Source: Thermococcus radiotolerans (lineage in GTDB: Archaea > Methanobacteriota_B > Thermococci > Thermococcales > Thermococcaceae). Taken from it: DNA of 64,000 nucleotides. Under the pieces are notes generated by a model, which searched no databases, had not been told where the DNA came from, and was given only the letters and a program-made list of their open reading frames with translations. The position numbers and the translations under genes were made by a program. Numbering within the stretch: position 1 is the stretch's first letter; each line of letters opens with the position of its first letter. Positions 1 to 64,000 of the stretch are shown one piece after another. The DNA is taken from positions 1,550,001 to 1,614,000 of the forward strand of contig NZ_CP015106.1 in NCBI RefSeq assembly GCF_002214565.1, written 5' to 3'.

Positions 1-1
1 G

Positions 2-955
2 GGAATATACAGCGATGAGGGTTTTGATTTGGTTAAGAAGGAGTTCACATTCGCCATGGGGCTGTACAGCAACCTGACGGGAGTTCTTCCCCTTGAGAGA
101 TTCGATGCCGTCTTTTTCCCCGGTTTGCAGAGGATGATGTACAAACGCTTCAGGAGAAAGCCTCTGGGGATGGACGTGGGGCACGTTATACTCGTGGAAT
201 GCCTCGTTGACATGAAAGACTCCGCGGTAAACTATGCCTCTCTAATTTTCCACGAACTCGCCCACGAGTGGGCCGGCTATTACGCGTCCTTCGGCCACTT
301 CAACGAACCGCTGGCAACTTTTATGCAGATGGAGGCGTACGGAAGGTGGAACCCCGAGGACTACGTCTCATGGCTGAACCAAAACGAGTACACGACGCTG
401 GAATACGGGGGTAGTGCGCCCTTCTACGATGTGGTGAATGACCCGAGGAAGTATCCCGGCTCATTCGTCATCCTCTACTGGAAGGGTGCCTTCGTGATCC
501 GCTCCCTCAAGTTCATCCTGGGCGATGAAAAGTTCTCGGAAGGCCTTAGACAGCTCTTTGAGGAATGCCACGCCGCCCAGTGTAACGTCACATCGTTTGA
601 AGAGATATTCGAGAACGTTTCTGGCGAAGATCTCGGCTGGTTCTTCGATGAGTGGTTCAACTCCACGCTCTTCCCGGACTACAACATCACAAACCTGAGC
701 CTCTCACAGGCAGGGGACGGTTACAACCTGACCTTCACCATAGTTGACGCCAGCAACTTCGCGATGCCGGTTCCGATTAGGATTGTCATGGAGAACGGGG
801 ACTCTCTCGATACCCGGGTGTGGGTTAACAGGACCGCGGAGGTTTCACTCCGCCTCGAAGACCGGCCGGTCAAGATAATAATCGACCCCGAGGAGTTCAT
901 TGCGAACATAAATCGGAAGTTCGAGGTGAATGGAATAGCCGTGGAGGTTAACTGA
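2..955 (+). CDS. M1-like zinc metallopeptidase, C-terminal part (5' end outside window)
   Basis: The reading frame is open from base 2 and its first residues (GIYSDEGFDLVKKE) align with the middle of the next gene's product, so the TTG at 29 is not a real start and the gene begins before the window. It carries a gluzincin zinc motif HELAHEW (first His codon at 251) followed 14 residues later by the third ligand in NEP, then the FFDEWF segment typical of M1 aminopeptidase catalytic domains. A C-terminal beta-rich stretch ends in VEVN. The product is probably a surface-exposed peptidase like its tandem copy at 965, from which it is separated by 9 bases. Substrate unknown. Family assignment is from motifs; the spacing between zinc ligands is shorter than in classical M1 enzymes. 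Confidence 0.8.
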   Translation, partial: GIYSDEGFDLVKKEFTFAMGLYSNLTGVLPLERFDAVFFPGLQRMMYKRFRRKPLGMDVGHVILVECLVDMKDSAVNYASLIFHELAHEWAGYYASFGHFNEPLATFMQMEAYGRWNPEDYVSWLNQNEYTTLEYGGSAPFYDVVNDPRKYPGSFVILYWKGAFVIRSLKFILGDEKFSEGLRQLFEECHAAQCNVTSFEEIFENVSGEDLGWFFDEWFNSTLFPDYNITNLSLSQAGDGYNLTFTIVDASNFAMPVPIRIVMENGDSLDTRVWVNRTAEVSLRLEDRPVKIIIDPEEFIANINRKFEVNGIAVEVN

Positions 956-964
956 GGTGATGGC

Positions 965-2737
965 ATGAAGCGTCTCTTTGTTTTTCTCCTTGTTTTTATG
1001 GTTCTTGCGAGCGGCTGTCTCGACGGGAATACTTCAACGGGCACGCCTTCAAGCACTCCACCTGAAGTTGAAACCACTTCAACGACTTCTGTGAGGCAGG
1101 TTCCTCCTGTGGAATTCCTCTACCCGGAGAAGCCCGAGATCGTTAACCTGACGCTGGAAGATGCAACTGAGTTTTTCCAGGAAAGGTATTCGCGCGTTTC
1201 CTACTCCCAGTTCGGCAACATAACTGTCAACTACTCGGGTGGTGTCTTCACTGGAGTTTACCGCTTTGTGCTCACGAACTTCACGGACAGGACGCTCTAC
1301 TTGGCCGTGCTTAAGACTGCAGATGAGCCGATAAAACTGAACATAACCATCGAGGGTGTTCCCCTAAACCTTTCCCGCGTTGACAGGTATATCCTGTTTG
1401 ATGAAGGGGTTGGGATAGAGTTCTACGCTGTTAACGTCTCCACGAACTTGACGACCCTCAGAGGGGTTGCGCGCTACGAGCTCCGCCATCTGGGAAACGA
1501 GGTGTACATATCCCAAATGGCAAGTCGGGGTATTGACTTTGGAACCGACTTTTCGTGCTGGAGTTTTGCCTCAAAAAACGCGAGTATTACCGTGACTCTC
1601 AGCTTTCCCAAAGATACCGTCTTCGTACTGTTTAGGAACGGCGTTATCCACTCTGGAATGAAAGTTGTTTACACCTCCCCCCTTCGTCCATACGGGGGTT
1701 TTGTGCTGTACCTCCCGGATCTGGAGTGGAAGAGCTTTGAGTGGGACGGGGTCAACTTTACCGTGTACTTTGCTTCCCAGGATTACAGTGAGGCGGGCTT
1801 CGGTCTGGTCCAAAAGGAGCTGACCTTTGTGATGGAATTGTACAGCAACCTGACGGGGATTCTTCCGGTTCAAAAGTTCGACGTCTTTTTTGTCCCCAAT
1901 CTCAATAGAATTTTGTACAAACGCTTTAGATGGGCCTCTGTGGGGACGAATCGTGGGCAGGTCGTACTTGTGGACTGTAGAGTCAATATTGAGGACTCTG
2001 CCGTCAACTATGCCTCCCTTCTCTTTCACGAGATTGCCCACCAGTGGGCTGGACATTACGCGTGGTTCGGCTATATCAACGAGCCACTAGCAACTTTCAT
2101 GCAGATAGAAGCTTACGGAAGGTGGAACCCAGATGAATACCCCTTGTGGCTGAACAACAACGAGTACAGAACTCTCAAATATGGGAATGAAGTGCCCTTC
2201 TACGAAGTCCTGAAGGATCGTCACAGGTACTCTTACTACACTTCCTACTACACACTATACTGGAAAGGCGCCTTCGTGATACGCTCGTTGAAGTTCATGC
2301 TCGGTGACGAGAAGTTCTCGGAGGCCTTTAGAAAGCTATTTGAAGAGTGTCACACTTCCCCGTGCAACGTCACGGCTTTTGAGGGGATCTTCGAGAACGT
2401 AAGCGGGCACGAGCTAGGATGGTTCTTTGAGGAGTGGTTCAACTCGACTCTGGTTCCGAACTACACGGTTGAAAACCTGCAGGTTCTAGAAAGGAACTCC
2501 GGCTACAACCTAACCTTCACCATAGCCGATGCCAGCAACTTCACGATGCCGGTTCCGGTCAGGGTTTACCTTGAGAACGGCGATTACGTGGACGAAACCA
2601 TCTGGGTGAACGGAACGGCAACGGTCGGCGTTGAACTTCCAGAAAGGCCCGTGAAAATAATCATCGACCCGGACGAGATAATGGTCAACGTAAACCGGAA
2701 GTTTGAGGTCGAGGGGATAGGGGTGGAGGTGAATTGA
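965..2737 (+). CDS. M1-like zinc metallopeptidase, predicted lipoprotein
   Basis: The 590-residue product starts with a lipoprotein signal (hydrophobic run then LASGC, Cys18) and a Ser/Thr-rich linker, so it is probably anchored outside the membrane. A beta-rich region of about 250 residues precedes the catalytic domain with HEIAH (residues 355-359) and the probable third zinc ligand Glu373 in INEP; M1 enzymes usually have 18 residues between H and E, here there are 13. GWFFEEWFNSTLVPNY near residue 490 corresponds to the substrate-side FFxEW motif of M1. It is a tandem paralogue of the preceding gene, nearly identical over long stretches of the C-terminal half. RBS GGTGATGG lies just before the ATG. 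The 3' end overlaps the next start by 4 bases, so all three are likely cotranscribed. Substrate not predictable. Confidence 0.82.
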   Translation: MKRLFVFLLVFMVLASGCLDGNTSTGTPSSTPPEVETTSTTSVRQVPPVEFLYPEKPEIVNLTLEDATEFFQERYSRVSYSQFGNITVNYSGGVFTGVYRFVLTNFTDRTLYLAVLKTADEPIKLNITIEGVPLNLSRVDRYILFDEGVGIEFYAVNVSTNLTTLRGVARYELRHLGNEVYISQMASRGIDFGTDFSCWSFASKNASITVTLSFPKDTVFVLFRNGVIHSGMKVVYTSPLRPYGGFVLYLPDLEWKSFEWDGVNFTVYFASQDYSEAGFGLVQKELTFVMELYSNLTGILPVQKFDVFFVPNLNRILYKRFRWASVGTNRGQVVLVDCRVNIEDSAVNYASLLFHEIAHQWAGHYAWFGYINEPLATFMQIEAYGRWNPDEYPLWLNNNEYRTLKYGNEVPFYEVLKDRHRYSYYTSYYTLYWKGAFVIRSLKFMLGDEKFSEAFRKLFEECHTSPCNVTAFEGIFENVSGHELGWFFEEWFNSTLVPNYTVENLQVLERNSGYNLTFTIADASNFTMPVPVRVYLENGDYVDETIWVNGTATVGVELPERPVKIIIDPDEIMVNVNRKFEVEGIGVEVN

Positions 2738-4083
2738 AGCGGGTTCTTACGTTCCTTTTCCTCCTTCTCCTCTTTGTTCCTGCCGTCTCGGCTCACTATT
2801 ACGTCATTCTCGACGAAAACGTGAGCGGCCTGTACCCCTACGTCCGGGAAATTGCCGAGCTTCACAGCGGGACGGTGATCGTTTCGAACTTCTCCAACCT
2901 CGACTTTCTAAACTCCGACGACTACGCTCTTCTGGTAGTCAGTTACTCCAGGTTTAATGAGAGCTTTGTTTATTCCCTCTATGACCGCCTGGATTTTGAT
3001 GGCGACGGCATTTACAACCCTGTAGTCGGTTTCCTGCCGGTTAGAGGCTCCCCCAACGTGGTCCCGCTCATGTACTCGCTCCGGGAGTTCAGACCGGATG
3101 GGGCGGTCTTTCTAAGGGCTGGAAAAGTTGATTACGATGAATACCTGAGGCTTTCGGAAAACGCATCCCTCATTTGGGTCGAAGGGCACGGTAGCCCCTT
3201 TGGGGTGAACATGGGATCGTGGGGTCTCTGCCCTTCACATCTTGGCAAACCGTCCGGAAAAGTCTTTGTTCTGGAATCCTGCGACGTTGGGAAGGTCTGG
3301 AAGACGGATGATTCCCTCGTGCTCGCCCTCCTCAGGAAGGGCTCCCCCGCCGTGGTGGCATCAATAGACATGGGGGGCGTCTCCTATCTTCCGGAGAGAT
3401 TTTGGGCCTCAGGATATCCCATTGGAAAGCTCGTCCAGATAAGCAACGCCTACTTCATGAAACTCGGGGTTAAGCCGAAGGCCGTTCTCTTTGGCGATCC
3501 AGCACTCGTCCCCGTGAACTCGAGCGAGTATCCCCTCGTGAAAAGCCCTGCAACGGGGTTCTACTCCAAAATATTTCCCCGAATAAACGGCTACATCTAC
3601 ACACCCGGTGAACCTGGCCTGAAGGCGGTTTTCAGAGCCTATAATAACCTTTTCTCGGTAATTGATTTGTGGAGAGGCATATTCACGATGAGGAGTGTTG
3701 GGTTCATAGTCCTCGTGATAGCCTTCGCCGTGATTTTTGGCCGCATTCATCCGGGGAAGAAAACGCTGCTCAGGGCGTTGGTCTCGGCAATGGCCTCTTT
3801 TCTCCTCCTGGGTGCGGTCATGTACTACCCTCCTCTCAAGGTTTCCCTCCAGATAATATTCTTCTGGACTGCCGTTGCCATCTTCATGGAAAGAAAAGTC
3901 CTCTGGGGGCTTCTGACCCTTCTTCTGTCCCCGACGATAATAGCCTTTGTTGCCGTGCTCCTGGGGACGACAACGCCTTCTTACGGGTGCTTTTTGGTAT
4001 TTGTGTCATTTCTAACCTCACTCGTTGTCCTGGTGCTTCTTTTTGTCTTCGGTAGGCTCTTCCATAGAGTTGTTAATCTCTAA
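2734..4083 (+). CDS. Membrane-anchored gingipain/caspase-fold-like putative cysteine peptidase
   Basis: Starts at TTG 2734, overlapping the previous stop. The 449-residue product has a signal peptide (about 1-20), an extracellular domain, and four hydrophobic segments between about 322 and 440. The extracellular part shows the clan CD layout: beta strand then GHGS with His152, beta strand then LESCD with Cys183, and a later FGDPAL (residues 253-258) like the GDP motif that closes gingipain-type C25 domains. I infer a C25-like peptidase or a relative that may have lost activity. Only motifs support this; overall similarity was not computed. It sits in an operon with two M1-like peptidases, suggesting joint action on extracellular protein. 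Its 3' end overlaps the convergent gene by 11 bases. Confidence 0.55.
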   Translation: MKRVLTFLFLLLLFVPAVSAHYYVILDENVSGLYPYVREIAELHSGTVIVSNFSNLDFLNSDDYALLVVSYSRFNESFVYSLYDRLDFDGDGIYNPVVGFLPVRGSPNVVPLMYSLREFRPDGAVFLRAGKVDYDEYLRLSENASLIWVEGHGSPFGVNMGSWGLCPSHLGKPSGKVFVLESCDVGKVWKTDDSLVLALLRKGSPAVVASIDMGGVSYLPERFWASGYPIGKLVQISNAYFMKLGVKPKAVLFGDPALVPVNSSEYPLVKSPATGFYSKIFPRINGYIYTPGEPGLKAVFRAYNNLFSVIDLWRGIFTMRSVGFIVLVIAFAVIFGRIHPGKKTLLRALVSAMASFLLLGAVMYYPPLKVSLQIIFFWTAVAIFMERKVLWGLLTLLLSPTIIAFVAVLLGTTTPSYGCFLVFVSFLTSLVVLVLLFVFGRLFHRVVNL

Positions 4084-5038
4084 ACCCCCACTCCTCCTCG
4101 AACTCCTTTTCTTCCTCGATTTCCTCTCCCTTCAACTCGACCCTGAAGGTATCCTCAGCCCGCACGTCCGGCCTCAGTCTTATGTCCAGAATGCCACGGA
4201 TTATGAACTCGCCGTGGCCGAGGATGACGGTTCCTCCACCGAGGCCATTACCCACCATCTTCGGCGTTATCGTGCCGTAGGAGCCGACCATGATGACTTT
4301 CTCCTCGGGGAGCATCCTCTCACGGAACTCGAAGCTCCGGCCCTTCCCCACGATCTTCTCGTACTCGAATCCTTCGGCGCTTATGGCGACCTTAACGGCC
4401 CTCGCCTTTGTGAGCGTTGAGTAGACCGTCCCCGCTATGAACTTCCCGTCCCCGCGGTAGTTTACCTGCGCCGAGTCGCTCTCGGTCGCCACTGTTACCG
4501 TGCCGGTGCCCCTGACCTTGCCCTCATCGGTGAAGAAGAGCACCACGATGTTTTTGTAGAGCTCATCGGTTATCCTCACGGCGGGAGCCTTTACGAAACC
4601 CGTTCCGTCTGAAGAAACGGCCACTTTGAACGGTGAGTCCATGAAGGGAACCCGCGAGGCCCTTTTCTTCTCCCCCGGGATGAACTTTCTCTCCACGTGG
4701 TAGCTCCGGTTCTTTCCGCTCCCGACCCAGTATCCCCTCATCTCAAGCGTTCCCGTCTCGAATTCAATCTCCTCCGGAAACGTTACCCCCGAGTTGGAGA
4801 ATCCCACCAGGCTCGCGAAGTTCTCGGCGCGCCGGTATTCCCTACGCCTCCTGAGCAGGGAGTAGGCACCGAGGGACATCATCAGCAGGAAGAAGACGAA
4901 GAAGCCCAGTATGAACAGCCTCCCCTCTGGAACGTTGATGAGCATGTATATCAGCGGCAGCGTGAAGAGCACTATGAAAATCACAAGGAAAACGAAGACG
5001 AGAGTGCTTCCCCTCTCCTTGAGGACGACGAGCTTCAT
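4073..5038 (-). CDS. Two-TM membrane protein of unknown function
   Basis: I place the start at ATG 5038 (321 residues, MKLVVLKERGS) because GGTGA lies 6 bases before it; a longer frame from TTG 5065 has no such site. Two close hydrophobic segments (about residues 10-30 and 38-58) are followed by a basic stretch and a beta-rich soluble domain of about 250 residues ending in a Glu-rich tail. The topology suggests two membrane helices with a large cytosolic domain. I do not recognise the family. It is transcribed divergently from the hydrolase at 5133 and overlaps the convergent caspase-like gene end. Confidence 0.7.
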   Translation of the reverse strand: MKLVVLKERGSTLVFVFLVIFIVLFTLPLIYMLINVPEGRLFILGFFVFFLLMMSLGAYSLLRRRREYRRAENFASLVGFSNSGVTFPEEIEFETGTLEMRGYWVGSGKNRSYHVERKFIPGEKKRASRVPFMDSPFKVAVSSDGTGFVKAPAVRITDELYKNIVVLFFTDEGKVRGTGTVTVATESDSAQVNYRGDGKFIAGTVYSTLTKARAVKVAISAEGFEYEKIVGKGRSFEFRERMLPEEKVIMVGSYGTITPKMVGNGLGGGTVILGHGEFIIRGILDIRLRPDVRAEDTFRVELKGEEIEEEKEFEEEWGFRD

Positions 5039-5090
5039 GGGTTTCACCGTTGAGGGTTTAGACAAAGTGGTTTATTACCCTTCCCGCGAG

Positions 5091-5103
5091 CGGTTTATAA
5101 CCG
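5091..5103. promoter_or_regulatory. Inverted repeat over TATA-like box in a divergent promoter
   Basis: CGGTT-TAT-AACCG is a perfect 5-bp inverted repeat spanning a TTTATAA box, 30-42 bases before the ATG at 5133. The position suits the core promoter of the hydrolase gene. The dyad could be a regulator site or chance. Confidence 0.4.
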
Positions 5104-5132
5104 AATCCCCGAACTATTCTTGGGTGCTCAAG

Positions 5133-5810
5133 ATGATTCGCCTTCCATTCCGTGATGGCTTTTACGAGCTGAGGCCGAGCAAGATAATCTGCCTCGGCAG
5201 GAACTACGCTGAGCACGCAAAGGAACTCGGCCATGAGGTTCCGAAAGAGCCGGTGATTTTTCTCAAACCGCCGAGCTCCCTGATAAGCCCAAAAGAGGCC
5301 ATAATCCTGCCGAGGAAGAGCAAGGAGGTCCACCACGAGGTTGAGCTGGCGGTGATAATAGGCAAACGCGGGAGGAGAATTCCAAGGGAGAGGGCAATGG
5401 ATTACGTCCTCGGCTACACGATTCTGCTGGACATAACGGCTAGAGACCTGCAGTGGGAGGCCAAGCGAAAGGGCCTCCCCTGGACTGTCTCGAAGGGCTT
5501 CGACACCTTCGCCCCGGTTGGCCCGAGGGTGGTTGACAAACGTGAGCTGGACGTGAGCGACCTAGAGCTGGGCTTGAGGGTCAACGGCGAAATAAGGCAG
5601 CTCGCGAGGACGAGCGAGATGATATTCAAAATCCCGGAGATAATCGAGTACGTTTCGGGCATAATGACCCTCGAACCCGGCGATATAATAGCGACGGGAA
5701 CCCCGGCCGGAGTCGGCCCTCTGAGGCACGGGGATAGGGTTGAGGCGTGGATAGATGGCATAGGAACGCTGGAGGAGGACGTCCTGGCCGAGGACTCGAT
5801 ACTGTGCTGA
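5133..5810 (+). CDS. Fumarylacetoacetate hydrolase (FAH) family protein
   Basis: A 225-residue single-domain FAH protein. The start at ATG 5133 gives MIRLPFRDGFYELRPSKI and has GGGTG before it. Family hallmarks are visible: CLGRNYAEHAKE near residue 22, the metal-binding HHEVELAVIIGK region (acidic ligands near 60-65), DITARDLQ, KGFDTFAPVGP and the C-terminal TGTPAGVGPL. Members hydrolyse C-C bonds in acylpyruvates or related 2-oxo acids, decarboxylate oxaloacetate, or isomerise ring-cleavage products, using Mg. The exact substrate cannot be told from sequence and the neighbours give no pathway. Likely cytosolic and transcribed alone. Confidence 0.88.
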   Translation: MIRLPFRDGFYELRPSKIICLGRNYAEHAKELGHEVPKEPVIFLKPPSSLISPKEAIILPRKSKEVHHEVELAVIIGKRGRRIPRERAMDYVLGYTILLDITARDLQWEAKRKGLPWTVSKGFDTFAPVGPRVVDKRELDVSDLELGLRVNGEIRQLARTSEMIFKIPEIIEYVSGIMTLEPGDIIATGTPAGVGPLRHGDRVEAWIDGIGTLEEDVLAEDSILC

Positions 5811-5855
5811 GAAACTTTTTTAAGTTTTCCTTATTTGACTATCTTCGGTGGTTCC

Positions 5856-6194
5856 ATGAAGGGGACGCGTTGGGCGGTTGTCTTCCTGCTGATTCTCTCC
5901 GTTGTAGCCGCCGGTTGCCTGGACAACAACTTCGTTTACGTCAAGGGGAAGAGCGTTCCTGCAGGTGAGGCCAGGGAGTGGCCCTTCAAGGGTCCGGCCA
6001 ATCTGACCGTAAAGTTGACCTCAAACCTTCCGGTGGAGGTGAAGGTGGTCTCGGCCGATGGGGAGGTTTTGGAGGATTTTGGAACCGTCAGGGAAGTAAA
6101 CGAGGTCGTTGGGCTTCCAGATGGCAAGTGGAAGGTCGTGGTGAGGAACCCTGGCAACGAGACCGTGGTCATTGACGTGACGCTGAAGACATGA
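5856..6194 (+). CDS. Small predicted lipoprotein
   Basis: The 112-residue product from ATG 5856 (GGTGG in front) has a short signal ending in VVAAGC, a lipobox, then one small beta-rich domain of about 90 residues. No catalytic motif is seen and no named family is recognised. A T/A-rich TATA-like stretch lies near 5815-5835, so it is probably a single-gene transcript. A role in the cell envelope is inferred only from the lipobox. Confidence 0.75.
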   Translation: MKGTRWAVVFLLILSVVAAGCLDNNFVYVKGKSVPAGEAREWPFKGPANLTVKLTSNLPVEVKVVSADGEVLEDFGTVREVNEVVGLPDGKWKVVVRNPGNETVVIDVTLKT

Positions 6195-6535
6195 GCCTTC
6201 GTTTTTCTCGTTGCTTCTCCTAAATCGCTTCAGTCTTTTCAAGTTTCAACTAACCATCGTTCGGTGGATTAAACGGCCCAGTAAACACCCTTCGAGCCTC
6301 TAATGTCGTAATGTGCGTCAGTGCCCATTTGTTCATCTTCTTGATGAATTTTTATTCATGCTGAGACTAAAAACGGCATAAAGGCCTGTTTTAACTCGTT
6401 TCTGGTTTTAAATCCACGTTCTTGATATTTACAGGGCTGAAAAACTTTATATTTCAGAACGGGCCAATTTCCCAGGAATGCACATTCCCGAAGAACATGG
6501 ACATGAATGCTCATAACTGTACAGGAGGTTAGGAG
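6195..6535. other. Intergenic region of 341 bases before the OPT transporter
   Basis: No convincing protein gene. It holds a T-rich stretch after the lipoprotein gene (possible termination), a perfect hairpin ATGAAT-TTTT-ATTCAT at 6344-6359, and the promoter and leader of the transporter at its right end. A long open frame that crosses this region on the minus strand is a shadow of the transporter gene. Confidence 0.6.
6445..6454 (+). promoter_or_regulatory. TATA-like box of the OPT transporter operon
   Basis: CTTTATATTT preceded by an A-rich stretch. Transcription would begin about 25 bases further on, leaving a leader of about 60 bases. The strong ribosome site AGGAGGTTAGGAG lies directly before ATG 6536. 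Confidence 0.5.
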
Positions 6536-8287
6536 ATGGCGGATGCCAACTGGAAGGTTGGAGAAGCGAGCTGGAAGCGTAAGGATTCGGACGAGACCTA
6601 CCGCGAAGTGACGCCCGCCGCCATAATTCTCGGCGTCATCTGGGGCGCCTTCATGGCCGCCAGCTTCACCTACGCGGGAATGATAATGGGCTTCACCTCC
6701 GGCGGCTCGGCCATAGCTGCCATCGTCGGCTGGGGAGTCCTCAGGGGAATCCTCAAGAAGGGAACCGTCGTCGAGAACAACATCGTCCAGACCATAGCCT
6801 CTGCAGTCAACATCTCCGTTTCGGGAGTCATCTTCACCATCCCGGCGCTCTACATCATGGGCCTGCACCAGGAGATAAACACCACGTACTTCTTCCTCGC
6901 CACCGCGGCCGGAGCGATACTGGGAATCACCTTCATAATTCCGCTGAGAAAGCAGATGATCGAGATCGACAGGCTTCGCTTCCCGACCGGAACTGCCGTT
7001 GCCACCGTCCTCAAGACCCCTGGAAGCGGAATCGAGAAGGCCAGGCTGCTCTTCCTCGGCATGGCTGTCAGCGCGGCCGTCTACCTCGTCCAGCAGTTCC
7101 CGGTGCTCGGCCTCCCGGAGATAATTCCCGAATACGTTGACCTCGGTGCCATACTCCACCTCCCCGAGTGGGTCAGCCTTGCCATGGCCCTCTCGCTGAT
7201 GGTCTTCGGAATGGGCCTCATCACCGGAAGGAACGGTCTCATAGTCCTCGCCGGTGGAATACTTTCCTACTACATCATCACGCCCATAGTTAAGACCCTC
7301 GGCTGGCTCCCGAGCGACGTCACCGGCGGAGCGATCAGCGGCTTCGTCTACGCCAACATGACCAGACCGCTCGGTATCGGAATGCTCCTCGGCGGCTCGA
7401 TAGCGGGCCTCATACTCTCGATGCCCGTCATCATAGTCGCCCTCAGGAGCATAGCCAACGCGAGCAAGCTCGGAACCGGCAGGAACGAGGAGCTCCCGAT
7501 AAAGTATCTCTACGCCGGAATAACCCTTGCCTTCCTCCTCCTGCTGGTCACCACCTACCAGCTGGGTAACCTTGGTATCGGCAGGAGCCTGCTCACGGCC
7601 CTCGTCGGCGTCGCCTGGATATTCGTGGCGGCCCTGCTCGTCGCCATGTCCACCGGAATGACCGACTGGAGCCCGGTTTCCGGTCTCTCCCTCGTGTCGG
7701 TCATGATACTCCTCTACCTCACCGGCAAGCAGGTCCCGCTCACCATACTCCTCGGAGCCACCGTCGGTGTCGCCATCTCCGGCGCCGCCGACATGATGCA
7801 GGACCTCAAGACCGGCCACCTCGTCGGTGGTATTCCCTCCAGGCAGCAGAAGGTTGAGCTCCTCACCGCCTGGATAGGTCCGATAATAGCCCTCACCGTC
7901 GTCGGCCTCATCTGGAAGGCCTACGGAATCGGAAACGAGACCGTTCCTGCCCCGCAGGCCATGGCCCTCAAGTCCATGGTCGATGCGATCCTCGGTGGCA
8001 ACGTCCCGGTGGACAAGTTCATCGCGGGAGGAATCCTCGGCTTCGCCCTCTCCATGAGCGGAATACCGGGACTCGGAGTCCTCGTCGGTCTGTCGATGTA
8101 CCTGCCGATGCTCTACATTCTGCCCTACGGACTCGGCTGTATCGTCCACGAGATAGCCAAGAGGAAGAAGGGCAACGAGTTCATAACCGAGAAGGTGCTC
8201 CCGATCGCGGCCGGACTGATGGTCGGAGAGGCGGCTATGACGCTCCTCTTCGCGGTCCTGACCGTCATGGGAGTGCTCCACCCGTGA
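6536..8287 (+). CDS. OPT family oligopeptide transporter
   Basis: A 583-residue polytopic membrane protein with roughly fourteen hydrophobic segments. The N-terminal region (REVTPAAIILGVIWGAFMAA, then MGFTSGGSAIAAIVGWGVLR) and the loop RFPTGTAVATVLKTPG match the archaeal and bacterial OPT family, which imports peptides or metal chelates by proton symport. The ligand cannot be predicted. It has an unusually good Shine-Dalgarno and strongly biased codons, consistent with high expression, as expected in a peptide-fermenting archaeon. The next gene starts 10 bases after its stop and is likely cotranscribed. Confidence 0.9.
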   Translation: MADANWKVGEASWKRKDSDETYREVTPAAIILGVIWGAFMAASFTYAGMIMGFTSGGSAIAAIVGWGVLRGILKKGTVVENNIVQTIASAVNISVSGVIFTIPALYIMGLHQEINTTYFFLATAAGAILGITFIIPLRKQMIEIDRLRFPTGTAVATVLKTPGSGIEKARLLFLGMAVSAAVYLVQQFPVLGLPEIIPEYVDLGAILHLPEWVSLAMALSLMVFGMGLITGRNGLIVLAGGILSYYIITPIVKTLGWLPSDVTGGAISGFVYANMTRPLGIGMLLGGSIAGLILSMPVIIVALRSIANASKLGTGRNEELPIKYLYAGITLAFLLLLVTTYQLGNLGIGRSLLTALVGVAWIFVAALLVAMSTGMTDWSPVSGLSLVSVMILLYLTGKQVPLTILLGATVGVAISGAADMMQDLKTGHLVGGIPSRQQKVELLTAWIGPIIALTVVGLIWKAYGIGNETVPAPQAMALKSMVDAILGGNVPVDKFIAGGILGFALSMSGIPGLGVLVGLSMYLPMLYILPYGLGCIVHEIAKRKKGNEFITEKVLPIAAGLMVGEAAMTLLFAVLTVMGVLHP

Positions 8288-8297
8288 GGTGATGGAG

Positions 8298-8810
8298 ATG
8301 AAGAAGCTCGTTGGAAACGTCCTGCTCACGGTAGGCCTCGTTGCCGGCGCGATAACCGCCGCCAGGATGCCGCCCATGTGGGGCGGCTTGGCCGTTTCCC
8401 TGGCCGTCATGGGGGCTGGAATAGTCCTCAGGCGCCAGGGAGCCAAGGAAGAGCTCCACAGGGCGGCCCAGAGCGGAACCGGCGGTGTCAGGGAGCTCGA
8501 GAGACTCCTCACCGATGCCATCGGTAGAATCGAGAAGATAATGGACGCCCCCGCCGAGAAGGTCACGGCCGAGCTGACGAAGATACTCGAGGAGCTCGAC
8601 GAGTTCGCCGAGAAGGCGCAGCCCCTCAGGATAGAGGGACTCATGACCTACGGAACCATCATGAGCGTCTTCAGCAAGGGCGAGAGAGCCCTCAACAGGG
8701 CCTGGAGTGCCTTCGCGGACGGCTACGAAGAAGAGGGAAGGAGATACCTCCGCTACGGCTACGACGACCTCAAGGAGACCCTCAGCGCGGTCAAGGCGCT
8801 GAAGGTCTGA
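8298..8810 (+). CDS. Small membrane protein with helical cytosolic tail, OPT partner
   Basis: The start at ATG 8298 (170 residues, MKKLVGNVLL) has GGTGA five bases before it; GTG 8289 and ATG 8292 overlap that site and are less likely. Two hydrophobic helices (about 5-22 and 28-45) are followed by a mostly helical charged region of 120 residues. I do not recognise the family. Its position directly after the transporter, with the same codon style, suggests an accessory subunit. A T-rich stretch just past the stop may end transcription. Confidence 0.72.
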   Translation: MKKLVGNVLLTVGLVAGAITAARMPPMWGGLAVSLAVMGAGIVLRRQGAKEELHRAAQSGTGGVRELERLLTDAIGRIEKIMDAPAEKVTAELTKILEELDEFAEKAQPLRIEGLMTYGTIMSVFSKGERALNRAWSAFADGYEEEGRRYLRYGYDDLKETLSAVKALKV

Positions 8811-8877
8811 ACTCTGTTTTCCCTCTTTCTTTCAAAGTTTTTCAGCCTCCCATGAGTTTGTGGTTTTGTGGCAAAAG

Positions 8878-8886
8878 TCTTAAATA
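8878..8886 (+). promoter_or_regulatory. TATA-like box for a near-leaderless mRNA
   Basis: TCTTAAATA lies about 25-30 bases before ATG 8909 and no ribosome site stands in between, so the message is predicted to start at or very near the start codon. Confidence 0.5.
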
Positions 8887-8908
8887 GTTATAGGCCGAGT
8901 ATAATACC

Positions 8909-10276
8909 ATGCCAATAACTTTCGTTGATAGGGAAAGCGAGCTCTCCTTCATGAAGGAGCTCTGGGAAAACGACAACTCCCTCCTCCCGATATACGGGCG
9001 GAGGAGGGTGGGGAAGACCCGCTTGGTAAAGGAGTTCATCAAAGATAAGCCGGCCGTATATCACCTTGCCAGAAACAGCACCTACCTCGACAACCTGAGG
9101 GACTTCGCGGGGGCGGTCCTTGAGAAGTACCCGAGCCCTTATCTGACTCCTGAGTCGTTCTCGAGCTTTGCGGACGTTTTCAGGTACCTGGGAGAGAAGG
9201 GGAAGATTTTGGTTGTGATAGACGAGTTTCCCTACCTCATTCAGTCCGACAAGAGGGTTCTCAGTGAGTTCCAGTACATAGTCGACGAGGTCGTGAGGGC
9301 TTCCAAGCTTCACCTGATCCTCGTCGGTTCGAGCGTTGGCATGATGGAGGAGTACGTCCTGAGTCAGAGGAGCCCCCTCTACGGCAGAAGGGACGGCCAG
9401 ATAAGGCTCGAACCCCTCGACTTTTTCAGCTCCTGGAAGCTCCTTGGAGTTGACTTGGAGGAAGTGGTGAGGATATACGGCGTAACCGGAGGGATTCCGG
9501 CCTATCTAGTCCTCTTCAACCGCTTTGATGACGTTAAGAGGCTCGCGTTCAGCAAGCAGGGCTTCCTCTACGCTGAGGGGGATTTCCTCCTTTCGAGCGA
9601 GCTGAGGGAACCGAGGGTCTACAAGCTCATCCTGAAGGCAATAGCCGAGGGAAAGACTCGTTTCAACGAGATAAGCACCTTCACGGGGATACCGCGCTCG
9701 AACCTCTTCAAGTACATCGGAGTCCTTGAGAGGCTGGGCTTTTTGAGGAGGGAAACGCCAGTAACTGCCCCTCCGAAGACCAGGAACACTCGTTATAAAA
9801 TAGCCGACAACTACATCCGCTTTTACTTCCGCTTCGTGGAGAGGTACAGGGACGAGGTGGAGCTTGAGAGTCTTGACTTCTGGGGGGAGTTCCTCGAAGG
9901 GTACAACTCCTACCTTGGCGGGATATTCGAAGATGTCGCGAGGCAGTTTTTGATCGAACTCAACAGGGCTGGAAGACTGCCGTTCCGATTCATGAAAATC
10001 GGGCGCTGGTGGCATAAGAACGAGGAAATTGATCTGGTGGCACTGAACGAGCGGGAGAAGAAGGCTCTCTTCGTAGAGGTGAAGTGGAAATGCCTGAGCG
10101 AGGAGGGAGTGCGGCGAGTTTTAAAGGGTCTGGAAAGGAAGGCAGAACTCGTTGGACTGGAAGGCTGGGAGAAGAACTATGGAATAGTGGCGAAGAAAAT
10201 CGAAGATAAGGGGGGACTCATGAAAAACGGCCTCCTCGCGTGGGATTTAAGCGATTTTGCCGAGTTGCTCCCTTAG
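8909..10276 (+). CDS. Archaeal ATPase (STAND-like) with C-terminal DUF234 nuclease-like domain
   Basis: A 455-residue protein of the archaeal ATPase (PF01637) / DUF234 (PF03008) type. The P-loop YGRRRVGKTRL is near residues 28-38, Walker B ILVVIDEFPYL near 105-115, and a sensor-like LILVGSSVGMM follows. A winged-helix segment lies near 250-290 (ITRFNEISTFTG-like). The C-terminal part contains EIDLVAL and FVEVKWK, the E-x-D and E-x-K arrangement of PD-(D/E)XK folds. Such proteins are abundant in Thermococcales and remain mostly uncharacterised; DNA-related or mobile functions have been suggested. It stands alone with its own promoter. Confidence 0.85.
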   Translation: MPITFVDRESELSFMKELWENDNSLLPIYGRRRVGKTRLVKEFIKDKPAVYHLARNSTYLDNLRDFAGAVLEKYPSPYLTPESFSSFADVFRYLGEKGKILVVIDEFPYLIQSDKRVLSEFQYIVDEVVRASKLHLILVGSSVGMMEEYVLSQRSPLYGRRDGQIRLEPLDFFSSWKLLGVDLEEVVRIYGVTGGIPAYLVLFNRFDDVKRLAFSKQGFLYAEGDFLLSSELREPRVYKLILKAIAEGKTRFNEISTFTGIPRSNLFKYIGVLERLGFLRRETPVTAPPKTRNTRYKIADNYIRFYFRFVERYRDEVELESLDFWGEFLEGYNSYLGGIFEDVARQFLIELNRAGRLPFRFMKIGRWWHKNEEIDLVALNEREKKALFVEVKWKCLSEEGVRRVLKGLERKAELVGLEGWEKNYGIVAKKIEDKGGLMKNGLLAWDLSDFAELLP

Positions 10277-10280
10277 TTCC

Positions 10281-11381
<1,101 letters not shown>

Positions 11382-11384
11382 TCA

Positions 11385-12458
11385 TCACTCCATTATCACA
11401 ACTACGCCCTTCCACTTCTTCCCGAAGCACTCGCTCGCCAGAACGTGCTTGCCGGTAAGCCTCTCGAGGAGCTTTATCCCCCCGTTGCACTTCTTGAAGC
11501 CCGTCGCTATTCCGACGGTAAAGCCCTCTATCTCACGTATCCCAACGCGCTTCCGGTTGTCGAGCTTTTCTCTCAGCTCGTCGCCGTACTTCCAGAGTAT
11601 CCTTCTCGGATCGAGGAGGAGGTCCCTCTCTATTCCATCAAGAACGTCCTCAAAGTCCCAGGTAAAGTCCTCCCCTCCTTTTTCTTCCTTCCCGAAGAGG
11701 GTAAAGCGACCCGTCTGCCACTCCCTCAGGAACCACCTTGCCGTCTCTTCGATGTCAACCTCGCCTCCGGCCTTTATCAGCCCTCTTCTCTCGCCTATCA
11801 TCCTCAGAATCTCCTCCTCGCTCTCGAATTTATCTATTCCGAACTTTTCTGTGAGGGCTTCTTTTCTGGTCTCAAGAATCCTGCTTATGAGCTTTAACGC
11901 GGGTTTGACGGGTTCGTCTATTTTGTCGGCCGGGAAGCCTCCTTTGATTACCAGCTCGTCGAAATCGTCTATTGGAACAACACCTGGCGAATCCAGGAGC
12001 CATATCTTCTTGCTGAGCCTTATCAGCTGCTTTCCCTTTGTGTAGCCCGGTATGGGGGCAGTGCCAACGGCCTTCTTGCCCTTTAGCGTGTTGATTATCG
12101 TGCTCTTGCCGACGTTGGGGTAGCCTATGAGTGCAACCTTAACCTTCTCCCTCTCGTCGAGCAGGGGTTTTGCGAGCTTCCTTATTTCCCTCCTCAGGAT
12201 TCCAGTTCCCTTTCTCTCGCGGGCCGATATAAAGACGACCGGAAGGTCACTCTTCCTCTTGTATTCCTCCGCCCATTCCTTCGGCACTAAATCCGCTTTG
12301 TTCATGACTATGAGGAGCGGTTTGCCCTCCTCTTGGACGAGCCTCTCGAGCTTTCTGTTCCTCGTCCCGATCGGGTCCCTCGCGTCAACTACCTCAACGA
12401 TGAGGTCGGCCTCGTCAACTACCTCCCTCACTATCCTCCACGCTTTCCTCTGCTTCAT
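11385..12458 (-). CDS. Circularly permuted GTPase (YlqF/Nog2-like)
   Basis: A 357-residue GTPase in which motif order is permuted: DARDP, then G4 NKAD (about 52-55), ISARE (G5), then G1 GYPNVGKS (about 117-124), G2 with TKGK, and G3 DSPG. This order defines the YlqF/YawG family, whose members assist large-subunit ribosome assembly. A helical C-terminal RNA-binding-like region follows. The ATG at 12458 has GGTGGTGAG before it, so its first 44 bases really do overlap the upstream gene's end. Role in 50S biogenesis is inferred from the family. Confidence 0.87.
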   Translation of the reverse strand: MKQRKAWRIVREVVDEADLIVEVVDARDPIGTRNRKLERLVQEEGKPLLIVMNKADLVPKEWAEEYKRKSDLPVVFISARERKGTGILRREIRKLAKPLLDEREKVKVALIGYPNVGKSTIINTLKGKKAVGTAPIPGYTKGKQLIRLSKKIWLLDSPGVVPIDDFDELVIKGGFPADKIDEPVKPALKLISRILETRKEALTEKFGIDKFESEEEILRMIGERRGLIKAGGEVDIEETARWFLREWQTGRFTLFGKEEKGGEDFTWDFEDVLDGIERDLLLDPRRILWKYGDELREKLDNRKRVGIREIEGFTVGIATGFKKCNGGIKLLERLTGKHVLASECFGKKWKGVVVIME

Positions 12459-12747
12459 CTCTCACCACCGTTATCTCGAAGATTACAGTTCCACCGTCTG
12501 TATACGGCGGCCCGGGATCGAGGCACTGAACGTACGCTTTCTCTCCCCTGCCAAGGCCTAGTTCGCTGGGCTTAATACCCTTTCGCAGGGCGACTATGTA
12601 TGGGAGCAGGGATGCAAAGGCGTGGGTGCAAATCGCATCGGTCTCATCGAGTTTGACGCTGGGCCCCTCTATGACGATTCTGTCCCCCAGGTTAAAAACG
12701 GGACATTTTCCCCGGATTTCTATTACAGCAATCTCTAACCGCTCCAT
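12415..12747 (-). CDS. TIGR04076 family protein
   Basis: A 110-residue protein. ATG 12747 is preceded by GGTGAG, favouring it over GTG 12756. Features of the TIGR04076 family are visible: EIRGKCPVFNLGDRIVI near the start, ICTHAFASLLPYIVALRKG in the middle and CLDPGPPYTDGGTVIFEI at the end, with conserved Cys residues. The family has no assigned biochemical function. The gene leads a three-gene minus-strand operon with the GTPase and the methyltransferase and overlaps the GTPase by 44 bases. Confidence 0.75.
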   Translation of the reverse strand: MERLEIAVIEIRGKCPVFNLGDRIVIEGPSVKLDETDAICTHAFASLLPYIVALRKGIKPSELGLGRGEKAYVQCLDPGPPYTDGGTVIFEITVVRDEAEESVEDSEGGS

Positions 12748-12824
12748 ACTTCTCACCGAAACCTAAATAAAGATTGAAGTTCAAAAAACTATTCGACATA
12801 AGAAGCTGGTTATGATAACGATTG

Positions 12825-14276
12825 ATGGTGGTGCTCAACGTGTCCGAGGATATTGAGGCGAAAATCCGCCGTCTTAGAGAGCTGGGTAAAGCCAGCGTAG
12901 AGCCTGAGGCCCCCAAAACGGCCAAGCCCCCTGTCAAGAAACCTCCCAAGAAGCCCCGCCCCGTGGGCAGCATAAGGGAGAGGGAAAGGAAGAGACGCAT
13001 TCTCATTGGTGCATCGATAGTCATAATCGTGATTTTAATAATCTCTATAGGCGCTTACATCTACATGGAGAACCGCGCCGCCGAGCAGCTCACCCAGGCT
13101 AAGAACAAAAAGCTCGCGGAGGTTAACTACTACTTCAAACCCGGGAGCGAGCTTATGAACACGACGTTTGGAAAGAACGCCCGGGACGATTTGATCAGAA
13201 AGATAAACGCGGCCCAGACTGTGGATGAGGTCGAATCAATAGACGTTAAAGCCGCATACCAGAGCGCCTGGAATCAGTATCAGGCTTACCTTGAGGAGCA
13301 GCACCGCCTTGAAATGGAGAGGCAGCTCAACCAGACCAAGAAGGAGAAGATAAGCCAGATTGAGGCACAGTTCAGCCAGCTCCTCGCGATGCCGCTGCCG
13401 GACAGCCTCAAGAAGAAGGTGGTTGATTCGATGAACAGCCTCGAGGAGCAGGTCATGAGCGCCACCAGCGAGCAGCAGGTCGAGGCTGTCAACGCGGATC
13501 CGTACCTTCTCGAGCTCTGGAGGGAGTACTACTACTACATCATCGACATAATCCCGACCCAGAACGTCATCCTGGAGAAGGACAACGTCAAGAAGATAGT
13601 CAGCAAATCCGACGCAAAGGCCGTCCTGGGCGGAATACTGGACTACAAGGAGCTGATACAGTACAGGGTCTACAAGGTTGAGTTCGTTGACATCGCCCTC
13701 GTCCTCTCAAGGGACAAGATAAACGGTGCCTTCCTTGCTCCGGGCGATGAGATCATGATATTCGCCAAGAACGCGACCAACGCGCCATTCAGGGAGATAG
13801 TGAACGAGGGTTACGTTGAGCTAGTCCTCCTCCCGACGGAGGCCGGAACGATTTCCGTCAACGAGGCTCAGAGCCAGACAAGCTCATCGAGCACCAGCTC
13901 ATCAACCCAGTACTCCGAGCAGCACGACACCCAGTACACGCCGGGAGATGCGTCCATAACCAACGGCCAGGCGATAAGCGACATCTACTCCAACTCTCAA
14001 ACCGCCAGCCAGAGCGCCTCCGCCAGCTACACTTACAACGTCGATCTGACGGAGATACTCAAGGCGATAGCGGCCGGAAAGATACAGGCCAGCGAGGACG
14101 TCAAGGAGCAGCTCAGGGCCTACGGCTGGGAGATAGTTGACCTTGAGAAGGAATCCGGAATGCTCGTGCTCGACCCGAACACCCAGTTCCTGGTCATAGT
14201 AAGGGTTCCCTCAATATTCGTGCCCGACATACTCTCCAACCAGCAGTACATTTACATCGCTAAAGTTGCCACCTGA
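12825..14276 (+). CDS. DUF515 family membrane protein, secretion/pilus operon
   Basis: The product is about 483 residues. The start is uncertain: ATG 12825 is given, but GTG 12840 follows a GGTGGTG stretch and would also work. A Pro/Lys-rich cytosolic N-terminus (to about 60), one membrane helix (about 66-86, rich in Ile) and a long external part with helical, Gln-rich segments and a Ser/Thr/Gln-rich stretch near 350-400 are visible. I recognise it as the DUF515 type found in Thermococcales next to secretion ATPases. It is the first gene of the operon with the secreted protein, the ATPase and two platform proteins, and is likely a structural part of that machine. Confidence 0.75.
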   Translation: MVVLNVSEDIEAKIRRLRELGKASVEPEAPKTAKPPVKKPPKKPRPVGSIRERERKRRILIGASIVIIVILIISIGAYIYMENRAAEQLTQAKNKKLAEVNYYFKPGSELMNTTFGKNARDDLIRKINAAQTVDEVESIDVKAAYQSAWNQYQAYLEEQHRLEMERQLNQTKKEKISQIEAQFSQLLAMPLPDSLKKKVVDSMNSLEEQVMSATSEQQVEAVNADPYLLELWREYYYYIIDIIPTQNVILEKDNVKKIVSKSDAKAVLGGILDYKELIQYRVYKVEFVDIALVLSRDKINGAFLAPGDEIMIFAKNATNAPFREIVNEGYVELVLLPTEAGTISVNEAQSQTSSSSTSSSTQYSEQHDTQYTPGDASITNGQAISDIYSNSQTASQSASASYTYNVDLTEILKAIAAGKIQASEDVKEQLRAYGWEIVDLEKESGMLVLDPNTQFLVIVRVPSIFVPDILSNQQYIYIAKVAT

Positions 14277-14286
14277 GGTGATAGCA

Positions 14287-15267
14287 ATGAAACGCCTCGC
14301 AGCATCTCTCTTTATTCTTTTGTTAGCTTCATCTCTGGTTAGTGCAGCAACCTATCGCCTTCCCGGCGATACCTACAACAACATAGGTATCATGGGGCAG
14401 GTCATGATAAATCTGAACGTTACCATGGTGAACACTGCCCCCTTCCCCAAGTTCATAGTGGTGAACCCGCGTTACGATTTCACCGTCTACAGGCTGGACA
14501 ACAGCGAGACCATGAATGCCGTACTCGTTGGAGACACGGTTCTCCATAACATATCAAACGTTAAGAAGACCACCCTCAACTACTACACGGGCTTCTGGAT
14601 AATGCCCTACGAAACCGTTGTCGTCAACTTCAAGATAACCTCTCACTACTCGTACATAGTCCCGACCATGGACTACGAAACGGTCTGCGGAGATACCGCT
14701 AAAATAACCACCGTTGAGTACAACGGGAGTAGCGTTAGCGGCGTGATAGAGGATCTGGATGATATTGGAATAATAAGCTGCGGGGTTATGTATCCTCAGC
14801 TCGTAAACACCCCCAAGGTTCTCTACCTGAGGAGCATGTTCCCAATGGTTGATGCCCACATCAAGATCCTCCAGTACGAGGGTGACGTTACCTTCCGCCT
14901 TACAAACGTTCCCAACGAGGCGGGAATCTTCAACACGTTCTTCGCCGCCTCGATACCTGTCATATTCGATGGTGCCAGCATGACAGACTTCACCCCCAAC
15001 TATACAATGACGTACAGGGACTACATGGAGGAGTTCGTGTGGGAATACAAGGGTCTCAATCCGCCCCAGAAGAGCCAGCCGCAGCCGCTTCCAACGATGC
15101 CTGGAATGTTCCAGCTTTCGAGCAGTTTAATCAGTGGTGTTTCCGTTGGGATTCCCGAGATCAACCCGCCCAAGCAGGCAGGTTTCGACTTCCCCGTGTG
15201 GATAATATTCATGGGTAAGGGTGTTGATATAACCTATCACGTCAGCTGGAAGAATGAGGGGCGGTGA
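14287..15267 (+). CDS. Secreted protein of unknown function in secretion/pilus operon
   Basis: ATG 14287 has GGTGAT just before it, overlapping the previous stop; a frame from 14266 would add an unlikely extension. The 326-residue product has a clear Sec signal (MKRLAASLFILLLASSLVSA) and a beta-rich, Asn/Thr-rich mature domain without later membrane helices. It has no class III (pilin-like) cleavage motif that I can see. No family recognised. The tight position between DUF515 and the ATPase suggests an extracellular part of the apparatus. Confidence 0.75.
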   Translation: MKRLAASLFILLLASSLVSAATYRLPGDTYNNIGIMGQVMINLNVTMVNTAPFPKFIVVNPRYDFTVYRLDNSETMNAVLVGDTVLHNISNVKKTTLNYYTGFWIMPYETVVVNFKITSHYSYIVPTMDYETVCGDTAKITTVEYNGSSVSGVIEDLDDIGIISCGVMYPQLVNTPKVLYLRSMFPMVDAHIKILQYEGDVTFRLTNVPNEAGIFNTFFAASIPVIFDGASMTDFTPNYTMTYRDYMEEFVWEYKGLNPPQKSQPQPLPTMPGMFQLSSSLISGVSVGIPEINPPKQAGFDFPVWIIFMGKGVDITYHVSWKNEGR

Positions 15268-15270
15268 GCG

Positions 15271-17136
15271 TTGGTGCCGGATGAGAAGAAAAAGAAGAAG
15301 GAGAGCATCTCATGGATTGATGAGATACTGAGCGGGGAGGACGACCTCCTTGAGAACGTCCTCAAGGAGGATAAAAAGAAGGAGGAAGAGGAGGAGCACC
15401 TCCCCTTTGTGAAGGAGGAGGGGGGCGTTGATTTAGAGGAGATCCTCAGCAGGCCCTCTCCAGAGGAGGCCATCACTAACAGGCCCACCGGTGCCGATAT
15501 TCTTGGAGAGATACTCACCAAGGAGGAAGAGGTCCCCAAGGAGGAGCCAAAACCCGCCCCCAAGCCCAAACCGCCCTCAACCCTTCAGGATATCCTCGGT
15601 TCATCTGTTCGTGCGGAGGAGACGACCTACGCGGGGAAGGCCGAGGTTCTGGATGCCTACGGAAACGTCCGCATCCTCCGCGTTAAGGGCGAACCCGTCC
15701 CCATATACGAGATCCGCCTTCCCAAGCTAAGCCGCGAGGAGGAGGAGCTCTTCAAGAGGATCAAGGACAGGGCGATAACCGAACTCCAGATAGACCCCTC
15801 TGCCTTTCCAGACTTGGAGGAGCGCAGGCGCGTCTTCATGAACGCCGTCAGGAGGATGATAAAGGACGAGGCTCCCCACTTCTCAGAGGGCAGGGTCGAG
15901 GTCCTCACCGAGATGATAGTCCAGTCCATGATAGGCTACGGCAAGCTCGATCCCCTCGTCCGCGACGACAACCTCGAGGAAATCATGGTCATAGGTACAG
16001 GCAGGCCCGTTTACGTCTGGCACAGGCGCTTCAACATGTGTAAGACCAACATAGTCTTCCCCGAGGAGAAGGAGATACTCAACATCATCGAGAGGATAGC
16101 GAGGGAAGTAGGCAGGAGAATCGACCAGCAGAGCCCGCTCCTGGATGCACGCCTTCCGGACGGAAGCCGTGTCAACGCAACCATCCCACCGATCAGCCTT
16201 GACGGCCCCACCATAACCATCCGTAAGTTCAAGAAGGACCCGCTCACGATAATCGACCTCATCAAGTACGGAACCATGAACACCGAGATAGCTGCCCTGC
16301 TGTGGATATTCGTGGATGGCCTGGGCGTCAAGCCCGCGAACGTTCTCGTTGCGGGAGGTACGGGTTCCGGTAAGACCACCACGCTCAACTCCCTTGCCAT
16401 GTTCATTCCGCCGAGCGAGCGCGTGATAACGATAGAGGACACGGCCGAGCTTCAGCTCCCGGTTGAGCACTGGATCAGGCTCGAGACGAGGCCGCCCAAC
16501 GTCGAGGGCAAGGGCGAGATAACCATGGACGACCTCGTTAAGAACACCCTCCGTATGCGTCCCGACAGAATCATCGTTGGTGAGGTTCGTGGTCCAGAGG
16601 CCAGAACTATGTTCACTGCAATGAACACTGGTCACGACGGCTGTATGGGAACCATACACTCAAACAGCGCGAGGGAAACCATAGTCCGTCTGGAGAGCCC
16701 GCCGATGAGCGTTCCCAGGATAATGATACCCGCGCTGGACATCATCATAATGCAGGTCAGGTTCCACAGCCGGAAGAAGGGAACCATAAGGCGCATCACC
16801 GAGATAGCCGAGATCTCGGGCATCGAGGCCGAGAGCGTTCAGCTCAACAAGCTCTACAAGTACGACCCGGCCAAGGATGAGCTGATCCCGACAGGAGTTC
16901 CGAGCAGGACTCTAAATACTCTAGCTCACCATACGGGTATGAGCATATCCGAGCTTGAGTTCGAGAAGGAGAAGCGCAAGATAATCCTTGACTGGATGAT
17001 AGAACAGGGCATCAGGAGCATTGATAAGGTTGGCCACTACATAAGGCAGTTCTACATAGACGAGGAGGCGTTGCTGAAGAAGATTCAGGCCGAGAGCAGC
17101 ATTGAAACCAGCAAGCAGGTTAAGAATCTGATCTAA
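15271..17136 (+). CDS. Type II/IV secretion system ATPase (VirB11/PilB/TadA family)
   Basis: A 621-residue motor ATPase. A highly charged, Lys/Glu-rich N-terminal 110 residues precedes an N-terminal domain and the RecA-like core with Walker A GGTGSGKTTT (about 363-372), the Asp box VITIEDTAELQLP, Walker B RMRPDRIIVGEVR and His box NTGHDGCMGTIHS. It powers assembly of archaeal type IV pilus-like structures or secretion. Start TTG 15271 or GTG 15274; both follow GGTGA. It is followed within 11 bases by two F-type membrane platform genes, its expected partners. Confidence 0.92.
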   Translation: MVPDEKKKKKESISWIDEILSGEDDLLENVLKEDKKKEEEEEHLPFVKEEGGVDLEEILSRPSPEEAITNRPTGADILGEILTKEEEVPKEEPKPAPKPKPPSTLQDILGSSVRAEETTYAGKAEVLDAYGNVRILRVKGEPVPIYEIRLPKLSREEEELFKRIKDRAITELQIDPSAFPDLEERRRVFMNAVRRMIKDEAPHFSEGRVEVLTEMIVQSMIGYGKLDPLVRDDNLEEIMVIGTGRPVYVWHRRFNMCKTNIVFPEEKEILNIIERIAREVGRRIDQQSPLLDARLPDGSRVNATIPPISLDGPTITIRKFKKDPLTIIDLIKYGTMNTEIAALLWIFVDGLGVKPANVLVAGGTGSGKTTTLNSLAMFIPPSERVITIEDTAELQLPVEHWIRLETRPPNVEGKGEITMDDLVKNTLRMRPDRIIVGEVRGPEARTMFTAMNTGHDGCMGTIHSNSARETIVRLESPPMSVPRIMIPALDIIIMQVRFHSRKKGTIRRITEIAEISGIEAESVQLNKLYKYDPAKDELIPTGVPSRTLNTLAHHTGMSISELEFEKEKRKIILDWMIEQGIRSIDKVGHYIRQFYIDEEALLKKIQAESSIETSKQVKNLI

Positions 17137-17147
17137 GGGTGATAATC

Positions 17148-18212
17148 GTGGGCGTCGTTAAAGCCATCACCGACTTTTTGGAGCGCCTAGGGGGAAAGAC
17201 GGTAGAGGTTGCCGAGAAACCCATAAGGAGAATCCCCCAGGGCAAAAGTGTTCAGGAGAGACTCCGGGCGCTCAAAGAACTGCAGAAGGAAATCGAGAAG
17301 GAGAGGGCAGAGGAAGAAAAGGAGAAGGAGATAGAGGAGATTCTGGAGTGGAGGAAGAAGGAGATCCAGAAGCCCTTCTCCGAGAGGCTTGCGGAGACGG
17401 TGCTCCGCTACTTCAAGGGACCGGTTCAATCACTCACGAACTCCCTCAAGGGCCTCGACCAGGAGCTCTACCGGGCGAGCATACTGATGCCCCAGGAGAA
17501 GTACGTCGCACTGATGCTGGCGGTGGCCGTGTTTGCGGGCATCTTTGGATTCCTGTTCGCGTACCTTCTATACATTCCCCTCGATATGTCAGCCCTCGTT
17601 GGATTCCTCGGCTTTGTGGGCGGCTTCATGTACATGAGGTACTACCCGCGAATGGTGTGGAAGCGCAGGGTTGTTGAAGTTGAGAGGGCGATGCCCTATG
17701 CCCTGAGGCACATGGCTTCTCTCCTCAGCGCCGGTGTTGGTATATCCGAGGCCCTGCTATCCGTTGCCCGCGCCGATTACGGCGTTATATCCGAGGAGTT
17801 TGAGCTCATCCTGAGGGATATGAGGACGGGTTCCTCCTTTGAGGATGCCCTCACCAAGTTTGATGAAAAGATGGGCTCCGAGAACGTCAGCCGTGTCGTC
17901 AAACAGATACTCAGGGCGATAAAGTTCGGTGGAAACCTCTCCGAGATACTCTACAAGCTGGCCGAGGACTTCGCCTTTGAGTACAGGATGAAGCTCATAG
18001 AGTACGTCCAGAGGGTCAACGGTATAGCGTTCATCTACATGTTCATGACAATAGTCATGCCTACCATGTTCGTCGTTGGAATACTCGCCGGCTCAGTGAT
18101 GGCACAGCAGCTCGTACTGCCCCCGGAGACCCTCGCGGTTATACTGCTGTTCGCCTTCCCGGCGCTGTCGTTCATAGTGGTCAACATGATTAAGAAGGGA
18201 GAGCCGAGGTGA
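17148..18212 (+). CDS. Type II secretion F-domain platform protein (TadB/PilC-like), first copy
   Basis: GTG 17148 is chosen (354 residues, MGVVKAITDFL) because GGGTGAT stands before it. About 100 cytosolic, charged residues with coiled-coil character precede hydrophobic segments near 120-165. The cytosolic F domain then holds ALRHMASLLSAGVGISEAL, the classical T2SF motif, and closing helices lie near 285-350. It should form the inner-membrane platform that the ATPase acts on. The second copy follows with a stop/start overlap, so the two probably pair as in Tad systems. Confidence 0.88.
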   Translation: MGVVKAITDFLERLGGKTVEVAEKPIRRIPQGKSVQERLRALKELQKEIEKERAEEEKEKEIEEILEWRKKEIQKPFSERLAETVLRYFKGPVQSLTNSLKGLDQELYRASILMPQEKYVALMLAVAVFAGIFGFLFAYLLYIPLDMSALVGFLGFVGGFMYMRYYPRMVWKRRVVEVERAMPYALRHMASLLSAGVGISEALLSVARADYGVISEEFELILRDMRTGSSFEDALTKFDEKMGSENVSRVVKQILRAIKFGGNLSEILYKLAEDFAFEYRMKLIEYVQRVNGIAFIYMFMTIVMPTMFVVGILAGSVMAQQLVLPPETLAVILLFAFPALSFIVVNMIKKGEPR

Positions 18213-18214
18213 CA

Positions 18215-19120
18215 ATGATGGCGGGAGGATTGTCAGGAGCATTGATTCAGATCATTGAGAGGATGGTTCCCAAGCGGTGGATGAGGCGCTATGAGGTGTT
18301 CATATACTCCTCGGGAATAAACTTCCTCGCCGCCGAGTACCTCATCGTCTCCCTGCTGGTCGGAATAATCGGTGCCGTACTCGTTGATATGTTCTCCACA
18401 GCCGTCTACGCCGTCATAACCTTCTTGGCCCTCTTTGGAGCAATGGCCTTTGGTTACCCCTACTGGAGGATCAGTAAGCGTATTGAAGAGATGGAAAAGA
18501 TGCTCCCGGATGCCTTCTTCTATCTGGCCAGCTCGCTCAGGGCGGGTATCTCTTTCTCGGAGGCCCTAGAGGAGTTGACAACAGCCAAATTCGGTTCGCT
18601 AACTGATGAGTTCAAGAAAACCGTCGCCGAGATAAAGAAGGGTCGTCCAACCGTTGAAGCCCTCAGGGCCTTTGCGATAAGGAACAGAAAGTCTCCCGTC
18701 ATCTACCGTTCGATGATGATCATCATCGAGGCCCTCGAGAGGGGTGCCCCGATGAGCGACGTTCTTGTCTTCGTTGGAAACGATGTCAGGGAGATACTCA
18801 GGATAAAGCAGGAGAGGAAGGCCTCAACGGGCATGCAGGTGATGTTCTTCATAATTACCAGCGGCTTTATCGGACCCCTTATACTCGGCATAGTCGCCCA
18901 GGTAATGCTGGCTATGAGCACCGGCAACGTGGAGTTCCCGGTGGAGACCGTGAGGACCATACTGCTGGGATTCGTTGCCCTCCAAGCGATAGTTTCGGGC
19001 CTTGGAATTGGCGTTATAAGAGAAGGGAAATACTCAGCAGGCATAAAGTACAGCCTGCTGCTCGTAATAATGGGAGTGGCAGTATTCCAGGGAGCCTCAG
19101 GCCTCAACCTCGCCGTCTGA
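18215..19120 (+). CDS. Type II secretion F-domain platform protein (TadC-like), second copy
   Basis: Start at ATG 18215 (or 18218), directly after GGTGA inside the previous stop. The 301-residue product has helices near 45-85, the F-domain motif FYLASSLRAGISFSEALEEL (about 106-125), and further helices near 210-300. It is shorter than the first copy because it lacks the charged N-terminus. Two separate F proteins with one ATPase resemble Tad-type systems more than archaella. The gene ends 24 bases inside the convergent FKBP gene. Confidence 0.88.
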   Translation: MMAGGLSGALIQIIERMVPKRWMRRYEVFIYSSGINFLAAEYLIVSLLVGIIGAVLVDMFSTAVYAVITFLALFGAMAFGYPYWRISKRIEEMEKMLPDAFFYLASSLRAGISFSEALEELTTAKFGSLTDEFKKTVAEIKKGRPTVEALRAFAIRNRKSPVIYRSMMIIIEALERGAPMSDVLVFVGNDVREILRIKQERKASTGMQVMFFIITSGFIGPLILGIVAQVMLAMSTGNVEFPVETVRTILLGFVALQAIVSGLGIGVIREGKYSAGIKYSLLLVIMGVAVFQGASGLNLAV

Positions 19121-19591
19121 GGCCTCTTCTTTGGCTTTCTGAATGTCCACTATTTCTACCTCGAAGACGAGGGTCTTCCCGGCCAGCGGGTGGTTGAAGT
19201 CAAGGGTGACGTTCTCCTCACCGACTTTGGCTATCTTAGCGATTCCCGAGTCGGTCATGACGTACATGCCCTCGATGGGCTCTATGCCGACGTTTGAGAA
19301 CTCCGTCTTTGCCACCTCAATGACGAGCTCCGGGTTGGGCATGCCGTAGGCCTTCTCCGGTGGTATCGTGACCGTCTTCTTCTCCCCAAGCTCCATGCCG
19401 ACAAGGGCCTCGTCAAGGCCAGGGATTATCTCGCCAACGCCGACGTTGACACCAAGGGGACCGTACTCCCTCTCTTCCACGTATATCTCGTTCTCCTTGG
19501 CAATGTCCTCGTAACTGGTATCAAAAACTTCGCCGTTCTCGAACTTTCCGACGTAGTGAAACACCACAAAATCTCCAGTTTCAATCTTCAT
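19097..19591 (-). CDS. FKBP-type peptidyl-prolyl isomerase (SlyD-like)
   Basis: Start at ATG 19591 (164 residues, MKIETGDFVVFHYVG), with a purine-rich site (GGAG, AAGGAA) before it. The FKBP core includes the GKFENGEVFDTSYED strand, EIIPGLDEALVGMELGEKKTVTIPPEKAYG and the closing NHPLAGKTLVFEVEI; a flap insert in between is the chaperone domain of SlyD-like proteins. It is close in size to the 18-kDa Thermococcus FKBP. It accelerates proline isomerisation and protects folding proteins in the cytosol. Its 3' end overlaps the convergent platform gene. Confidence 0.92.
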   Translation of the reverse strand: MKIETGDFVVFHYVGKFENGEVFDTSYEDIAKENEIYVEEREYGPLGVNVGVGEIIPGLDEALVGMELGEKKTVTIPPEKAYGMPNPELVIEVAKTEFSNVGIEPIEGMYVMTDSGIAKIAKVGEENVTLDFNHPLAGKTLVFEVEIVDIQKAKEEASDGEVEA

Positions 19592-19672
19592 TTCCTTCAA
19601 CTCCAAAATTCTCTTCAGGTGGGGCTTGACCCGGCGGTTTATAAAGGTTTGTACAAAAGTGGGAAAGAACGC

Positions 19673-20173
19673 TCATTCCTCGGGGAGTATGTAGTAAACG
19701 TAGTGCGGCCTGTTGGTCACCTCGTCTATGAACACGACCGTTCCCGTCTTGGGCGGCTTGATGTAGTGAACCTCTCCTTTTCTGGTGGTTATCGCCGCAA
19801 AGGCATCCCCCGTCCTCACCCGGTTCCCAACGTTCGCTATCAGGGTTTTCGTGTATCCTTCGACGGGAAGGATTAGCAGTTCATCGTCCCTCTTCAAATA
19901 TATCCGTGTTCTTCCATCGGGAAGGACCAGGATGGCATCGGCAAGCATCTTGCCCTCCATTCTGTCAACGTAGAGGTAGAACCTGTCGTAAACTTCCTTC
20001 GCCAGGAATTTGGCCCTTTTGATATCAATGAAGTCCGGAACGCTCTCGTCCCTTTTCAGCCAGACCTCAACGTTCCCGCTGATGACCACGCAGTCTTTTT
20101 TAACCTTCCTTCCCTCAAGGCACTCCTCGGGAGGAGCCTCAACGTAGAGCCTTGGAACCCTCTCCACTTTCAT
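19673..20173 (-). CDS. DUF2118 family protein
   Basis: The product is about 166 residues; ATG 20173 or GTG 20167 could start it, the latter spaced better from GGTGA. I recognise the Thermococcales DUF2118 type. The C-terminal 80 residues (ILPVEGYTKTLIANVGNRV, TRKGEVHYIKPPKTGTVVF) look like a biotinyl/lipoyl-type beta barrel, but no AMKM-type attachment Lys is present. No function is established. It is divergent from the DUF4129 operon and shares a short intergenic region with a dyad. Confidence 0.72.
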   Translation of the reverse strand: MKVERVPRLYVEAPPEECLEGRKVKKDCVVISGNVEVWLKRDESVPDFIDIKRAKFLAKEVYDRFYLYVDRMEGKMLADAILVLPDGRTRIYLKRDDELLILPVEGYTKTLIANVGNRVRTGDAFAAITTRKGEVHYIKPPKTGTVVFIDEVTNRPHYVYYILPEE

Positions 20174-20182
20174 CACCTGACC

Positions 20183-20198
20183 TTTACCTAGGGGTAAA
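20183..20198. promoter_or_regulatory. Inverted repeat TTTACC-TAGG-GGTAAA between divergent genes
   Basis: Perfect 6-bp arms around a 4-base spacer, 10 bases before the DUF2118 start and just upstream of the TATA-like TTTTTAAA at 20201-20208 that serves the DUF4129 operon. A regulator bound here could act on both promoters. Confidence 0.4.
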
Positions 20199-20200
20199 AG

Positions 20201-20208
20201 TTTTTAAA
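20201..20208 (+). promoter_or_regulatory. TATA-like box of the DUF4129-MoxR operon
   Basis: TTTTTAAA lies 30 bases before ATG 20231 and no ribosome site is seen, so a leaderless message is predicted. Confidence 0.5.
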
Positions 20209-20230
20209 CCTGCCCTCTCTAAAACCCCTG

Positions 20231-21082
20231 ATGGAAATGTCCACCAGGGTAAAATTACTGGTCCTCTCTGGACTGCTGTTTTCACTGATGGCCCTGATGG
20301 TCAACTACAGCGCGGCCACATCGGAGACCTCGAGGGGCAGCCCCGCCCAGTGGGCAGGTGTTCTCGTGATGATCCTCGCGATAGTTGGCCTGTTCGTTAT
20401 CGTTGGTGTATTTCTGGGATGGAAGGACCCCTTTCAGAGACTTGATTCGGGCGGCCTCGCCCTTTTCGTCAGGTATATCATGCTGGCCCTGGGATTTTCC
20501 GGCCTTGTTCTCGTGATGTATCTGATTCGGGAAAATACGGCCGTAAAAATCCCCTCCAACAACAGTACTGCCTTAAACGCTTCCGTGAACGGTTCCGCGC
20601 CCGTTCAGACTTCTAGTCACTACAACGGCACCCAACTGGCCCCGACCAGGCAGTCCCTCCCCTCCCAGTACCTCCTCTATGCCGTCCTGCTCATTGTGAT
20701 AGTGGTCTTTGCATACCTCGCCGTGATCCAGTACAGGACGTACCTGCGGAAGAAGGAACGCAAGGAGATGAAGCTCCGGGCCGAGCTCTTCGACAGGAAA
20801 CTCGACGAACTCGGCCTTGAGATGTTTGAGAGCCCAAGGGAGGCCATTGTGGGTATATACAAGAACGCCGTTCTCTGGCTTGAGTACCTCGGGATGCCGT
20901 ACCAGGAGAGCTGGACGCACTGGGAGCACGCGAAGCATGTTAAATACATGCACGATGCCTTCGTCAAGCTGACACGGCTCTTCGAAAAGGCCAAATACGC
21001 CCCCGAGAAAATAACATGGGATGATGCCCGGAGGGCCCTCGAGGTTTACCGCGAGATGAGGAGGGGCGTGAATGAGGTTTAA
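20231..21082 (+). CDS. DUF4129 domain membrane protein
   Basis: A 283-residue protein with four hydrophobic segments (about 8-26, 38-60, 78-98 and 150-172) and an external Ser/Thr/Asn-rich loop near 100-145. The C-terminal cytosolic part has the DUF4129 pattern: ALWLEYLG-like core followed by WTHWEHAKHV and a helix with FEKAKY. DUF4129 is normally found with MoxR ATPase and DUF58 proteins, as here. It is the first gene of the operon. Its 3' end overlaps the next start by 11 bases. Function is unknown; envelope-related stress or protein assembly is inferred from the family context. Confidence 0.82.
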   Translation: MEMSTRVKLLVLSGLLFSLMALMVNYSAATSETSRGSPAQWAGVLVMILAIVGLFVIVGVFLGWKDPFQRLDSGGLALFVRYIMLALGFSGLVLVMYLIRENTAVKIPSNNSTALNASVNGSAPVQTSSHYNGTQLAPTRQSLPSQYLLYAVLLIVIVVFAYLAVIQYRTYLRKKERKEMKLRAELFDRKLDELGLEMFESPREAIVGIYKNAVLWLEYLGMPYQESWTHWEHAKHVKYMHDAFVKLTRLFEKAKYAPEKITWDDARRALEVYREMRRGVNEV

Positions 21083-21524
21083 CCGGTACGTGCTCGCGAT
21101 AGCCGTGATACCGCTGCTAGTGGCCATAGTTGCCGGCTCCTATCTGGTTAGATGGCTCGCCGTTCTGGTGCTGGGCGCCCTTCTGGCCTTTCTCCTCTTT
21201 GGATTTGATATACATGTTCCCCTCCCCAGGAGGGAGAAACTGGAGAGGGTCGAGAGAAAAACCGACGTTGAGAGGGTTGTGACACTCATAGAGCGCGCCA
21301 AGAGGGGAAGGGTTGCACGCTCCCTCCTTGAGGAGAAGATAGCGGAAATATACGCTACCCTCTCCGAGGACTACAATCAAACGTTTCATTCGCTCACTTC
21401 CGAGCCGAACGAGGCCATTCAAGCCCTCCGTTCGGAGGGAGACTTTCTCGATAACCTTGAAAAGGCCTTAAAAATTGTGGAGGAGGATCTCTATGAAGAT
21501 AGAGGAGGTAAGCTCCAAGGGTAA
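21072..21524 (+). CDS. Small membrane protein in MoxR operon
   Basis: A 150-residue product with two adjacent helices near 5-45 (IPLLVAIVAGSYLV, LAVLVLGALLAFLLFG) and a cytosolic charged, helical tail. No family recognised. It overlaps the DUF4129 gene at its start and the MoxR gene by 32 bases at its end, which points to translational coupling within one complex. Confidence 0.75.
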   Translation: MRFNRYVLAIAVIPLLVAIVAGSYLVRWLAVLVLGALLAFLLFGFDIHVPLPRREKLERVERKTDVERVVTLIERAKRGRVARSLLEEKIAEIYATLSEDYNQTFHSLTSEPNEAIQALRSEGDFLDNLEKALKIVEEDLYEDRGGKLQG

Positions 21525-22446
21525 CGCCGTTCTTGAGGAGGTCAAGAAGGCGATAGTCGGAAAGGACGAGGTGCTGAGGCTCATACTGACGACGATTTTG
21601 GCGGATGGCCACATACTCCTGGAAGACCTGCCCGGATTGGCCAAGACGCTCATGGCGAAGAGCTTCGCCACCGCGATGGGGGTGAGGTTCAAGCGCGTCC
21701 AGTTCACACCCGACCTTCTCCCCAGCGACATCCTCGGCGTCAGCATCTTCAACCAGAAAACGCTCGAGTTCGAGTTCAAAAAGGGCCCCGTCTTCACGAA
21801 CATACTCCTCGCCGACGAGATAAACCGTGCCCCGCCCAAGACCCAGAGCGCTCTCCTAGAGGCCATGCAGGAGAGGCAGGTCACCGTCGAGGGCAACACG
21901 TACGAACTTGAGAGGCCGTTCATAGTCTTCGCCACTCAGAACCCAATAGAGCAGGAGGGTACTTATCCGCTTCCGGAGGCCCAGCTGGACAGGTTCCTCG
22001 TCAGGCTCCGCGTCGGTTATCCGAGCAAGAAAGAGGAGATAGAGATACTTCGCAGAAGGATGGCGAGGAAGAAGGAGGAGGTGGATATAACACCGATCCT
22101 GACCCCAGAGGAAGTCGTAGAGATGCAAAGGGCCATAGAGGACGTCTACGTCAGCGACGCAATCCTGGAGTACATAACCGAGATAGTCTTAGCCACGAGG
22201 GAGGACAAGAAGGAGATAGAGGTTGGGGCCTCGCCCAGGGGGAGCCTCGCCCTTCTCAAGCTCTCCAGAGCCTATGCCGCCCTAGAGGGTAGGGACTACG
22301 TCATCCCAGACGACATAAAGGCCGTCGCCGTTCCGGCGCTGAGCCACAGGCTCATCCTCAAGAGGGAGCTCTGGTACACGAAGGTCAGCCAGGAGAGCAT
22401 AATGGCGAAGCTCCTTGAGCGCGTTCCAGTTCCCAAGTTTGAGTGA
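21493..22446 (+). CDS. MoxR family AAA+ ATPase
   Basis: ATG 21493 follows GGAGGATCTCT and is the likely start (317 residues). The core motifs are the MoxR-type Walker A LPGLAKTLMAK (about 44-54), Walker B ILLADEINRAPPKTQSALLEAM, sensor 1 FATQNPIEQEGTYPLPEAQ and sensor 2 GASPRGSLALLKL. MoxR proteins act as chaperone-like activators with vWA-domain partners, and the following DUF58 gene is that kind of partner. The gene overlaps the preceding one and ends 9 bases before the next. Confidence 0.93.
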   Translation: MKIEEVSSKGNAVLEEVKKAIVGKDEVLRLILTTILADGHILLEDLPGLAKTLMAKSFATAMGVRFKRVQFTPDLLPSDILGVSIFNQKTLEFEFKKGPVFTNILLADEINRAPPKTQSALLEAMQERQVTVEGNTYELERPFIVFATQNPIEQEGTYPLPEAQLDRFLVRLRVGYPSKKEEIEILRRRMARKKEEVDITPILTPEEVVEMQRAIEDVYVSDAILEYITEIVLATREDKKEIEVGASPRGSLALLKLSRAYAALEGRDYVIPDDIKAVAVPALSHRLILKRELWYTKVSQESIMAKLLERVPVPKFE

Positions 22447-22455
22447 GGTGAAAAG

Positions 22456-23751
22456 GTGCAGGCCCAACCCCCGCTCTACGGGCACTCCGTTCCGGTTGAG
22501 GAGAGGGAGGAGCCCACGGGCAAAATGTACCCAACGGAGAAGGCAGAGGAGATACTCCTCGCCCTCTGGCTAATCGTCATGCTGGCCTTTCTCCTCCTGC
22601 GGTGGGAGCTCGTGTACCTGACGCTCCCGATAATATGGCTCCTCTTCGTGGCGGTGTTCTTCTTCAAACCGACCCTCAACGTTGAGATAGAGCGTGTAAT
22701 CCCCCACAATCGCTTCCTTGAGGGAACCGAGCTGGAGATAATCCTTAGAATTAAATCGCACGAGAGGATACCTACCCTGAAGATCACAGAGGACATCCCG
22801 CCGGGCCTGGAGCTCGTGGAAGGGCAGAAAGAGCACGTTCTGTCGCTCAAACCCGGGGAGGAACGGGAGATACGGTACAGGGTTCGCGTTAAGAGGGGAA
22901 TTCACGAGTTCAACTGGGTGAGGCTGAGCTACCGCGACCCCTTCGGCTTCTTCAAGGTTGACAAGGCGGTGGAGGTTTACAGCGAGATAGTGGGCGTTCC
23001 GATAATCACGGACGTCCCGACGCCGTACTCCACCAAGGGAACGAAGATAACCGTCGGCCCGCTCCCATCGCCGAGGGTGGGGGAGGGTGTTGAGTTCCAC
23101 GCCGTCAGGGAGTATCAGCCGGGCGACCCTCTCAAGATAATCAACTGGAAGGCCACCGCCAGAACCGGCAGGATAATGGCCAACGAGTACGAGAGCGAGC
23201 GCAAGGTCGACGTCGTCTTCATAGTGGACGCCTCTTACACGGGGGATCTCGTCTTTGACCACCTCGTCCGTGCCGCGGCTTCCCTCATGCTCAACGCACT
23301 CAACAACGGCACGAGCTTCGGACTCCTACTGTCCGAGGAGGTCCCGCTCTGGATTCGAGTTGACTACGGTAAGAGGCACTTCTTCAAGTGCATCGACTTC
23401 CTGAGCACGGCCAAACCCGACAAGAACAACATGATAACCTACCAGGTCGAACACCTCATAAAGGCGCGCTTTCCGGCCAAAGCTCAGCTGCTGTACTTCT
23501 CCCCCCTCCTGACCGAGGAGAGCAGGGACGCCCTCAGGATAATGGCCCAGTACGGCTACAACGTCGTCGTCATAAGTCCCAACCCTTACACGGCGGTTGA
23601 GCCTAAGAACCGAGAGGAGGAGCTTGCGCTGAAGCTGCTGATGCTCCAGAGGCGCGCGATGCTCATGAAAATGTCCGCCTACGGTATCATCATCGACTGG
23701 GATGTCAGAAAACCCCTGGAGGCTGCGATAGCAGAGGTGGTGGGTCTATGA
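22456..23751 (+). CDS. DUF58 domain protein, vWA-like partner of MoxR
   Basis: A 431-residue protein from GTG 22456. Two membrane helices near 32-70 are followed by a beta-sandwich region and the DUF58 signature REYQPGDPLKIINWKATART (about 216-235). DVVFIVDASYTG (about 252-263) is a MIDAS-like segment of a von Willebrand A fold. With MoxR it probably forms a membrane-linked assembly or activation complex. Stop overlaps the next start (ATGA). Confidence 0.88.
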   Translation: MQAQPPLYGHSVPVEEREEPTGKMYPTEKAEEILLALWLIVMLAFLLLRWELVYLTLPIIWLLFVAVFFFKPTLNVEIERVIPHNRFLEGTELEIILRIKSHERIPTLKITEDIPPGLELVEGQKEHVLSLKPGEEREIRYRVRVKRGIHEFNWVRLSYRDPFGFFKVDKAVEVYSEIVGVPIITDVPTPYSTKGTKITVGPLPSPRVGEGVEFHAVREYQPGDPLKIINWKATARTGRIMANEYESERKVDVVFIVDASYTGDLVFDHLVRAAASLMLNALNNGTSFGLLLSEEVPLWIRVDYGKRHFFKCIDFLSTAKPDKNNMITYQVEHLIKARFPAKAQLLYFSPLLTEESRDALRIMAQYGYNVVVISPNPYTAVEPKNREEELALKLLMLQRRAMLMKMSAYGIIIDWDVRKPLEAAIAEVVGL

Positions 23752-24170
23752 AGGTGAGGAGAAGGCTCTACTCCCTCATACCCCTGGTTCCACTCTTCGT
23801 CCTGCTCGGAACCCTCGATCCCAGAACCCTCCTCCTAATCCCGCTGGCCCTCATGGCGATCCAGTGGTACTTCGTCGGCACGCTATTTCTCCTGGCAACG
23901 GCGGCTTTCCTCATCTACACGAGGACGGGGGGTCTCTACGGCCTCGCTGTGATGGCGCTCGCCATCCTCGCCCTTGAAATGGGCTACCTCGACAGGGAGC
24001 GTGCCCCGAGGGAGCACTACCTCATTCTCCTCGCAGCGGTTGCGATGTCCTTCCCAACATACCTGCTGATGTCGACGCTCTCCCCCGCGCTCCCGAGGCT
24101 GGAGGTGACGGCCCTGGCGGCGCTGCTCCTGGTGGTGCTCTACCTCTTCGCCAGGCTCGCAACCTCTTAA
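23748..24170 (+). CDS. Small polytopic membrane protein closing the MoxR operon
   Basis: A 140-residue, almost wholly hydrophobic product with about five short helices and no charged domain. No family recognised. Coupled to the DUF58 gene by a 4-base overlap and meeting the convergent kinase by 4 bases. Unlike many MoxR-DUF58 operons there is no transglutaminase gene here. Confidence 0.72.
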   Translation: MKVRRRLYSLIPLVPLFVLLGTLDPRTLLLIPLALMAIQWYFVGTLFLLATAAFLIYTRTGGLYGLAVMALAILALEMGYLDRERAPREHYLILLAAVAMSFPTYLLMSTLSPALPRLEVTALAALLLVVLYLFARLATS

Positions 24171-25000
24171 ACGCTCCAGCTTCCGGTTTTTTTCAGAACT
24201 TCCCTCGCCCTCTCCAGGCCCCGTCTCACACAGTCTTCGAGCGCCGCGCCTCTGGAGTACATCGCAAGAAATCCTCCCGCAAAGGCATCCCCCGCACCGG
24301 TGGGGTCGACTATCTCGTGGGGGGATATCGGAAGCGCTGGGAACTCCCTGAAATCACCGTCGTAGACGAGAACCCCCCTCTCGCCACGCGTTACCACGAC
24401 CACCTTCGCTCCCCATTCGTACAGTACCTCAGCGGCTCTCTTCACGTCCCGGGCCTTGGTTATCGTTAAAGCCTCCCTCTCGTTTGGAAAGAGAACCTCG
24501 ACCCGCGATGCTATCTCCCTCATGAGCTCGGTTCTCTTGGCGTAGTCCTCGATGTAGGTCGGGTTGAAGTCCAGGCTTATCCTCTTGCCCTCCAGCCTTT
24601 TCAGGGCCTTGAGCTGTTCCTCTGGTGGAATCGGGGCTATGTGAAAGATTTTGGCGTTCATGTACTCCTCTGGAATCTGGGTCTCCCCCATGTTACGGGC
24701 GACGCCCATGTCAACTGGAGCATCCACGGTTCCGTTCTCGTGGTAAATCATGTATATGTGAATCGTCCTGCCGGGCAGGATTTGAACGCCCCTCACGTCC
24801 AGAACGGAGGCGAGCTTTTCGAGCCATTCCCTGGGAAAATCCTCTCCAACTTTGGTTATCAGGCCAACCCTCGCGCCGGCCAAAGCTGCCGAAGTAGCCA
24901 CGGCCGCGGCCGCACCACCGGGGTAGAGTATCTCATCCCTCCCCGGAAACCGAATGTGGTCTATCGAGACGTGGCCCAGTACAGCCAGGTCGAGTTCCAT
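24167..25000 (-). CDS. PfkB family carbohydrate/nucleoside kinase
   Basis: ATG 25000 (277 residues, MELDLAVLGHVSIDH) has GGTGA at ideal distance; longer starts add a poor extension. Ribokinase-fold hallmarks: N-terminal GHVSIDH, PGGAAAAVATSAALAG, the PNEREA segment and the ATP/catalytic motif DPTGAGDAFAGGFL (catalytic Asp in GAGD). The substrate (sugar or nucleoside) is not determined by these motifs. The intergenic region to the right contains a TATA-like GGCTTAAAG on the minus strand. Single-gene transcript. Confidence 0.87.
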   Translation of the reverse strand: MELDLAVLGHVSIDHIRFPGRDEILYPGGAAAAVATSAALAGARVGLITKVGEDFPREWLEKLASVLDVRGVQILPGRTIHIYMIYHENGTVDAPVDMGVARNMGETQIPEEYMNAKIFHIAPIPPEEQLKALKRLEGKRISLDFNPTYIEDYAKRTELMREIASRVEVLFPNEREALTITKARDVKRAAEVLYEWGAKVVVVTRGERGVLVYDGDFREFPALPISPHEIVDPTGAGDAFAGGFLAMYSRGAALEDCVRRGLERAREVLKKTGSWSV

Positions 25001-25156
25001 AGTCATCACCAGCACTCGTTCTTTCACGGACTTACGCTTCCCCCTTTAAGCCGTTTCCGGTGGAAGTAACAGACTTCTACCCTCCCGTTTAGATGAGCAT
25101 CGAAAAGATTAAAAGCGGATGCCTGAAAGTTCTATCAAAAACAAGGGGTGGTTTCG

Positions 25157-26653
25157 ATGGAAAGCGTCTTCCAGAACGAGACCGTCAGGGAGATACTCAC
25201 GAGGTACAGGCGCATCTGGGCAATAGGCCACGCCCAGAGCGTCCTCGGCTGGGACATGGAGGTCAACATGCCGCGGGAGGGCATCCTCGAGAGGAGCGTC
25301 GCCCAGGGCGAGCTTTCCGTTCTCAGCCAGGAATTCCTCCTCAAGCCGGAGTTCATCGAGCTCGTCGAGAAGGCCAAGGGAATCGAGGATCTCAACGAGT
25401 ACGAGCGCGGTGTCGTCAGGGTTCTTGACAGGAACATAAGGATAAGCCGCTCTTTCCCACCTGAGTTCCTCAGGGAGATGAGCGAGGTCACGAGCCAGGC
25501 AACGAAGGCCTGGGAGGAGGCGAAGAGAAGCGACGACTACTCCAAGTTTGAGCCGTGGCTCGACAGAATCATAGACCTCGCGAAGCGCGCCGCCGACTAC
25601 CTCGGCTACGAGGACGAGCCCTACGATGCCCTGCTCGACCTCTTCGAGGAGGGAACCACGACAAAGGACGTCACAAGGATGTTCGACAAGCTCGAGAAGG
25701 AGCTCAAGCCTCTCCTCGAGAAGATAATGGAAGAGGGGAAAGTTCCCCAGAGCCACCCGCTTGAGAAGGAAACCTATGAGCAGGCCCAGATGGAGAAGGT
25801 GAACCGCTGGATACTCGAGAAGTTCGGCTTTCCACTCGGCGTTCGCTCAAGGCTCGACGTTTCGGCCCATCCCTTCACGACTGAGTTCGGAATAAGGGAC
25901 GTCAGGATAACCACGCGCTACGAGGGCTACGACTTCAGGATGACCGTCCTCAGCACGGTCCACGAGTTCGGACATGCGCTCTACGAGCTCCAGCAGGACG
26001 AGAGATTCATGTTCAGTCCCATAGTCGGGGGCGTCTCCCTCGGAATCCACGAGAGCCAGAGCCGCTTCTGGGAGAACATCGTCGGCCGCTCAAGGGAGTT
26101 CGCGGGCCTCATCTATCCAACCCTTCGGGAGAACCTGCCCTTCATGTCCAAGTACACACCCGAAGACGTCTACCTGTACTTCAACATGGTGCGCCCGGAC
26201 TTCATAAGGACCGAGGCCGACGTCGTTACCTACAACTTCCACATACTCCTCCGCTTCAAGCTCGAGAGGATGATGCTCAACGAGGGAGTCAAGGCCAAAG
26301 AGTTGCCGGAACTCTGGAACGACGAGATGGAGAACCTCCTCGGCATAAGGCCGAAAACCTACCGCGAGGGAATCCTGCAGGATATCCACTGGGCCCACGG
26401 AACGGTCGGTTACTTCCCGACCTACAGCATCGGAACACTCCTCTCGGCCCAGCTCTACTACCACATGAAGCGCGACCTCAACGTGGAGGAGCTGATAAGC
26501 GAGGGCAACTTCGGACCCATAAAGGACTGGCTCCGCGAGAGGATTCACAGGCACGGAAGCATATACCCACCCAAGGAGCTCCTTCAGAGGGCCATCGGTG
26601 AGGAGCTGAACCCGGACTACTTCATAAGGTGGGTGAAGGAGAGGTATCTGTGA
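25157..26653 (+). CDS. Metallocarboxypeptidase, family M32
   Basis: A 498-residue protein from ATG 25157 (GGGGTGG in front). The zinc site is HEFGH at residues 269-273 with Glu299 in HESQS, the same positions I recall for the Pyrococcus furiosus enzyme. Other family marks are DMEVNMP near 39, DVRITTRY and the HWAHGTVGYFPTYSIG segment that defines M32. The enzyme removes C-terminal residues from peptides in the cytosol, usually as a metal-dependent dimer, and helps peptide catabolism. TATA-like GATTAAAAG lies upstream. A T-rich tract after the stop separates it from the convergent gene. Confidence 0.94.
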   Translation: MESVFQNETVREILTRYRRIWAIGHAQSVLGWDMEVNMPREGILERSVAQGELSVLSQEFLLKPEFIELVEKAKGIEDLNEYERGVVRVLDRNIRISRSFPPEFLREMSEVTSQATKAWEEAKRSDDYSKFEPWLDRIIDLAKRAADYLGYEDEPYDALLDLFEEGTTTKDVTRMFDKLEKELKPLLEKIMEEGKVPQSHPLEKETYEQAQMEKVNRWILEKFGFPLGVRSRLDVSAHPFTTEFGIRDVRITTRYEGYDFRMTVLSTVHEFGHALYELQQDERFMFSPIVGGVSLGIHESQSRFWENIVGRSREFAGLIYPTLRENLPFMSKYTPEDVYLYFNMVRPDFIRTEADVVTYNFHILLRFKLERMMLNEGVKAKELPELWNDEMENLLGIRPKTYREGILQDIHWAHGTVGYFPTYSIGTLLSAQLYYHMKRDLNVEELISEGNFGPIKDWLRERIHRHGSIYPPKELLQRAIGEELNPDYFIRWVKERYL

Positions 26654-26674
26654 GGTTTCTTTTTATTCACACCC

Positions 26675-28177
26675 TCATTTTCTTCCCGCTTTGGCGCCAA
26701 TGAGCGCCCCAATCAAAAGCCCTATCCCCAAAATCGCCGGCAGCCTCCATGAAACTCCTGATTGGGCACTTGGCTCATTCTCTACTGGTCCGGGCCTGTT
26801 GCTTTCCCAATTTCCACCGTATAGGCTCAGGGCTATCAGAGCATAGGCATCGCCGTCAAATGTCATGGATTCTCTGGGGCCCGCGAGTTCGAGAAATTCG
26901 AGGGCCTCTTTGGTGCCCTCGTCCCTGCCAGCCATGTGGAGCCATATCAGGGCTATAGCCGTCGAGTAAACGTCATGATTCCAGGAACCGTCCAAGTGCG
27001 GGTTTTCAATCACCGCGTAGTTATCCCCATCCTTGAAATGGAAAACCGTCTTTTCTGCATACCCGCTCCCAATGAATTCTATATAGTTCTCCAGAAGCTC
27101 CGGATAGAACCTCATCTCCCCTTTGAAGAAGCCGGACTCGTTTTCGAGAAGGGCTTTCCCTGAGAGTATCAGGAAGGTACTTCCCCGGTCGGGAATTCCC
27201 AGGCTGACGTTTATCTCGGCCATTCTTCCGGTCCCATTCCAGGTTTTCTCCACTTCCCAGCCGTTTACTGTGTAAACCCTCTCCTCAACCGTGTAGTTGG
27301 TAATCCCCCTAAAGCTCAGCCTCAGCGTTGCGTTTCCGAGGTACTGCGTCCTTTCGAGAAGGGAGGCGATGAAATCGAGCGTCCCCTTCGGCGGTCTCAT
27401 GTTCTCCTCCCTCAGGAAGAGCAACGGCAGGACTATGCTCTCGTAGGGGGGCCTAATATCGCGGTAGGGCATGGGAAAGATGAAACCCGTGAAGGTGTTG
27501 TCCAGATACGGGCTCACAAGCCTCTCCGGTGTTAGCCTCTCCTCCAGCCATCTCCACTCTTCCGAGACGTTGTGACCGAGTCTTGAGAGGGCGGCGATTG
27601 CATAAGCCGTGGCAACGATGCTCGGCGACTCATTGACTGCGTTGAGTCCCGTCTGCTCCCAGAACAGGTAGACCGTGCTCCCCCAGTGGTTCCCGCTCTC
27701 GTTCTTCAGGAGGAATTGGGCTGCCTTTTCTATCTCCATGGAATCGGGACTTTCACCCGCCTCAAGGAGAGCTAAAATCGCCAGTCCGGTTCCAGCCGAT
27801 CTGGAGAGCTCCCAGTAAAACCACTCCGAATCTGGCTCTGGGTAGTCGTCAGTTATTATCGCCGGAAAGGAACCGTCCTCGCTCTGCTTTGACTTTATCC
27901 ATTCAACCAGTCCCCTGAACTCCGTCGAGTTCCTTGGATAGCCGCTCCGCGCGAGGGCTATGACCTTGAGGCATGCAAGATAAAACGTCTCATTTTCCCT
28001 GAAGGCATCCCATCCGGAAACGCTTCCGGTGTTCCATGCATGGTTCAGGGTTCGGAGCTGGTATTCGTTTATGTAGTGCTCCGCATCTCTTCCCATTAAT
28101 GAACTGGCTCCTGCGGGTGGCAATATGAAACCGATTATGAAAACCAGAAGGATAATGAGGAGGAGCTTCTTTCTCAT
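26675..28177 (-). CDS. Secreted, C-terminally anchored alpha-toroid (prenyltransferase/squalene-oxidase-like) protein
   Basis: A 500-residue product with an N-terminal signal (about 1-24) and a C-terminal membrane helix (about 478-496) ending in AKAGRK, so it is anchored outside the cell. In between lie repeats of the alpha/alpha-toroid type: KSKQSEDGSFPA, a second with EAAQFLL..GNHWGSTVYLF-like content, and a late one with DGSWNHDVYSTAIALIWLH. No DDTA or terpene-cyclase catalytic motif is seen, so enzymatic cyclase activity is unlikely; the fold may bind protein or polymer. A beta-rich insert lies near 300-380. Not in an evident operon. Confidence 0.72.
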   Translation of the reverse strand: MRKKLLLIILLVFIIGFILPPAGASSLMGRDAEHYINEYQLRTLNHAWNTGSVSGWDAFRENETFYLACLKVIALARSGYPRNSTEFRGLVEWIKSKQSEDGSFPAIITDDYPEPDSEWFYWELSRSAGTGLAILALLEAGESPDSMEIEKAAQFLLKNESGNHWGSTVYLFWEQTGLNAVNESPSIVATAYAIAALSRLGHNVSEEWRWLEERLTPERLVSPYLDNTFTGFIFPMPYRDIRPPYESIVLPLLFLREENMRPPKGTLDFIASLLERTQYLGNATLRLSFRGITNYTVEERVYTVNGWEVEKTWNGTGRMAEINVSLGIPDRGSTFLILSGKALLENESGFFKGEMRFYPELLENYIEFIGSGYAEKTVFHFKDGDNYAVIENPHLDGSWNHDVYSTAIALIWLHMAGRDEGTKEALEFLELAGPRESMTFDGDAYALIALSLYGGNWESNRPGPVENEPSAQSGVSWRLPAILGIGLLIGALIGAKAGRK

Positions 28178-28230
28178 ATCTCACACCATGTTAAAATGGG
28201 AGAAGGGACTTTAACTTTTTGGTTGGGTAG

Positions 28231-28581
28231 TCATTCAATGGGCTCCCCAATCCACCCAACTGGCTCGACCTCTATTGCCGCCACCCCGTACTTTCCCTCC
28301 TTCTCCTCCGAATAAAAGCGGCGGTACACCTTAACGCCCTCTTCGATGCTCTCAACGCCGGGAAGGACGTTCTCAAGGCCCTCCTTCTCCAGCATCTCCC
28401 TGAAGGAGGAGTAAACCCTCACGTCCTTCACCACACACATCAGCTTGTTCTCGAAGATTATCGTGTCCCCTGGCCTAATTCCCTGCCTCTTCTCGTCGTA
28501 CAGGCGCCCCTCGACCCTCTTCCTGCCCTCGGCTATAGCCCTGAGGTACTCCTCCTGAAGTCCCATCCTCCACGTTGCCAT
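28231..28581 (-). CDS. ASCH domain (PUA-like) protein
   Basis: A 116-residue single-domain protein. The ASCH pattern is clear: an early helix EYLRAIAEGRKRVEGRL, then GIRPGDTIIFEN and VVKDVRVYSSFREMLEKEGLENVLPG, with the closing strand VAAIEVEP. ASCH domains resemble PUA folds and are thought to bind RNA or modified nucleosides, some having amidohydrolase or nuclease activity. The start lies 9 bases after the stop of the flavoprotein gene, so the two are likely cotranscribed. Confidence 0.85.
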   Translation of the reverse strand: MATWRMGLQEEYLRAIAEGRKRVEGRLYDEKRQGIRPGDTIIFENKLMCVVKDVRVYSSFREMLEKEGLENVLPGVESIEEGVKVYRRFYSEEKEGKYGVAAIEVEPVGWIGEPIE

Positions 28582-28590
28582 GGAACCACC

Positions 28591-29703
28591 TCACAGGAGG
28601 GTTCTGACTATGGCCGGGCTTATCTTTATCAGCCTTGCGAGGAGCTTTGGCCTCTTAAGGATTGCCTTCGCGGTCTTCACGTGGTCATCGAAGTCGGCCT
28701 GGCCCTCTATGACCTCCCTCGCCTCCGGACTTCCGAGGACCTCGAAGACCTTCTCGATGTCATCCTGGCTCAGGCCCAGAAAGACCTTTCTAAACTTGAG
28801 CCCGAAGCTTACCTGCTTCTTGACGAAGGAGCAGCCCTTCTCGTAGTCCTTGAGCCTTCCATCGAGAAGTGCCCTTCTGAGGACGTGGGCGCAGTACATT
28901 CCGTAGACTATTCCTCCAGCGGTGGTCGGCTTTATCTGCAGCGCCGCGTCGCCCACGAGCGCAACGTTGCCCCTGACCCAGGGTTTCTTTACGCCGAAGC
29001 CGACGCTTCCAGCTTTGAACTCGACTATCGAAGTTGGCTTCAGCATCCTTATCTTCAGGAACCTGTGGAAGGCATCGAGACTCCCGAACGTCCCAACCCT
29101 GGCAACTCTCTCGCTCACCGGGGCCACCCAGAAGAAGAACTCGGGGTTTATCTCCCTGTTCACCCAGACCTCGACGAAGTCGGGATTGAATTCTCCCACC
29201 ACTTCAGCCTCGTAGCCGCTCAGGAATTCACCTTTCGTCTGAACCCCTATCGCCTTGGCTACGGTGCTGTTCACGCCGTCGGCGCCGATGTAGAAGTCCG
29301 CCTCGATCTCGATCCTCTCGCCGAGCCTCTGGAGGACGGCCTTTCCATCCCTGAAGGCAAGAAACGTGGTCGCCATGTAGTAGTCCACGCCCTTTCCCAC
29401 GGCCCTCTCGGCCAGCCACCTCTCAAGGGCCTTCCTGTCCACGAGATACGCTTGAGGCGATTTTCTCCCTATCTCGAAGCTCTGTATCCGCGAGTAGAAA
29501 ACCGCCCCACGGAGCTTGTTCAAAACTGCACTCTCCGGAAGGCCGAGCCTCTCATAGTTCTCGGCCCCTATTATGCCTGTGCAGGCCTTACCCCCGAAGG
29601 AGCCCTTTCTCTCCACAACGGCTACCCTGAAATCCCTCGCGAGCAGGTTGGCGAGGTAGTTGCCAACCGGTCCTCCGCCGATGATAAGAACGTCGTACCT
29701 CAT
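28591..29703 (-). CDS. Geranylgeranyl reductase family flavoprotein
   Basis: Start at ATG 29703 (370 residues), with GGTGAGA before it. The N-terminal FAD-binding motif VLIIGGGPVGNYLANLLAR and the later YIGADGVNSTVAKAIG and GNVALVGDAALQIKPTTAGGIVYGM match the geranylgeranyl-reductase / p-hydroxybenzoate-hydroxylase-like family. Archaeal members saturate isoprenoid chains of membrane lipids or prenols. Whether this copy acts on archaeal phospholipid precursors or another isoprenoid is not shown by context. It shares a short promoter region with the divergent pcp gene. Confidence 0.85.
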   Translation of the reverse strand: MRYDVLIIGGGPVGNYLANLLARDFRVAVVERKGSFGGKACTGIIGAENYERLGLPESAVLNKLRGAVFYSRIQSFEIGRKSPQAYLVDRKALERWLAERAVGKGVDYYMATTFLAFRDGKAVLQRLGERIEIEADFYIGADGVNSTVAKAIGVQTKGEFLSGYEAEVVGEFNPDFVEVWVNREINPEFFFWVAPVSERVARVGTFGSLDAFHRFLKIRMLKPTSIVEFKAGSVGFGVKKPWVRGNVALVGDAALQIKPTTAGGIVYGMYCAHVLRRALLDGRLKDYEKGCSFVKKQVSFGLKFRKVFLGLSQDDIEKVFEVLGSPEAREVIEGQADFDDHVKTAKAILKRPKLLARLIKISPAIVRTLL

Positions 29704-29763
29704 TCTCACCCACCGAGGGGAGTGCGTTTTAAAACCTAAAAACCTAACCTTTCCGGTGATAGC

Positions 29764-30366
29764 ATGAAAGTGCTCGTGACGGGATTTGAGCCCTTCGGCG
29801 GCGAGGAGATAAACCCCTCCTGGGAGGCCGTTTCGGGGCTTCCGGATGAGATCGAGGGGGCGGAGATAATAAAGCGCCAGCTCCCGGTGACATTCAACGG
29901 TGTCAGAAAGATTCTCCAGAAGTTGATCGTCGATGAGAAGCCGGATATCGTAATCCTAACCGGTCAGGCCGGCGGGAGGCCGAACATAACCGTCGAGAGG
30001 GTTGCGATAAACGTCATGGATTCAACGAAACCAGACAACGAGGGCTTTGCCCCGGAGGACGAGCCCGTCTTTGAGGGTGCTCCGGCTGCATACTTCGCAA
30101 CACTCCCGATAAAGGCCATCGTGGAGGCTTTGAGGGAGGCAAAAATCCCAGCTGGAATTTCCAACACCGCGGGAACCTATGTCTGCAACGCGGCCATGTT
30201 CACAGCACTCCACACGATAGCCGTGGCTGGGATGGAGACCAGGGCTGGCTTCATCCACGTTCCCTTCAGCCATGAGCAGGCCTTGGAAAAGCCGAGGCCT
30301 TCAATGGCCGTTGAAACGATAAGGAAGGCCTTTGAGGTCGCCATCAGAACCTCCCTGAGGGGCTGA
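29764..30366 (+). CDS. pcp: Pyrrolidone-carboxylate peptidase (pyroglutamyl peptidase I)
   Basis: A 200-residue cysteine peptidase of family C15. MKVLVTGFEPFGGEEINPS opens the protein. The catalytic triad can be placed at Glu78 (TVERVAIN), Cys141 (GTYVCNAAMF) and His165 (GFIHVPF). It removes N-terminal pyroglutamate from peptides in the cytosol and is well known from hyperthermophiles as a tetramer. GGTGATAGC stands before the ATG, and TTTTAAAA near 29730 may be the TATA box. Confidence 0.95.
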   Translation: MKVLVTGFEPFGGEEINPSWEAVSGLPDEIEGAEIIKRQLPVTFNGVRKILQKLIVDEKPDIVILTGQAGGRPNITVERVAINVMDSTKPDNEGFAPEDEPVFEGAPAAYFATLPIKAIVEALREAKIPAGISNTAGTYVCNAAMFTALHTIAVAGMETRAGFIHVPFSHEQALEKPRPSMAVETIRKAFEVAIRTSLRG

Positions 30367-30371
30367 TAAGC

Positions 30372-30380
30372 TTTTTAAAT
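30372..30380 (+). promoter_or_regulatory. TATA-like box of the DUF460 gene
   Basis: TTTTTAAAT about 35-43 bases before the GTG start at 30415. Confidence 0.45.
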
Positions 30381-30414
30381 GGCCCCTCCAACCTTTCTAC
30401 AGAACCCTTAGAGG

Positions 30415-32424
30415 GTGAGGCCTATTCTAATCCTCGGAGTAGACATAATAAGCGAGAGCCCCAAAAGGTTTGCCGTCGTGAGCTGGTTCAACGGCAGGCT
30501 TGAGAGAAAGGGTGAGTTCACCCTCTACCGTCTTATCCGCTTCATCCAGTCCAAGAGACCGGATATAGTGGCCATGGACAGCGTCACCGAGCTCGGCGAC
30601 GACCTCAGGAAGTTCCTCCGGGCCCTCCCGAGCGGGACGAAGCTCGTCCAGGTAACCGGCCGCCCGGGTGAGCAGAGAACCCTTCAGAGCCTCGCGAGGG
30701 AGCACGGGATAAGGGTAACCGACAGGTTCGACCCCTACGAGGAGGCCAAGCTTTCCGCCCTGCTGGCCAGCAAAGGAGTCGGCTACGAGGTTCTTGCCTT
30801 CGAAGACGAGGTGATAATCAAGGTAACCCGGGGGAGAAGCCACGGCAAGGGCGGCTGGAGCCAGGACAGGTACAGGAAGCGCGTTCACAACCTCGTTCGC
30901 GATAAGGTGAGGGAGATAGAGGACAGACTGCGGAGGGCGGACATACCCTTCGACCTTGAGGCCGAGGAGAAGGACTACGGCTTGGCCAAGGGGGAGTTCA
31001 AGGTCTACGCCCGCAGGGAAGAGCTGGCTGGACTTATAAAGCCCATGCGCGGCGGGGACGTCGAGGTGAGGATTCAGCCGGTTGAAAGGGCCGAGCTCGG
31101 CTTCGCCCCCCTGAAGGGCGAAGAGGCCATACGCGAGAGGAGGAGCATCATAGTGGGCATAGACCCGGGGATAACGGTCGGCATAGCGGCCATAGACCTG
31201 AACGGGAGGATAGTCGCCCTCCACAGTGAGAGGAACATGCCGGTCGGCGAGGTCTTCCGGTTCATAAGCGACGTCGGGCATCCGGTTATCGTTGCTACCG
31301 ATGTAAACCCTGCCCCGGGATTCGTCGAAAAAATTGCCCGCTCCTTCAAGGCCAACCTTTTCGTCCCCAGGGAGAGCCTCCGCGTTGAGGAGAAGAACGA
31401 GCTCCTGCGGAACCTGGGGATAAGCGTTGACGACGACCATCAGCGCGACGCTTTAGCCGCCGCCTACAAGGCCTACCTTCGCCTGAAGCCCAAGCTTGAG
31501 CACGTTGACGCCAAGCTCCGCGAGGCGGGACTCACGAGAAAGGCCGACGAGGTTAAAGCTTTGGTCATTCAGGGCTACAACCTCGGAGAGGCCATGCAGC
31601 GCGTTACACTGCATGAGAGGCCGAAGGAGGAAGGAGAAGCACCCGAGGAGCGGCCGAGTGTTGATGTTAGGCCTTACATAAGGCGCATCCGCGAGCTGGA
31701 GAGGAAGATAGAGTTCCTTGAGAGGGAAAATGAAGAGCTGAGGGAGGTTATAAAGGAGCAGAAGAGGGTAATCGGCCGGCTTGAGAGAAAGCTGGTTGAC
31801 TACGACGAGGAGATCCGGAGGAAAGTTCTCCGCGAGAGGGAGCTGGAGGCGAAGGTGAAGCGCATAGAAATCCTTGAGAAGCAGCTCCGTGAAGCTAAGG
31901 CCGTCATAGAGCGCCTGAGCAAGGACTTGGTTCAGGTGAAGAGGATGAACGTTGTGGAGATACGTGGCAGCGCGGTTCCCCTCAAGGTCATGAACGTCCT
32001 CAGCTGGCGCGAGCTCCAGAGGCTGGAACGTGAAATAGGAATCAAGCGGGGGGACGTTCTCTTCGTCGTAAACCCCGCTGGGGCGGGTAGAGGTATAGCG
32101 GAGGAGCTGGTTGGGAAAGGAATACGCGCCCTCATCACCGAGAAGCCCCTTCCGGGGCCGGTCAAGGAAGTCCTCCGAGAGGCTCACCTACCATTCTTCA
32201 CGAGCGAGGAGCTGGACGTCAAGAGGGTTGACGAGTTCGCCGTCGTTGAGAGGGAGACCCTTGAAAGGGCAATCGATGAGCTGCTGGCGAAATGGGAGGA
32301 GGAAGACCGCGAGAGGGAGGCAGAGAGGCTCCTCCGCCTCGTGGAGGAGTACAGGATAGAGCGCATGAAGGAGCTGAGGAGAAAGGCCGAGGAGGAAGCC
32401 AAAGCGGAGCATCGAAAGGCTTAA
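30415..32424 (+). CDS. DUF460 family protein, RNase H-like with coiled coil
   Basis: A 669-residue protein. The N-terminal half contains two RNase H-like segments: LILGVDIISESPKRFAVVSW near the start, and IIVGIDPGITVGIAAIDLNG near 243-262 with the later DDDHQRDALAAAYKAY, the acidic residues of a RuvC-like fold. A long coiled coil covers about 420-520. The C-terminal region is rich in Glu/Arg. This matches the archaeal DUF460 type, predicted to be a nuclease but uncharacterised to my knowledge. Start at GTG 30415 fits the protein's conserved beginning. Confidence 0.85.
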   Translation: MRPILILGVDIISESPKRFAVVSWFNGRLERKGEFTLYRLIRFIQSKRPDIVAMDSVTELGDDLRKFLRALPSGTKLVQVTGRPGEQRTLQSLAREHGIRVTDRFDPYEEAKLSALLASKGVGYEVLAFEDEVIIKVTRGRSHGKGGWSQDRYRKRVHNLVRDKVREIEDRLRRADIPFDLEAEEKDYGLAKGEFKVYARREELAGLIKPMRGGDVEVRIQPVERAELGFAPLKGEEAIRERRSIIVGIDPGITVGIAAIDLNGRIVALHSERNMPVGEVFRFISDVGHPVIVATDVNPAPGFVEKIARSFKANLFVPRESLRVEEKNELLRNLGISVDDDHQRDALAAAYKAYLRLKPKLEHVDAKLREAGLTRKADEVKALVIQGYNLGEAMQRVTLHERPKEEGEAPEERPSVDVRPYIRRIRELERKIEFLERENEELREVIKEQKRVIGRLERKLVDYDEEIRRKVLRERELEAKVKRIEILEKQLREAKAVIERLSKDLVQVKRMNVVEIRGSAVPLKVMNVLSWRELQRLEREIGIKRGDVLFVVNPAGAGRGIAEELVGKGIRALITEKPLPGPVKEVLREAHLPFFTSEELDVKRVDEFAVVERETLERAIDELLAKWEEEDREREAERLLRLVEEYRIERMKELRRKAEEEAKAEHRKA

Positions 32425-32449
32425 GTAGTTTGAAAATCGCCCAGGACTG

Positions 32450-33064
32450 GTGGTAGATATAAACCGGGAAGAGCGTGTTGTTCTGGTATCATTATTCGTG
32501 CTTCTCATCGGGTTTTTAACCGGCCTCTATTACCGAAGGGTTGACCACATACTGAGGACTTCGTGGATGATAGCCTACCTTCTCGCCCTCCTGTGGCTTC
32601 CCCGAAAGTACAAACGGCCGGAGGGGACCCTCGGGGCCCTTCTCAGCCCCTTCTACAACGAGGGTATCACTGCCATAACATCGATTTTCCTTGCCGTTCA
32701 TGCATCCCTCGTAAACGTTCCGTTCACAAACGTGGACCTTTTCAACGTCTCCTGCCGGAACGTGGACATGATAAGCCACTCCCTGGGGGGACTCGTCCTC
32801 TGGCTCTTCCTCGTGAGCATCCTCAGGGAGCTTTTCAGTGAGATGCCGTGGAGAAAGATGCTCCTCTACTCCTTCGCGCTCCTGCTGGTAATCGGGGTGG
32901 GCTGGGAAATAGCGGAGTGGTTTGGAAGCCACTTCACGGAGGGCATACTGAAGGAGACGATACCGAACAAGATAAGGGACGTCCTGATGGAACAGCTGGG
33001 TGCCCTCTTCGGGCTCTGGATGGTCACGAAGAAGGGCTATCCATTCAGTCCTCCGCGGAAATGA
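32450..33064 (+). CDS. Polytopic membrane protein of unknown function
   Basis: A 204-residue product from GTG 32450, with about five membrane helices. A conserved-looking stretch DMISHSLGGLVLWLF and VGWEIAEWFGSH places His and acidic residues near the membrane face, a layout seen in several small metal-binding or hydrolase-like membrane families, but I cannot name one. It starts 25 bases after DUF460 and may be read from the same message. Its end overlaps the convergent regulator by 20 bases. Confidence 0.7.
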   Translation: MVDINREERVVLVSLFVLLIGFLTGLYYRRVDHILRTSWMIAYLLALLWLPRKYKRPEGTLGALLSPFYNEGITAITSIFLAVHASLVNVPFTNVDLFNVSCRNVDMISHSLGGLVLWLFLVSILRELFSEMPWRKMLLYSFALLLVIGVGWEIAEWFGSHFTEGILKETIPNKIRDVLMEQLGALFGLWMVTKKGYPFSPPRK

Positions 33065-33353
33065 GTGATAGCGCTTCCTTCAGGGCCCTCAAATACTCCC
33101 CGGTTTCCTTCGCTCCCCTCTCCGTTATTCTAACGGCCGTTCGAGGTCTGTCTGCGATAACCTTGTAAATCTCGATGTAGCCCGCCTTTTCGAGGGCCTT
33201 AAGGTGCGAATCAAGATTGCCCGGCGTTACCTCCAGAACCTTCAAGAGGTCCCGGAAGAGAACCCTCCCCCGCGGGAGCAGATAGAGCATCACCCCTAAC
33301 CTAATCGGATTTCCAAGTGTATGGTTCCTGCTCAGCTCTCTGAGGGCCTCCAT
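33045..33353 (-). CDS. Winged-helix transcriptional regulator (ArsR/MarR-like)
   Basis: A 102-residue protein consisting of one winged-helix domain: IRLGVMLYLLPRGRVLFRDLLKVLEVTPGNLDSHLKALEKAGYIEIYK, then a wing RPRTAVRITERG and a dimer helix. The pattern suits the family of small archaeal regulators that bind DNA as dimers. It starts 4 bases after the stop of the membrane gene at 33358, so it is coupled to it; such pairs are often a membrane protein and its own regulator. Confidence 0.85.
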   Translation of the reverse strand: MEALRELSRNHTLGNPIRLGVMLYLLPRGRVLFRDLLKVLEVTPGNLDSHLKALEKAGYIEIYKVIADRPRTAVRITERGAKETGEYLRALKEALSLISAED

Positions 33354-33357
33354 GGTA

Positions 33358-33942
33358 TCACCGCTCTATTGCCATGAAGGCTGAGTGGAGGTACCAGAGG
33401 GTTGTGAGGCTGAAGCCCAGGGAGATTCCAAAGGCCGCCAGTACAGTTGCGTTGGAGACTGTGCTGTAGGCTAAGGGTATGAGGAGTGCCGGTATCCCAA
33501 AGGCTGGGATCATTTCCCTCTCCCTCGTAAGGGCGAACATTCCTCCCACGGAGAACGAGATGAACGTGAGAAGGGCAACACCTATCTCGGTATCGACAGG
33601 CTTGTTGAGGGCCAGCGGCACCACGATCCACCCGAGAAGTACGCCCGTAATCCATATCCCCATTATCACCGCTCCTTCCTTCCAGGAACTCCCCGATATT
33701 CCCGCCAGTCTGACGTACCTCTTCCACACGTTGCCCGTGAACTTCATGGCAACTATAAACGCCACCGGCCAGTATATCAGGTTGAACTGCCACGGTAAAT
33801 TTAGTACACCCATCATGACGTAGTAGAGGCTCATGATGGCCAGCCACACCCCAAAGTTCATTGCTCCGTACATCTTTCCCGCCGCTATGAGCTTGCCCTC
33901 CACCCTCTCGAGGACTTCCCTCAGCTCCTTAACCTCTTCCAT
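33358..33942 (-). CDS. Polytopic membrane protein paired with winged-helix regulator
   Basis: ATG 33942 (194 residues, MEEVKELREVL) has GGTGAGACGC before it. A short helical cytosolic start is followed by about six hydrophobic segments, and no motif of a known transporter or enzyme is visible. The pair with the regulator gene, under one TATA box (33975-33982), suggests a regulated membrane function, but what it does is not evident. Confidence 0.72.
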   Translation of the reverse strand: MEEVKELREVLERVEGKLIAAGKMYGAMNFGVWLAIMSLYYVMMGVLNLPWQFNLIYWPVAFIVAMKFTGNVWKRYVRLAGISGSSWKEGAVIMGIWITGVLLGWIVVPLALNKPVDTEIGVALLTFISFSVGGMFALTREREMIPAFGIPALLIPLAYSTVSNATVLAAFGISLGFSLTTLWYLHSAFMAIER

Positions 33943-33974
33943 GCGTCTCACCGATTAAGAATAGAACCCCCGGC

Positions 33975-33982
33975 TATTTATA
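33975..33982 (-). promoter_or_regulatory. TATA box of the membrane protein-regulator operon
   Basis: Read on the minus strand TATAAATA, a near-consensus archaeal TATA box, 33-40 bases before ATG 33942. Confidence 0.6.
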
Positions 33983-34029
33983 CCGTGGGGTTTCTCTGAG
34001 TTTCAGAATTAGGGACAACTGGGAAATGC

Positions 34030-35001
34030 TTATCCGACTCTAAAGGTCAGTCCCTTCTCCCTCGCCTTCCTCTCGACCTGCAGGCGGAACTGACAGGCCT
34101 TGCATATCTCTCCCGTCGTTGGCTGGCCGCATATCTTGCAGCGGTTCAGCTCGCTCGTTCTCTTCGTGTAGGTCTTCGCTATGAGTGGGAAGAGCTTGTC
34201 GTAGCTCCTCAGTATCTGGTACTTGGTTCCGGGGTGTTCCTCCTCCATCTCGTTTATCCAGTCCCTTATCTCCGCTCGGAAGGCCTCGACCGCGTAGGGA
34301 CACTCGCTGAGGTCAACCTCTATATCGTTGAGAACTGCATACAGGACTATCTCCTTCTCCGGAATCTCTCGGAGAGGCTTTATCCTGGGAACCAGCTCCG
34401 GATGGATTTCCTCGTAGTAGGGACCGGTTCTTCCCAGCCGGGCTATGTCACCGCGCAGGATGTTCATTATGAACATCTGCACCTCGTCGTCGAGGTTATG
34501 GCCGACAGCTAACTTATCCGCGTCAACGTCTTTTGCGGCGTAGTTGAGTAGCCAGCGCCTCCAGACGCCGCAGTAGGAGCAGGCCCCGACACGCTCGCCC
34601 TTTTCAAAGCTCCCCATTATCTCAACCGTCTCGTCTAGGGTGAAGCCGATGTATTCCTTGAAGGAATAAATCCTGTGCTCTATGCCCAGCCTTTCCGCGT
34701 TTCTCTTGGCTATCTCCACGCTCGGAGGTCTGTACCCTGCTATCCCCTCGTCGATCGTTATCGCGACCAGCTCGAAGGGAAATTTCTCGCGGAGCTTCGC
34801 CAGGAGATGCATCAGGACTACACTGTCCTTTCCGCCGCTCACTCCCACGGCTATCCTCTCGCCCTTTTCTATGAGCCGGTACTTCTTGACGGTCTCCTTG
34901 AACTTCTTCTCCACCATCTCGTTGAAGTGTTTCTTACAGTAATACCTTCCCGTGTAGCGCGCGTGATAAACTGCAGGTCTGTTGCACTTAGAGCACTTCA
35001 T
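34030..35001 (-). CDS. ttuA: tRNA 2-thiolation enzyme TtuA/NcsA (TIGR00269)
   Basis: Start at ATG 35001 (323 residues, MKCSKCNRPAVYHARY), with GGTGA five bases before; a longer frame from 35028 would only add nine residues and overlap the promoter region. N-terminal zinc finger (two CxxC-type pairs, CSKC and YCKKH), PP-loop GVSGGKDSVVL (about 50-60), the Fe-S cluster cysteines in GACSYCGVWRR, and a C-terminal zinc finger CKICGQPTTGEICKAC are visible. It thiolates U54 of tRNA to s2T, a heat-stabilising change important in thermophiles. A TATA-like TTTTTAAA (minus strand, 35031-35038) lies upstream. Confidence 0.93.
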   Translation of the reverse strand: MKCSKCNRPAVYHARYTGRYYCKKHFNEMVEKKFKETVKKYRLIEKGERIAVGVSGGKDSVVLMHLLAKLREKFPFELVAITIDEGIAGYRPPSVEIAKRNAERLGIEHRIYSFKEYIGFTLDETVEIMGSFEKGERVGACSYCGVWRRWLLNYAAKDVDADKLAVGHNLDDEVQMFIMNILRGDIARLGRTGPYYEEIHPELVPRIKPLREIPEKEIVLYAVLNDIEVDLSECPYAVEAFRAEIRDWINEMEEEHPGTKYQILRSYDKLFPLIAKTYTKRTSELNRCKICGQPTTGEICKACQFRLQVERKAREKGLTFRVG

Positions 35002-35030
35002 GGGCTCACCGATGAAAGGTCGGGACATCG

Positions 35031-35038
35031 TTTAAAAA
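35031..35038 (-). promoter_or_regulatory. TATA-like box of ttuA
   Basis: Read on the minus strand TTTTTAAA, 30-37 bases before ATG 35001; the resulting short leader still contains the GGTGA site. Confidence 0.5.
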
Positions 35039-35070
35039 GGTTGGTTCCTTAAACTAACTGAGTGGGGCGT

Positions 35071-35829
35071 ATGGAGAATGAGATTATCAAAACCGGGATT
35101 GATGAGCTGGATACCATGCTCGGGGGCGGCCTCCTCGACGACAGCCTAGTCCTCGTCATCTACGACACGAACTCCTTCGGCTGGGTGCTGGGGGTTGAAA
35201 TCTTCAGGAGCCTCGTCAGCAGGAACGGCTTCGGCGTTGTCACCAACTACTCATTCCCTCTTAGCCTGTTGCAGAAGTACGGCAAGATGCTCGGTTTTGA
35301 CGTGAGAAAGCTCGGTGAGTCGAGGGATATGGCGATAATTGACGTTTTCAGTGCCGTCAATGGCATAGCCGCCGACCTGCCCTTCGTGTATTCTCCAGGG
35401 GAGATCGATGCCAGCACGTACCTTCCAAAGATGGTTTCGGTGTACTACGAGATACTCCAAGAAATCGGCGAGAGGAAACCCATTGGGCTCACGATAACCC
35501 TCGACGGCTTCGCGTACCTCTTCGGGGAGGAGTCCACGATGAAGCTTCTCCAGAAGAACTTGGTGATGAAAGAGTCCGCCCGAGTCGCGGAAAGGAGAAA
35601 GAGACCCGTCAACATCTTCCTCCTCAATCAGGATAGGGTCTCAAAGCGCTTTATATCGTGGATATCGCAGTACGCGGAGCATATAATAGAGTTCAGCCAC
35701 AGGGAGGCACCAGGAGTCGAGAAGATGGTAGTGAGAAAGTCTCTGCTGCCAGATTTTGAACCGTGCACCGCTGAGTTCCGCTTCTCAAAGGGAAAAATAA
35801 GGATAGTCCCGGAGAGGCTGGAGATTTAG
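35071..35829 (+). CDS. KaiC/RadA-like protein with degenerate P-loop
   Basis: About 252 residues from ATG 35071 (GTG 35062 is an alternative). The opening IKTGIDELDTMLGGGLLDDSLVLVI is the standard start of archaeal KaiC/RAD55-like ATPases, but the expected GxxGxGKT is replaced by YDTNSFGWVLG, with neither Lys nor Thr. A Walker-B-like LTITLDGFAYLF follows near 140. It is therefore predicted not to bind ATP in the normal way and could be a regulatory or scaffold version. It ends 1 base before the convergent site-2 protease and starts 69 bases from the divergent ttuA. Confidence 0.75.
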   Translation: MENEIIKTGIDELDTMLGGGLLDDSLVLVIYDTNSFGWVLGVEIFRSLVSRNGFGVVTNYSFPLSLLQKYGKMLGFDVRKLGESRDMAIIDVFSAVNGIAADLPFVYSPGEIDASTYLPKMVSVYYEILQEIGERKPIGLTITLDGFAYLFGEESTMKLLQKNLVMKESARVAERRKRPVNIFLLNQDRVSKRFISWISQYAEHIIEFSHREAPGVEKMVVRKSLLPDFEPCTAEFRFSKGKIRIVPERLEI

Positions 35830-35830
35830 C

Positions 35831-36964
35831 TCAACCGACCAGATTCGCCAGCGCGGGCCACAGGTTGAGCGCCAGCAGGAACAGGCCGACGCCTATCGTG
35901 AAGTACCTCACCGGCTTGGCTACCCTCTCCGGCAGATACGCCTTAACCACGTCGTCCAGCATCCTGCCTCCGTCGAGGGGCACCAGCGGGAAGAGGTTCA
36001 TCAGGCCGATTCCGATGTTGAGCACGTATATCCAGTAGAACGTGAAGAACAGCGGAAGTACTATGTTCTCGTAACCGATTTTTGATACCACATGCTGGGC
36101 GGGATAGATGCCGATGTAGCCCTTCTCCGGATCCTCAGGATGCGCACCGAGCTTCAGCTGGAGGTTCAGTTCCTCTCCGTTTCGTAGAACCGTAAGCGTC
36201 ACGACTTGACCGGGTTTGGTCGTGTTCATGAAGTTGATGAAGCTATCCATGTCCCTTATCTGCTGCCCGTCCATTGCGATTATGATGTCTCCCTGCTGGA
36301 GAATGCCGAACGCTGGACCATCCTCCAAAACCCCAGAAACGAGGATCCCTGCGGGCTGAAGAACGGGTGTTATTGCGAAGTTTATTATTAGGAGGGCTAT
36401 AAGGGCTGTTGCGACGTTCGCGAGGGAACCGGCGCCGTAAACCCTCAGTCTCGAGCGGAGAGGGGCTTTCTCAAGTTCCTCCTCGTCCGGCTCGACGAAG
36501 GCACCAGGTATCACCGCGAGGAGAACCAAGCCCACCGATTTTAGTGGCAGGTCTTCGGCCCTGGCTACTATTCCGTGGCTCAGCTCATGAACCACCATGA
36601 CAACGGCGAGGGCTATGAGGCCGTACCAGAGGGGTATTGTGACACCGGGGATGACTAACTGAACCCCGGACTGCTCGCCGCCGGTTTGGATGGTTCTCAT
36701 TGCAGTCTTAAGAAGGGCGTAGAATACGTAGGCCATTCCAGCGAATCCAAGGACTATTCCAACGTCCGCATAAACCTTCCAGAAGCGCTTGGCTTTCCCT
36801 GCGAGGCTGTCTATGAGCCCGAGTAGCCTCTTGGTTCTCCACATTGCGATGAACAGGTCAACGGTCAGGCCCTCTTCCTTCTCCTCCCTTCTACCGAAGA
36901 GGGCGTAGAGGATCATCCAGAATGCGGCGATGCCAATGATGACTATGAGGAGTGTGCTATTCAT
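35831..36964 (-). CDS. Site-2 protease family zinc metalloprotease with PDZ domain
   Basis: ATG 36964 is taken as the start (377 residues). The membrane-embedded zinc site is VVHELSHGIVARA (HExxH near 125), with the third-ligand motif NLFPLVPLDGGRML near 340. A PDZ-like domain with GILVSGVLEDGPAFGILQQGDIIIAMDG lies between them, at about 215-285. About six membrane helices are visible. Such proteases cut membrane-spanning regulators or signal remnants inside the bilayer; the target is unknown and no obvious anti-sigma-like substrate gene is nearby. Confidence 0.9.
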   Translation of the reverse strand: MNSTLLIVIIGIAAFWMILYALFGRREEKEEGLTVDLFIAMWRTKRLLGLIDSLAGKAKRFWKVYADVGIVLGFAGMAYVFYALLKTAMRTIQTGGEQSGVQLVIPGVTIPLWYGLIALAVVMVVHELSHGIVARAEDLPLKSVGLVLLAVIPGAFVEPDEEELEKAPLRSRLRVYGAGSLANVATALIALLIINFAITPVLQPAGILVSGVLEDGPAFGILQQGDIIIAMDGQQIRDMDSFINFMNTTKPGQVVTLTVLRNGEELNLQLKLGAHPEDPEKGYIGIYPAQHVVSKIGYENIVLPLFFTFYWIYVLNIGIGLMNLFPLVPLDGGRMLDDVVKAYLPERVAKPVRYFTIGVGLFLLALNLWPALANLVG

Positions 36965-37007
36965 TTTCAACACCCTTCTTCTGCTGGGCTAACTTCATTA
37001 GATGGTC

Positions 37008-37015
37008 TTATAAAC
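37008..37015 (+). promoter_or_regulatory. TATA-like box of the first glycosyltransferase gene
   Basis: CTTATAAA 23-30 bases before ATG 37038, giving a nearly leaderless message for the three-gene GT4 operon. Confidence 0.5.
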
Positions 37016-37037
37016 GTTAGCGAACAACCATGTGGCG

Positions 37038-38153
37038 ATGGAGGGCCTCAAGATAACCTTCGTTTACGATGTAGTCTATCCCTGGGTCAAGGGGGGAGTC
37101 GAGAAGAGGATTTACGAGCTCGCGGTGAGGTTAGCTAAATCTCATGAGGTTCACGTCTACGGTTACCGGCACTGGGAAGGGAGCGCTGAAATCGAGCGGG
37201 ATGGGATTTACTATCACGGTACCGTTCGAGTTGGCAAACTCTACGTGGGTTCGAGGCGTTCAATTATTCCCCCAATGCGCCACGCGGTTTCACTCCTTTC
37301 TCAGCTTAAGGGTGAGCGCTTTGACGTCATAGACTGCCAGGCAAGTCCATACCTCCCCGCCTATTCTCTCAGGACTCTTGGTTTGGAGAATGTCTTCATA
37401 ACATGGCATGAGTTCTGGGGGGACTATTGGTTTGAGTACCTTGGAGAGGCAGGCTTTTTGGGAAAAACCCTTGAGAAGGGTCTCTTCTCCTTTGAACGGC
37501 ACATCTCAGTATCCCAGAAGACGAGGCTTGACCTCCTGAGTGCCGGCCTGAGAAGGCCCGTTTTTCTGGTCCCAAACGGGGTAGACTACGGCTTCATACG
37601 TTCCGTCAGACCTTCAGAGCTTGAGTCAGACTTCGTTTTCATCGGTAGACTGATTCCAGAGAAGGGCGTTGATTTTCTGTTGCGCTCCCTTGCGTTGCTC
37701 AAACGCGAGTTCCCGGACTTCAGGGGGATTATAGCGGGCGACGGTCCCGAGAGGAAAAAACTTGAGTTCCTCGCGAGAGAGCTTGGGATCGAGAAAAACG
37801 TTACTTTTACGGGCTTTCTCAGGGATTACGCCGACGTTATTGCACTTATGAAGGCCTCGAAGGTCTTCGCTTTCCCCTCACGGAGGGAAGGGTTCGGCAT
37901 AGTCGTCATTGAAGCTATGGCATCGGAAGTTCCCGTCGTCACTGGGGAGCATCCCATGAACGCCTCGGTCCATCTTGTAGAGGACGGCAAAACAGGTTTC
38001 GTGGTGCCTCTCGACGAAGAACTCTTTGCTCGAGCCCTCTTGTTAGCTTATGACAATTCGAAAAAGCTTGGCTCCGTAGCAGGAGAAAGGGCCAGACGCT
38101 ACGACTGGGATGAGGTCGTGAGAGTACTCCTTTCGGTTTACAGGGGTGGTTGA
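37038..38153 (+). CDS. GT4 family glycosyltransferase
   Basis: A 371-residue GT-B enzyme (ATG 37038). The N-terminal Rossmann half begins FVYDVVYPWVKGGVEKRIYELA, with the usual glycine-rich acceptor loop. The C-terminal half has FIGRLIPEKGVDFLLRSLALL and the E-x7-E motif FPSRREGFGIVVIEAMA that binds the nucleotide sugar. It is a retaining transferase of unknown sugar, acting at the cytosolic face of the membrane. It leads three consecutive GT4 genes coupled by stop/start contact and belongs to the surface-glycan locus that continues to 49.5 kb. Confidence 0.9.
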   Translation: MEGLKITFVYDVVYPWVKGGVEKRIYELAVRLAKSHEVHVYGYRHWEGSAEIERDGIYYHGTVRVGKLYVGSRRSIIPPMRHAVSLLSQLKGERFDVIDCQASPYLPAYSLRTLGLENVFITWHEFWGDYWFEYLGEAGFLGKTLEKGLFSFERHISVSQKTRLDLLSAGLRRPVFLVPNGVDYGFIRSVRPSELESDFVFIGRLIPEKGVDFLLRSLALLKREFPDFRGIIAGDGPERKKLEFLARELGIEKNVTFTGFLRDYADVIALMKASKVFAFPSRREGFGIVVIEAMASEVPVVTGEHPMNASVHLVEDGKTGFVVPLDEELFARALLLAYDNSKKLGSVAGERARRYDWDEVVRVLLSVYRGG

Positions 38154-39110
38154 ATGAAGATCTGCTTAATCGTTAGACATCTGAGTGCTAAAGCTGGGGG
38201 GATAGCAGTATACACGCGGAACCTCATCCGTGCCCTTGAGCGAGAGGGGCATGCGATTGAGCTCTCCCCAGAGGAGAGGTTTTCATACCTTCTCTGGCAG
38301 TTCCTTAGAGTTCCTCTCTGGCTCGTTCGCTCGAAATGTGACGTCTATCATGCAGTTGGGATTATTGAGGGGATAACACTTCCCCTTTTCAGGCGGAGGG
38401 CCGAGAAACGGATAACAATTCACGACATTATTCCCTTGAAGCATCCTAGGAAGGGATTTAAGGGATTATTTGAGCGGTTCTTCATCCGCCTTGGCCTAAT
38501 CTCTGCAAGAAAATGTGACGTTATCTACGCAGTTTCCCACCTCACAAAGGTTGACCTTGTCCGTTTGGCTGGAATTCCAGAGAATAAAATCAAGGTTGTT
38601 CATCAGCCGATAGACGAACGCTTTTTCAGGGAGCCACTGGGAGAAGGAAAGTTCAGGGAACCGGGTAAGTTCATGCTCGGCTACATTTCCAGAATGGACT
38701 ACCACAAGAGACACGCCCTCCTCGTTGAACTCTTTAAGTGCTGGGATAACCCGAACGCGAGGCTTCTTCTTGCTGGAGCAGGAGAGGAGTTTGAGAGGGT
38801 CAGAAAGCTAGCCGAAGGGGACCCGAGAATAAGGCTTCTCGGCTTCGTTCCCGATGAGGAGCTGGTTGAGTTCTACGATTCGCTCGACGTCTACGTCCAT
38901 ACCTCCAAATACGAAGGTTGGGGATTACCAATCGCTGAGGCCCTGGGGCGGGGAAAACCTGTCATAGTTTTTGAGGATGCAGAGATTCCAAGGGAGGTTA
39001 AGGATCTTTGCGTTACTGCATCCAATAATTCGTTTTCTGACATCGTTGAAGGCTTATTCTGGAATCGGAAACTCCTGCGGAAACTTTCCAATAGGAGGTG
39101 TCTTGGTTGA
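38154..39110 (+). CDS. GT4 family glycosyltransferase
   Basis: A 318-residue GT-B protein whose ATG follows the previous stop without a gap. KAGGIAVYTRNLIRALEREGH opens it; YISRMDYHKRHALLVELFKCW and the donor-binding HTSKYEGWGLPIAEALGRG lie in the C-terminal half. At 318 residues it is shorter than its neighbours and ends soon after the E-x7-E region, so the final helix that normally crosses back may be short. Acceptor and sugar unknown. Confidence 0.88.
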   Translation: MKICLIVRHLSAKAGGIAVYTRNLIRALEREGHAIELSPEERFSYLLWQFLRVPLWLVRSKCDVYHAVGIIEGITLPLFRRRAEKRITIHDIIPLKHPRKGFKGLFERFFIRLGLISARKCDVIYAVSHLTKVDLVRLAGIPENKIKVVHQPIDERFFREPLGEGKFREPGKFMLGYISRMDYHKRHALLVELFKCWDNPNARLLLAGAGEEFERVRKLAEGDPRIRLLGFVPDEELVEFYDSLDVYVHTSKYEGWGLPIAEALGRGKPVIVFEDAEIPREVKDLCVTASNNSFSDIVEGLFWNRKLLRKLSNRRCLG

Positions 39111-40348
39111 GAATACTTCTCGTTAGCTCGGGTTATCCCCCTGAAAAGCTAGGGGGGGCAGAATTCTACGTTAAGCACCTCGCTGAGGCACTGGTAGAGA
39201 GACACGATGTTCACGTCTTCACTTCCGTTATCCCTGCTGGCAGAACCGACGTCAGAAACGGTGTTGTTCTTCATGGGTCGACTTCCCCACACCCGCTCGA
39301 TGGCCTCTTTATCTCCAGGAGTTACTCTAATAGACGTATTGCAGTTGAGTTCTTGAATACCCTTAAAGAGGTGGAACCGGATGTTGTCCACTTTCACAAT
39401 ATCTGGGGTTTCAGAAACGGATTTCTGCCAGAGCTTGCCAACTCAGAGGGATATAAAACACTGATTACACTTCATGATTACTGGTTTATCTGCCCAACCA
39501 ATGTTCTCATGTTTAAAAAGGTTGAACTTTGTTCGGGTCCTGAGTCGGTTAAGTGCTCTGTCTGCTGGAATCACATAGTTTCTTGGCTGGTTTCGAGAAA
39601 GTATGGCATTCCATCCGCGCTGGTTAGGGGTTTTATTTCCTCCTTCAATAGACCATCTCACTTCAGGAGGCGTTTGGCCCATCTTATCAATGTTCTGGCC
39701 TCAGTGGACTTTTTGATAGCCCCATCGAAGTTTCTGCGGGCGTTCTTTGTGTCCCATGGTGTTCCAGAAGAGAAAGTGATTCACATCCCTAACGGCTATC
39801 CTCACACTTCCTTCGAGGGATTCAGGAAGGAGAAAGATACGGATAGTATTGTTTTTGGCTTTGTTGGAGTCCCAAGTTACCAAAAAGGAACGCATGTTGC
39901 CATTAAAGCCGTTCGGGCAATTAGAGGTGACTTTGAGTTTAGAATTTACGGGGGTGGTGGAGACCCCGCGTACCTCGAGGAACTGAAGAAACTCTCGCAG
40001 GGAGATCGCCGGATAAAGTTCATGGGGAGGTTCTATAGGGTTGCTGAGCCATATTCAAAGATTGATGTCCTTGTATTTCCTTCTCTTTCCTATGAGAACT
40101 GTCCTCTGGTGCTCGCAGAATCTGCGTTGAGTGGGACGCCTGTTTTAGCGTCCAACATCGGCGCGATTCCTGAGTTCGTTGTTGATGGTAGGGATGGTTT
40201 TCTCTTTGAGCCTGGAAACTGGCGTCAGCTTGCAGGGTTGATGGAGAGGTTCGTTGAGGAGCCTTTCCTTGTTACAGAGCTCGTTCCCAAGTGGAAGCCT
40301 AAGGACATGAAAGACCACGTAAGGGATGTGGAAACCCTTTATTCGTGA
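39107..40348 (+). CDS. GT4 family glycosyltransferase
   Basis: I choose TTG 39107, which overlaps the preceding stop (TTGA) and is well spaced from GGAGGTG; GTG 39098 overlaps that ribosome site. The 413-residue protein begins MRILLVSSGYPPEKLGGAEFYVKHLAEAL when so read. GFVGVPSYQKGTHVAIKAV and FPSLSYENCPLVLAESALSG are donor-side motifs. A Cys-rich segment (residues about 145-155, CPTN, CSGPESVKCSVCW) resembles the zinc-binding insert of some archaeal and bacterial surface-glycan transferases. Convergent with the next gene, overlapping it by 10 bases. Confidence 0.88.
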   Translation: MRILLVSSGYPPEKLGGAEFYVKHLAEALVERHDVHVFTSVIPAGRTDVRNGVVLHGSTSPHPLDGLFISRSYSNRRIAVEFLNTLKEVEPDVVHFHNIWGFRNGFLPELANSEGYKTLITLHDYWFICPTNVLMFKKVELCSGPESVKCSVCWNHIVSWLVSRKYGIPSALVRGFISSFNRPSHFRRRLAHLINVLASVDFLIAPSKFLRAFFVSHGVPEEKVIHIPNGYPHTSFEGFRKEKDTDSIVFGFVGVPSYQKGTHVAIKAVRAIRGDFEFRIYGGGGDPAYLEELKKLSQGDRRIKFMGRFYRVAEPYSKIDVLVFPSLSYENCPLVLAESALSGTPVLASNIGAIPEFVVDGRDGFLFEPGNWRQLAGLMERFVEEPFLVTELVPKWKPKDMKDHVRDVETLYS

Positions 40349-41445
40349 AGCTCTATAGCCTTTTTTATGGCTTTCTCTATTGTTTTAGCTCCTTTAGAGA
40401 TGTCAGTTAGCTTTTTTCCGGACTTCTTTGCGTGGACTTTAAGTTTTCTGAGGAGTTTTTTGTTTTCGACAAGATGCGCTAGTACTTCACGGATGGTGTT
40501 TGGGTTTCCCGGTTCGACAATAAAGCCGTTCTTCCCATTAACGACAGCATCTACTGCCCCTGCGGCGGTAGTAATAATTACTGGAAGGCCGTAATAGAAT
40601 GCCTCGTTGACGACGAAGCCCCATGGGTCGTGAAGTGTTGGGAATACAAAAACATCTGAGTTGATGTATAACTGGGCCTTAAGTTCCCCGTCAACGTATC
40701 CTGGAAACTCAATGTTCCCGCATTCTTCGGCCTCTTCTTTAAGAGTCTTCTCATAGTCTCCGGACCCTGCGAGCGTTAGTTCTACTTCTTTCATTCCACA
40801 TAGTGCTCTTATCAGGTGCTTGAACCCTTTCCTTCTCTCAAAGTATCCCAATGCTAGAGCCTGAAGCCGCCAGGTTTTTTTCACGTTCTTTTCTTTCCCC
40901 ACTAGAGCTTCTGATAGTAATTCCTGGGGATAGTATTGAGTTGTCCCAGGAGCTATTTTATGTGGTTTCACCCCCCTCCTCACGAGGAAGTTTAGGCTTT
41001 TTGAGCTGTACACTACGAATGAGTTCCCCATACTATAAAGAAACCTTTTGAGAATCTCGTCAGCCTTTCTAAGGATAAATTTTCTCTCTTCTGTGTATTC
41101 GGTATCGAGATGACCGACCCAGAGGACCAAGGGTTTGCAGGCGAGTTTTGTAAACATCACTGAGATAAGAATGAGAGGGTATATATCCACATTGTCCGCT
41201 ATCACTACAACATCGCTATCTTTTAGTTCCTTAAACAAGCCCCATGGGGCGTTGAGAACGTAGCTTCCGACTTTAATCTCTGGGAGAACTCTCCACCTAA
41301 ACCTCTTTCCGAGAGGAATGTTCCACAGTCTCTTCGGATCTTTTTTTCTTCCAAATATCACCTTTGTTTTAAACCCTTTTCCGAGCTCATCGAAAAGAAA
41401 AATCCTGTAAGGGGCCATCTCGTTGTGGATTATTACGATTCTCAT
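40339..41445 (-). CDS. GT4 family glycosyltransferase, last gene of the minus-strand polysaccharide operon
   Basis: ATG 41445 (368 residues, MRIVIIHNEMAPYRIFLFDEL) has GGAGAG before it and overlaps the previous stop by 4 bases. ALGYFERRKGFKHLIRALCG and FVFPTLHDPWGFVVNEAFYYG (donor site) identify the GT-B fold of GT4. Composition is close to that of the plus-strand transferases and less A+T-rich than the GT2 gene immediately upstream, so the foreign-looking block ends here. Confidence 0.88.
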   Translation of the reverse strand: MRIVIIHNEMAPYRIFLFDELGKGFKTKVIFGRKKDPKRLWNIPLGKRFRWRVLPEIKVGSYVLNAPWGLFKELKDSDVVVIADNVDIYPLILISVMFTKLACKPLVLWVGHLDTEYTEERKFILRKADEILKRFLYSMGNSFVVYSSKSLNFLVRRGVKPHKIAPGTTQYYPQELLSEALVGKEKNVKKTWRLQALALGYFERRKGFKHLIRALCGMKEVELTLAGSGDYEKTLKEEAEECGNIEFPGYVDGELKAQLYINSDVFVFPTLHDPWGFVVNEAFYYGLPVIITTAAGAVDAVVNGKNGFIVEPGNPNTIREVLAHLVENKKLLRKLKVHAKKSGKKLTDISKGAKTIEKAIKKAIELHE

Positions 41446-42821
41446 GGAATCGTCTCTCCTGTGTTGCATGGATCAAATTGTCTTCTTTGAATAGCGGGTG
41501 TTTTATATATGAATGCATAGTACATCATTGCTCCTAATGTTAGGGGCACAACAAGTAATAGGGTCAATATAGCTCCAATCAGGATTTTTGTTATCCTTTT
41601 AATAATTCTTTCGTTATATATAATGTGTATTTTGTTATCTTCTGTTGATAAGTTTATCGTCCATATACTTCCAAACAGAAGGAGTAAGTATCCCGCATGT
41701 GGTGTTAGGGGTTCCAATAGTATCAGTATTCTTGACCTGTGCTTGATTATCTCTGATATGTATTTTATTTGTTTTCTAATAGATGGTGTGTCTCTTATTT
41801 CTATAAACCTGTGTTTATCAAGTATTTTTGCTTTTTTAATTCTAGTTATTACCTCGGAATTTTTGTAGTATATAAATAGTGTAGCTTCCGGGCCATGTTT
41901 TTTGATATGATCAATATCAACAACATGCGAGGATTTGATTATCGGAAACTTATATGGGGCTTTTCCAAGTCTTTGGGTAAACGCATCGCGAATAGCTAAC
42001 AAGAACGAGTTCGTGAATATTTTAGGGTTCATATATATTGTTGATAATGTAATATTAATAATTCCCCATGACAACAAGGTGTTGAATACATTCTTTGCTT
42101 TGTATATATCGTTATGTAATTTTGTAATAACAATGTAATTTCTTAATAGATAATAATTAGCTAAAGGACTTGGAATTATTTTTATGGGGTGATAATACCT
42201 AGAGTCAATTCTTGTTATCCTGTATCTTTTTTTGGAGATCCTAGTTGTTAATTCATAATCATCTGCCTTTAAAAACAAATTAAATATTGGTAGTCCGCAG
42301 TTTTCTAAGATATCCCTTGGAATACAAAGGTAATGAAGAGGAGACGTTGTTATTTTGGTCTTTTCTTTACTAAATCCGGTAATATTGCCTCCAAACAAAT
42401 TGGTAGGTATAACAACGGCCTTTTCTTTAGTTGCTTTTTTTAAAATATCCTCTACAAGGGTTATATCTATTGGTTGGGCATCATTGTCTGATAAAATTAT
42501 ATAATCATATCCCTGCGAAAGTGCATATACTGCCCCAATATATTGAGCTCCACTACTTCCGTAATTTTTTTTAAGTTCTATGACAGTAACATCTGGGAAT
42601 TCCCTTATTATTTTTTCAAATGTTCTATCATTAGATGCATTGTCGATAATAATAATCTCTGGAGATATCGTTTGTTTCTTGAGTAACTCAATTGTTTTTT
42701 TAGTTATATTATATTGGTTGTATGTTGGTATTACAATACAGCACATATTTTTTCTTTTCGGGGATTTATAAATCCTCTTGATGTATCCTTTGCACAAATT
42801 AAAATCCCACTTTGTGTTCAT
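41442..42821 (-). CDS. GT2 family glycosyltransferase with C-terminal membrane helix, A+T-rich
   Basis: A 459-residue protein. The GT-A core starts CIVIPTYNQYNITKKTIELL (about 27-46), with DNASNDRT and the metal-binding LSDNDAQP (DxD-like, about 111-118). The length is greater than a bare GT2 domain; a helix near 412-440 (ILIGAILTLLLVVPLTLGAMM) likely anchors it. Base composition is very low in G+C; in bases 42001-42060 I count 14 of 60. AAA, ATA and AAT codons dominate, unlike the rest of the window, which suggests recent transfer. RBS GGGGGG before the ATG. Sugar unknown. Confidence 0.87.
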   Translation of the reverse strand: MNTKWDFNLCKGYIKRIYKSPKRKNMCCIVIPTYNQYNITKKTIELLKKQTISPEIIIIDNASNDRTFEKIIREFPDVTVIELKKNYGSSGAQYIGAVYALSQGYDYIILSDNDAQPIDITLVEDILKKATKEKAVVIPTNLFGGNITGFSKEKTKITTSPLHYLCIPRDILENCGLPIFNLFLKADDYELTTRISKKRYRITRIDSRYYHPIKIIPSPLANYYLLRNYIVITKLHNDIYKAKNVFNTLLSWGIINITLSTIYMNPKIFTNSFLLAIRDAFTQRLGKAPYKFPIIKSSHVVDIDHIKKHGPEATLFIYYKNSEVITRIKKAKILDKHRFIEIRDTPSIRKQIKYISEIIKHRSRILILLEPLTPHAGYLLLLFGSIWTINLSTEDNKIHIIYNERIIKRITKILIGAILTLLLVVPLTLGAMMYYAFIYKTPAIQRRQFDPCNTGETIP

Positions 42822-42824
42822 GGT

Positions 42825-44129
42825 TTATGCCCCCCTAATAATTTTGTTTTTAATTGTCCTTATTGTGTCAGAGATAGTCTCGTCCATATTCATGTATCTA
42901 AATTTTCCAAGTCTTCCGACAGTTATCACGTTTTTGAAGTTGTTAATTAGTTTAGTGTTATACTTTAAATTTTCTAATGTTTCAAAGGTTAATACTGGAT
43001 AGGTATATGCCTCTTTCCACACATCCCAGTTTATTATATCCTCTTGGGATACTAGTCCTAATGATTCCAAAAACTGAGTGGTCCTATTGACTATTTCTGG
43101 ATTGGCCATCTTCCACATCTTGGAATCTTTATTGATGTGATACTCTATTGTGATCCAAGTGTTCCCATGGTATTTATTTAATAGGGATGGTTGTTCAAAT
43201 ATTCTCGTAAAGGGATAGTTTTCCTCGTTGAGATATATCCAATTAGCCGGCAATATTGGAAATTCTCTATTTAACTCTAAAAATACTACAATTGAAGATC
43301 TAAATATCAGGGGTTTAGGTTTAGCTCCTAATTTTAATAACAATTCATCCAGCGGCATCGAGGATATTAAGATATCACAATCAAGCCTCACGATTTCGTT
43401 TGTGTTTTTATTGAGTACTCTTAGTTTATATGCCCCTCCAGTATTGGTTATGCTTAGCACTTCCGAATTAAAAAGTAGTCTTACTTTATTTTTGTGTCTT
43501 TGTATTTTTTCAAAAAGAAAATTCGTGATCTCTTTAATCCCATTTTTATGATAAACTTCCCATTCATTAACCCCAAAGAACGTTTTGTCATTGACTCTGA
43601 AGGATATCCTTTTAGGGGCCCACTCCGAAGGTATTTGGGTGGGAGAAATTCCCCATAATTTTTTTGTATATTTTTCAAAGAATATTTTATATAATGTATC
43701 CCCTACCAATCCGCGCACAAATTCACTAAAATTTGTAGCTTCATGTTTATTGTTAGGACATAGTTTGTACAGTTCTATTAATACCTTCCTTTGCAATTCT
43801 TTGGGCAAATTAAGGATACTATCAACTGACAATGGATAATCATAGAACTTTTTGTTCCAGTATGATTTTGCAATTGTTTTAATGTCGTAAAAGCCTCTCT
43901 CTTTAAGTTCTTGTTTCATTAGGGATAGTATTAACTCATCATGTGAATGAAATATATGCGGGCCAAAGTCATAAAACTTGTTACCTATGTATCTAGTATT
44001 GACAAGTCCTCCAACATGGTTTTTCTTTTCGATGATATGTATATCCCTGAATTCCTGTGGTACTTGCTCTAGTAACGTCCAAGCAGCAGTAAGCCCACTA
44101 ATTCCCGCTCCAATAATGCATGCATTCAT
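42825..44129 (-). CDS. FAD-dependent UDP-galactopyranose-mutase-like protein, A+T-rich
   Basis: A 434-residue flavoprotein. CIIGAGISGLTAAWTLLEQ is the FAD-binding motif, followed by GGLVNTRYIGNKFYDFGPHIFHS, FYDYPLSVDSILNLP and KLWGISPTQIPSEWAPKRI, which parallel UDP-galactopyranose mutase (GPH, YPL and WAPKRI positions). It may interconvert the pyranose and furanose forms of a nucleotide sugar; another amine-oxidase-like activity is possible. The ATG overlaps the epimerase stop. Same low G+C style as its two neighbours. Confidence 0.75.
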   Translation of the reverse strand: MNACIIGAGISGLTAAWTLLEQVPQEFRDIHIIEKKNHVGGLVNTRYIGNKFYDFGPHIFHSHDELILSLMKQELKERGFYDIKTIAKSYWNKKFYDYPLSVDSILNLPKELQRKVLIELYKLCPNNKHEATNFSEFVRGLVGDTLYKIFFEKYTKKLWGISPTQIPSEWAPKRISFRVNDKTFFGVNEWEVYHKNGIKEITNFLFEKIQRHKNKVRLLFNSEVLSITNTGGAYKLRVLNKNTNEIVRLDCDILISSMPLDELLLKLGAKPKPLIFRSSIVVFLELNREFPILPANWIYLNEENYPFTRIFEQPSLLNKYHGNTWITIEYHINKDSKMWKMANPEIVNRTTQFLESLGLVSQEDIINWDVWKEAYTYPVLTFETLENLKYNTKLINNFKNVITVGRLGKFRYMNMDETISDTIRTIKNKIIRGA

Positions 44130-45073
44130 TTTTGCACCCCCCTGTGGTAATATTGGATAGTGGTCCTTAAGCCTTTAATAAGAGATACTTTTGGATTCCA
44201 TCCCAATGCTTTTTTAGTCTCTGTTATATCTGCATAGAATCTTTCAACTTCATTTGTAGGCGAGTTTTCTTGAATTACAATATTACTGTTTGAGTTTGTT
44301 AATCTCACTATTAATTGCGCAAGCCTAATCAAACTTGTGCCATTGCCAGAACCGAGGTTTAAAGTGTATCCATTTATATTGTCGAATCTTTTAATAGCTT
44401 GGTCAAATGCAGATACTATGTCGTTAATATACACAAAATCAAGAATTTTGGATTTTCCTTTTATAATCAATGGCTCATTAGAGAGGGCATTTTGGATAAA
44501 TATTGGGATTACTCTATCTTTATCTCCTGGTCCATATACATTAGCTATCCTAAAAATAATATATTTCAGATTATTTTTCATGCCCAGCTGTTTGATTATA
44601 AATTCACCCCATACTTTAGAAGCACCATATATATTGGCAGGGTTAAGGGGATGAGACGTTGATACTGGTAGTCGAAGTGCATTCCCATACACTTCTCTTG
44701 ATGAAGCAAAAATCATCGGTTTGTGGAACTTATTACATAGGATTGCAACTATCGAGGTTCCTTTGACATTATAATCAAATGTTAGCTCTGGATTGTTATT
44801 CGCTTCGTTAACTCTTGAGATTGCAGCCAAGTGAATGACGAGATCAGTATTTTTTATTAATTGGCTCATTAAGTTCTCATTAGTTATATCCCCTATACTG
44901 GTTGCTTCTTTTAAAAATCTTGCACTGTCATCATTATTGTAGTATCTCTCAATCTCATTAAAGTTCCATCGATGTATATTGTCTATTATTTGTACTTCAT
45001 ACCCTGACTCTAGAAGGTGAAATGCTAAATATCTGCCTATGAAGCCTAGTCCTCCTGTTATTAATACTTTCAT
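44126..45073 (-). CDS. NAD-dependent sugar epimerase/dehydratase (extended SDR), A+T-rich
   Basis: ATG 45073 (315 residues, MKVLITGGLGFIGRYLAFHLL), with GGAGG before it and a 4-base overlap with the preceding stop. GGLGFIG is the NAD site; the catalytic SSREVYG / YGASK (Tyr and Lys) pair is present, and the substrate loop FRIANVYGPGDKDRVIPIF matches UDP-glucose 4-epimerase-like enzymes. Its exact reaction (C4 epimerisation or dehydration) cannot be settled. Its low G+C separates it from the G+C-rich neighbour directly upstream. Confidence 0.87.
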   Translation of the reverse strand: MKVLITGGLGFIGRYLAFHLLESGYEVQIIDNIHRWNFNEIERYYNNDDSARFLKEATSIGDITNENLMSQLIKNTDLVIHLAAISRVNEANNNPELTFDYNVKGTSIVAILCNKFHKPMIFASSREVYGNALRLPVSTSHPLNPANIYGASKVWGEFIIKQLGMKNNLKYIIFRIANVYGPGDKDRVIPIFIQNALSNEPLIIKGKSKILDFVYINDIVSAFDQAIKRFDNINGYTLNLGSGNGTSLIRLAQLIVRLTNSNSNIVIQENSPTNEVERFYADITETKKALGWNPKVSLIKGLRTTIQYYHRGVQK

Positions 45074-46080
45074 TCTCGGTGCCTCCTTGCTCTGAACCAT
45101 TCTATGGTTCTCTTCAATCCATCCTCGAGCTTAACCTTCGGTTCCCAGCCGAGCAACTTCTTGGCCTTGGTTATATCCGGACACCTTCTCTGAGGATCGT
45201 CCGGAGGTAGTGGGTGGAACTCTATAGGCGAATCAGAGTTTGTTAATCTCTTTATGATGTGAGCCAGTTCAAGGATCGTGATCTCGCGGGGATTTCCCAT
45301 GTTAACGACTTCGCCCTTAGCATTCTCCGCGATTGCAAGCTTGATCACCCCAGTTATCAAGTCAGTAACGTAGCAGAAGCTCCTCGTCTGATCACCCTCA
45401 CCGAAGACCGTTATTGGCTTGCCTGCGAGGGCCTGGGTTATGAATCTCGGAACGACCCTACCGTAAATTCCATCGGCTCTCATCCTGGGGCCGTACGTGT
45501 TGAATATCCGGACTATTTTAGTATCAACTCCGTATTGCCTGTAGTAAGCCATTGTTACTGCCTCACCAAGTCTCTTGGATTCGTCGTAGCAACTTCTAAT
45601 GCCTATTGGATTAACGTACCCCCAGTAGCGCTCTGGGGTAGGTACGACCTTTGGCTGACCATAAATCTCGCTCGTTGAGGCAAAAACAAACCTTGCGTTA
45701 TATCTCCTAGCGAGTTCAAGCATGTTTCTCGTGCCGAGCGTGTTTGAGTCTATAATCTCGAGCGGATAGTGCTCGAACTCAAACGGAGAAGCCCTCGAAG
45801 CAAAGTGAAAGATAAAGTCAATCTTCTCATTTATAGTCAAAAGCTTGGAGACGTCGTGCTCTATAAACATGAAGTTCTCATTGCCCTCCAAGTGAGATAT
45901 GTTCTCCCACAGACCACTTGCAAAGTTATCTACGCAGTAAACCGTTGCTCCCTTCTCTATAAGGGCCTCACAGAGCCAGGAACCTAGGAACCCAGCACTT
46001 CCAGTAACAAGCACAGTCTTTCCCCCGAACTCTGCATCCTTGGTTTCCCGGGTTATCTCTTTCACGTCCTCTTTAATCAT
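45070..46080 (-). CDS. UDP-glucuronate decarboxylase (UDP-xylose synthase)-like SDR
   Basis: ATG 46080 (336 residues) follows GGTGGTAGG and overlaps the galU end by 8 bases; the longer frame to 46137 would overlap much more. VLVTGSAGFLGSWL binds NAD; the catalytic ASTSEIYG and SCYDESKR (Tyr-x3-Lys) plus NPIGIRSCYDE and VRIFNTYGPRM are hallmarks of UDP-xylose synthases. It should turn UDP-glucuronate, the product of the nearby Ugd, into UDP-xylose (or the 4-keto-pentose). The location next to galU and ugd supports this. Confidence 0.83.
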   Translation of the reverse strand: MIKEDVKEITRETKDAEFGGKTVLVTGSAGFLGSWLCEALIEKGATVYCVDNFASGLWENISHLEGNENFMFIEHDVSKLLTINEKIDFIFHFASRASPFEFEHYPLEIIDSNTLGTRNMLELARRYNARFVFASTSEIYGQPKVVPTPERYWGYVNPIGIRSCYDESKRLGEAVTMAYYRQYGVDTKIVRIFNTYGPRMRADGIYGRVVPRFITQALAGKPITVFGEGDQTRSFCYVTDLITGVIKLAIAENAKGEVVNMGNPREITILELAHIIKRLTNSDSPIEFHPLPPDDPQRRCPDITKAKKLLGWEPKVKLEDGLKRTIEWFRARRHRE

Positions 46081-46921
46081 CCCTACCACCCACCAGCGAC
46101 AGCAATAACTCTCTGAGTCTCTCACCAACTTCTTCATCTTTCAAGGCAAGTTCAATATTTGCTCTCAGCCAGTCGAAGATATTTCCGATATCATATCTAT
46201 TTCCTCCAAAGATATACCCATAGATGTCAATTCCATCCTTTACCATAAGCTCAAGGGCATCTGTCAGCTGGATCTCTCCTTTCTTATCGGGCTTGACTTT
46301 CTCAAGATACTCAAAAATTTCGGAAGTTAAAATATACCTCCCTAATATGGCAAGATTCGAAGGGGCACTTTTTACATCCGGCTTTTCCACAAGGGACTCT
46401 ATTTTGAATATCTCTCCCGGCTCAGCCTTGCTCACAATTCCATAAAGTGACACCTTTTCCCAGGGTACTTCTTCCACAGCTATTAACGGGGCGTTGACAT
46501 TTTCATACATCTCTATGAGTTCTGCTGTACACGATGGGATTGTGATGGTATCCCCTAAAATGAGAGCAAAGGGTTCATCATTGACGAAAGCCTGTGCGTA
46601 TTTGACTGCATCACCCAGACCTTTTTGATATCTCTGCCTGATGTAATAAATGCTAACATCTTCAAGAATTTCATTCAGTTTTTCAAGGTATGTGTTGTTT
46701 ACATTATGATCATACTTATCAAAGTGGTCTTCAATAGCCCTCTTGTGCTTTCCAGTGATAATCAAGATTTCTCTAATTCCTGCCGCATAAGCTTCTTCAA
46801 CAATGTACTGAATCGTGGGTTTTCTTACTACTGGTAGCATTTCTTTTGGCTGGGCCTTTGTTAGGGGTAGCATCCTCGTTCCCAGTCCAGCCGCGGGAAT
46901 GACGGCTTTTCTGACCCTCAC
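46073..46921 (-). CDS. galU: UTP-glucose-1-phosphate uridylyltransferase
   Basis: GTG 46921 is the likely start (282 residues, MRVRKAVIPAAGLGTRM) because it overlaps the ugd stop as GTGA. The nucleotidyltransferase signature IPAAGLGTRMLPLTKAQPKEMLP, ILGDTITIP (metal-binding Asp) and GEIQLTDAL are present, with VVEKPD-type loop VEKPDVKSAPS. It makes UDP-glucose from UTP and glucose 1-phosphate, feeding the adjacent dehydrogenase. Confidence 0.92.
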   Translation of the reverse strand: MRVRKAVIPAAGLGTRMLPLTKAQPKEMLPVVRKPTIQYIVEEAYAAGIREILIITGKHKRAIEDHFDKYDHNVNNTYLEKLNEILEDVSIYYIRQRYQKGLGDAVKYAQAFVNDEPFALILGDTITIPSCTAELIEMYENVNAPLIAVEEVPWEKVSLYGIVSKAEPGEIFKIESLVEKPDVKSAPSNLAILGRYILTSEIFEYLEKVKPDKKGEIQLTDALELMVKDGIDIYGYIFGGNRYDIGNIFDWLRANIELALKDEEVGERLRELLLSLVGGRDD

Positions 46922-48201
46922 CAGCACACCCCCTCGTAAATTTTCGCGTTCTTCTCTGCGGCTCTCACACGCCTCCCGTCGATTACAATCTTCCCCGAAT
47001 AATCCAACTCCTCAAACTCCCCCCACTCTGTAACGATGAGAACAAAATCTGTGGCTCTGAGGACGTCCTCGGCGGACTCAGAGTACACAATTTTTTCTCC
47101 AACATCAGGGTAGGATTGCTTAAAGTTCTTCATCGCCTGAGGGTCGTAAGCTATAACTTTAGCTCCCTCGTTGAGGAGCTTCTTGATGATGGCATAGGCT
47201 CTCGTTTCCCTCACGTCATCCGTGTCCGGCTTGAAGGCCAGTCCCAGGACTCCAACGGCTTTCCCCTTAAGCTCTGGAACGTGCTTCTTGAGGAGTTCGA
47301 TGAGTTTAAGCGGTTGCCTTTCGTTCACCTCCACGACGGCCTTCAGTATTACCGGCTCTTCACTGATTTCTTCAGCTTTATTGATGAGTGCTTTAACGTC
47401 CTTTGGGAAGCAGGAGCCGCCCCAGCCGATTCCAGTTCTAAAGAAGTGCGGACTAATCCGATGGTCGAGACCGACGCCTTCGAAGACTTTCCACGAGTCA
47501 ATACCGAGCTTCTTACAGATGTTTCCAATCTCGTTGGCAAAACTGATTTTTGTCGCCAGAAAGGCGTTTGAAGCGTACTTAATCATCTCCGCGGTTTTAA
47601 TGTCGGTGAAGAGTTTCGGCGCGTCTATCGGCTGATAGAGTTCCTCGAGAATCTCTCTCGTCCTCTCGTCCTGAACGCCGATGACGATTCTATCAGGGTT
47701 CAGGAAGTCCCTCAATGCAACGCCCTCGCGGAGGAATTCGGGATTCATTGCTAAACCAAAGTCTTTGAAGGCTTTTTTATCGGAGTGCTCTTCCAGAATC
47801 GGCTTTACGACTTCCTCGGTTGTGCCTGGCAGAACCGTGCTCTTGACAACGACAACGTGGTAGGAGTCCTTCTCCTTCAAAACCTTCCCGATTTCTTCGG
47901 CGGCTTGTTTGACGTAGGTTAGATCAATCGAGCCGTCTTCTCGTGAGGGGGTTCCAACGCAGATGAAAGTGACTTCAGAGTTGAGAATCGCCTCGCGATA
48001 ATCGTTAGTTGCATGATAGCGCCCGTTAAAATCCTTCATTAGCTTGCCCAAACCTTCCTCGTAGATCGGTGGCTCTGCATTGTTTATCATTTCAATTTTT
48101 CTCTCATCAACGTCCACGAAAATAACTTCGTTTCCGAGCTTAACGAATCCCATGCCCGTGACGAGGCCCACATAGCCAGAACCCACAATGGATATCTTCA
48201 T
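46918..48201 (-). CDS. ugd: UDP-glucose 6-dehydrogenase
   Basis: ATG 48201 (427 residues, MKISIVGSGYVGLVTGMGF) with GGGGGG before it. The NAD site is GSGYVG; the central region holds NPEFLREG and NEIGNICKKLGID, and the catalytic Cys is in GIGWGGSCFPKDVKAL (about 258-273). GLAFKPDTDDVRE starts the C-terminal UDP-binding domain. It oxidises UDP-glucose to UDP-glucuronate with two NAD. Upstream of galU in the same operon. UDP-ManNAc dehydrogenases are related, but the motif set and its partners favour Ugd. Confidence 0.9.
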   Translation of the reverse strand: MKISIVGSGYVGLVTGMGFVKLGNEVIFVDVDERKIEMINNAEPPIYEEGLGKLMKDFNGRYHATNDYREAILNSEVTFICVGTPSREDGSIDLTYVKQAAEEIGKVLKEKDSYHVVVVKSTVLPGTTEEVVKPILEEHSDKKAFKDFGLAMNPEFLREGVALRDFLNPDRIVIGVQDERTREILEELYQPIDAPKLFTDIKTAEMIKYASNAFLATKISFANEIGNICKKLGIDSWKVFEGVGLDHRISPHFFRTGIGWGGSCFPKDVKALINKAEEISEEPVILKAVVEVNERQPLKLIELLKKHVPELKGKAVGVLGLAFKPDTDDVRETRAYAIIKKLLNEGAKVIAYDPQAMKNFKQSYPDVGEKIVYSESAEDVLRATDFVLIVTEWGEFEELDYSGKIVIDGRRVRAAEKNAKIYEGVCW

Positions 48202-48216
48202 CAAGTTCCCCCCTAG

Positions 48217-49455
48217 TTACCTCCTGACGTTGTTTAAGTTGAGATAGATGTTTAAAACACTTGCTACTCCTTGGCTAACTACTGTTGCCATTGCTGCTCC
48301 AATTGCTCCATATTGAATTATTAAGAGATAATTAAGAGCAATGTTAAGAACTGCTGTAAACCCTGTTATCTTTGTGAATGTTAGTTCTCTGCCTATGGCA
48401 TTCATATAACTGCCTAGGAGTGAATTAAGGAACATAAACGGTAGTGCAAACGCTAGGATTCTTAAGATAGGGATACTTGGTAAAAATGTTTTTCCAAAGA
48501 CTATGATGATCCCCATCTTTGAGAAGACGTAATATCCAGTAGTTCCACCAATTCCCATAAGTGAAAGTATCTGGAAGCTCTTTTTAAACAGTACTCTTAG
48601 GGTTTCTCTGTCTTCTTTCCATAGTCTTGCCATTGAAGGCATAGTCGTTGAAACAACGATACTTGGAATAAAAAGGGAGACTTCAATTAGGGTATAAGCC
48701 GCGCGGTAAATTCCTGTCTCATAGTCTCCCTTCAGGAGGCTAAGCATCACCATATCTGTGCGATAATAAATCAGTGTAAATAGTCCGATAAGCCAGAAAG
48801 GATAAGATTTTTTCAGAAGTTTTCTCCATGTTACTGGATCAAAGCGAAGTGAGATCTTATTAATAAAGTGAAGTCCCCAAATGATCCTAAGGGACTCTCT
48901 CATAACGTACCCTCCAAGAAGAGCAATCACGAATGGTGAGAGAGACTTGAGTGTATATATGACCACCCCTCCGACGAAGAATGCCCAAAACCTCTCGATG
49001 GTCTTGGCGATTGCATCGTACTTTGTAACCTCGTGGGCATACATTATATTGACAAAAATCCCAGCGATCCAAGTCAACATGGCTTCCGCTCCGGCTAGAA
49101 CGATAAGAACCTTCATCCACTCCGGCTTTGGGAGGAAAATCGTGAGTCCGACGATTATCAGGAAGTTGATGACTGCCAGAACTATCTTGAATCCGAGGAC
49201 ATCGGGAAGAAGCTCGGGAAGCTTCTCCTTGTCCCTCGCGACCTCCCTCATGAAATAGAACCCGACGCCCAGATCGGAGAATATCCCGAGGAGTCCCACG
49301 TAGTAGAAAATGAAGGAGTACTGGCCGAGTCCCTCCGGCCCCAGCGTCCTGCTCAAAAGGACGATTATACCGTACGCTAATATCTTTGAGATTACCTCCG
49401 CCCCAAACAGCCATCCCGCGTTCTTTATCAGGCGTAGTTTTAGCGTCTCCGGCAT
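48217..49455 (-). CDS. Oligosaccharide flippase (Wzx-like, MATE superfamily)
   Basis: ATG 49455 (412 residues, MPETLKLRLIKNAGWLFGAEV) has GTGAG before it. About 12-14 membrane helices, starting with GWLFGAEVISKILAYGIIVLLSRTLGPEGLG, typical of polysaccharide-exporting flippases. It should turn lipid-linked oligosaccharide across the membrane for N-glycan or capsule assembly. It is the promoter-proximal gene of the minus-strand operon and shares a divergent promoter region with dac. Confidence 0.88.
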   Translation of the reverse strand: MPETLKLRLIKNAGWLFGAEVISKILAYGIIVLLSRTLGPEGLGQYSFIFYYVGLLGIFSDLGVGFYFMREVARDKEKLPELLPDVLGFKIVLAVINFLIIVGLTIFLPKPEWMKVLIVLAGAEAMLTWIAGIFVNIMYAHEVTKYDAIAKTIERFWAFFVGGVVIYTLKSLSPFVIALLGGYVMRESLRIIWGLHFINKISLRFDPVTWRKLLKKSYPFWLIGLFTLIYYRTDMVMLSLLKGDYETGIYRAAYTLIEVSLFIPSIVVSTTMPSMARLWKEDRETLRVLFKKSFQILSLMGIGGTTGYYVFSKMGIIIVFGKTFLPSIPILRILAFALPFMFLNSLLGSYMNAIGRELTFTKITGFTAVLNIALNYLLIIQYGAIGAAMATVVSQGVASVLNIYLNLNNVRR

Positions 49456-49500
49456 AGCCCTCACTTCCGAAACGGTGCAGGGTTAAAAAGCCTTTTTGGG

Positions 49501-49521
49501 CGGCAGTTATATCTTCTGCCG
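49501..49521. promoter_or_regulatory. Inverted repeat CGGCAG-9-CTGCCG near the flippase operon start site
   Basis: Perfect 6-bp arms around TTATATCTT, lying where transcription of the flippase operon should begin (25-30 bases from the minus-strand TATA box). A repressor bound here could block it. Confidence 0.4.
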
Positions 49522-49523
49522 AA

Positions 49524-49549
49524 CTTATAAATGCCGCCATATTTATAAG
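49524..49549. promoter_or_regulatory. Back-to-back TATA boxes of the divergent flippase and dac promoters
   Basis: CTTATAAAT (49524-49532) and ATTTATAAG (49541-49549) are exact reverse complements, 8 bases apart. The left one serves the minus-strand polysaccharide operon, the right one the dac gene 33 bases further on. Confidence 0.6.
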
Positions 49550-49581
49550 CACTGGGGTACAACGTTGATGAGGTGTTGGCG

Positions 49582-50382
49582 ATGTTCGAGGACATCGATA
49601 ACTTTGATGAGGCCTTTGAAAAGCTCCTCGAAGAGCTTGAATTCGACCTCTCGAATCCATTTGAGGAAGTCGAAAAGGTTCTGTGCATCGAGCCCCACCC
49701 GGACGACTGCGCCATAGGCTTGGGGGGCACGATAAAGAAGCTGACGGATGCTGGGATAGAGGTAGTCTACGTCTGCATGACCGACGGCTCAATGGGGACG
49801 CTCGATGATGACCTGAGCTCCCACGAGCTTGCCATCGTGAGAAAGCGCGAGGAAGAAGAGAGTGCGAGGATGCTCGGCGTCAAAAGGATAATCTGGCTTG
49901 ACTACCGGGACACCGAGCTTCCCTACACGAGGGAGATCAGAAAAGACTTGGTAAAGGTAATCCGCGCCGAGAAACCGGACGCGGTTCTCGCCCCCGACCC
50001 CTGGCTCCCCTACGAGGCCCATCCGGACCACAGGAGGACGGGCTTCCTGGCCCTCGACGCCGTGGCCTTCTCCCAGCTTCCCAACTTCGGGAGCACCGAC
50101 GTGGCGGCCGGCCTGAAACCCCACCAGGTCGAGGTCTTTGGCTTCTACTACACTGCAAAGCCCAATTACTTCATGGACATAACCGACGTCATGGAGCTCA
50201 AGCTGAGGGCGATACGGGCCCACAGAAGCCAGTTCACCGATGACGTCTGGGAGAAATGGGAGCCCTTCCTGAGGACGGTGGCCCTCTACTACGGTAAAAA
50301 GGCAGGAGTGAAGTACGCCGAGGGGCTGCGCTTCATGCCGGGTATGTTCCTGCACATAACGCCCTTCGCGGAGCTGATTTAA
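49582..50382 (+). CDS. dac: Diacetylchitobiose deacetylase (PIG-L/LmbE family)
   Basis: ATG 49582 (266 residues) is preceded by GAGGTG at good distance. The zinc and catalytic residues are in [15 protein letters not shown] (HPDD) and [11 protein letters not shown]. Length, family and neighbours match Thermococcus Dac (TK1764 from memory), which removes the acetyl group at the non-reducing end of diacetylchitobiose inside the cell so that GlmA can then cut it. Other PIG-L deacetylases are possible in principle, but glmD and glmA in the same cluster make this assignment firm. The 3' end overlaps the convergent PIN gene by 4 bases. Confidence 0.9.
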
Positions 50383-50828
50383 CCCAGCTCCATCTTCACC
50401 ATTATCTCAAGCTCCTTCAGGAACTTTTCTAGGGGCATCGTGTCCAGGCCGAACTGCCTGATGGATTCGTACCTCTTGGGATCGTCCGTGACGAGCAAAC
50501 TGCCCGTGCAGATTGCCGTTGCCGCGGTAAGGATGTCCTCAAGGTCGAGCATCTTCCCCTTCTGGAGGAGCTGGGCCTCTATCTGGGCCGCTTTGACGAG
50601 TATCTCATCGTTCAGGGGAACTATTGTGTAGATGTCCCTCAGTACCTCCAGCTCCCTCTCGACGTTCTTCTTGAGGTACGCCCGAACCGAAAGGTAGCGG
50701 TAGAGCGTGATGGCCGAGAGCGAGACGGTGAACTTGGCCAGCGTTATCTCCAGCTGTCTCTTTCTGCCCGCGGTGTGCATCCTGAGGAGCGTCCGGCTGT
50801 CGAAGGTTATCTCAGATGGGAGCGGCAT
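50379..50828 (-). CDS. PIN domain ribonuclease, VapC-like toxin
   Basis: A 149-residue protein. Acidic residues suitable for a PIN site are FDSRTLL near residue 8, Glu/Asp in [12 protein letters not shown] and the terminal [11 protein letters not shown]. VapC toxins are small Mg-dependent RNases, usually kept in check by the protein from the preceding gene. That gene is indeed a short ribbon-helix-helix-like protein 3 bases upstream. The N-terminal motif is not the canonical DTN/DSS, so toxin activity is not certain. Confidence 0.72.
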
Positions 50829-50831
50829 GAT

Positions 50832-51041
50832 TCAACTCCCCTTCTTCTTTTCGAGCAGGTTGATGAGCATCTCGGCCTCTTCGTCGTCCATTATGACGTT
50901 GTCAACCTTCTTGTCGAGTTCGACGAGGTGCCAGGTCTCTATGAGCTTCTGGAGCACTTCATCGTAGGAGCGAGCGTCAAGCTTGTCTTTGAGGAGCTTT
51001 ATCTTCTTCCAGGTGCTCTCATCAACTGCTATCGTTTTCAT
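50832..51041 (-). CDS. Putative VapB-like antitoxin
   Basis: A 69-residue protein: MKTIAVDESTWKKIKLLKDKLDARSYDEVLQKLIETWH looks like a ribbon-helix-helix DNA-binding segment (beta strand, two helices), then an acidic C-terminal helix that could wrap the toxin. It precedes the PIN gene by 3 bases and its start overlaps the end of the GH1 gene by 20 bases, so the pair is read with the glycosidase. Confidence 0.72.
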   Translation of the reverse strand: MKTIAVDESTWKKIKLLKDKLDARSYDEVLQKLIETWHLVELDKKVDNVIMDDEEAEMLINLLEKKKGS

Positions 51042-52494
51042 CTCCCAACCCCTCCGTGACGATTCTCCTATATGTCTCCACGCTCTTTCTACGCGGGATT
51101 CTCTCCTTGGTTATCAGGTCGACTTCGTAGAGGCCGAAGCGTATCTTGAACCCCATCGCCCACTCGTAGTTGTCCGTCAGCGCCCAGTGGAAGTAGCCTC
51201 TGACGTCAGCGCCGTTCTCAATCGCCCTGAACAGTTCCCTCACGTGGCTGACGATGTAGCGGGGTCTCAGTATGTCCTTGGAGTCTGCTATGCCGTTCTC
51301 GGTTATGTAGACCGGCTTCCCGTACTCCGCCCCTATCATCGTGGAGTCGTATATACCTTTCGGATAGACTTCCCAGCCGAAGTCGCTGGTCGGGTTGTTG
51401 TCGGGCGAGACCCCCATCGGATTTCCGGAATAGCCGTATCCCTCGGCACCCACGAAGCTGACTATCGGCAGCTCCTTGAACTTCGGCTCGACCCACCTAA
51501 CAACCTCCCTGGTGTAGTAGTTGTTCCCTATCCAGTCGTTCCTGGCCAGGTGGTCTATTTTAACCTCCTCCCAGCTCAGCTCGAGGTCAACCCTGCCGTC
51601 GTTGAGGGCGTTGAGGAAGAGCCGGTTGTGGAAGTAGTCATAGTTTTCCGCGGCTTTAACGTCCCGCTCGTCCCTCGGGTTCAGAGGATAGGCGGGAATT
51701 ATGTTGAGGATTATCCCTACCGGCGCCTTTGAGAACTCCTTTATCGCATCGTAGGCTCTCGCATGGGCGACCATCTGGTGAATTATGACCTTCTTCGCCG
51801 CGTTGGGGTTCAGTATCCCGGGCGGCCAGCCGACGTAGGGGGCGAGGTAGCCGAGCTCAACGGTAACCATCGGTTCGTCGAAGGTGGCCCAGAAATCCAC
51901 CAAATCTGAGAACTTCCAGGCGATGTACGCCGAGAACTTAACGAACTCGACTATGCTTCTCTCGTCAACCCAGCCCCTTGCCCTTGCCCCTTCGAGGTTC
52001 CTCCTCACCTCGATGGGGTTATGGAGCCACACGGGGAGGGTCTGGTGGTTGAGCGTCACGAAGGTCGAGAAACCGAGCTTCTTGAGGTTCTTCAGCACTG
52101 CCCGGTAGTGGGCGACCTCGGAATGGTTGGCCAGCCCATCGAGCTCCTCCAGGGTTTCCTTCTTGATTTTAACGCGCTTTATCAGGCCGTAGGAGTCCCT
52201 CTCAACCTCGGCTTCGACGCCGAAGGTCGGACACGGGAAGATTCTGCTCCACTCTATCGTGAGCTGGTAGGCGTTCAAACCCAGGTCCTTGGCGAGCCTG
52301 TGGTCGATTTCGTACAGCTCATAATTGTTTATGCCGTCCTCGGGCAAATCACCGCTGACGAGGTCGTTCTTGATGTTGAAGGGATCGCGGACCCACTGCC
52401 ACCAGTCGCTCCTCGCGTCTATTCCCCGTCTAAGGGGGTCACCCATCTCAAACTGAAAGGCCGACTGAACGACGCCCCAGTAAAATTCCTTCAT
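51022..52494 (-). CDS. GH1 family beta-glycosidase
   Basis: ATG 52494 (490 residues, MKEFYWGVVQSAFQFEMG) follows GGTGG. The TIM-barrel GH1 marks are visible: the nucleophile Glu399 in YITENGIADS and the acid/base Glu207 in WATFDEPMV. In most GH1 enzymes the latter motif reads NEP; here it is DEP. It resembles archaeal beta-glycosidases/beta-mannosidases and probably acts on disaccharides in the cytosol. Its position in the chitobiose cluster suggests a role with amino-sugar or related oligosaccharides, but the substrate is not shown. Promoter at 52527-52538 on the minus strand. Confidence 0.9.
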   Translation of the reverse strand: MKEFYWGVVQSAFQFEMGDPLRRGIDARSDWWQWVRDPFNIKNDLVSGDLPEDGINNYELYEIDHRLAKDLGLNAYQLTIEWSRIFPCPTFGVEAEVERDSYGLIKRVKIKKETLEELDGLANHSEVAHYRAVLKNLKKLGFSTFVTLNHQTLPVWLHNPIEVRRNLEGARARGWVDERSIVEFVKFSAYIAWKFSDLVDFWATFDEPMVTVELGYLAPYVGWPPGILNPNAAKKVIIHQMVAHARAYDAIKEFSKAPVGIILNIIPAYPLNPRDERDVKAAENYDYFHNRLFLNALNDGRVDLELSWEEVKIDHLARNDWIGNNYYTREVVRWVEPKFKELPIVSFVGAEGYGYSGNPMGVSPDNNPTSDFGWEVYPKGIYDSTMIGAEYGKPVYITENGIADSKDILRPRYIVSHVRELFRAIENGADVRGYFHWALTDNYEWAMGFKIRFGLYEVDLITKERIPRRKSVETYRRIVTEGLGDENDSS

Positions 52495-52526
52495 CGGTTC
52501 CACCTAGGCATTTATAGATTTTGGTG

Positions 52527-52538
52527 TTTTTATAATTT
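52527..52538 (-). promoter_or_regulatory. TATA-like box of the GH1-VapBC operon
   Basis: A T-rich stretch that reads AAATTATAAAAA on the minus strand, 33-44 bases before ATG 52494. Confidence 0.5.
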
Positions 52539-52609
52539 TCCTACCATCGCCACCGTGACGTTGTGATGCACCGGTCGTGCCCGTCGCTCCTGTTCTCCTG
52601 GACTTTTAT

Positions 52610-52622
52610 GTACACTGTGTAC
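52610..52622. promoter_or_regulatory. Palindrome GTACAC-T-GTGTAC upstream of the chitobiose importer
   Basis: A perfect inverted repeat with one central base, 20 bases before the TATA box (52642-52650) of the importer operon. The position, upstream of the promoter core, suits an activator site for this operon or a shared site with the divergent GH1 operon. Confidence 0.5.
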
Positions 52623-52641
52623 CCATCCTGTTCACCAAAAA

Positions 52642-52650
52642 GCTTATATA
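52642..52650 (+). promoter_or_regulatory. TATA box of the importer-glmD-glmA operon
   Basis: GCTTATATA, a near-consensus TATA box, preceded by an A-rich BRE-like stretch (ACCAAAAA). The start codon follows at 52702, giving a leader of about 30 bases with GAGGTGG. Confidence 0.6.
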
Positions 52651-52701
52651 GATTTGGCTAGTGTTATAAAATTGACATTGTTTATAATGAGGTGGGAAAC
52701 T

Positions 52702-54513
52702 ATGAAAAGGCATCTTGCCGTAGCTCTGGTGGCTCTTCTGCTGGTAAGCCTCTGGAGCTTTGCCTCCGTACGCGCTGAGGACTTTCCCCGAAATGAAACG
52801 ATATACACGGCCAACAGCGCTCCCCCGGCCAGCGCCAATCCCTTCCAGGGCGGCAACATTATCGGCATAGACGGTCTCGTCTTCGAGCCTCTCTTCATGC
52901 TGAACTTCATGACTACTGAACTCAAGCCTTGGCTCGCCGAGTACGGGAAGTGGATAGACAGCACCACCTATGAGGTGAAGCTCCGCGAGGGAACGAGGTG
53001 GCAGGATGGGAAGCCCTTAACCGCCGAGGACGTGAAGTTCTCCTTCGAGTACTACGAAAAGCTTGGCCTGAAGAAGTTCGAGGGCCTGAGCGAAATCAAG
53101 GTCGTTGACGACAGGACCGTCCGCTTTGTCTTCTCAGGCCAGCCCAACGTGTGGGTCTGGGACCAGAACCTCTACTCCGTTCTCATAATACCGAAGCACA
53201 TCTTCGAGAACCTCGACCCCGAGAAGGTCAAGACCATGACCTTCACGGGCGACGACAAGAAATACCTCGTCGGTTCTGGTGCCTACAAGCTTAAGGAGGT
53301 CGTGGAGCAGCAGAAGTCAATCCTCGAGAGGAACGAGGACTGGTGGGGGGCGAAGTACTTCAACAAGCCCGCCGCCAAGTACATCATCCAGCTCTACGTT
53401 TCGAGCAACGATCAGGCAGCAAACATGTTCCTCAAGGGAGACCTCGACGTTGCCACCTACTACCTCGACATAGCCGAGCTCAAGAAGCAGAACCCCAACA
53501 TCGTCAGCTGGCTCGACAAGGAGCCCTACTTCCCGCCGGTCGTTCCGGTGGTTCTCTACTTCAACACCCAGCGCGAGCCCATGAACATGCCCGCCTTCAG
53601 GAAGGCCATAGCGATGGCCATCAACCCGGAGCAGATCGTCCAGCAGGGACCGATAAGCGCGGTTCCGGACCAGACCCCGCTCGGACCCATCATGCAGGGC
53701 TGGAAGGACAAGATCGGCGCCAAGGACATCATCAACGAGTACGGCTGGAAGTACGGCGACCTCCAGGATGCCATGAAGATACTCGACCAGCTTGGCATCA
53801 AGGACACCGACGGTGACGGCATCAGGGAGTACAACGGAAAGCCCGTTGAGCTGCACTTCGTCACCTGCTCTGGCTGTTCCGACTGGATACAGGCGGGCGA
53901 GATAATCGCCAACCAGCTCAAGCCCCTCGGAATAAAGGTGGTCATCGACAAGGGTGACTGGACCAACTTCTTCATGCAGAAGCTCAACAGCGGCGACTTC
54001 GACCTCGCGCTCCACTGGGCCGGAACCTTCAAGCCCGACCCCTACAGCGTCTACTACAACCTCATGTACTACAAGAACGAAACCGACAAGGGCGGCGCCA
54101 ACTTCGGCAACTATCACAACGAGAGGGTCAACGAGCTGCTCCAGAAGCTCGCAGCGACGCCCAATCAGGACGAGCAGATAAAGTACCTCAAGGAGCTCAC
54201 GCAGATATGGCTCCAGGACGTCCCTGCGGTTCCAGTTTACACCGGAACCGTCTTCTACGAGGCTAACACCCAGTACTGGAAGAACTGGCCCAACGAGAAG
54301 AACCCCTACGGCGTTCCGATCTTCTGGCCCGGCTTTGGAACCTGGGGTACCGCGCTGGCGATGCTCGGAGTTCAGCCCGCCCAGGCGCCGACCACAACCA
54401 CTAGCAGCCCGAGCGGAACCACGACTACAACCGGTGGCGGAGGTAGCACCTGCGGTCCGGCCGCCTTGATTCTACTGGCGGCGGTGCCTCTCCTTCTGAG
54501 GAGGAGGCGCTGA
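52702..54513 (+). CDS. Extracellular solute-binding protein (family 5), CGP-CTERM anchored
   Basis: ATG 52702 (603 residues) follows GAGGTGG; upstream TTG codons give an unlikely start. A Sec signal (MKRHLAVALVALLLVSLWSF then VRAED) leads to an OppA/DppA-type binding protein (GSGAYKLKEVVEQQKSILERN, YVSSNDQAANMFLKGDLDVA). Near the end, a Thr/Ser/Gly linker leads to CGPAALILLAAVPLLLRRRR, a CGP-CTERM sorting tail found in Thermococcales surface proteins. It is the first gene of the importer operon and probably binds chitobiose or related oligosaccharides. Confidence 0.9.
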   Translation: MKRHLAVALVALLLVSLWSFASVRAEDFPRNETIYTANSAPPASANPFQGGNIIGIDGLVFEPLFMLNFMTTELKPWLAEYGKWIDSTTYEVKLREGTRWQDGKPLTAEDVKFSFEYYEKLGLKKFEGLSEIKVVDDRTVRFVFSGQPNVWVWDQNLYSVLIIPKHIFENLDPEKVKTMTFTGDDKKYLVGSGAYKLKEVVEQQKSILERNEDWWGAKYFNKPAAKYIIQLYVSSNDQAANMFLKGDLDVATYYLDIAELKKQNPNIVSWLDKEPYFPPVVPVVLYFNTQREPMNMPAFRKAIAMAINPEQIVQQGPISAVPDQTPLGPIMQGWKDKIGAKDIINEYGWKYGDLQDAMKILDQLGIKDTDGDGIREYNGKPVELHFVTCSGCSDWIQAGEIIANQLKPLGIKVVIDKGDWTNFFMQKLNSGDFDLALHWAGTFKPDPYSVYYNLMYYKNETDKGGANFGNYHNERVNELLQKLAATPNQDEQIKYLKELTQIWLQDVPAVPVYTGTVFYEANTQYWKNWPNEKNPYGVPIFWPGFGTWGTALAMLGVQPAQAPTTTTSSPSGTTTTTGGGGSTCGPAALILLAAVPLLLRRRR

Positions 54514-54558
54514 TACCTTTTTCTTCCTTTTGACGATTTATAATCGGGAGGGAAAGCA

Positions 54559-55551
54559 ATGGGGTTCAGGAAGTATCTCGCCAGGAAAACCTTCGTTTAC
54601 GCGATAACTTTCCTGTTCGCGGTCACGCTTAACTGGCTCCTGCCCAGGCTCATGCCGGGCAACCCTATAGAGGCTATGATAGAATCCAACCTCAACCTCG
54701 CCCCCGGCGAGAAGGAGATACTGATTAAATTCTACGAGGAGCTTTACGGGCTCAACGAGCCCCTCTGGAGGCAGTTCGTGAACTTCTGGGTCAGGCTCTT
54801 CCACGGGGATTTGGGTTACAGCCTCCTCTACAAGGCCCCCGTGTGGGATTTAATCAGGCATGCCCTTCCCTATGATATCGCCATCCTCCTCCCGGCCATA
54901 GCGCTCAGCTGGCTGGTCGGAAACTGGCTGGGCGCGATAGCGGGTAAGAATAAGAGGTACGACCGCTACATGATGCCCATCTTCTACTTCCTTGCGAGCA
55001 TGCCATACTTCTGGTTCGCCATGCTCCTCGTCTACTTCATCGGGGTCAAGGCCGGCTGGCTCCCCTACCAGGGCGCCTACGACCCCTCCCTGCTCCCTAG
55101 CTTCTCGTGGGAGTTCATAAAGAGCTTCATCTCCCACTGGATACTCCCCTTCCTGAGCCTGTTCATAGTCATGATCGGCAGCTGGGCCATAGGAATGCGC
55201 AACATGATAATCTACGAGCTTGAGGCAGACTACGTCCGCTACCTTGAGGCGCTCGGCGCGAGCGAGAAGCTGATGACTCGGCATGCCTACAGGAACGCCA
55301 TCCTGCCCCAGGTTACCGGCCTGGCGCTTCAGCTCGGCCTGATGGTTGCCGGGGCGATAGCGACGGAGATAGTCTTCAACTACCCGGGAATAGGCATACT
55401 CCTAATGAACGCGGCGCTGAGCCAGGACTACTTCCTGCTTCAGGGGGCCTTCCTCATGGTCGTGGTCTCGGTTCTCGCGGCGAACTTTGTCATAGACATA
55501 GTCTACGCCTTCATCGACCCGCGCGTCAGGACGAGCTACACGGAGGGTTGA
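54559..55551 (+). CDS. ABC transporter permease (DppB/OppB-like)
   Basis: A 330-residue membrane protein with six helices. The cytoplasmic coupling motif near residue 230 (EADYVRYLEALGASEKLMTRHAYRNAILP) is typical of BPD-type permeases of peptide and oligosaccharide importers. It should pair with the next permease in the membrane. Its own operon position, after the binding protein and before the second permease and two ATPases, defines a complete Opp/Dpp importer, here presumably for chitin oligosaccharides. Confidence 0.9.
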   Translation: MGFRKYLARKTFVYAITFLFAVTLNWLLPRLMPGNPIEAMIESNLNLAPGEKEILIKFYEELYGLNEPLWRQFVNFWVRLFHGDLGYSLLYKAPVWDLIRHALPYDIAILLPAIALSWLVGNWLGAIAGKNKRYDRYMMPIFYFLASMPYFWFAMLLVYFIGVKAGWLPYQGAYDPSLLPSFSWEFIKSFISHWILPFLSLFIVMIGSWAIGMRNMIIYELEADYVRYLEALGASEKLMTRHAYRNAILPQVTGLALQLGLMVAGAIATEIVFNYPGIGILLMNAALSQDYFLLQGAFLMVVVSVLAANFVIDIVYAFIDPRVRTSYTEG

Positions 55552-55553
55552 AG

Positions 55554-56492
55554 ATGGCCAGGGAGAGCAAGCTCTACAAGTTCAAACTCGCAATGAGGAA
55601 CAACAAGTTCCGCTTCGGCTTCGGGGTACTCCTGTTCTTCGTGGTATTCGCCATAATCGGCCCCCTGTTCACGGTGTTCTCAAGCGATGGCCTCTACTAC
55701 GAGACCATACCCGGAACAAACATCACTGTGGCGACGTACTCCACCAAGACCCTTCCGCCGATGACGCGGGAGGTGCTCACGACCTACACCGGCAGGCAGG
55801 TGGAGGTTCTCCACATCCTTGGAACGGACAAGCTCGGAAAGGACCTCTATGCTCTCCTCGTCTACGGTCTGAGGACCAGCCTCTGGGTGGCGGTGCTGGC
55901 GGCTGTGATTGGAACCGCACTCGGAATCACAATAGGCTTCATCGCGGGCTACAAGGGCGGACTGACCGACGAGCTGCTCATGATGTTCGTCAACATAATG
56001 CTGGTCATCCCGTCGATAGTGCTCCTAATACTGGTCGCGGCCTATCTCGAAGCCAGAAGCCCCGAGGTTCAGGCGGTTATCATAGGTCTAACCGGCTGGC
56101 CCTGGGTTGCAAGAGCCGTTCGCTCCCAGACCCTCTCGCTGAAGAACCGCGAGTTCGTGAACCTGGCGAGGATAGTCGGCCTAAGCGACCTCAGGATAAT
56201 CTTCGAGGAGATAATGCCCAACATGATTTCCTACATCTTCATGGTCGGAATCCTGCAGTTCAGCGGCGCGATACTCGCCTCGGCGACGCTCGACTTCATA
56301 GGCCTCGGCCCAACGACGGCGGTATCGCTGGGAACGATACTCCAGAAGGCGATAGCCCACAATGCCCTCCAGTTCGGCTGGTGGTGGTGGTTCATCCCGC
56401 CCGGGCTGATAATCACCCTCATCATCACGGCGTTGTTTTTCATCAACCTGGGCATGGAAGAGGTGTTCAATCCGAGGCTGAGGAGGGAATGA
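55554..56492 (+). CDS. ABC transporter permease (DppC/OppC-like)
   Basis: ATG 55554 (312 residues; TTG 55548 would add two). One N-terminal helix, a periplasm-like external loop of about 60 residues, then five helices. LGTDKLGKDLYALLVYGLRTSL and EFVNLARIVGLSDLRIIFEEIMPN are characteristic of the DppC partner. Starts directly after the first permease and is followed within 2 bases by the ATPase genes. Confidence 0.9.
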   Translation: MARESKLYKFKLAMRNNKFRFGFGVLLFFVVFAIIGPLFTVFSSDGLYYETIPGTNITVATYSTKTLPPMTREVLTTYTGRQVEVLHILGTDKLGKDLYALLVYGLRTSLWVAVLAAVIGTALGITIGFIAGYKGGLTDELLMMFVNIMLVIPSIVLLILVAAYLEARSPEVQAVIIGLTGWPWVARAVRSQTLSLKNREFVNLARIVGLSDLRIIFEEIMPNMISYIFMVGILQFSGAILASATLDFIGLGPTTAVSLGTILQKAIAHNALQFGWWWWFIPPGLIITLIITALFFINLGMEEVFNPRLRRE

Positions 56493-56493
56493 C

Positions 56494-57459
56494 ATGCTCA
56501 CCGTTGAGAACCTTAAAATTTACTACGTAACCCCCGTCGGTCACGTAAAGGCCGTTGACGGCGTCAGCTTTGATGTCAAGGAGGGGGAGGTCTTCGGCAT
56601 AGCCGGCGAGAGTGGCTGCGGGAAATCAACCCTCGTGCACTCCCTCATCCTCAGGAAGCCGCCGATGGTTCACATGGGTGGAAAGGCGCTCTTCAAGGGC
56701 AGGGACCTGATGAGGCTGAGCGAGGAGGAGGCGAGGAGGATACGATACAGCGAACTCTCAATAATCCCCCAGTACGCGATGAACGCCCTCAACCCGACCA
56801 AGAAAATCAGGGACATAGTCTGGGATCTGGCGAGGGAACACGGCCACACGGACAGAGAAGAGGTCGAGACGCTCCTCCGCGAGAGGCTGACGATGGTGAA
56901 GCTCAGTCCCAATGTGGCGAACATGTACCCCGTCGAGCTGAGCGGTGGAATGCGCCAGCGCGCCACCATGGTCGTCTCAACGCTCCTCAACCCGGATTTG
57001 CTCATAGCTGACGAGATAACCTCTGCCTTGGACGTCACGACCCAGCGCGTCGTCATTGAACTCCTCCATCACTTCATGGAGGAGGGCATAGTCAAGTCGA
57101 TAATCTTCGTCACCCACGACCTGGCGATACTCGACAAGATAGCCGACAGGATAATGGTGATGTACGCGGGTAAGGTCGTCGAAATAGGCCCCACAGAGGA
57201 GATAATCAACAACCCGGTTCATCCATACACCCGGCTTCTCCTCAACTCCCTGCCGAGGATGGGCGTGCAGTACAAGCGGCAGAAGCTGAGTGGCATTCCC
57301 GGCTACCCGATAAGCCTGCTCAACCCACCGAAGGGCTGCCGCTTCCACACCCGCTGTCCCTACGCCCTCGAGAAGTGCCCCAGCGAGGAACCGCCGCTCC
57401 TGAGCGTTGGCAGGGACCACTACGTTGCCTGTCACGTCGCCGGGGGTGAGGGCCAATGA
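56494..57459 (+). CDS. ABC transporter ATP-binding protein (DppD/OppD-like)
   Basis: A 321-residue ATPase. Walker A GESGCGKST (about 34-42), signature LSGGMRQRA (about 149-157), Walker B LLIADEITSALD and the H-loop VTHDLA are all intact. The C-terminal extension ends with the oligopeptide-type motif (PKGCRFHTRCPYALEKCPSEEP), whose cysteines in Opp/Dpp ATPases bind an Fe-S cluster. It energises import with the following ATPase, to which it is linked by a 4-base overlap. Confidence 0.92.
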   Translation: MLTVENLKIYYVTPVGHVKAVDGVSFDVKEGEVFGIAGESGCGKSTLVHSLILRKPPMVHMGGKALFKGRDLMRLSEEEARRIRYSELSIIPQYAMNALNPTKKIRDIVWDLAREHGHTDREEVETLLRERLTMVKLSPNVANMYPVELSGGMRQRATMVVSTLLNPDLLIADEITSALDVTTQRVVIELLHHFMEEGIVKSIIFVTHDLAILDKIADRIMVMYAGKVVEIGPTEEIINNPVHPYTRLLLNSLPRMGVQYKRQKLSGIPGYPISLLNPPKGCRFHTRCPYALEKCPSEEPPLLSVGRDHYVACHVAGGEGQ

Positions 57460-58418
57460 GTCTCCTCAAGGTCGAGAGGCTGACTAAGATATTCCGCTCC
57501 GGTCTCGTCGGCGGCTTTGAAATTCGAGCCGTTGACGACGTCAGCTTCGAGATTAAACCCGGGGAGATAGTTTCCCTGGTCGGCGAGAGCGGGAGCGGAA
57601 AGACCACGGTCGGAAAGCTCATCCTCAGGCTGATAAAGCCCACCTCCGGAAGGATACTCTTCGAGGGCCGGGATATAACCGAGCTGAGCAAGAAGCAGCT
57701 GAGGAGGGAGTACTACAAGGACGTCCAGGCGGTGTTCCAGGACCCCTTTGCGAGCTTCAATCCCCTCCACGAGATCGACAGGGCCTTTGACCTGGTCTTT
57801 CGATCGTTCTTCCCGGACGTTGGTCGGGACGAGCGTGACGAGATGATAAACGACGCGCTGACCCAGGTCGGCCTGAATCCGAGCGAGGTACGCGGCAAGT
57901 ACCCGCACCAGCTCAGTGGTGGGCAACTGCAGCGCATACTCATAGCCAGGGCCCTCCTCGTGAAGCCGAAACTCCTAATAGCCGACGAGGCGGTTTCAAT
58001 GCTTGACGCCTCAACGAGGATTGACATCCTCAACCTCCTCGGCGACTTCAGGGACAGGTACGACACCTCGGTTCTCTTCGTCACGCATGACCTGGCGCTC
58101 GGCTATTACATCAGCGACTCGACGATAATCATGTACCGCGGAACCATCGTCGAGATGGGGGACACGGAGAAGGTGTTCCACAACCCGCTTCATCCGTATA
58201 CGCAGATGCTCCTGGAGAGCGTCCCTGATTTGAACGTCAAGTGGGAGTTCAGGGGGATCGAGCCCGAGAAGGAGGAGCGCGGCATCTACGAGATAGCCGG
58301 CTGCCGCTACGCGCCGAGGTGTCCGAAGGTTAAGGACGTCTGTTTCAAGGTCCGCCCCGAGCTCCGCGAGGTCGAGAAGAACCACTGGGTCGCCTGTCAT
58401 CTCTACGGGGGTGGTTGA
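57456..58418 (+). CDS. ABC transporter ATP-binding protein (DppF/OppF-like)
   Basis: A 320-residue ATPase, partner of the preceding one. Walker A GESGSGKTT, signature LSGGQLQRI, Walker B LLIADEAVSMLD and VTHDLA are intact; the C-terminus has CRYAPRCPKVKDVCFKVRPE, again the Cys motif of this subfamily. The stop is immediately followed by the glmD start. Confidence 0.92.
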   Translation: MSLLKVERLTKIFRSGLVGGFEIRAVDDVSFEIKPGEIVSLVGESGSGKTTVGKLILRLIKPTSGRILFEGRDITELSKKQLRREYYKDVQAVFQDPFASFNPLHEIDRAFDLVFRSFFPDVGRDERDEMINDALTQVGLNPSEVRGKYPHQLSGGQLQRILIARALLVKPKLLIADEAVSMLDASTRIDILNLLGDFRDRYDTSVLFVTHDLALGYYISDSTIIMYRGTIVEMGDTEKVFHNPLHPYTQMLLESVPDLNVKWEFRGIEPEKEERGIYEIAGCRYAPRCPKVKDVCFKVRPELREVEKNHWVACHLYGGG

Positions 58419-59399
58419 ATGCACGCGACGCTGAGGGAGATACGGAAAACCCCAGAAGGGATACTCACCGCCCAGAGGGCCTTCGAGGACTTCGTAACAT
58501 CTCACGACTTTCGGTTACCGAGGGAGATAGTTTACACTGGTTGCGGCAGCTCGCACTTCCTGTCGCAGCCGCTGGCCATGGCAACCACCCGCCTCGGGGG
58601 CAGGGGGCTCAGCGCCCCCTGCTCCGAACTTCTTTATTCGCGTGAATGGTATCCGATAGGAAACCCTGAACTTCTCGTCGCCATATCGCGCTCTGGCGAG
58701 ACAACCGAGGCGGTTAAGGCCCTTAACACGCTCGACGTTCCCAGGTTCGCCCTCACCGCCTACGAGAGCACCCTGTCGAGAGAAGCCGACCACGCCCTAA
58801 TCGTCCCGGCCCACGAGGAGAGCGTCGTCATGACCCACTCCTTCACGGCCTTCTACTTCGCATTCCTGCAGCTTCTCCTCCATTCGTACGGGTGGGAAAC
58901 CTACGACGCGGAACTCGTCTCATCGCTAACGAAGGAAGTCCTGCGGAGCGAGGACTACATCAGGGAAATCGTTAGCGACTTCGACTTCAGAAACGTCATC
59001 TTCCTCGGCTCGGGGATACTCTATCCCGTGGCACTTGAGGCCATGCTGAAGATGAAGGAGATGGCCCTCTTCTGGAGCGAGGCCTATCAGACCTTTGAGG
59101 TCAGGCACGGCTTCAAGTCCATAGCAGACGAAGGAACCCTCGTAGTTCTGCTCGTGGACGAGCCCCTCGACTGGCACGAAAAACTCACGGAGGAATTCCA
59201 GGGGCAAAAAGCAAGGGTTCTCACCGTTGGAAGGCGCGACACTGGGGCAGATTACTTTATCGAGGTTCCGGAGCTGAGTCCACCGACCAACGTGGTTCTC
59301 TACCTGCCTGTTATCCAGCTCCTCGCCTACTACAAGGCCGTTGGGCGCGGACTCAATCCGGACAGGCCGAGGTTTCTGAGCAAGGTGGTGAAGTGGTGA
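58419..59399 (+). CDS. glmD: Glucosamine-6-phosphate deaminase, SIS-domain type
   Basis: A 326-residue protein of the SIS (sugar isomerase) family: [16 protein letters not shown] (about 41-56), the phosphosugar-binding [16 protein letters not shown] (about 88-103) and the second SIS domain [37 protein letters not shown]. This is the archaeal GlmD type, unlike the NagB fold of bacteria. It converts glucosamine 6-phosphate to fructose 6-phosphate and ammonia, the last step before glycolysis. Reads on directly from the importer genes. Confidence 0.9.
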
Positions 59400-61753
59400 T
59401 GGTTATGAAGGTTGGGCACGACGGCAGGGTTTACCTTATCGATGGCGAGAGGGTGGTGATCTACGGCGGAACGCTCCAGTTCTTCCGCGTTCCGAGGAGA
59501 CATTGGCGCGACAGGCTGGAAAAAATGAAGAGGCACGGCCTCAACACCGTCGATACCTACGTCGCCTGGAACTGGCACGAGCCCGCGAAGGGTAATCTCG
59601 ACTTCACCGGGGAGACGAGCCCGGAGAGAGACCTGGTGGGCTTCCTTGAGCTGGTTCAAGAGATGGAGATGTACGCCATCGTCAGGCCCGGCCCGTACAT
59701 CTGCGGCGAGTGGAGGAACGGCGGAATCCCCAACTGGCTCATCAACGAGCACCCCGAGATACTCGCCAGGGGGCCGGACGGGGACCTGCCGCGGGACATC
59801 TATTATCCACCCATCACGTACCTGCATCCGACTTATTTGGAGGCCGTCTCGGAGTGGTATGATGCGGTCCTGCCGGTAATTCAGGACTACCTCCACACCA
59901 ACGGCGGGCCTATAATAAGCGTCTCGATCGATGACGAGCCCTCATACTGGGAAACGATATTCCAGCCGTTCCTCACCGATTACAACGATGTCGTCGTTAA
60001 ACCCGGCGGCTTCTGGGAGGGATGGCTCAGAGAGAACTACTCCCTTGAGACGCTCGCGGAGCGGTACGGGGAAGAAATCTCGGACTACGGTGAGGTTAAA
60101 CCCCCGACCGACCCATCGGAGCCCCTCACAAAGCTCCTCGACTGGCACCGCTTCAAGATATGGATGACCAACCGCTACGTCGAGACCCTCTACGACCACC
60201 TGAGGCGCTACGTTGATGTCCCGATAAGCATACTCGACCCCTACCTCCTCCTGGTGGCGTGGAAACACTTCTACCGCCACGTGAGAGAGAGGAACCTCGA
60301 TATTCACCTCTGGACGGAGTTCTGGTACTCCTTCTACCGCTCCTTCGACTTCAAAGAGGACAGGCTCGGGCACATCTATTACAAGACCGGAATCTACCGC
60401 TTCTACCAGAAAAAACTCGGAACGCCGCCGCTGAGTATAGAGACCCAGGTCTCGCTGGCCCACACAATAGAGCCGGACGAGGCCGAGCTGCTCTACGCCC
60501 TTCTTCCGGCCCTCGGAATCCACAACATCAACTACTACCTCTACGCCGGCGGAGAGAATCCCGAAGGCTACGAGTCGCACAACGGAATAAGCTGGGACGT
60601 TTACTCGCCGATAGGCCTTGATGGAACTGAGAGACCGCACGTCGAGCCGATTAAATGGCTCGGCGAGTTCCTGAGGGGTAACCCCGGTTTCGTGGAAAGC
60701 CGGCTCAAGCCGAGGGTCGCCTTCGGGGGCTACGAACCCTACGAGCCCCTCGCGGTGTGGGGGCTTAGAGGCAACCTCAAGGAGAGCGTCAACCTCAACG
60801 AGTACCTCTTCGGCGAGCGTGGGCTTTTGACGCTCCTGGCGATGAGCAACGTGCCTTTCGACGTCCTTGACCTTGAGGAGGCGACCGTCGAGGAGATGTT
60901 AGCGTACGACCAGCTATGGGTCTACAGCCTCGATTTCATGGCTAAGGACGTTCAGAACAAGCTGGTAGAGTTCGTTGAGCGAGGCGGAAATCTTGTGGTC
61001 CTCCCGATGCTCCCCTATCTTGACGAGAACATGAAGCCGTACTCCGCCCTAGCAGACTATCTCGGCGTTGAGGTTGAGTTTGCAGAGGCGAGGGACAACT
61101 TCAGGCTCATCCCCTTCGTCAGCGTCTCCTCGGACGGGATTGACAGGATGGTAACCAGGAATGTTGCTAGGGAAGTCAGGGGTGGAACGCCGGTAGCCTT
61201 CGCCAACGGCAAGCCCGTCGGGGCGCTCGTTCGGAAGGGAAGGGGAAGCGCGATAGTGCTCGGCTTCAGGCTCCAGTACTTCAGCAGCCACCACGACCTC
61301 CACAGAAAGTTCGTTGATAAACTGCTGGCCCTTCAGGGTGTTACAAGAGATTTTGAGGTCACAGATAGCGACATGATAGCGATTCCCCGGGGGAACTATC
61401 TAGTTCTCGCCAATCCGCGCGGCCACAGGGTATTTGGGAAGGTCAGGTACAGAGGAATCGAGGTTCCAAAGCTCATGGATGGAATAGAGATGAAAAAGCG
61501 TGGCGTTCTCTTCCTGCCCTTCGGGGTCAGATACGGCGACGTTGAGGTCGTTTACTCCACGGCGACCGTTCTCGGCAGGAACGGCGACGTGCTTCGCCTC
61601 CGCAACCATCTCTCCGGCTTAAGTGAGGTGGCGCTGAGAAACGTTGAGGACGTCAGGGTCGTCGGCGGTAAAATCGTGGACGAGTCCCTCTCGGATGGTG
61701 TTCTTACCATAGTGGTCGAGCACAGGCCTGGGAACTTTGAGCTGGAGTTCTGA
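59399..61753 (+). CDS. glmA: Exo-beta-D-glucosaminidase, GH35
   Basis: The product is about 784 residues; ATG 59399 overlaps the glmD stop (TGATG), ATG 59405 is an alternative. YGGTLQFFRVPRRHWRDRLEKMKRHGLNTVDTYVAWNWHEP is the GH35 N-terminal signature (only in part quoted here as family marks GLNTVDTYVAWNWHEP). Likely catalytic glutamates lie in ISVSIDDEPSYWE and SIETQVSLAH. Thermococcus GlmA (TK1754 from memory) has the same length and cuts glucosamine from the non-reducing end of deacetylated chitobiose. It is the last gene of the operon; a T-rich stretch follows at about 61765-61780. Confidence 0.9.
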   Translation: MVMKVGHDGRVYLIDGERVVIYGGTLQFFRVPRRHWRDRLEKMKRHGLNTVDTYVAWNWHEPAKGNLDFTGETSPERDLVGFLELVQEMEMYAIVRPGPYICGEWRNGGIPNWLINEHPEILARGPDGDLPRDIYYPPITYLHPTYLEAVSEWYDAVLPVIQDYLHTNGGPIISVSIDDEPSYWETIFQPFLTDYNDVVVKPGGFWEGWLRENYSLETLAERYGEEISDYGEVKPPTDPSEPLTKLLDWHRFKIWMTNRYVETLYDHLRRYVDVPISILDPYLLLVAWKHFYRHVRERNLDIHLWTEFWYSFYRSFDFKEDRLGHIYYKTGIYRFYQKKLGTPPLSIETQVSLAHTIEPDEAELLYALLPALGIHNINYYLYAGGENPEGYESHNGISWDVYSPIGLDGTERPHVEPIKWLGEFLRGNPGFVESRLKPRVAFGGYEPYEPLAVWGLRGNLKESVNLNEYLFGERGLLTLLAMSNVPFDVLDLEEATVEEMLAYDQLWVYSLDFMAKDVQNKLVEFVERGGNLVVLPMLPYLDENMKPYSALADYLGVEVEFAEARDNFRLIPFVSVSSDGIDRMVTRNVAREVRGGTPVAFANGKPVGALVRKGRGSAIVLGFRLQYFSSHHDLHRKFVDKLLALQGVTRDFEVTDSDMIAIPRGNYLVLANPRGHRVFGKVRYRGIEVPKLMDGIEMKKRGVLFLPFGVRYGDVEVVYSTATVLGRNGDVLRLRNHLSGLSEVALRNVEDVRVVGGKIVDESLSDGVLTIVVEHRPGNFELEF

Positions 61754-61787
61754 CTCCGCTGCCTTCTTCACTATTTTTGGGCAACCG

Positions 61788-61793
61788 TTTTAA
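61788..61793 (+). promoter_or_regulatory. TATA-like box of first C/D RNA
   Basis: TTTTAA, 31 bases before box C of the first guide RNA, at the distance expected for a start site just ahead of the RNA. Confidence 0.5.
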
Positions 61794-61815
61794 GCCCCTG
61801 CGAGAACTTGGGAAC

Positions 61816-61871
61816 GCGATGATGAGTGATGGGCGAACCGATGGATGAGGAAGGAAAGGTGATCTCTGAGC
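61816..61871 (+). ncRNA. Predicted C/D box guide RNA (23S A-loop region target)
   Basis: Box C ATGATGA at 61819-61825, a 12-base guide 61826-61837, box D' CCGA (one base from CTGA) at 61838-61841, box C' ATGAGGA (one base from consensus) at 61845-61851, a 14-base guide 61852-61865 and box D CTGA at 61866-61869. The first guide is complementary to GUUCGCCCAUUA-like 23S sequence beside the A-loop (11 pairs with one G-U, from my memory of archaeal 23S), which would direct methylation to the C about E. coli 2558. I could not assign a good target to the second guide. Two terminal base pairs can form. Confidence 0.6.
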
Positions 61872-61877
61872 AAACCC

Positions 61878-61883
61878 TTTTAA
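61878..61883 (+). promoter_or_regulatory. TATA-like box of second C/D RNA
   Basis: TTTTAA, 30 bases before box C of the second guide RNA; nearly the same spacing as in the first unit. Confidence 0.5.
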
Positions 61884-61903
61884 GGCCCATCTCCAACCTT
61901 TTT

Positions 61904-61961
61904 CGGGATGATGATTTCAGCCTTGTCTGAGGCTCGTGATGATGGAGTGACGGACTGACCG
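61904..61961 (+). ncRNA. Predicted C/D box guide RNA (two 16S rRNA targets)
   Basis: All four boxes match consensus: C ATGATGA 61908-61914, D' CTGA 61927-61930, C' GTGATGA 61936-61942, D CTGA 61955-61958, with two guides of exactly 12 bases. The D' guide (TTTCAGCCTTGT) is complementary over 11 bases to CAAGGCUGAAA of 16S rRNA; by the N+5 rule it would methylate G902 (E. coli numbering). The D guide (TGGAGTGACGGA) is complementary over 11 bases to CCGUCACUCCA of archaeal 16S rRNA and would methylate U1406. In both cases the base next to the box does not pair. Target sequences are from memory of conserved rRNA. A TATA-like box precedes it and T6 follows. Confidence 0.8.
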
Positions 61962-61977
61962 CGACGTTCCGTTCTGC

Positions 61978-61983
61978 TTTTTT
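61978..61983 (+). terminator. T6 tract ending the guide RNA region
   Basis: TTTTTT 20 bases after box D of the second RNA; archaeal transcription often stops at such tracts without a hairpin. Confidence 0.5.
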
Positions 61984-62045
61984 CGATTAGCCTAACAAAA
62001 TTGGAAAACCTAATAAGGTTTGGTCCCAACGCCGGTGTGGAAAGG

Positions 62046-62053
62046 TTTAAATA
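62046..62053 (+). promoter_or_regulatory. TATA box of the cation transporter gene
   Basis: TTTAAATA, 34-41 bases before GTG 62087. Confidence 0.6.
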
Positions 62054-62056
62054 TTG

Positions 62057-62070
62057 TGTGCATATGCACA
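62057..62070. promoter_or_regulatory. 14-bp perfect palindrome, probable operator
   Basis: TGTGCATATGCACA equals its own reverse complement. With one mismatched pair it extends to 22 bases (62053-62074). It begins 4 bases after the TATA box and covers the expected transcription start, where a bound dimer would block RNA polymerase. Confidence 0.6.
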
Positions 62071-62086
62071 AAATTGTGGTGGTACC

Positions 62087-62947
62087 GTGGAGGAGATATA
62101 CAGACCTATATGGGTCAGCATCGTTGGCAACGTCCTTCTCGCTGTCCTCAAGCTAACCGTGGGTTTTCTGTATTCGAGCATAGCCCTCATATCCGACGGC
62201 GTTCACTCGCTGAGCGACGTTGTCACGAGCGTCATCGGCTACGCGGGAATAAAAATCTCCTCGAAGCCACCCGATAAAAGCCACCCCTTCGGCCACTCAC
62301 GGTTTGAACCCCTGGTGGCCTTTCTAATCGGGGAGGCGCTGGTGATAGTGGCCTACGAGATAGGCCGCGATGCGGTCTACAGAATCATCCATGGGGGGAG
62401 GATAGAGGTAACTTCAACAATGCTTGCGGTTACGGTGATTTCAATCCTAGCGAAGGAGTTCATGTTCCGCTACTCCGTTCACGTTGGAAAAAGGCTCAAC
62501 AGCCAGATACTTGTTGCGGATGCATACCATCACAGGAGCGACGCCCTGAGCAGCGTTGCGGTTCTTATCGGCCTCGGTACCCAGAGACTCGGCTTTCAGT
62601 ACGGCGATTCTCTTGCGGGCCTCGTGGTTGCACTATTCCTACTGAAGGTTTCCCTGGATATAATCCTCGAGAACGTCGGCTATCTGACTGGCCAGGCACC
62701 GCCTTTTGAGATATGCGAGGAGATAAAGAATCGTGCGTTGGGCGTTCCCAACGTTCTCGGCGTCCACGACCTCCGCGCCCACTACGTTGGCAGCAGACTT
62801 CACGTCGAGCTCCACATAGAAGTTCCCCCAGAACTCACGCTGAAAGAGGCCCACGACATCAGTGAGGAGGTTAAGAAGCGGATAGAGGAAATCCCCGAGG
62901 TGGAGGTCGCCTTCGTTCACGTGGACATAAAGGGGGTCACCGAATAA
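62087..62947 (+). CDS. Cation diffusion facilitator family transporter
   Basis: GTG 62087 (286 residues, MEEIYRPIWVSIVGNVLLAVLKL) follows GGTGGT; a frame from 62054 would run through the palindrome. Six helices; the metal sites are visible as HSLSDVVTS (near 45; SDGVHSLSD) and ADAYHHRSDALSS (near 150), the HxxxD/HxxSD pairs of CDF exporters. The C-terminal cytosolic domain (about 205-286) contains HDLRAHYVGSRLHVELHIEV. It exports Zn, Mn, Fe or Co by proton exchange. The promoter palindrome suggests metal-controlled expression. Its end overlaps the convergent decarboxylase by 11 bases. Confidence 0.92.
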   Translation: MEEIYRPIWVSIVGNVLLAVLKLTVGFLYSSIALISDGVHSLSDVVTSVIGYAGIKISSKPPDKSHPFGHSRFEPLVAFLIGEALVIVAYEIGRDAVYRIIHGGRIEVTSTMLAVTVISILAKEFMFRYSVHVGKRLNSQILVADAYHHRSDALSSVAVLIGLGTQRLGFQYGDSLAGLVVALFLLKVSLDIILENVGYLTGQAPPFEICEEIKNRALGVPNVLGVHDLRAHYVGSRLHVELHIEVPPELTLKEAHDISEEVKKRIEEIPEVEVAFVHVDIKGVTE

Positions 62948-64000
62948 CTTCCCTCAAATCCCTCAGAAAAGCCTCCAGGTGCTCCCTCTTCACGTGGGGC
63001 ATCATGACGATTCTGATGTAGCCCCTGTGGGCGCTTATGCCCCAGCCGCGCCTCTTCAGTTCCTCCTCGACTTCCTCAAGATTCTCGGTTCCGAAGGACA
63101 CTATGTTGAGAACCGGTTCGCGGATGAGGTAAACGCCGGGAATCCGCTTCAATTCGGAGGCGAACCATCTGCTCAGCTCCATCGCGTTCCTGACGACCTC
63201 AGTGTAGCCCTCGAAGCCGAGGTGTTTTATCATCGCCCACACGGCTAAAGCGCTTGCACCCGGTCGGGTCCCTGTTATCGTGGCCTGCCACACCTTTCCA
63301 CCGGCCAGATACGGCGCCGGAACGCTTATCGCCTCTAGAAACTTCTTCTCCCTGAAGATTATTCCTCCCGCGGGGATCGGAACCATCCCCATCTTGTGGG
63401 GGTCGATGGTTACGCTCTTCACGCCCTTCAGCCTGAAGTCGAAGTCCGGAATCTCGTAGCCTAAAGCTTTTGCGAAGGGTATCACGAAGCCTCCGAAGGC
63501 GGCATCCACGTGAAGGGGAAGGCCGTAGTCCAGAGCCAGGTCGCTTAGGGCCGGGATGTCGTCCACAACGCCGAGGCCCGTTGTGCCGGCTATTCCAACT
63601 ATCCCAATCGTGTTGTCGGTAATCCTATCCTCGACGTTCCTAACGTTGACGGAATAATCCGGATTCAGCTCCGCCCAGACGAGCTTAACGCCGAGCATCT
63701 CGCTCGCCTTCAGGAACGAGAAGTGGGCGCTCTCGGGCAGAATGAGCTCAGGTTTCTCGACGCCCGCCATGTTCCGGAAGGCCCTCACGGCCAGGATATT
63801 GGCCTCGGTTCCGCCAGAAACTATGTGCCCGTAGCCCCTCTCCAGGCCGAGCAGGTTTGAAAGCATTCCGATGGCCTCTTCCTCGACCTTCTGGCTTCCG
63901 ACGTGCAACCCAGGGTCGCCTAGGTTTCTGTCAATGTAGCGCCGGACGACTTCGAGGGCGAAGGGATGGGGGTATGTGCACATCGAACCGAGTATCCTCC
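62937..64000 (-). CDS. mfnA: PLP-dependent L-aspartate/L-tyrosine decarboxylase, MfnA family (5' end outside window)
   Basis: The frame stays open to the right edge and reads RILGSMCTYPHPFA across the first internal ATG (63983), a stretch conserved within MfnA proteins, so the true start lies beyond the window. Group II decarboxylase motifs: IVSGGTEANILAVRAFR, HVDAAFGGFV and the PLP lysine in TIDPHKMGMVPIP. In Thermococcales this enzyme makes beta-alanine from aspartate for coenzyme A (known for the T. kodakarensis homologue, from memory); in methanogens it makes tyramine. At least 354 residues are visible. Confidence 0.9.
   Translation of the reverse strand, partial: RILGSMCTYPHPFALEVVRRYIDRNLGDPGLHVGSQKVEEEAIGMLSNLLGLERGYGHIVSGGTEANILAVRAFRNMAGVEKPELILPESAHFSFLKASEMLGVKLVWAELNPDYSVNVRNVEDRITDNTIGIVGIAGTTGLGVVDDIPALSDLALDYGLPLHVDAAFGGFVIPFAKALGYEIPDFDFRLKGVKSVTIDPHKMGMVPIPAGGIIFREKKFLEAISVPAPYLAGGKVWQATITGTRPGASALAVWAMIKHLGFEGYTEVVRNAMELSRWFASELKRIPGVYLIREPVLNIVSFGTENLEEVEEELKRRGWGISAHRGYIRIVMMPHVKREHLEAFLRDLREVIR

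Follow-up and report, generated by a model that had tools for sequence, protein, structure and literature searches.

A conserved sR60 C/D box RNA of Thermococcus radiotolerans with predicted guides to helix 27 and helix 44 of 16S rRNA

A complete C/D box small RNA lies on the plus strand of the window, as we call the whole 64-kb stretch of DNA analysed here (Table 1). Its neighbour on the 5' side is a gene for a GlmA-type exo-glucosaminidase (Pfam GLMA_C and GLMA_2nd), its neighbour on the 3' side is a cation-efflux gene on the same strand, and a second small RNA, resembling sR1, stands just upstream of it. The TTTTAA element in front of the RNA is unchanged in 23 of 23 aligned Thermococcus loci, including those in which an insertion splits off the upstream RNA, and it probably serves as the TATA box of a promoter belonging to the RNA itself. 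The six-T run on the other side is not conserved across the aligned Thermococcus loci. Scans for sigma-70 promoters and intrinsic terminators found nothing, as expected because the host is archaeal.

Table 1. Positions of the small RNAs, their parts and adjacent features in the window
Feature	Position	Strand	Remarks
GlmA-type exo-glucosaminidase gene	59393–61753		5' neighbour
sR1-like C/D box sRNA	61815–61871	+	Rfam RF01152; window scan; 32 nt 5' of sR60
sR1-like D' guide GUGAUGGGCGAA	61826–61837	+
sR1-like D guide AGGAAAGGUGAUCU	61852–61865	+
TATA-box-like TTTTAA	61878–61883	+	about 24 nt 5' of the sR60 5' end; invariant in alignment; putative promoter element
sR60 C/D box sRNA including terminal stem	61904–61961	+	Rfam RF01309
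Terminal stem, 5' arm CGG	61904–61906	+	3 bp with CCG at 61959–61961; covariation
Box C AUGAUGA	61908–61914	+	sequence, pattern search
D' guide UUUCAGCCUUGU	61915–61926	+	predicted target 16S G902, h27 loop and 3' strand
Box D' CUGA	61927–61930	+	sequence, pattern search
Box C' GUGAUGA	61936–61942	+	sequence, pattern search
D guide UGGAGUGACGGA	61943–61954	+	predicted target 16S U1406, h44 5' strand
Box D CUGA	61955–61958	+	sequence, pattern search
Six-T run 3' of sR60	61978–61983	+	possible terminator, from sequence

A cmscan search against Rfam assigned the RNA to family RF01309 (sR60) with 67.4 bits and E = 2e-14, covering positions 1–55 of the 55-position model, for which the curated gathering score is 50 bits. 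The initial annotation had placed the RNA by reading the letters, and its coordinates and box assignments were all correct: the four boxes are exact and both guides are 12 nt long. It had also held that this arrangement was unlikely to arise by chance, and indeed four exact boxes with two 12-nt spacers occur a single time in the window and in 0 of 100 dinucleotide-preserving shuffles of it. The RNA displays the features of archaeal C/D box sRNAs, namely a RUGAUGA C box, a CUGA D' box, C' and D boxes, guide spacers of about 12 nt and a terminal stem (CGG/CCG) that closes the C/D k-turn. It has the same boxes, guides and stem as RF01309 over the full length, whereas its D'–C' spacer is 5 nt rather than the 3 nt of the model, a difference likewise seen in 20 of 32 distinct sequences from its own genus. 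A plain MFE fold gave z = -0.4, which is uninformative because this is a k-turn RNA. Judged by its sequence, the element is a real guide RNA that belongs to a catalogued family and is not new; the class is well known, sR60 is an ordinary representative of it, its mechanism is the known one, and the find is routine in genomic terms.

For the assignment of targets, the organism's sole 16S gene was fetched and aligned to E. coli rrsB for numbering. The D' guide pairs with 16S positions 845–856 (GCAAGGCUGAAA; 898–909 in E. coli numbering) through 11 Watson–Crick pairs and one G–U pair, and the D guide pairs with positions 1351–1362 (CCCGUCACUCCA; 1402–1413 in E. coli) through 11 contiguous Watson–Crick pairs, its box-proximal base being unpaired. 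The N+5 nucleotides are G849 (E. coli G902) and U1355 (E. coli U1406), and, as in archaeal C/D RNAs generally, both guides form a Watson–Crick pair there. Among shuffled guides, 0.02% (D') and 0.06% (D) reached an 11-bp match, and 0/1000 and 1/1000 equalled the hybrid energy of the two sR60 guides. The initial annotation had claimed complementarity over 11 bases for both guides and had derived G902 and U1406 by the N+5 rule; the first point was confirmed with the organism's own 16S gene and the second turned out to be exact. High scores at 609 and 1115 in a scan for 23S targets were discarded as the same 16S sites found again, since the scanned '23S' locus includes flanks. From the E. coli structure, we take the h27 target to be the GCAA loop and 3' strand, and the h44 target to be the 5' strand at the decoding site. 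The two sites are about 500 nt apart in the organism's 16S sequence. The two helices had been said to lie near each other, and in the Pyrococcus abyssi 30S subunit h27 and h44 do line one cavity (PMC7005279). Like RNAs of the long-range chaperone type, sR60 has two guides to sites that are far apart along the sequence yet close in the structure. The earlier reading of a dual-guide C/D RNA with 16S targets at G902 and U1406 is supported by these sequence comparisons. As a separate observation on the 16S locus, the 16S gene is closely preceded by an H/ACA guide RNA (Rfam Pab19) in the same orientation (L001:3123-3226), and a snoRNA has likewise been reported upstream of the 16S gene in Thermococcus kodakarensis (PMC4247193).

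When other Thermococcales were searched, as the initial annotation had proposed, 90 of the 94 Thermococcaceae genomes, from six genera, carried sR60 with a score above the RF01309 cut-off, and 73 of the 74 good-quality genomes of this family held a match at E ≤ 0.001. All four boxes are kept across 55 distinct sequences, positions 4–11 of the D' guide are invariant, positions 2–11 of the D guide are invariant in at least 54, and the outer guide positions vary; the pair at N+5 is invariant at both target sites. In the terminal stem, both inner pairs form in every one of the 55 sequences (G–C in 43, C–G in 9, A–T in 3) and the outer pair in 49. At the level of sequence, this stem covariation, together with the conservation of guides and boxes, is direct evidence that selection acts on an RNA. 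Both 16S target sites are present in all Thermococcus genomes whose 16S gene was recovered whole. The T. kodakarensis copy of sR60 probably sits at about 1626305–1626359 of genome G011, whose 16S gene (2022864–2024352) falls inside the position published for that species; Table 1 of PMC9014305, which gives circular RNAs, does not include it. When 84,980 species' genomes were scanned for the dual-guide pattern, 24 matches were returned, each carrying the label Thermococcus, Thermococci, Thermococcaceae or Thermococcales, and no named genome outside the Thermococcales group carried the exact pattern. An RNA bearing the two sR60 guides in swapped order was absent from 115 genomes of the phylum. 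Weak RF01309 matches outside Thermococcaceae (24–29 bits) were not counted as sR60: their guides differ (for example UAUCGACAGCGU and GAGAUGGGCGGU), and against the one 16S recovered they did not match the h27 site well and gave only a shifted, partly mismatched pairing in h44. Within the family, one genus (g9, presumably Pyrococcus) has a D' guide that lacks pairing beside box D', at positions 1 and 3 in most members, a mismatch that could weaken G902 methylation. In two further genera (g8 and g10; L139-L148, L158), sR60 no longer adjoins the sR1-like RNA, and the terminal stem of sR60 has the reversed form CCC/GGG.

The upstream RNA scored 54.2 bits in the window scan against RF01152 (sR1), whose gathering score is 45 bits, and 41.5 bits, below the cut-off, in a stricter whole-genome scan. 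It precedes sR60 by 31–33 nt in 21 of 24 genomes (Thermococcus) and by about 750 nt in the other 3; clustering of C/D genes has precedents among archaea (PMC7994747). In genome G001 (L014:743-1398), the gap of about 750 nt holds two small minus-strand genes that by eye resemble a VapC-type/PIN-domain toxin and an antitoxin. The D' guide of the sR1-like RNA pairs with 16S positions 1347–1358 of the organism, placing N+5 at C1402, and 3 of 1000 shuffled guides equalled this pairing. A Cm has been reported exactly at the equivalent position, Cm1376 of P. abyssi, by cryo-EM and mass spectrometry (PMC7005279), which fits the Cm1402 predicted for this RNA. The D guide has a weak 8-bp match to the 16S 3' end (GAUCACCU), the anti-Shine–Dalgarno end, that was equalled by 146 of 1000 shuffled guides; its AGGUGAUC core is also retained in genus g9. 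The 16S sites of the sR1-like RNA and sR60 overlap by 8 nt (1351–1358 in the organism, 1402–1409 in E. coli), and therefore both RNAs cannot occupy the same 16S molecule together. This overlap of targets is the sole non-routine point that we found.

With the architecture, family, conservation, stem covariation and own-16S complementarity of sR60 in hand, we infer its proteins, its promoter and its methylation activity from its class and its sequence. The RNA would probably be transcribed from its own promoter and would assemble with L7Ae, Nop5 and fibrillarin, as other members of the class do. Its guides would bind pre-16S rRNA, the D' guide at h27 and the D guide at the 5' strand of h44, and the bound RNP would direct 2'-O-methylation of G902 and U1406, the chemistry and the N+5 positions being those expected of the class. 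While bound, sR60 would keep both strands open and close together and, more speculatively, may help to order the folding of the decoding region. Both the methylation of the two sites and the co-folding of h27 and h44 are plausible. We put the probability at about 85% that this is the Thermococcales sR60, working as a standard 2'-O-methylation guide for G902 and U1406 and possibly also in folding.

The published modification data call for caution here. The P. abyssi 30S study, which combined a 3.2 Å cryo-EM map with mass spectrometry, reports Am373, ac4Cm250 and Cm1376 (E. coli 1402), and its tables have no entry for a methyl at U1380 (E. coli 1406) or at the equivalent of G902 (PMC7005279); our literature search returned no paper naming sR60 together with Pyrococcus, nor any methyl at G902 or U1406. 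One could suppose that sR60 is mainly an RNA chaperone, whose guides bridge h27 and h44 during assembly with partial or no methylation. That the P. abyssi 30S lists neither methyl yet does list the Cm at 1402 (PMC7005279) would agree with this, as would the Pyrococcus D' guide, mismatched beside box D' while its core at positions 4–11 is kept; the targets are also 500 nt apart in sequence and adjacent in the folded subunit, and long-range two-guide C/D RNAs have already been proposed as chaperones (PMC4644070). However, absence from a 3.2 Å map, which could miss ribose methyls, is weak evidence and no refutation, and neither site shows any variation in the N+5 pair, which is what one would expect if the methyl is important. 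A predominantly chaperone role is unlikely in our judgement. We regard as quite unlikely a more elaborate scheme in which sR60 and the sR1-like RNA form a conserved two-step device that builds the decoding site, the two having to bind in turn because their h44 sites overlap by 8 nt, one leaving Cm1402 and sR60 mainly holding h27 and h44 open together before handing them over, while methylating them stably to a small extent or not at all.

Two further explanations concern the element itself. It lies on the same strand as the cation-efflux gene and upstream of it, so that a k-turn in the 5' UTR could in principle act as a cis regulator of that gene; but a separate TATA-like element stands immediately 5' of the efflux gene, and the guides and boxes are conserved whereas the flanks are not, the sequence 3' of sR60 varying between species, which makes such a role very improbable. 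The idea of a chance resemblance or a decayed sRNA gene is refuted by conservation, the stem covarying and the guides staying invariant throughout six genera, besides the Rfam E value of 2e-14 and the lack of any chance match in shuffles, and its probability is practically negligible.

For sR60 as a methylation guide, the outcome is that a clean prediction is confirmed: two sites of ribose methylation in the decoding region of Thermococcales ribosomes, assigned to an RNA that almost the whole family retains. Because T. kodakarensis is genetically tractable, the methylation and chaperone roles of a two-site guide RNA are directly testable there; the interest of sR60 lies in this testability, not in surprise.

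Among the closest known systems are archaeal C/D sRNAs that bridge remote 16S sites, such as sR17 (A915/U1371) and sR15 of Nanoarchaeum equitans, in which one RNA likewise carries two guides to sites that are well separated in sequence but lie close together once folded (PMC4644070). Its targets, G902 in h27 and U1406 in h44, differ from those of these bridging sRNAs. For h44, the same study, which covers seven species and no Thermococcales, gives only predictions at the equivalents of 1408 and 1494 (PMC4644070). Eukaryotic C/D snoRNA sites in the P-site region of h44 (Cm1639 in yeast, Cm1703 in human) fall in the same rRNA region as the sR60 target, and their archaeal equivalent is the Cm1402 predicted for the sR1-like neighbour, whereas sR60 points 4 nt away, to 1406.
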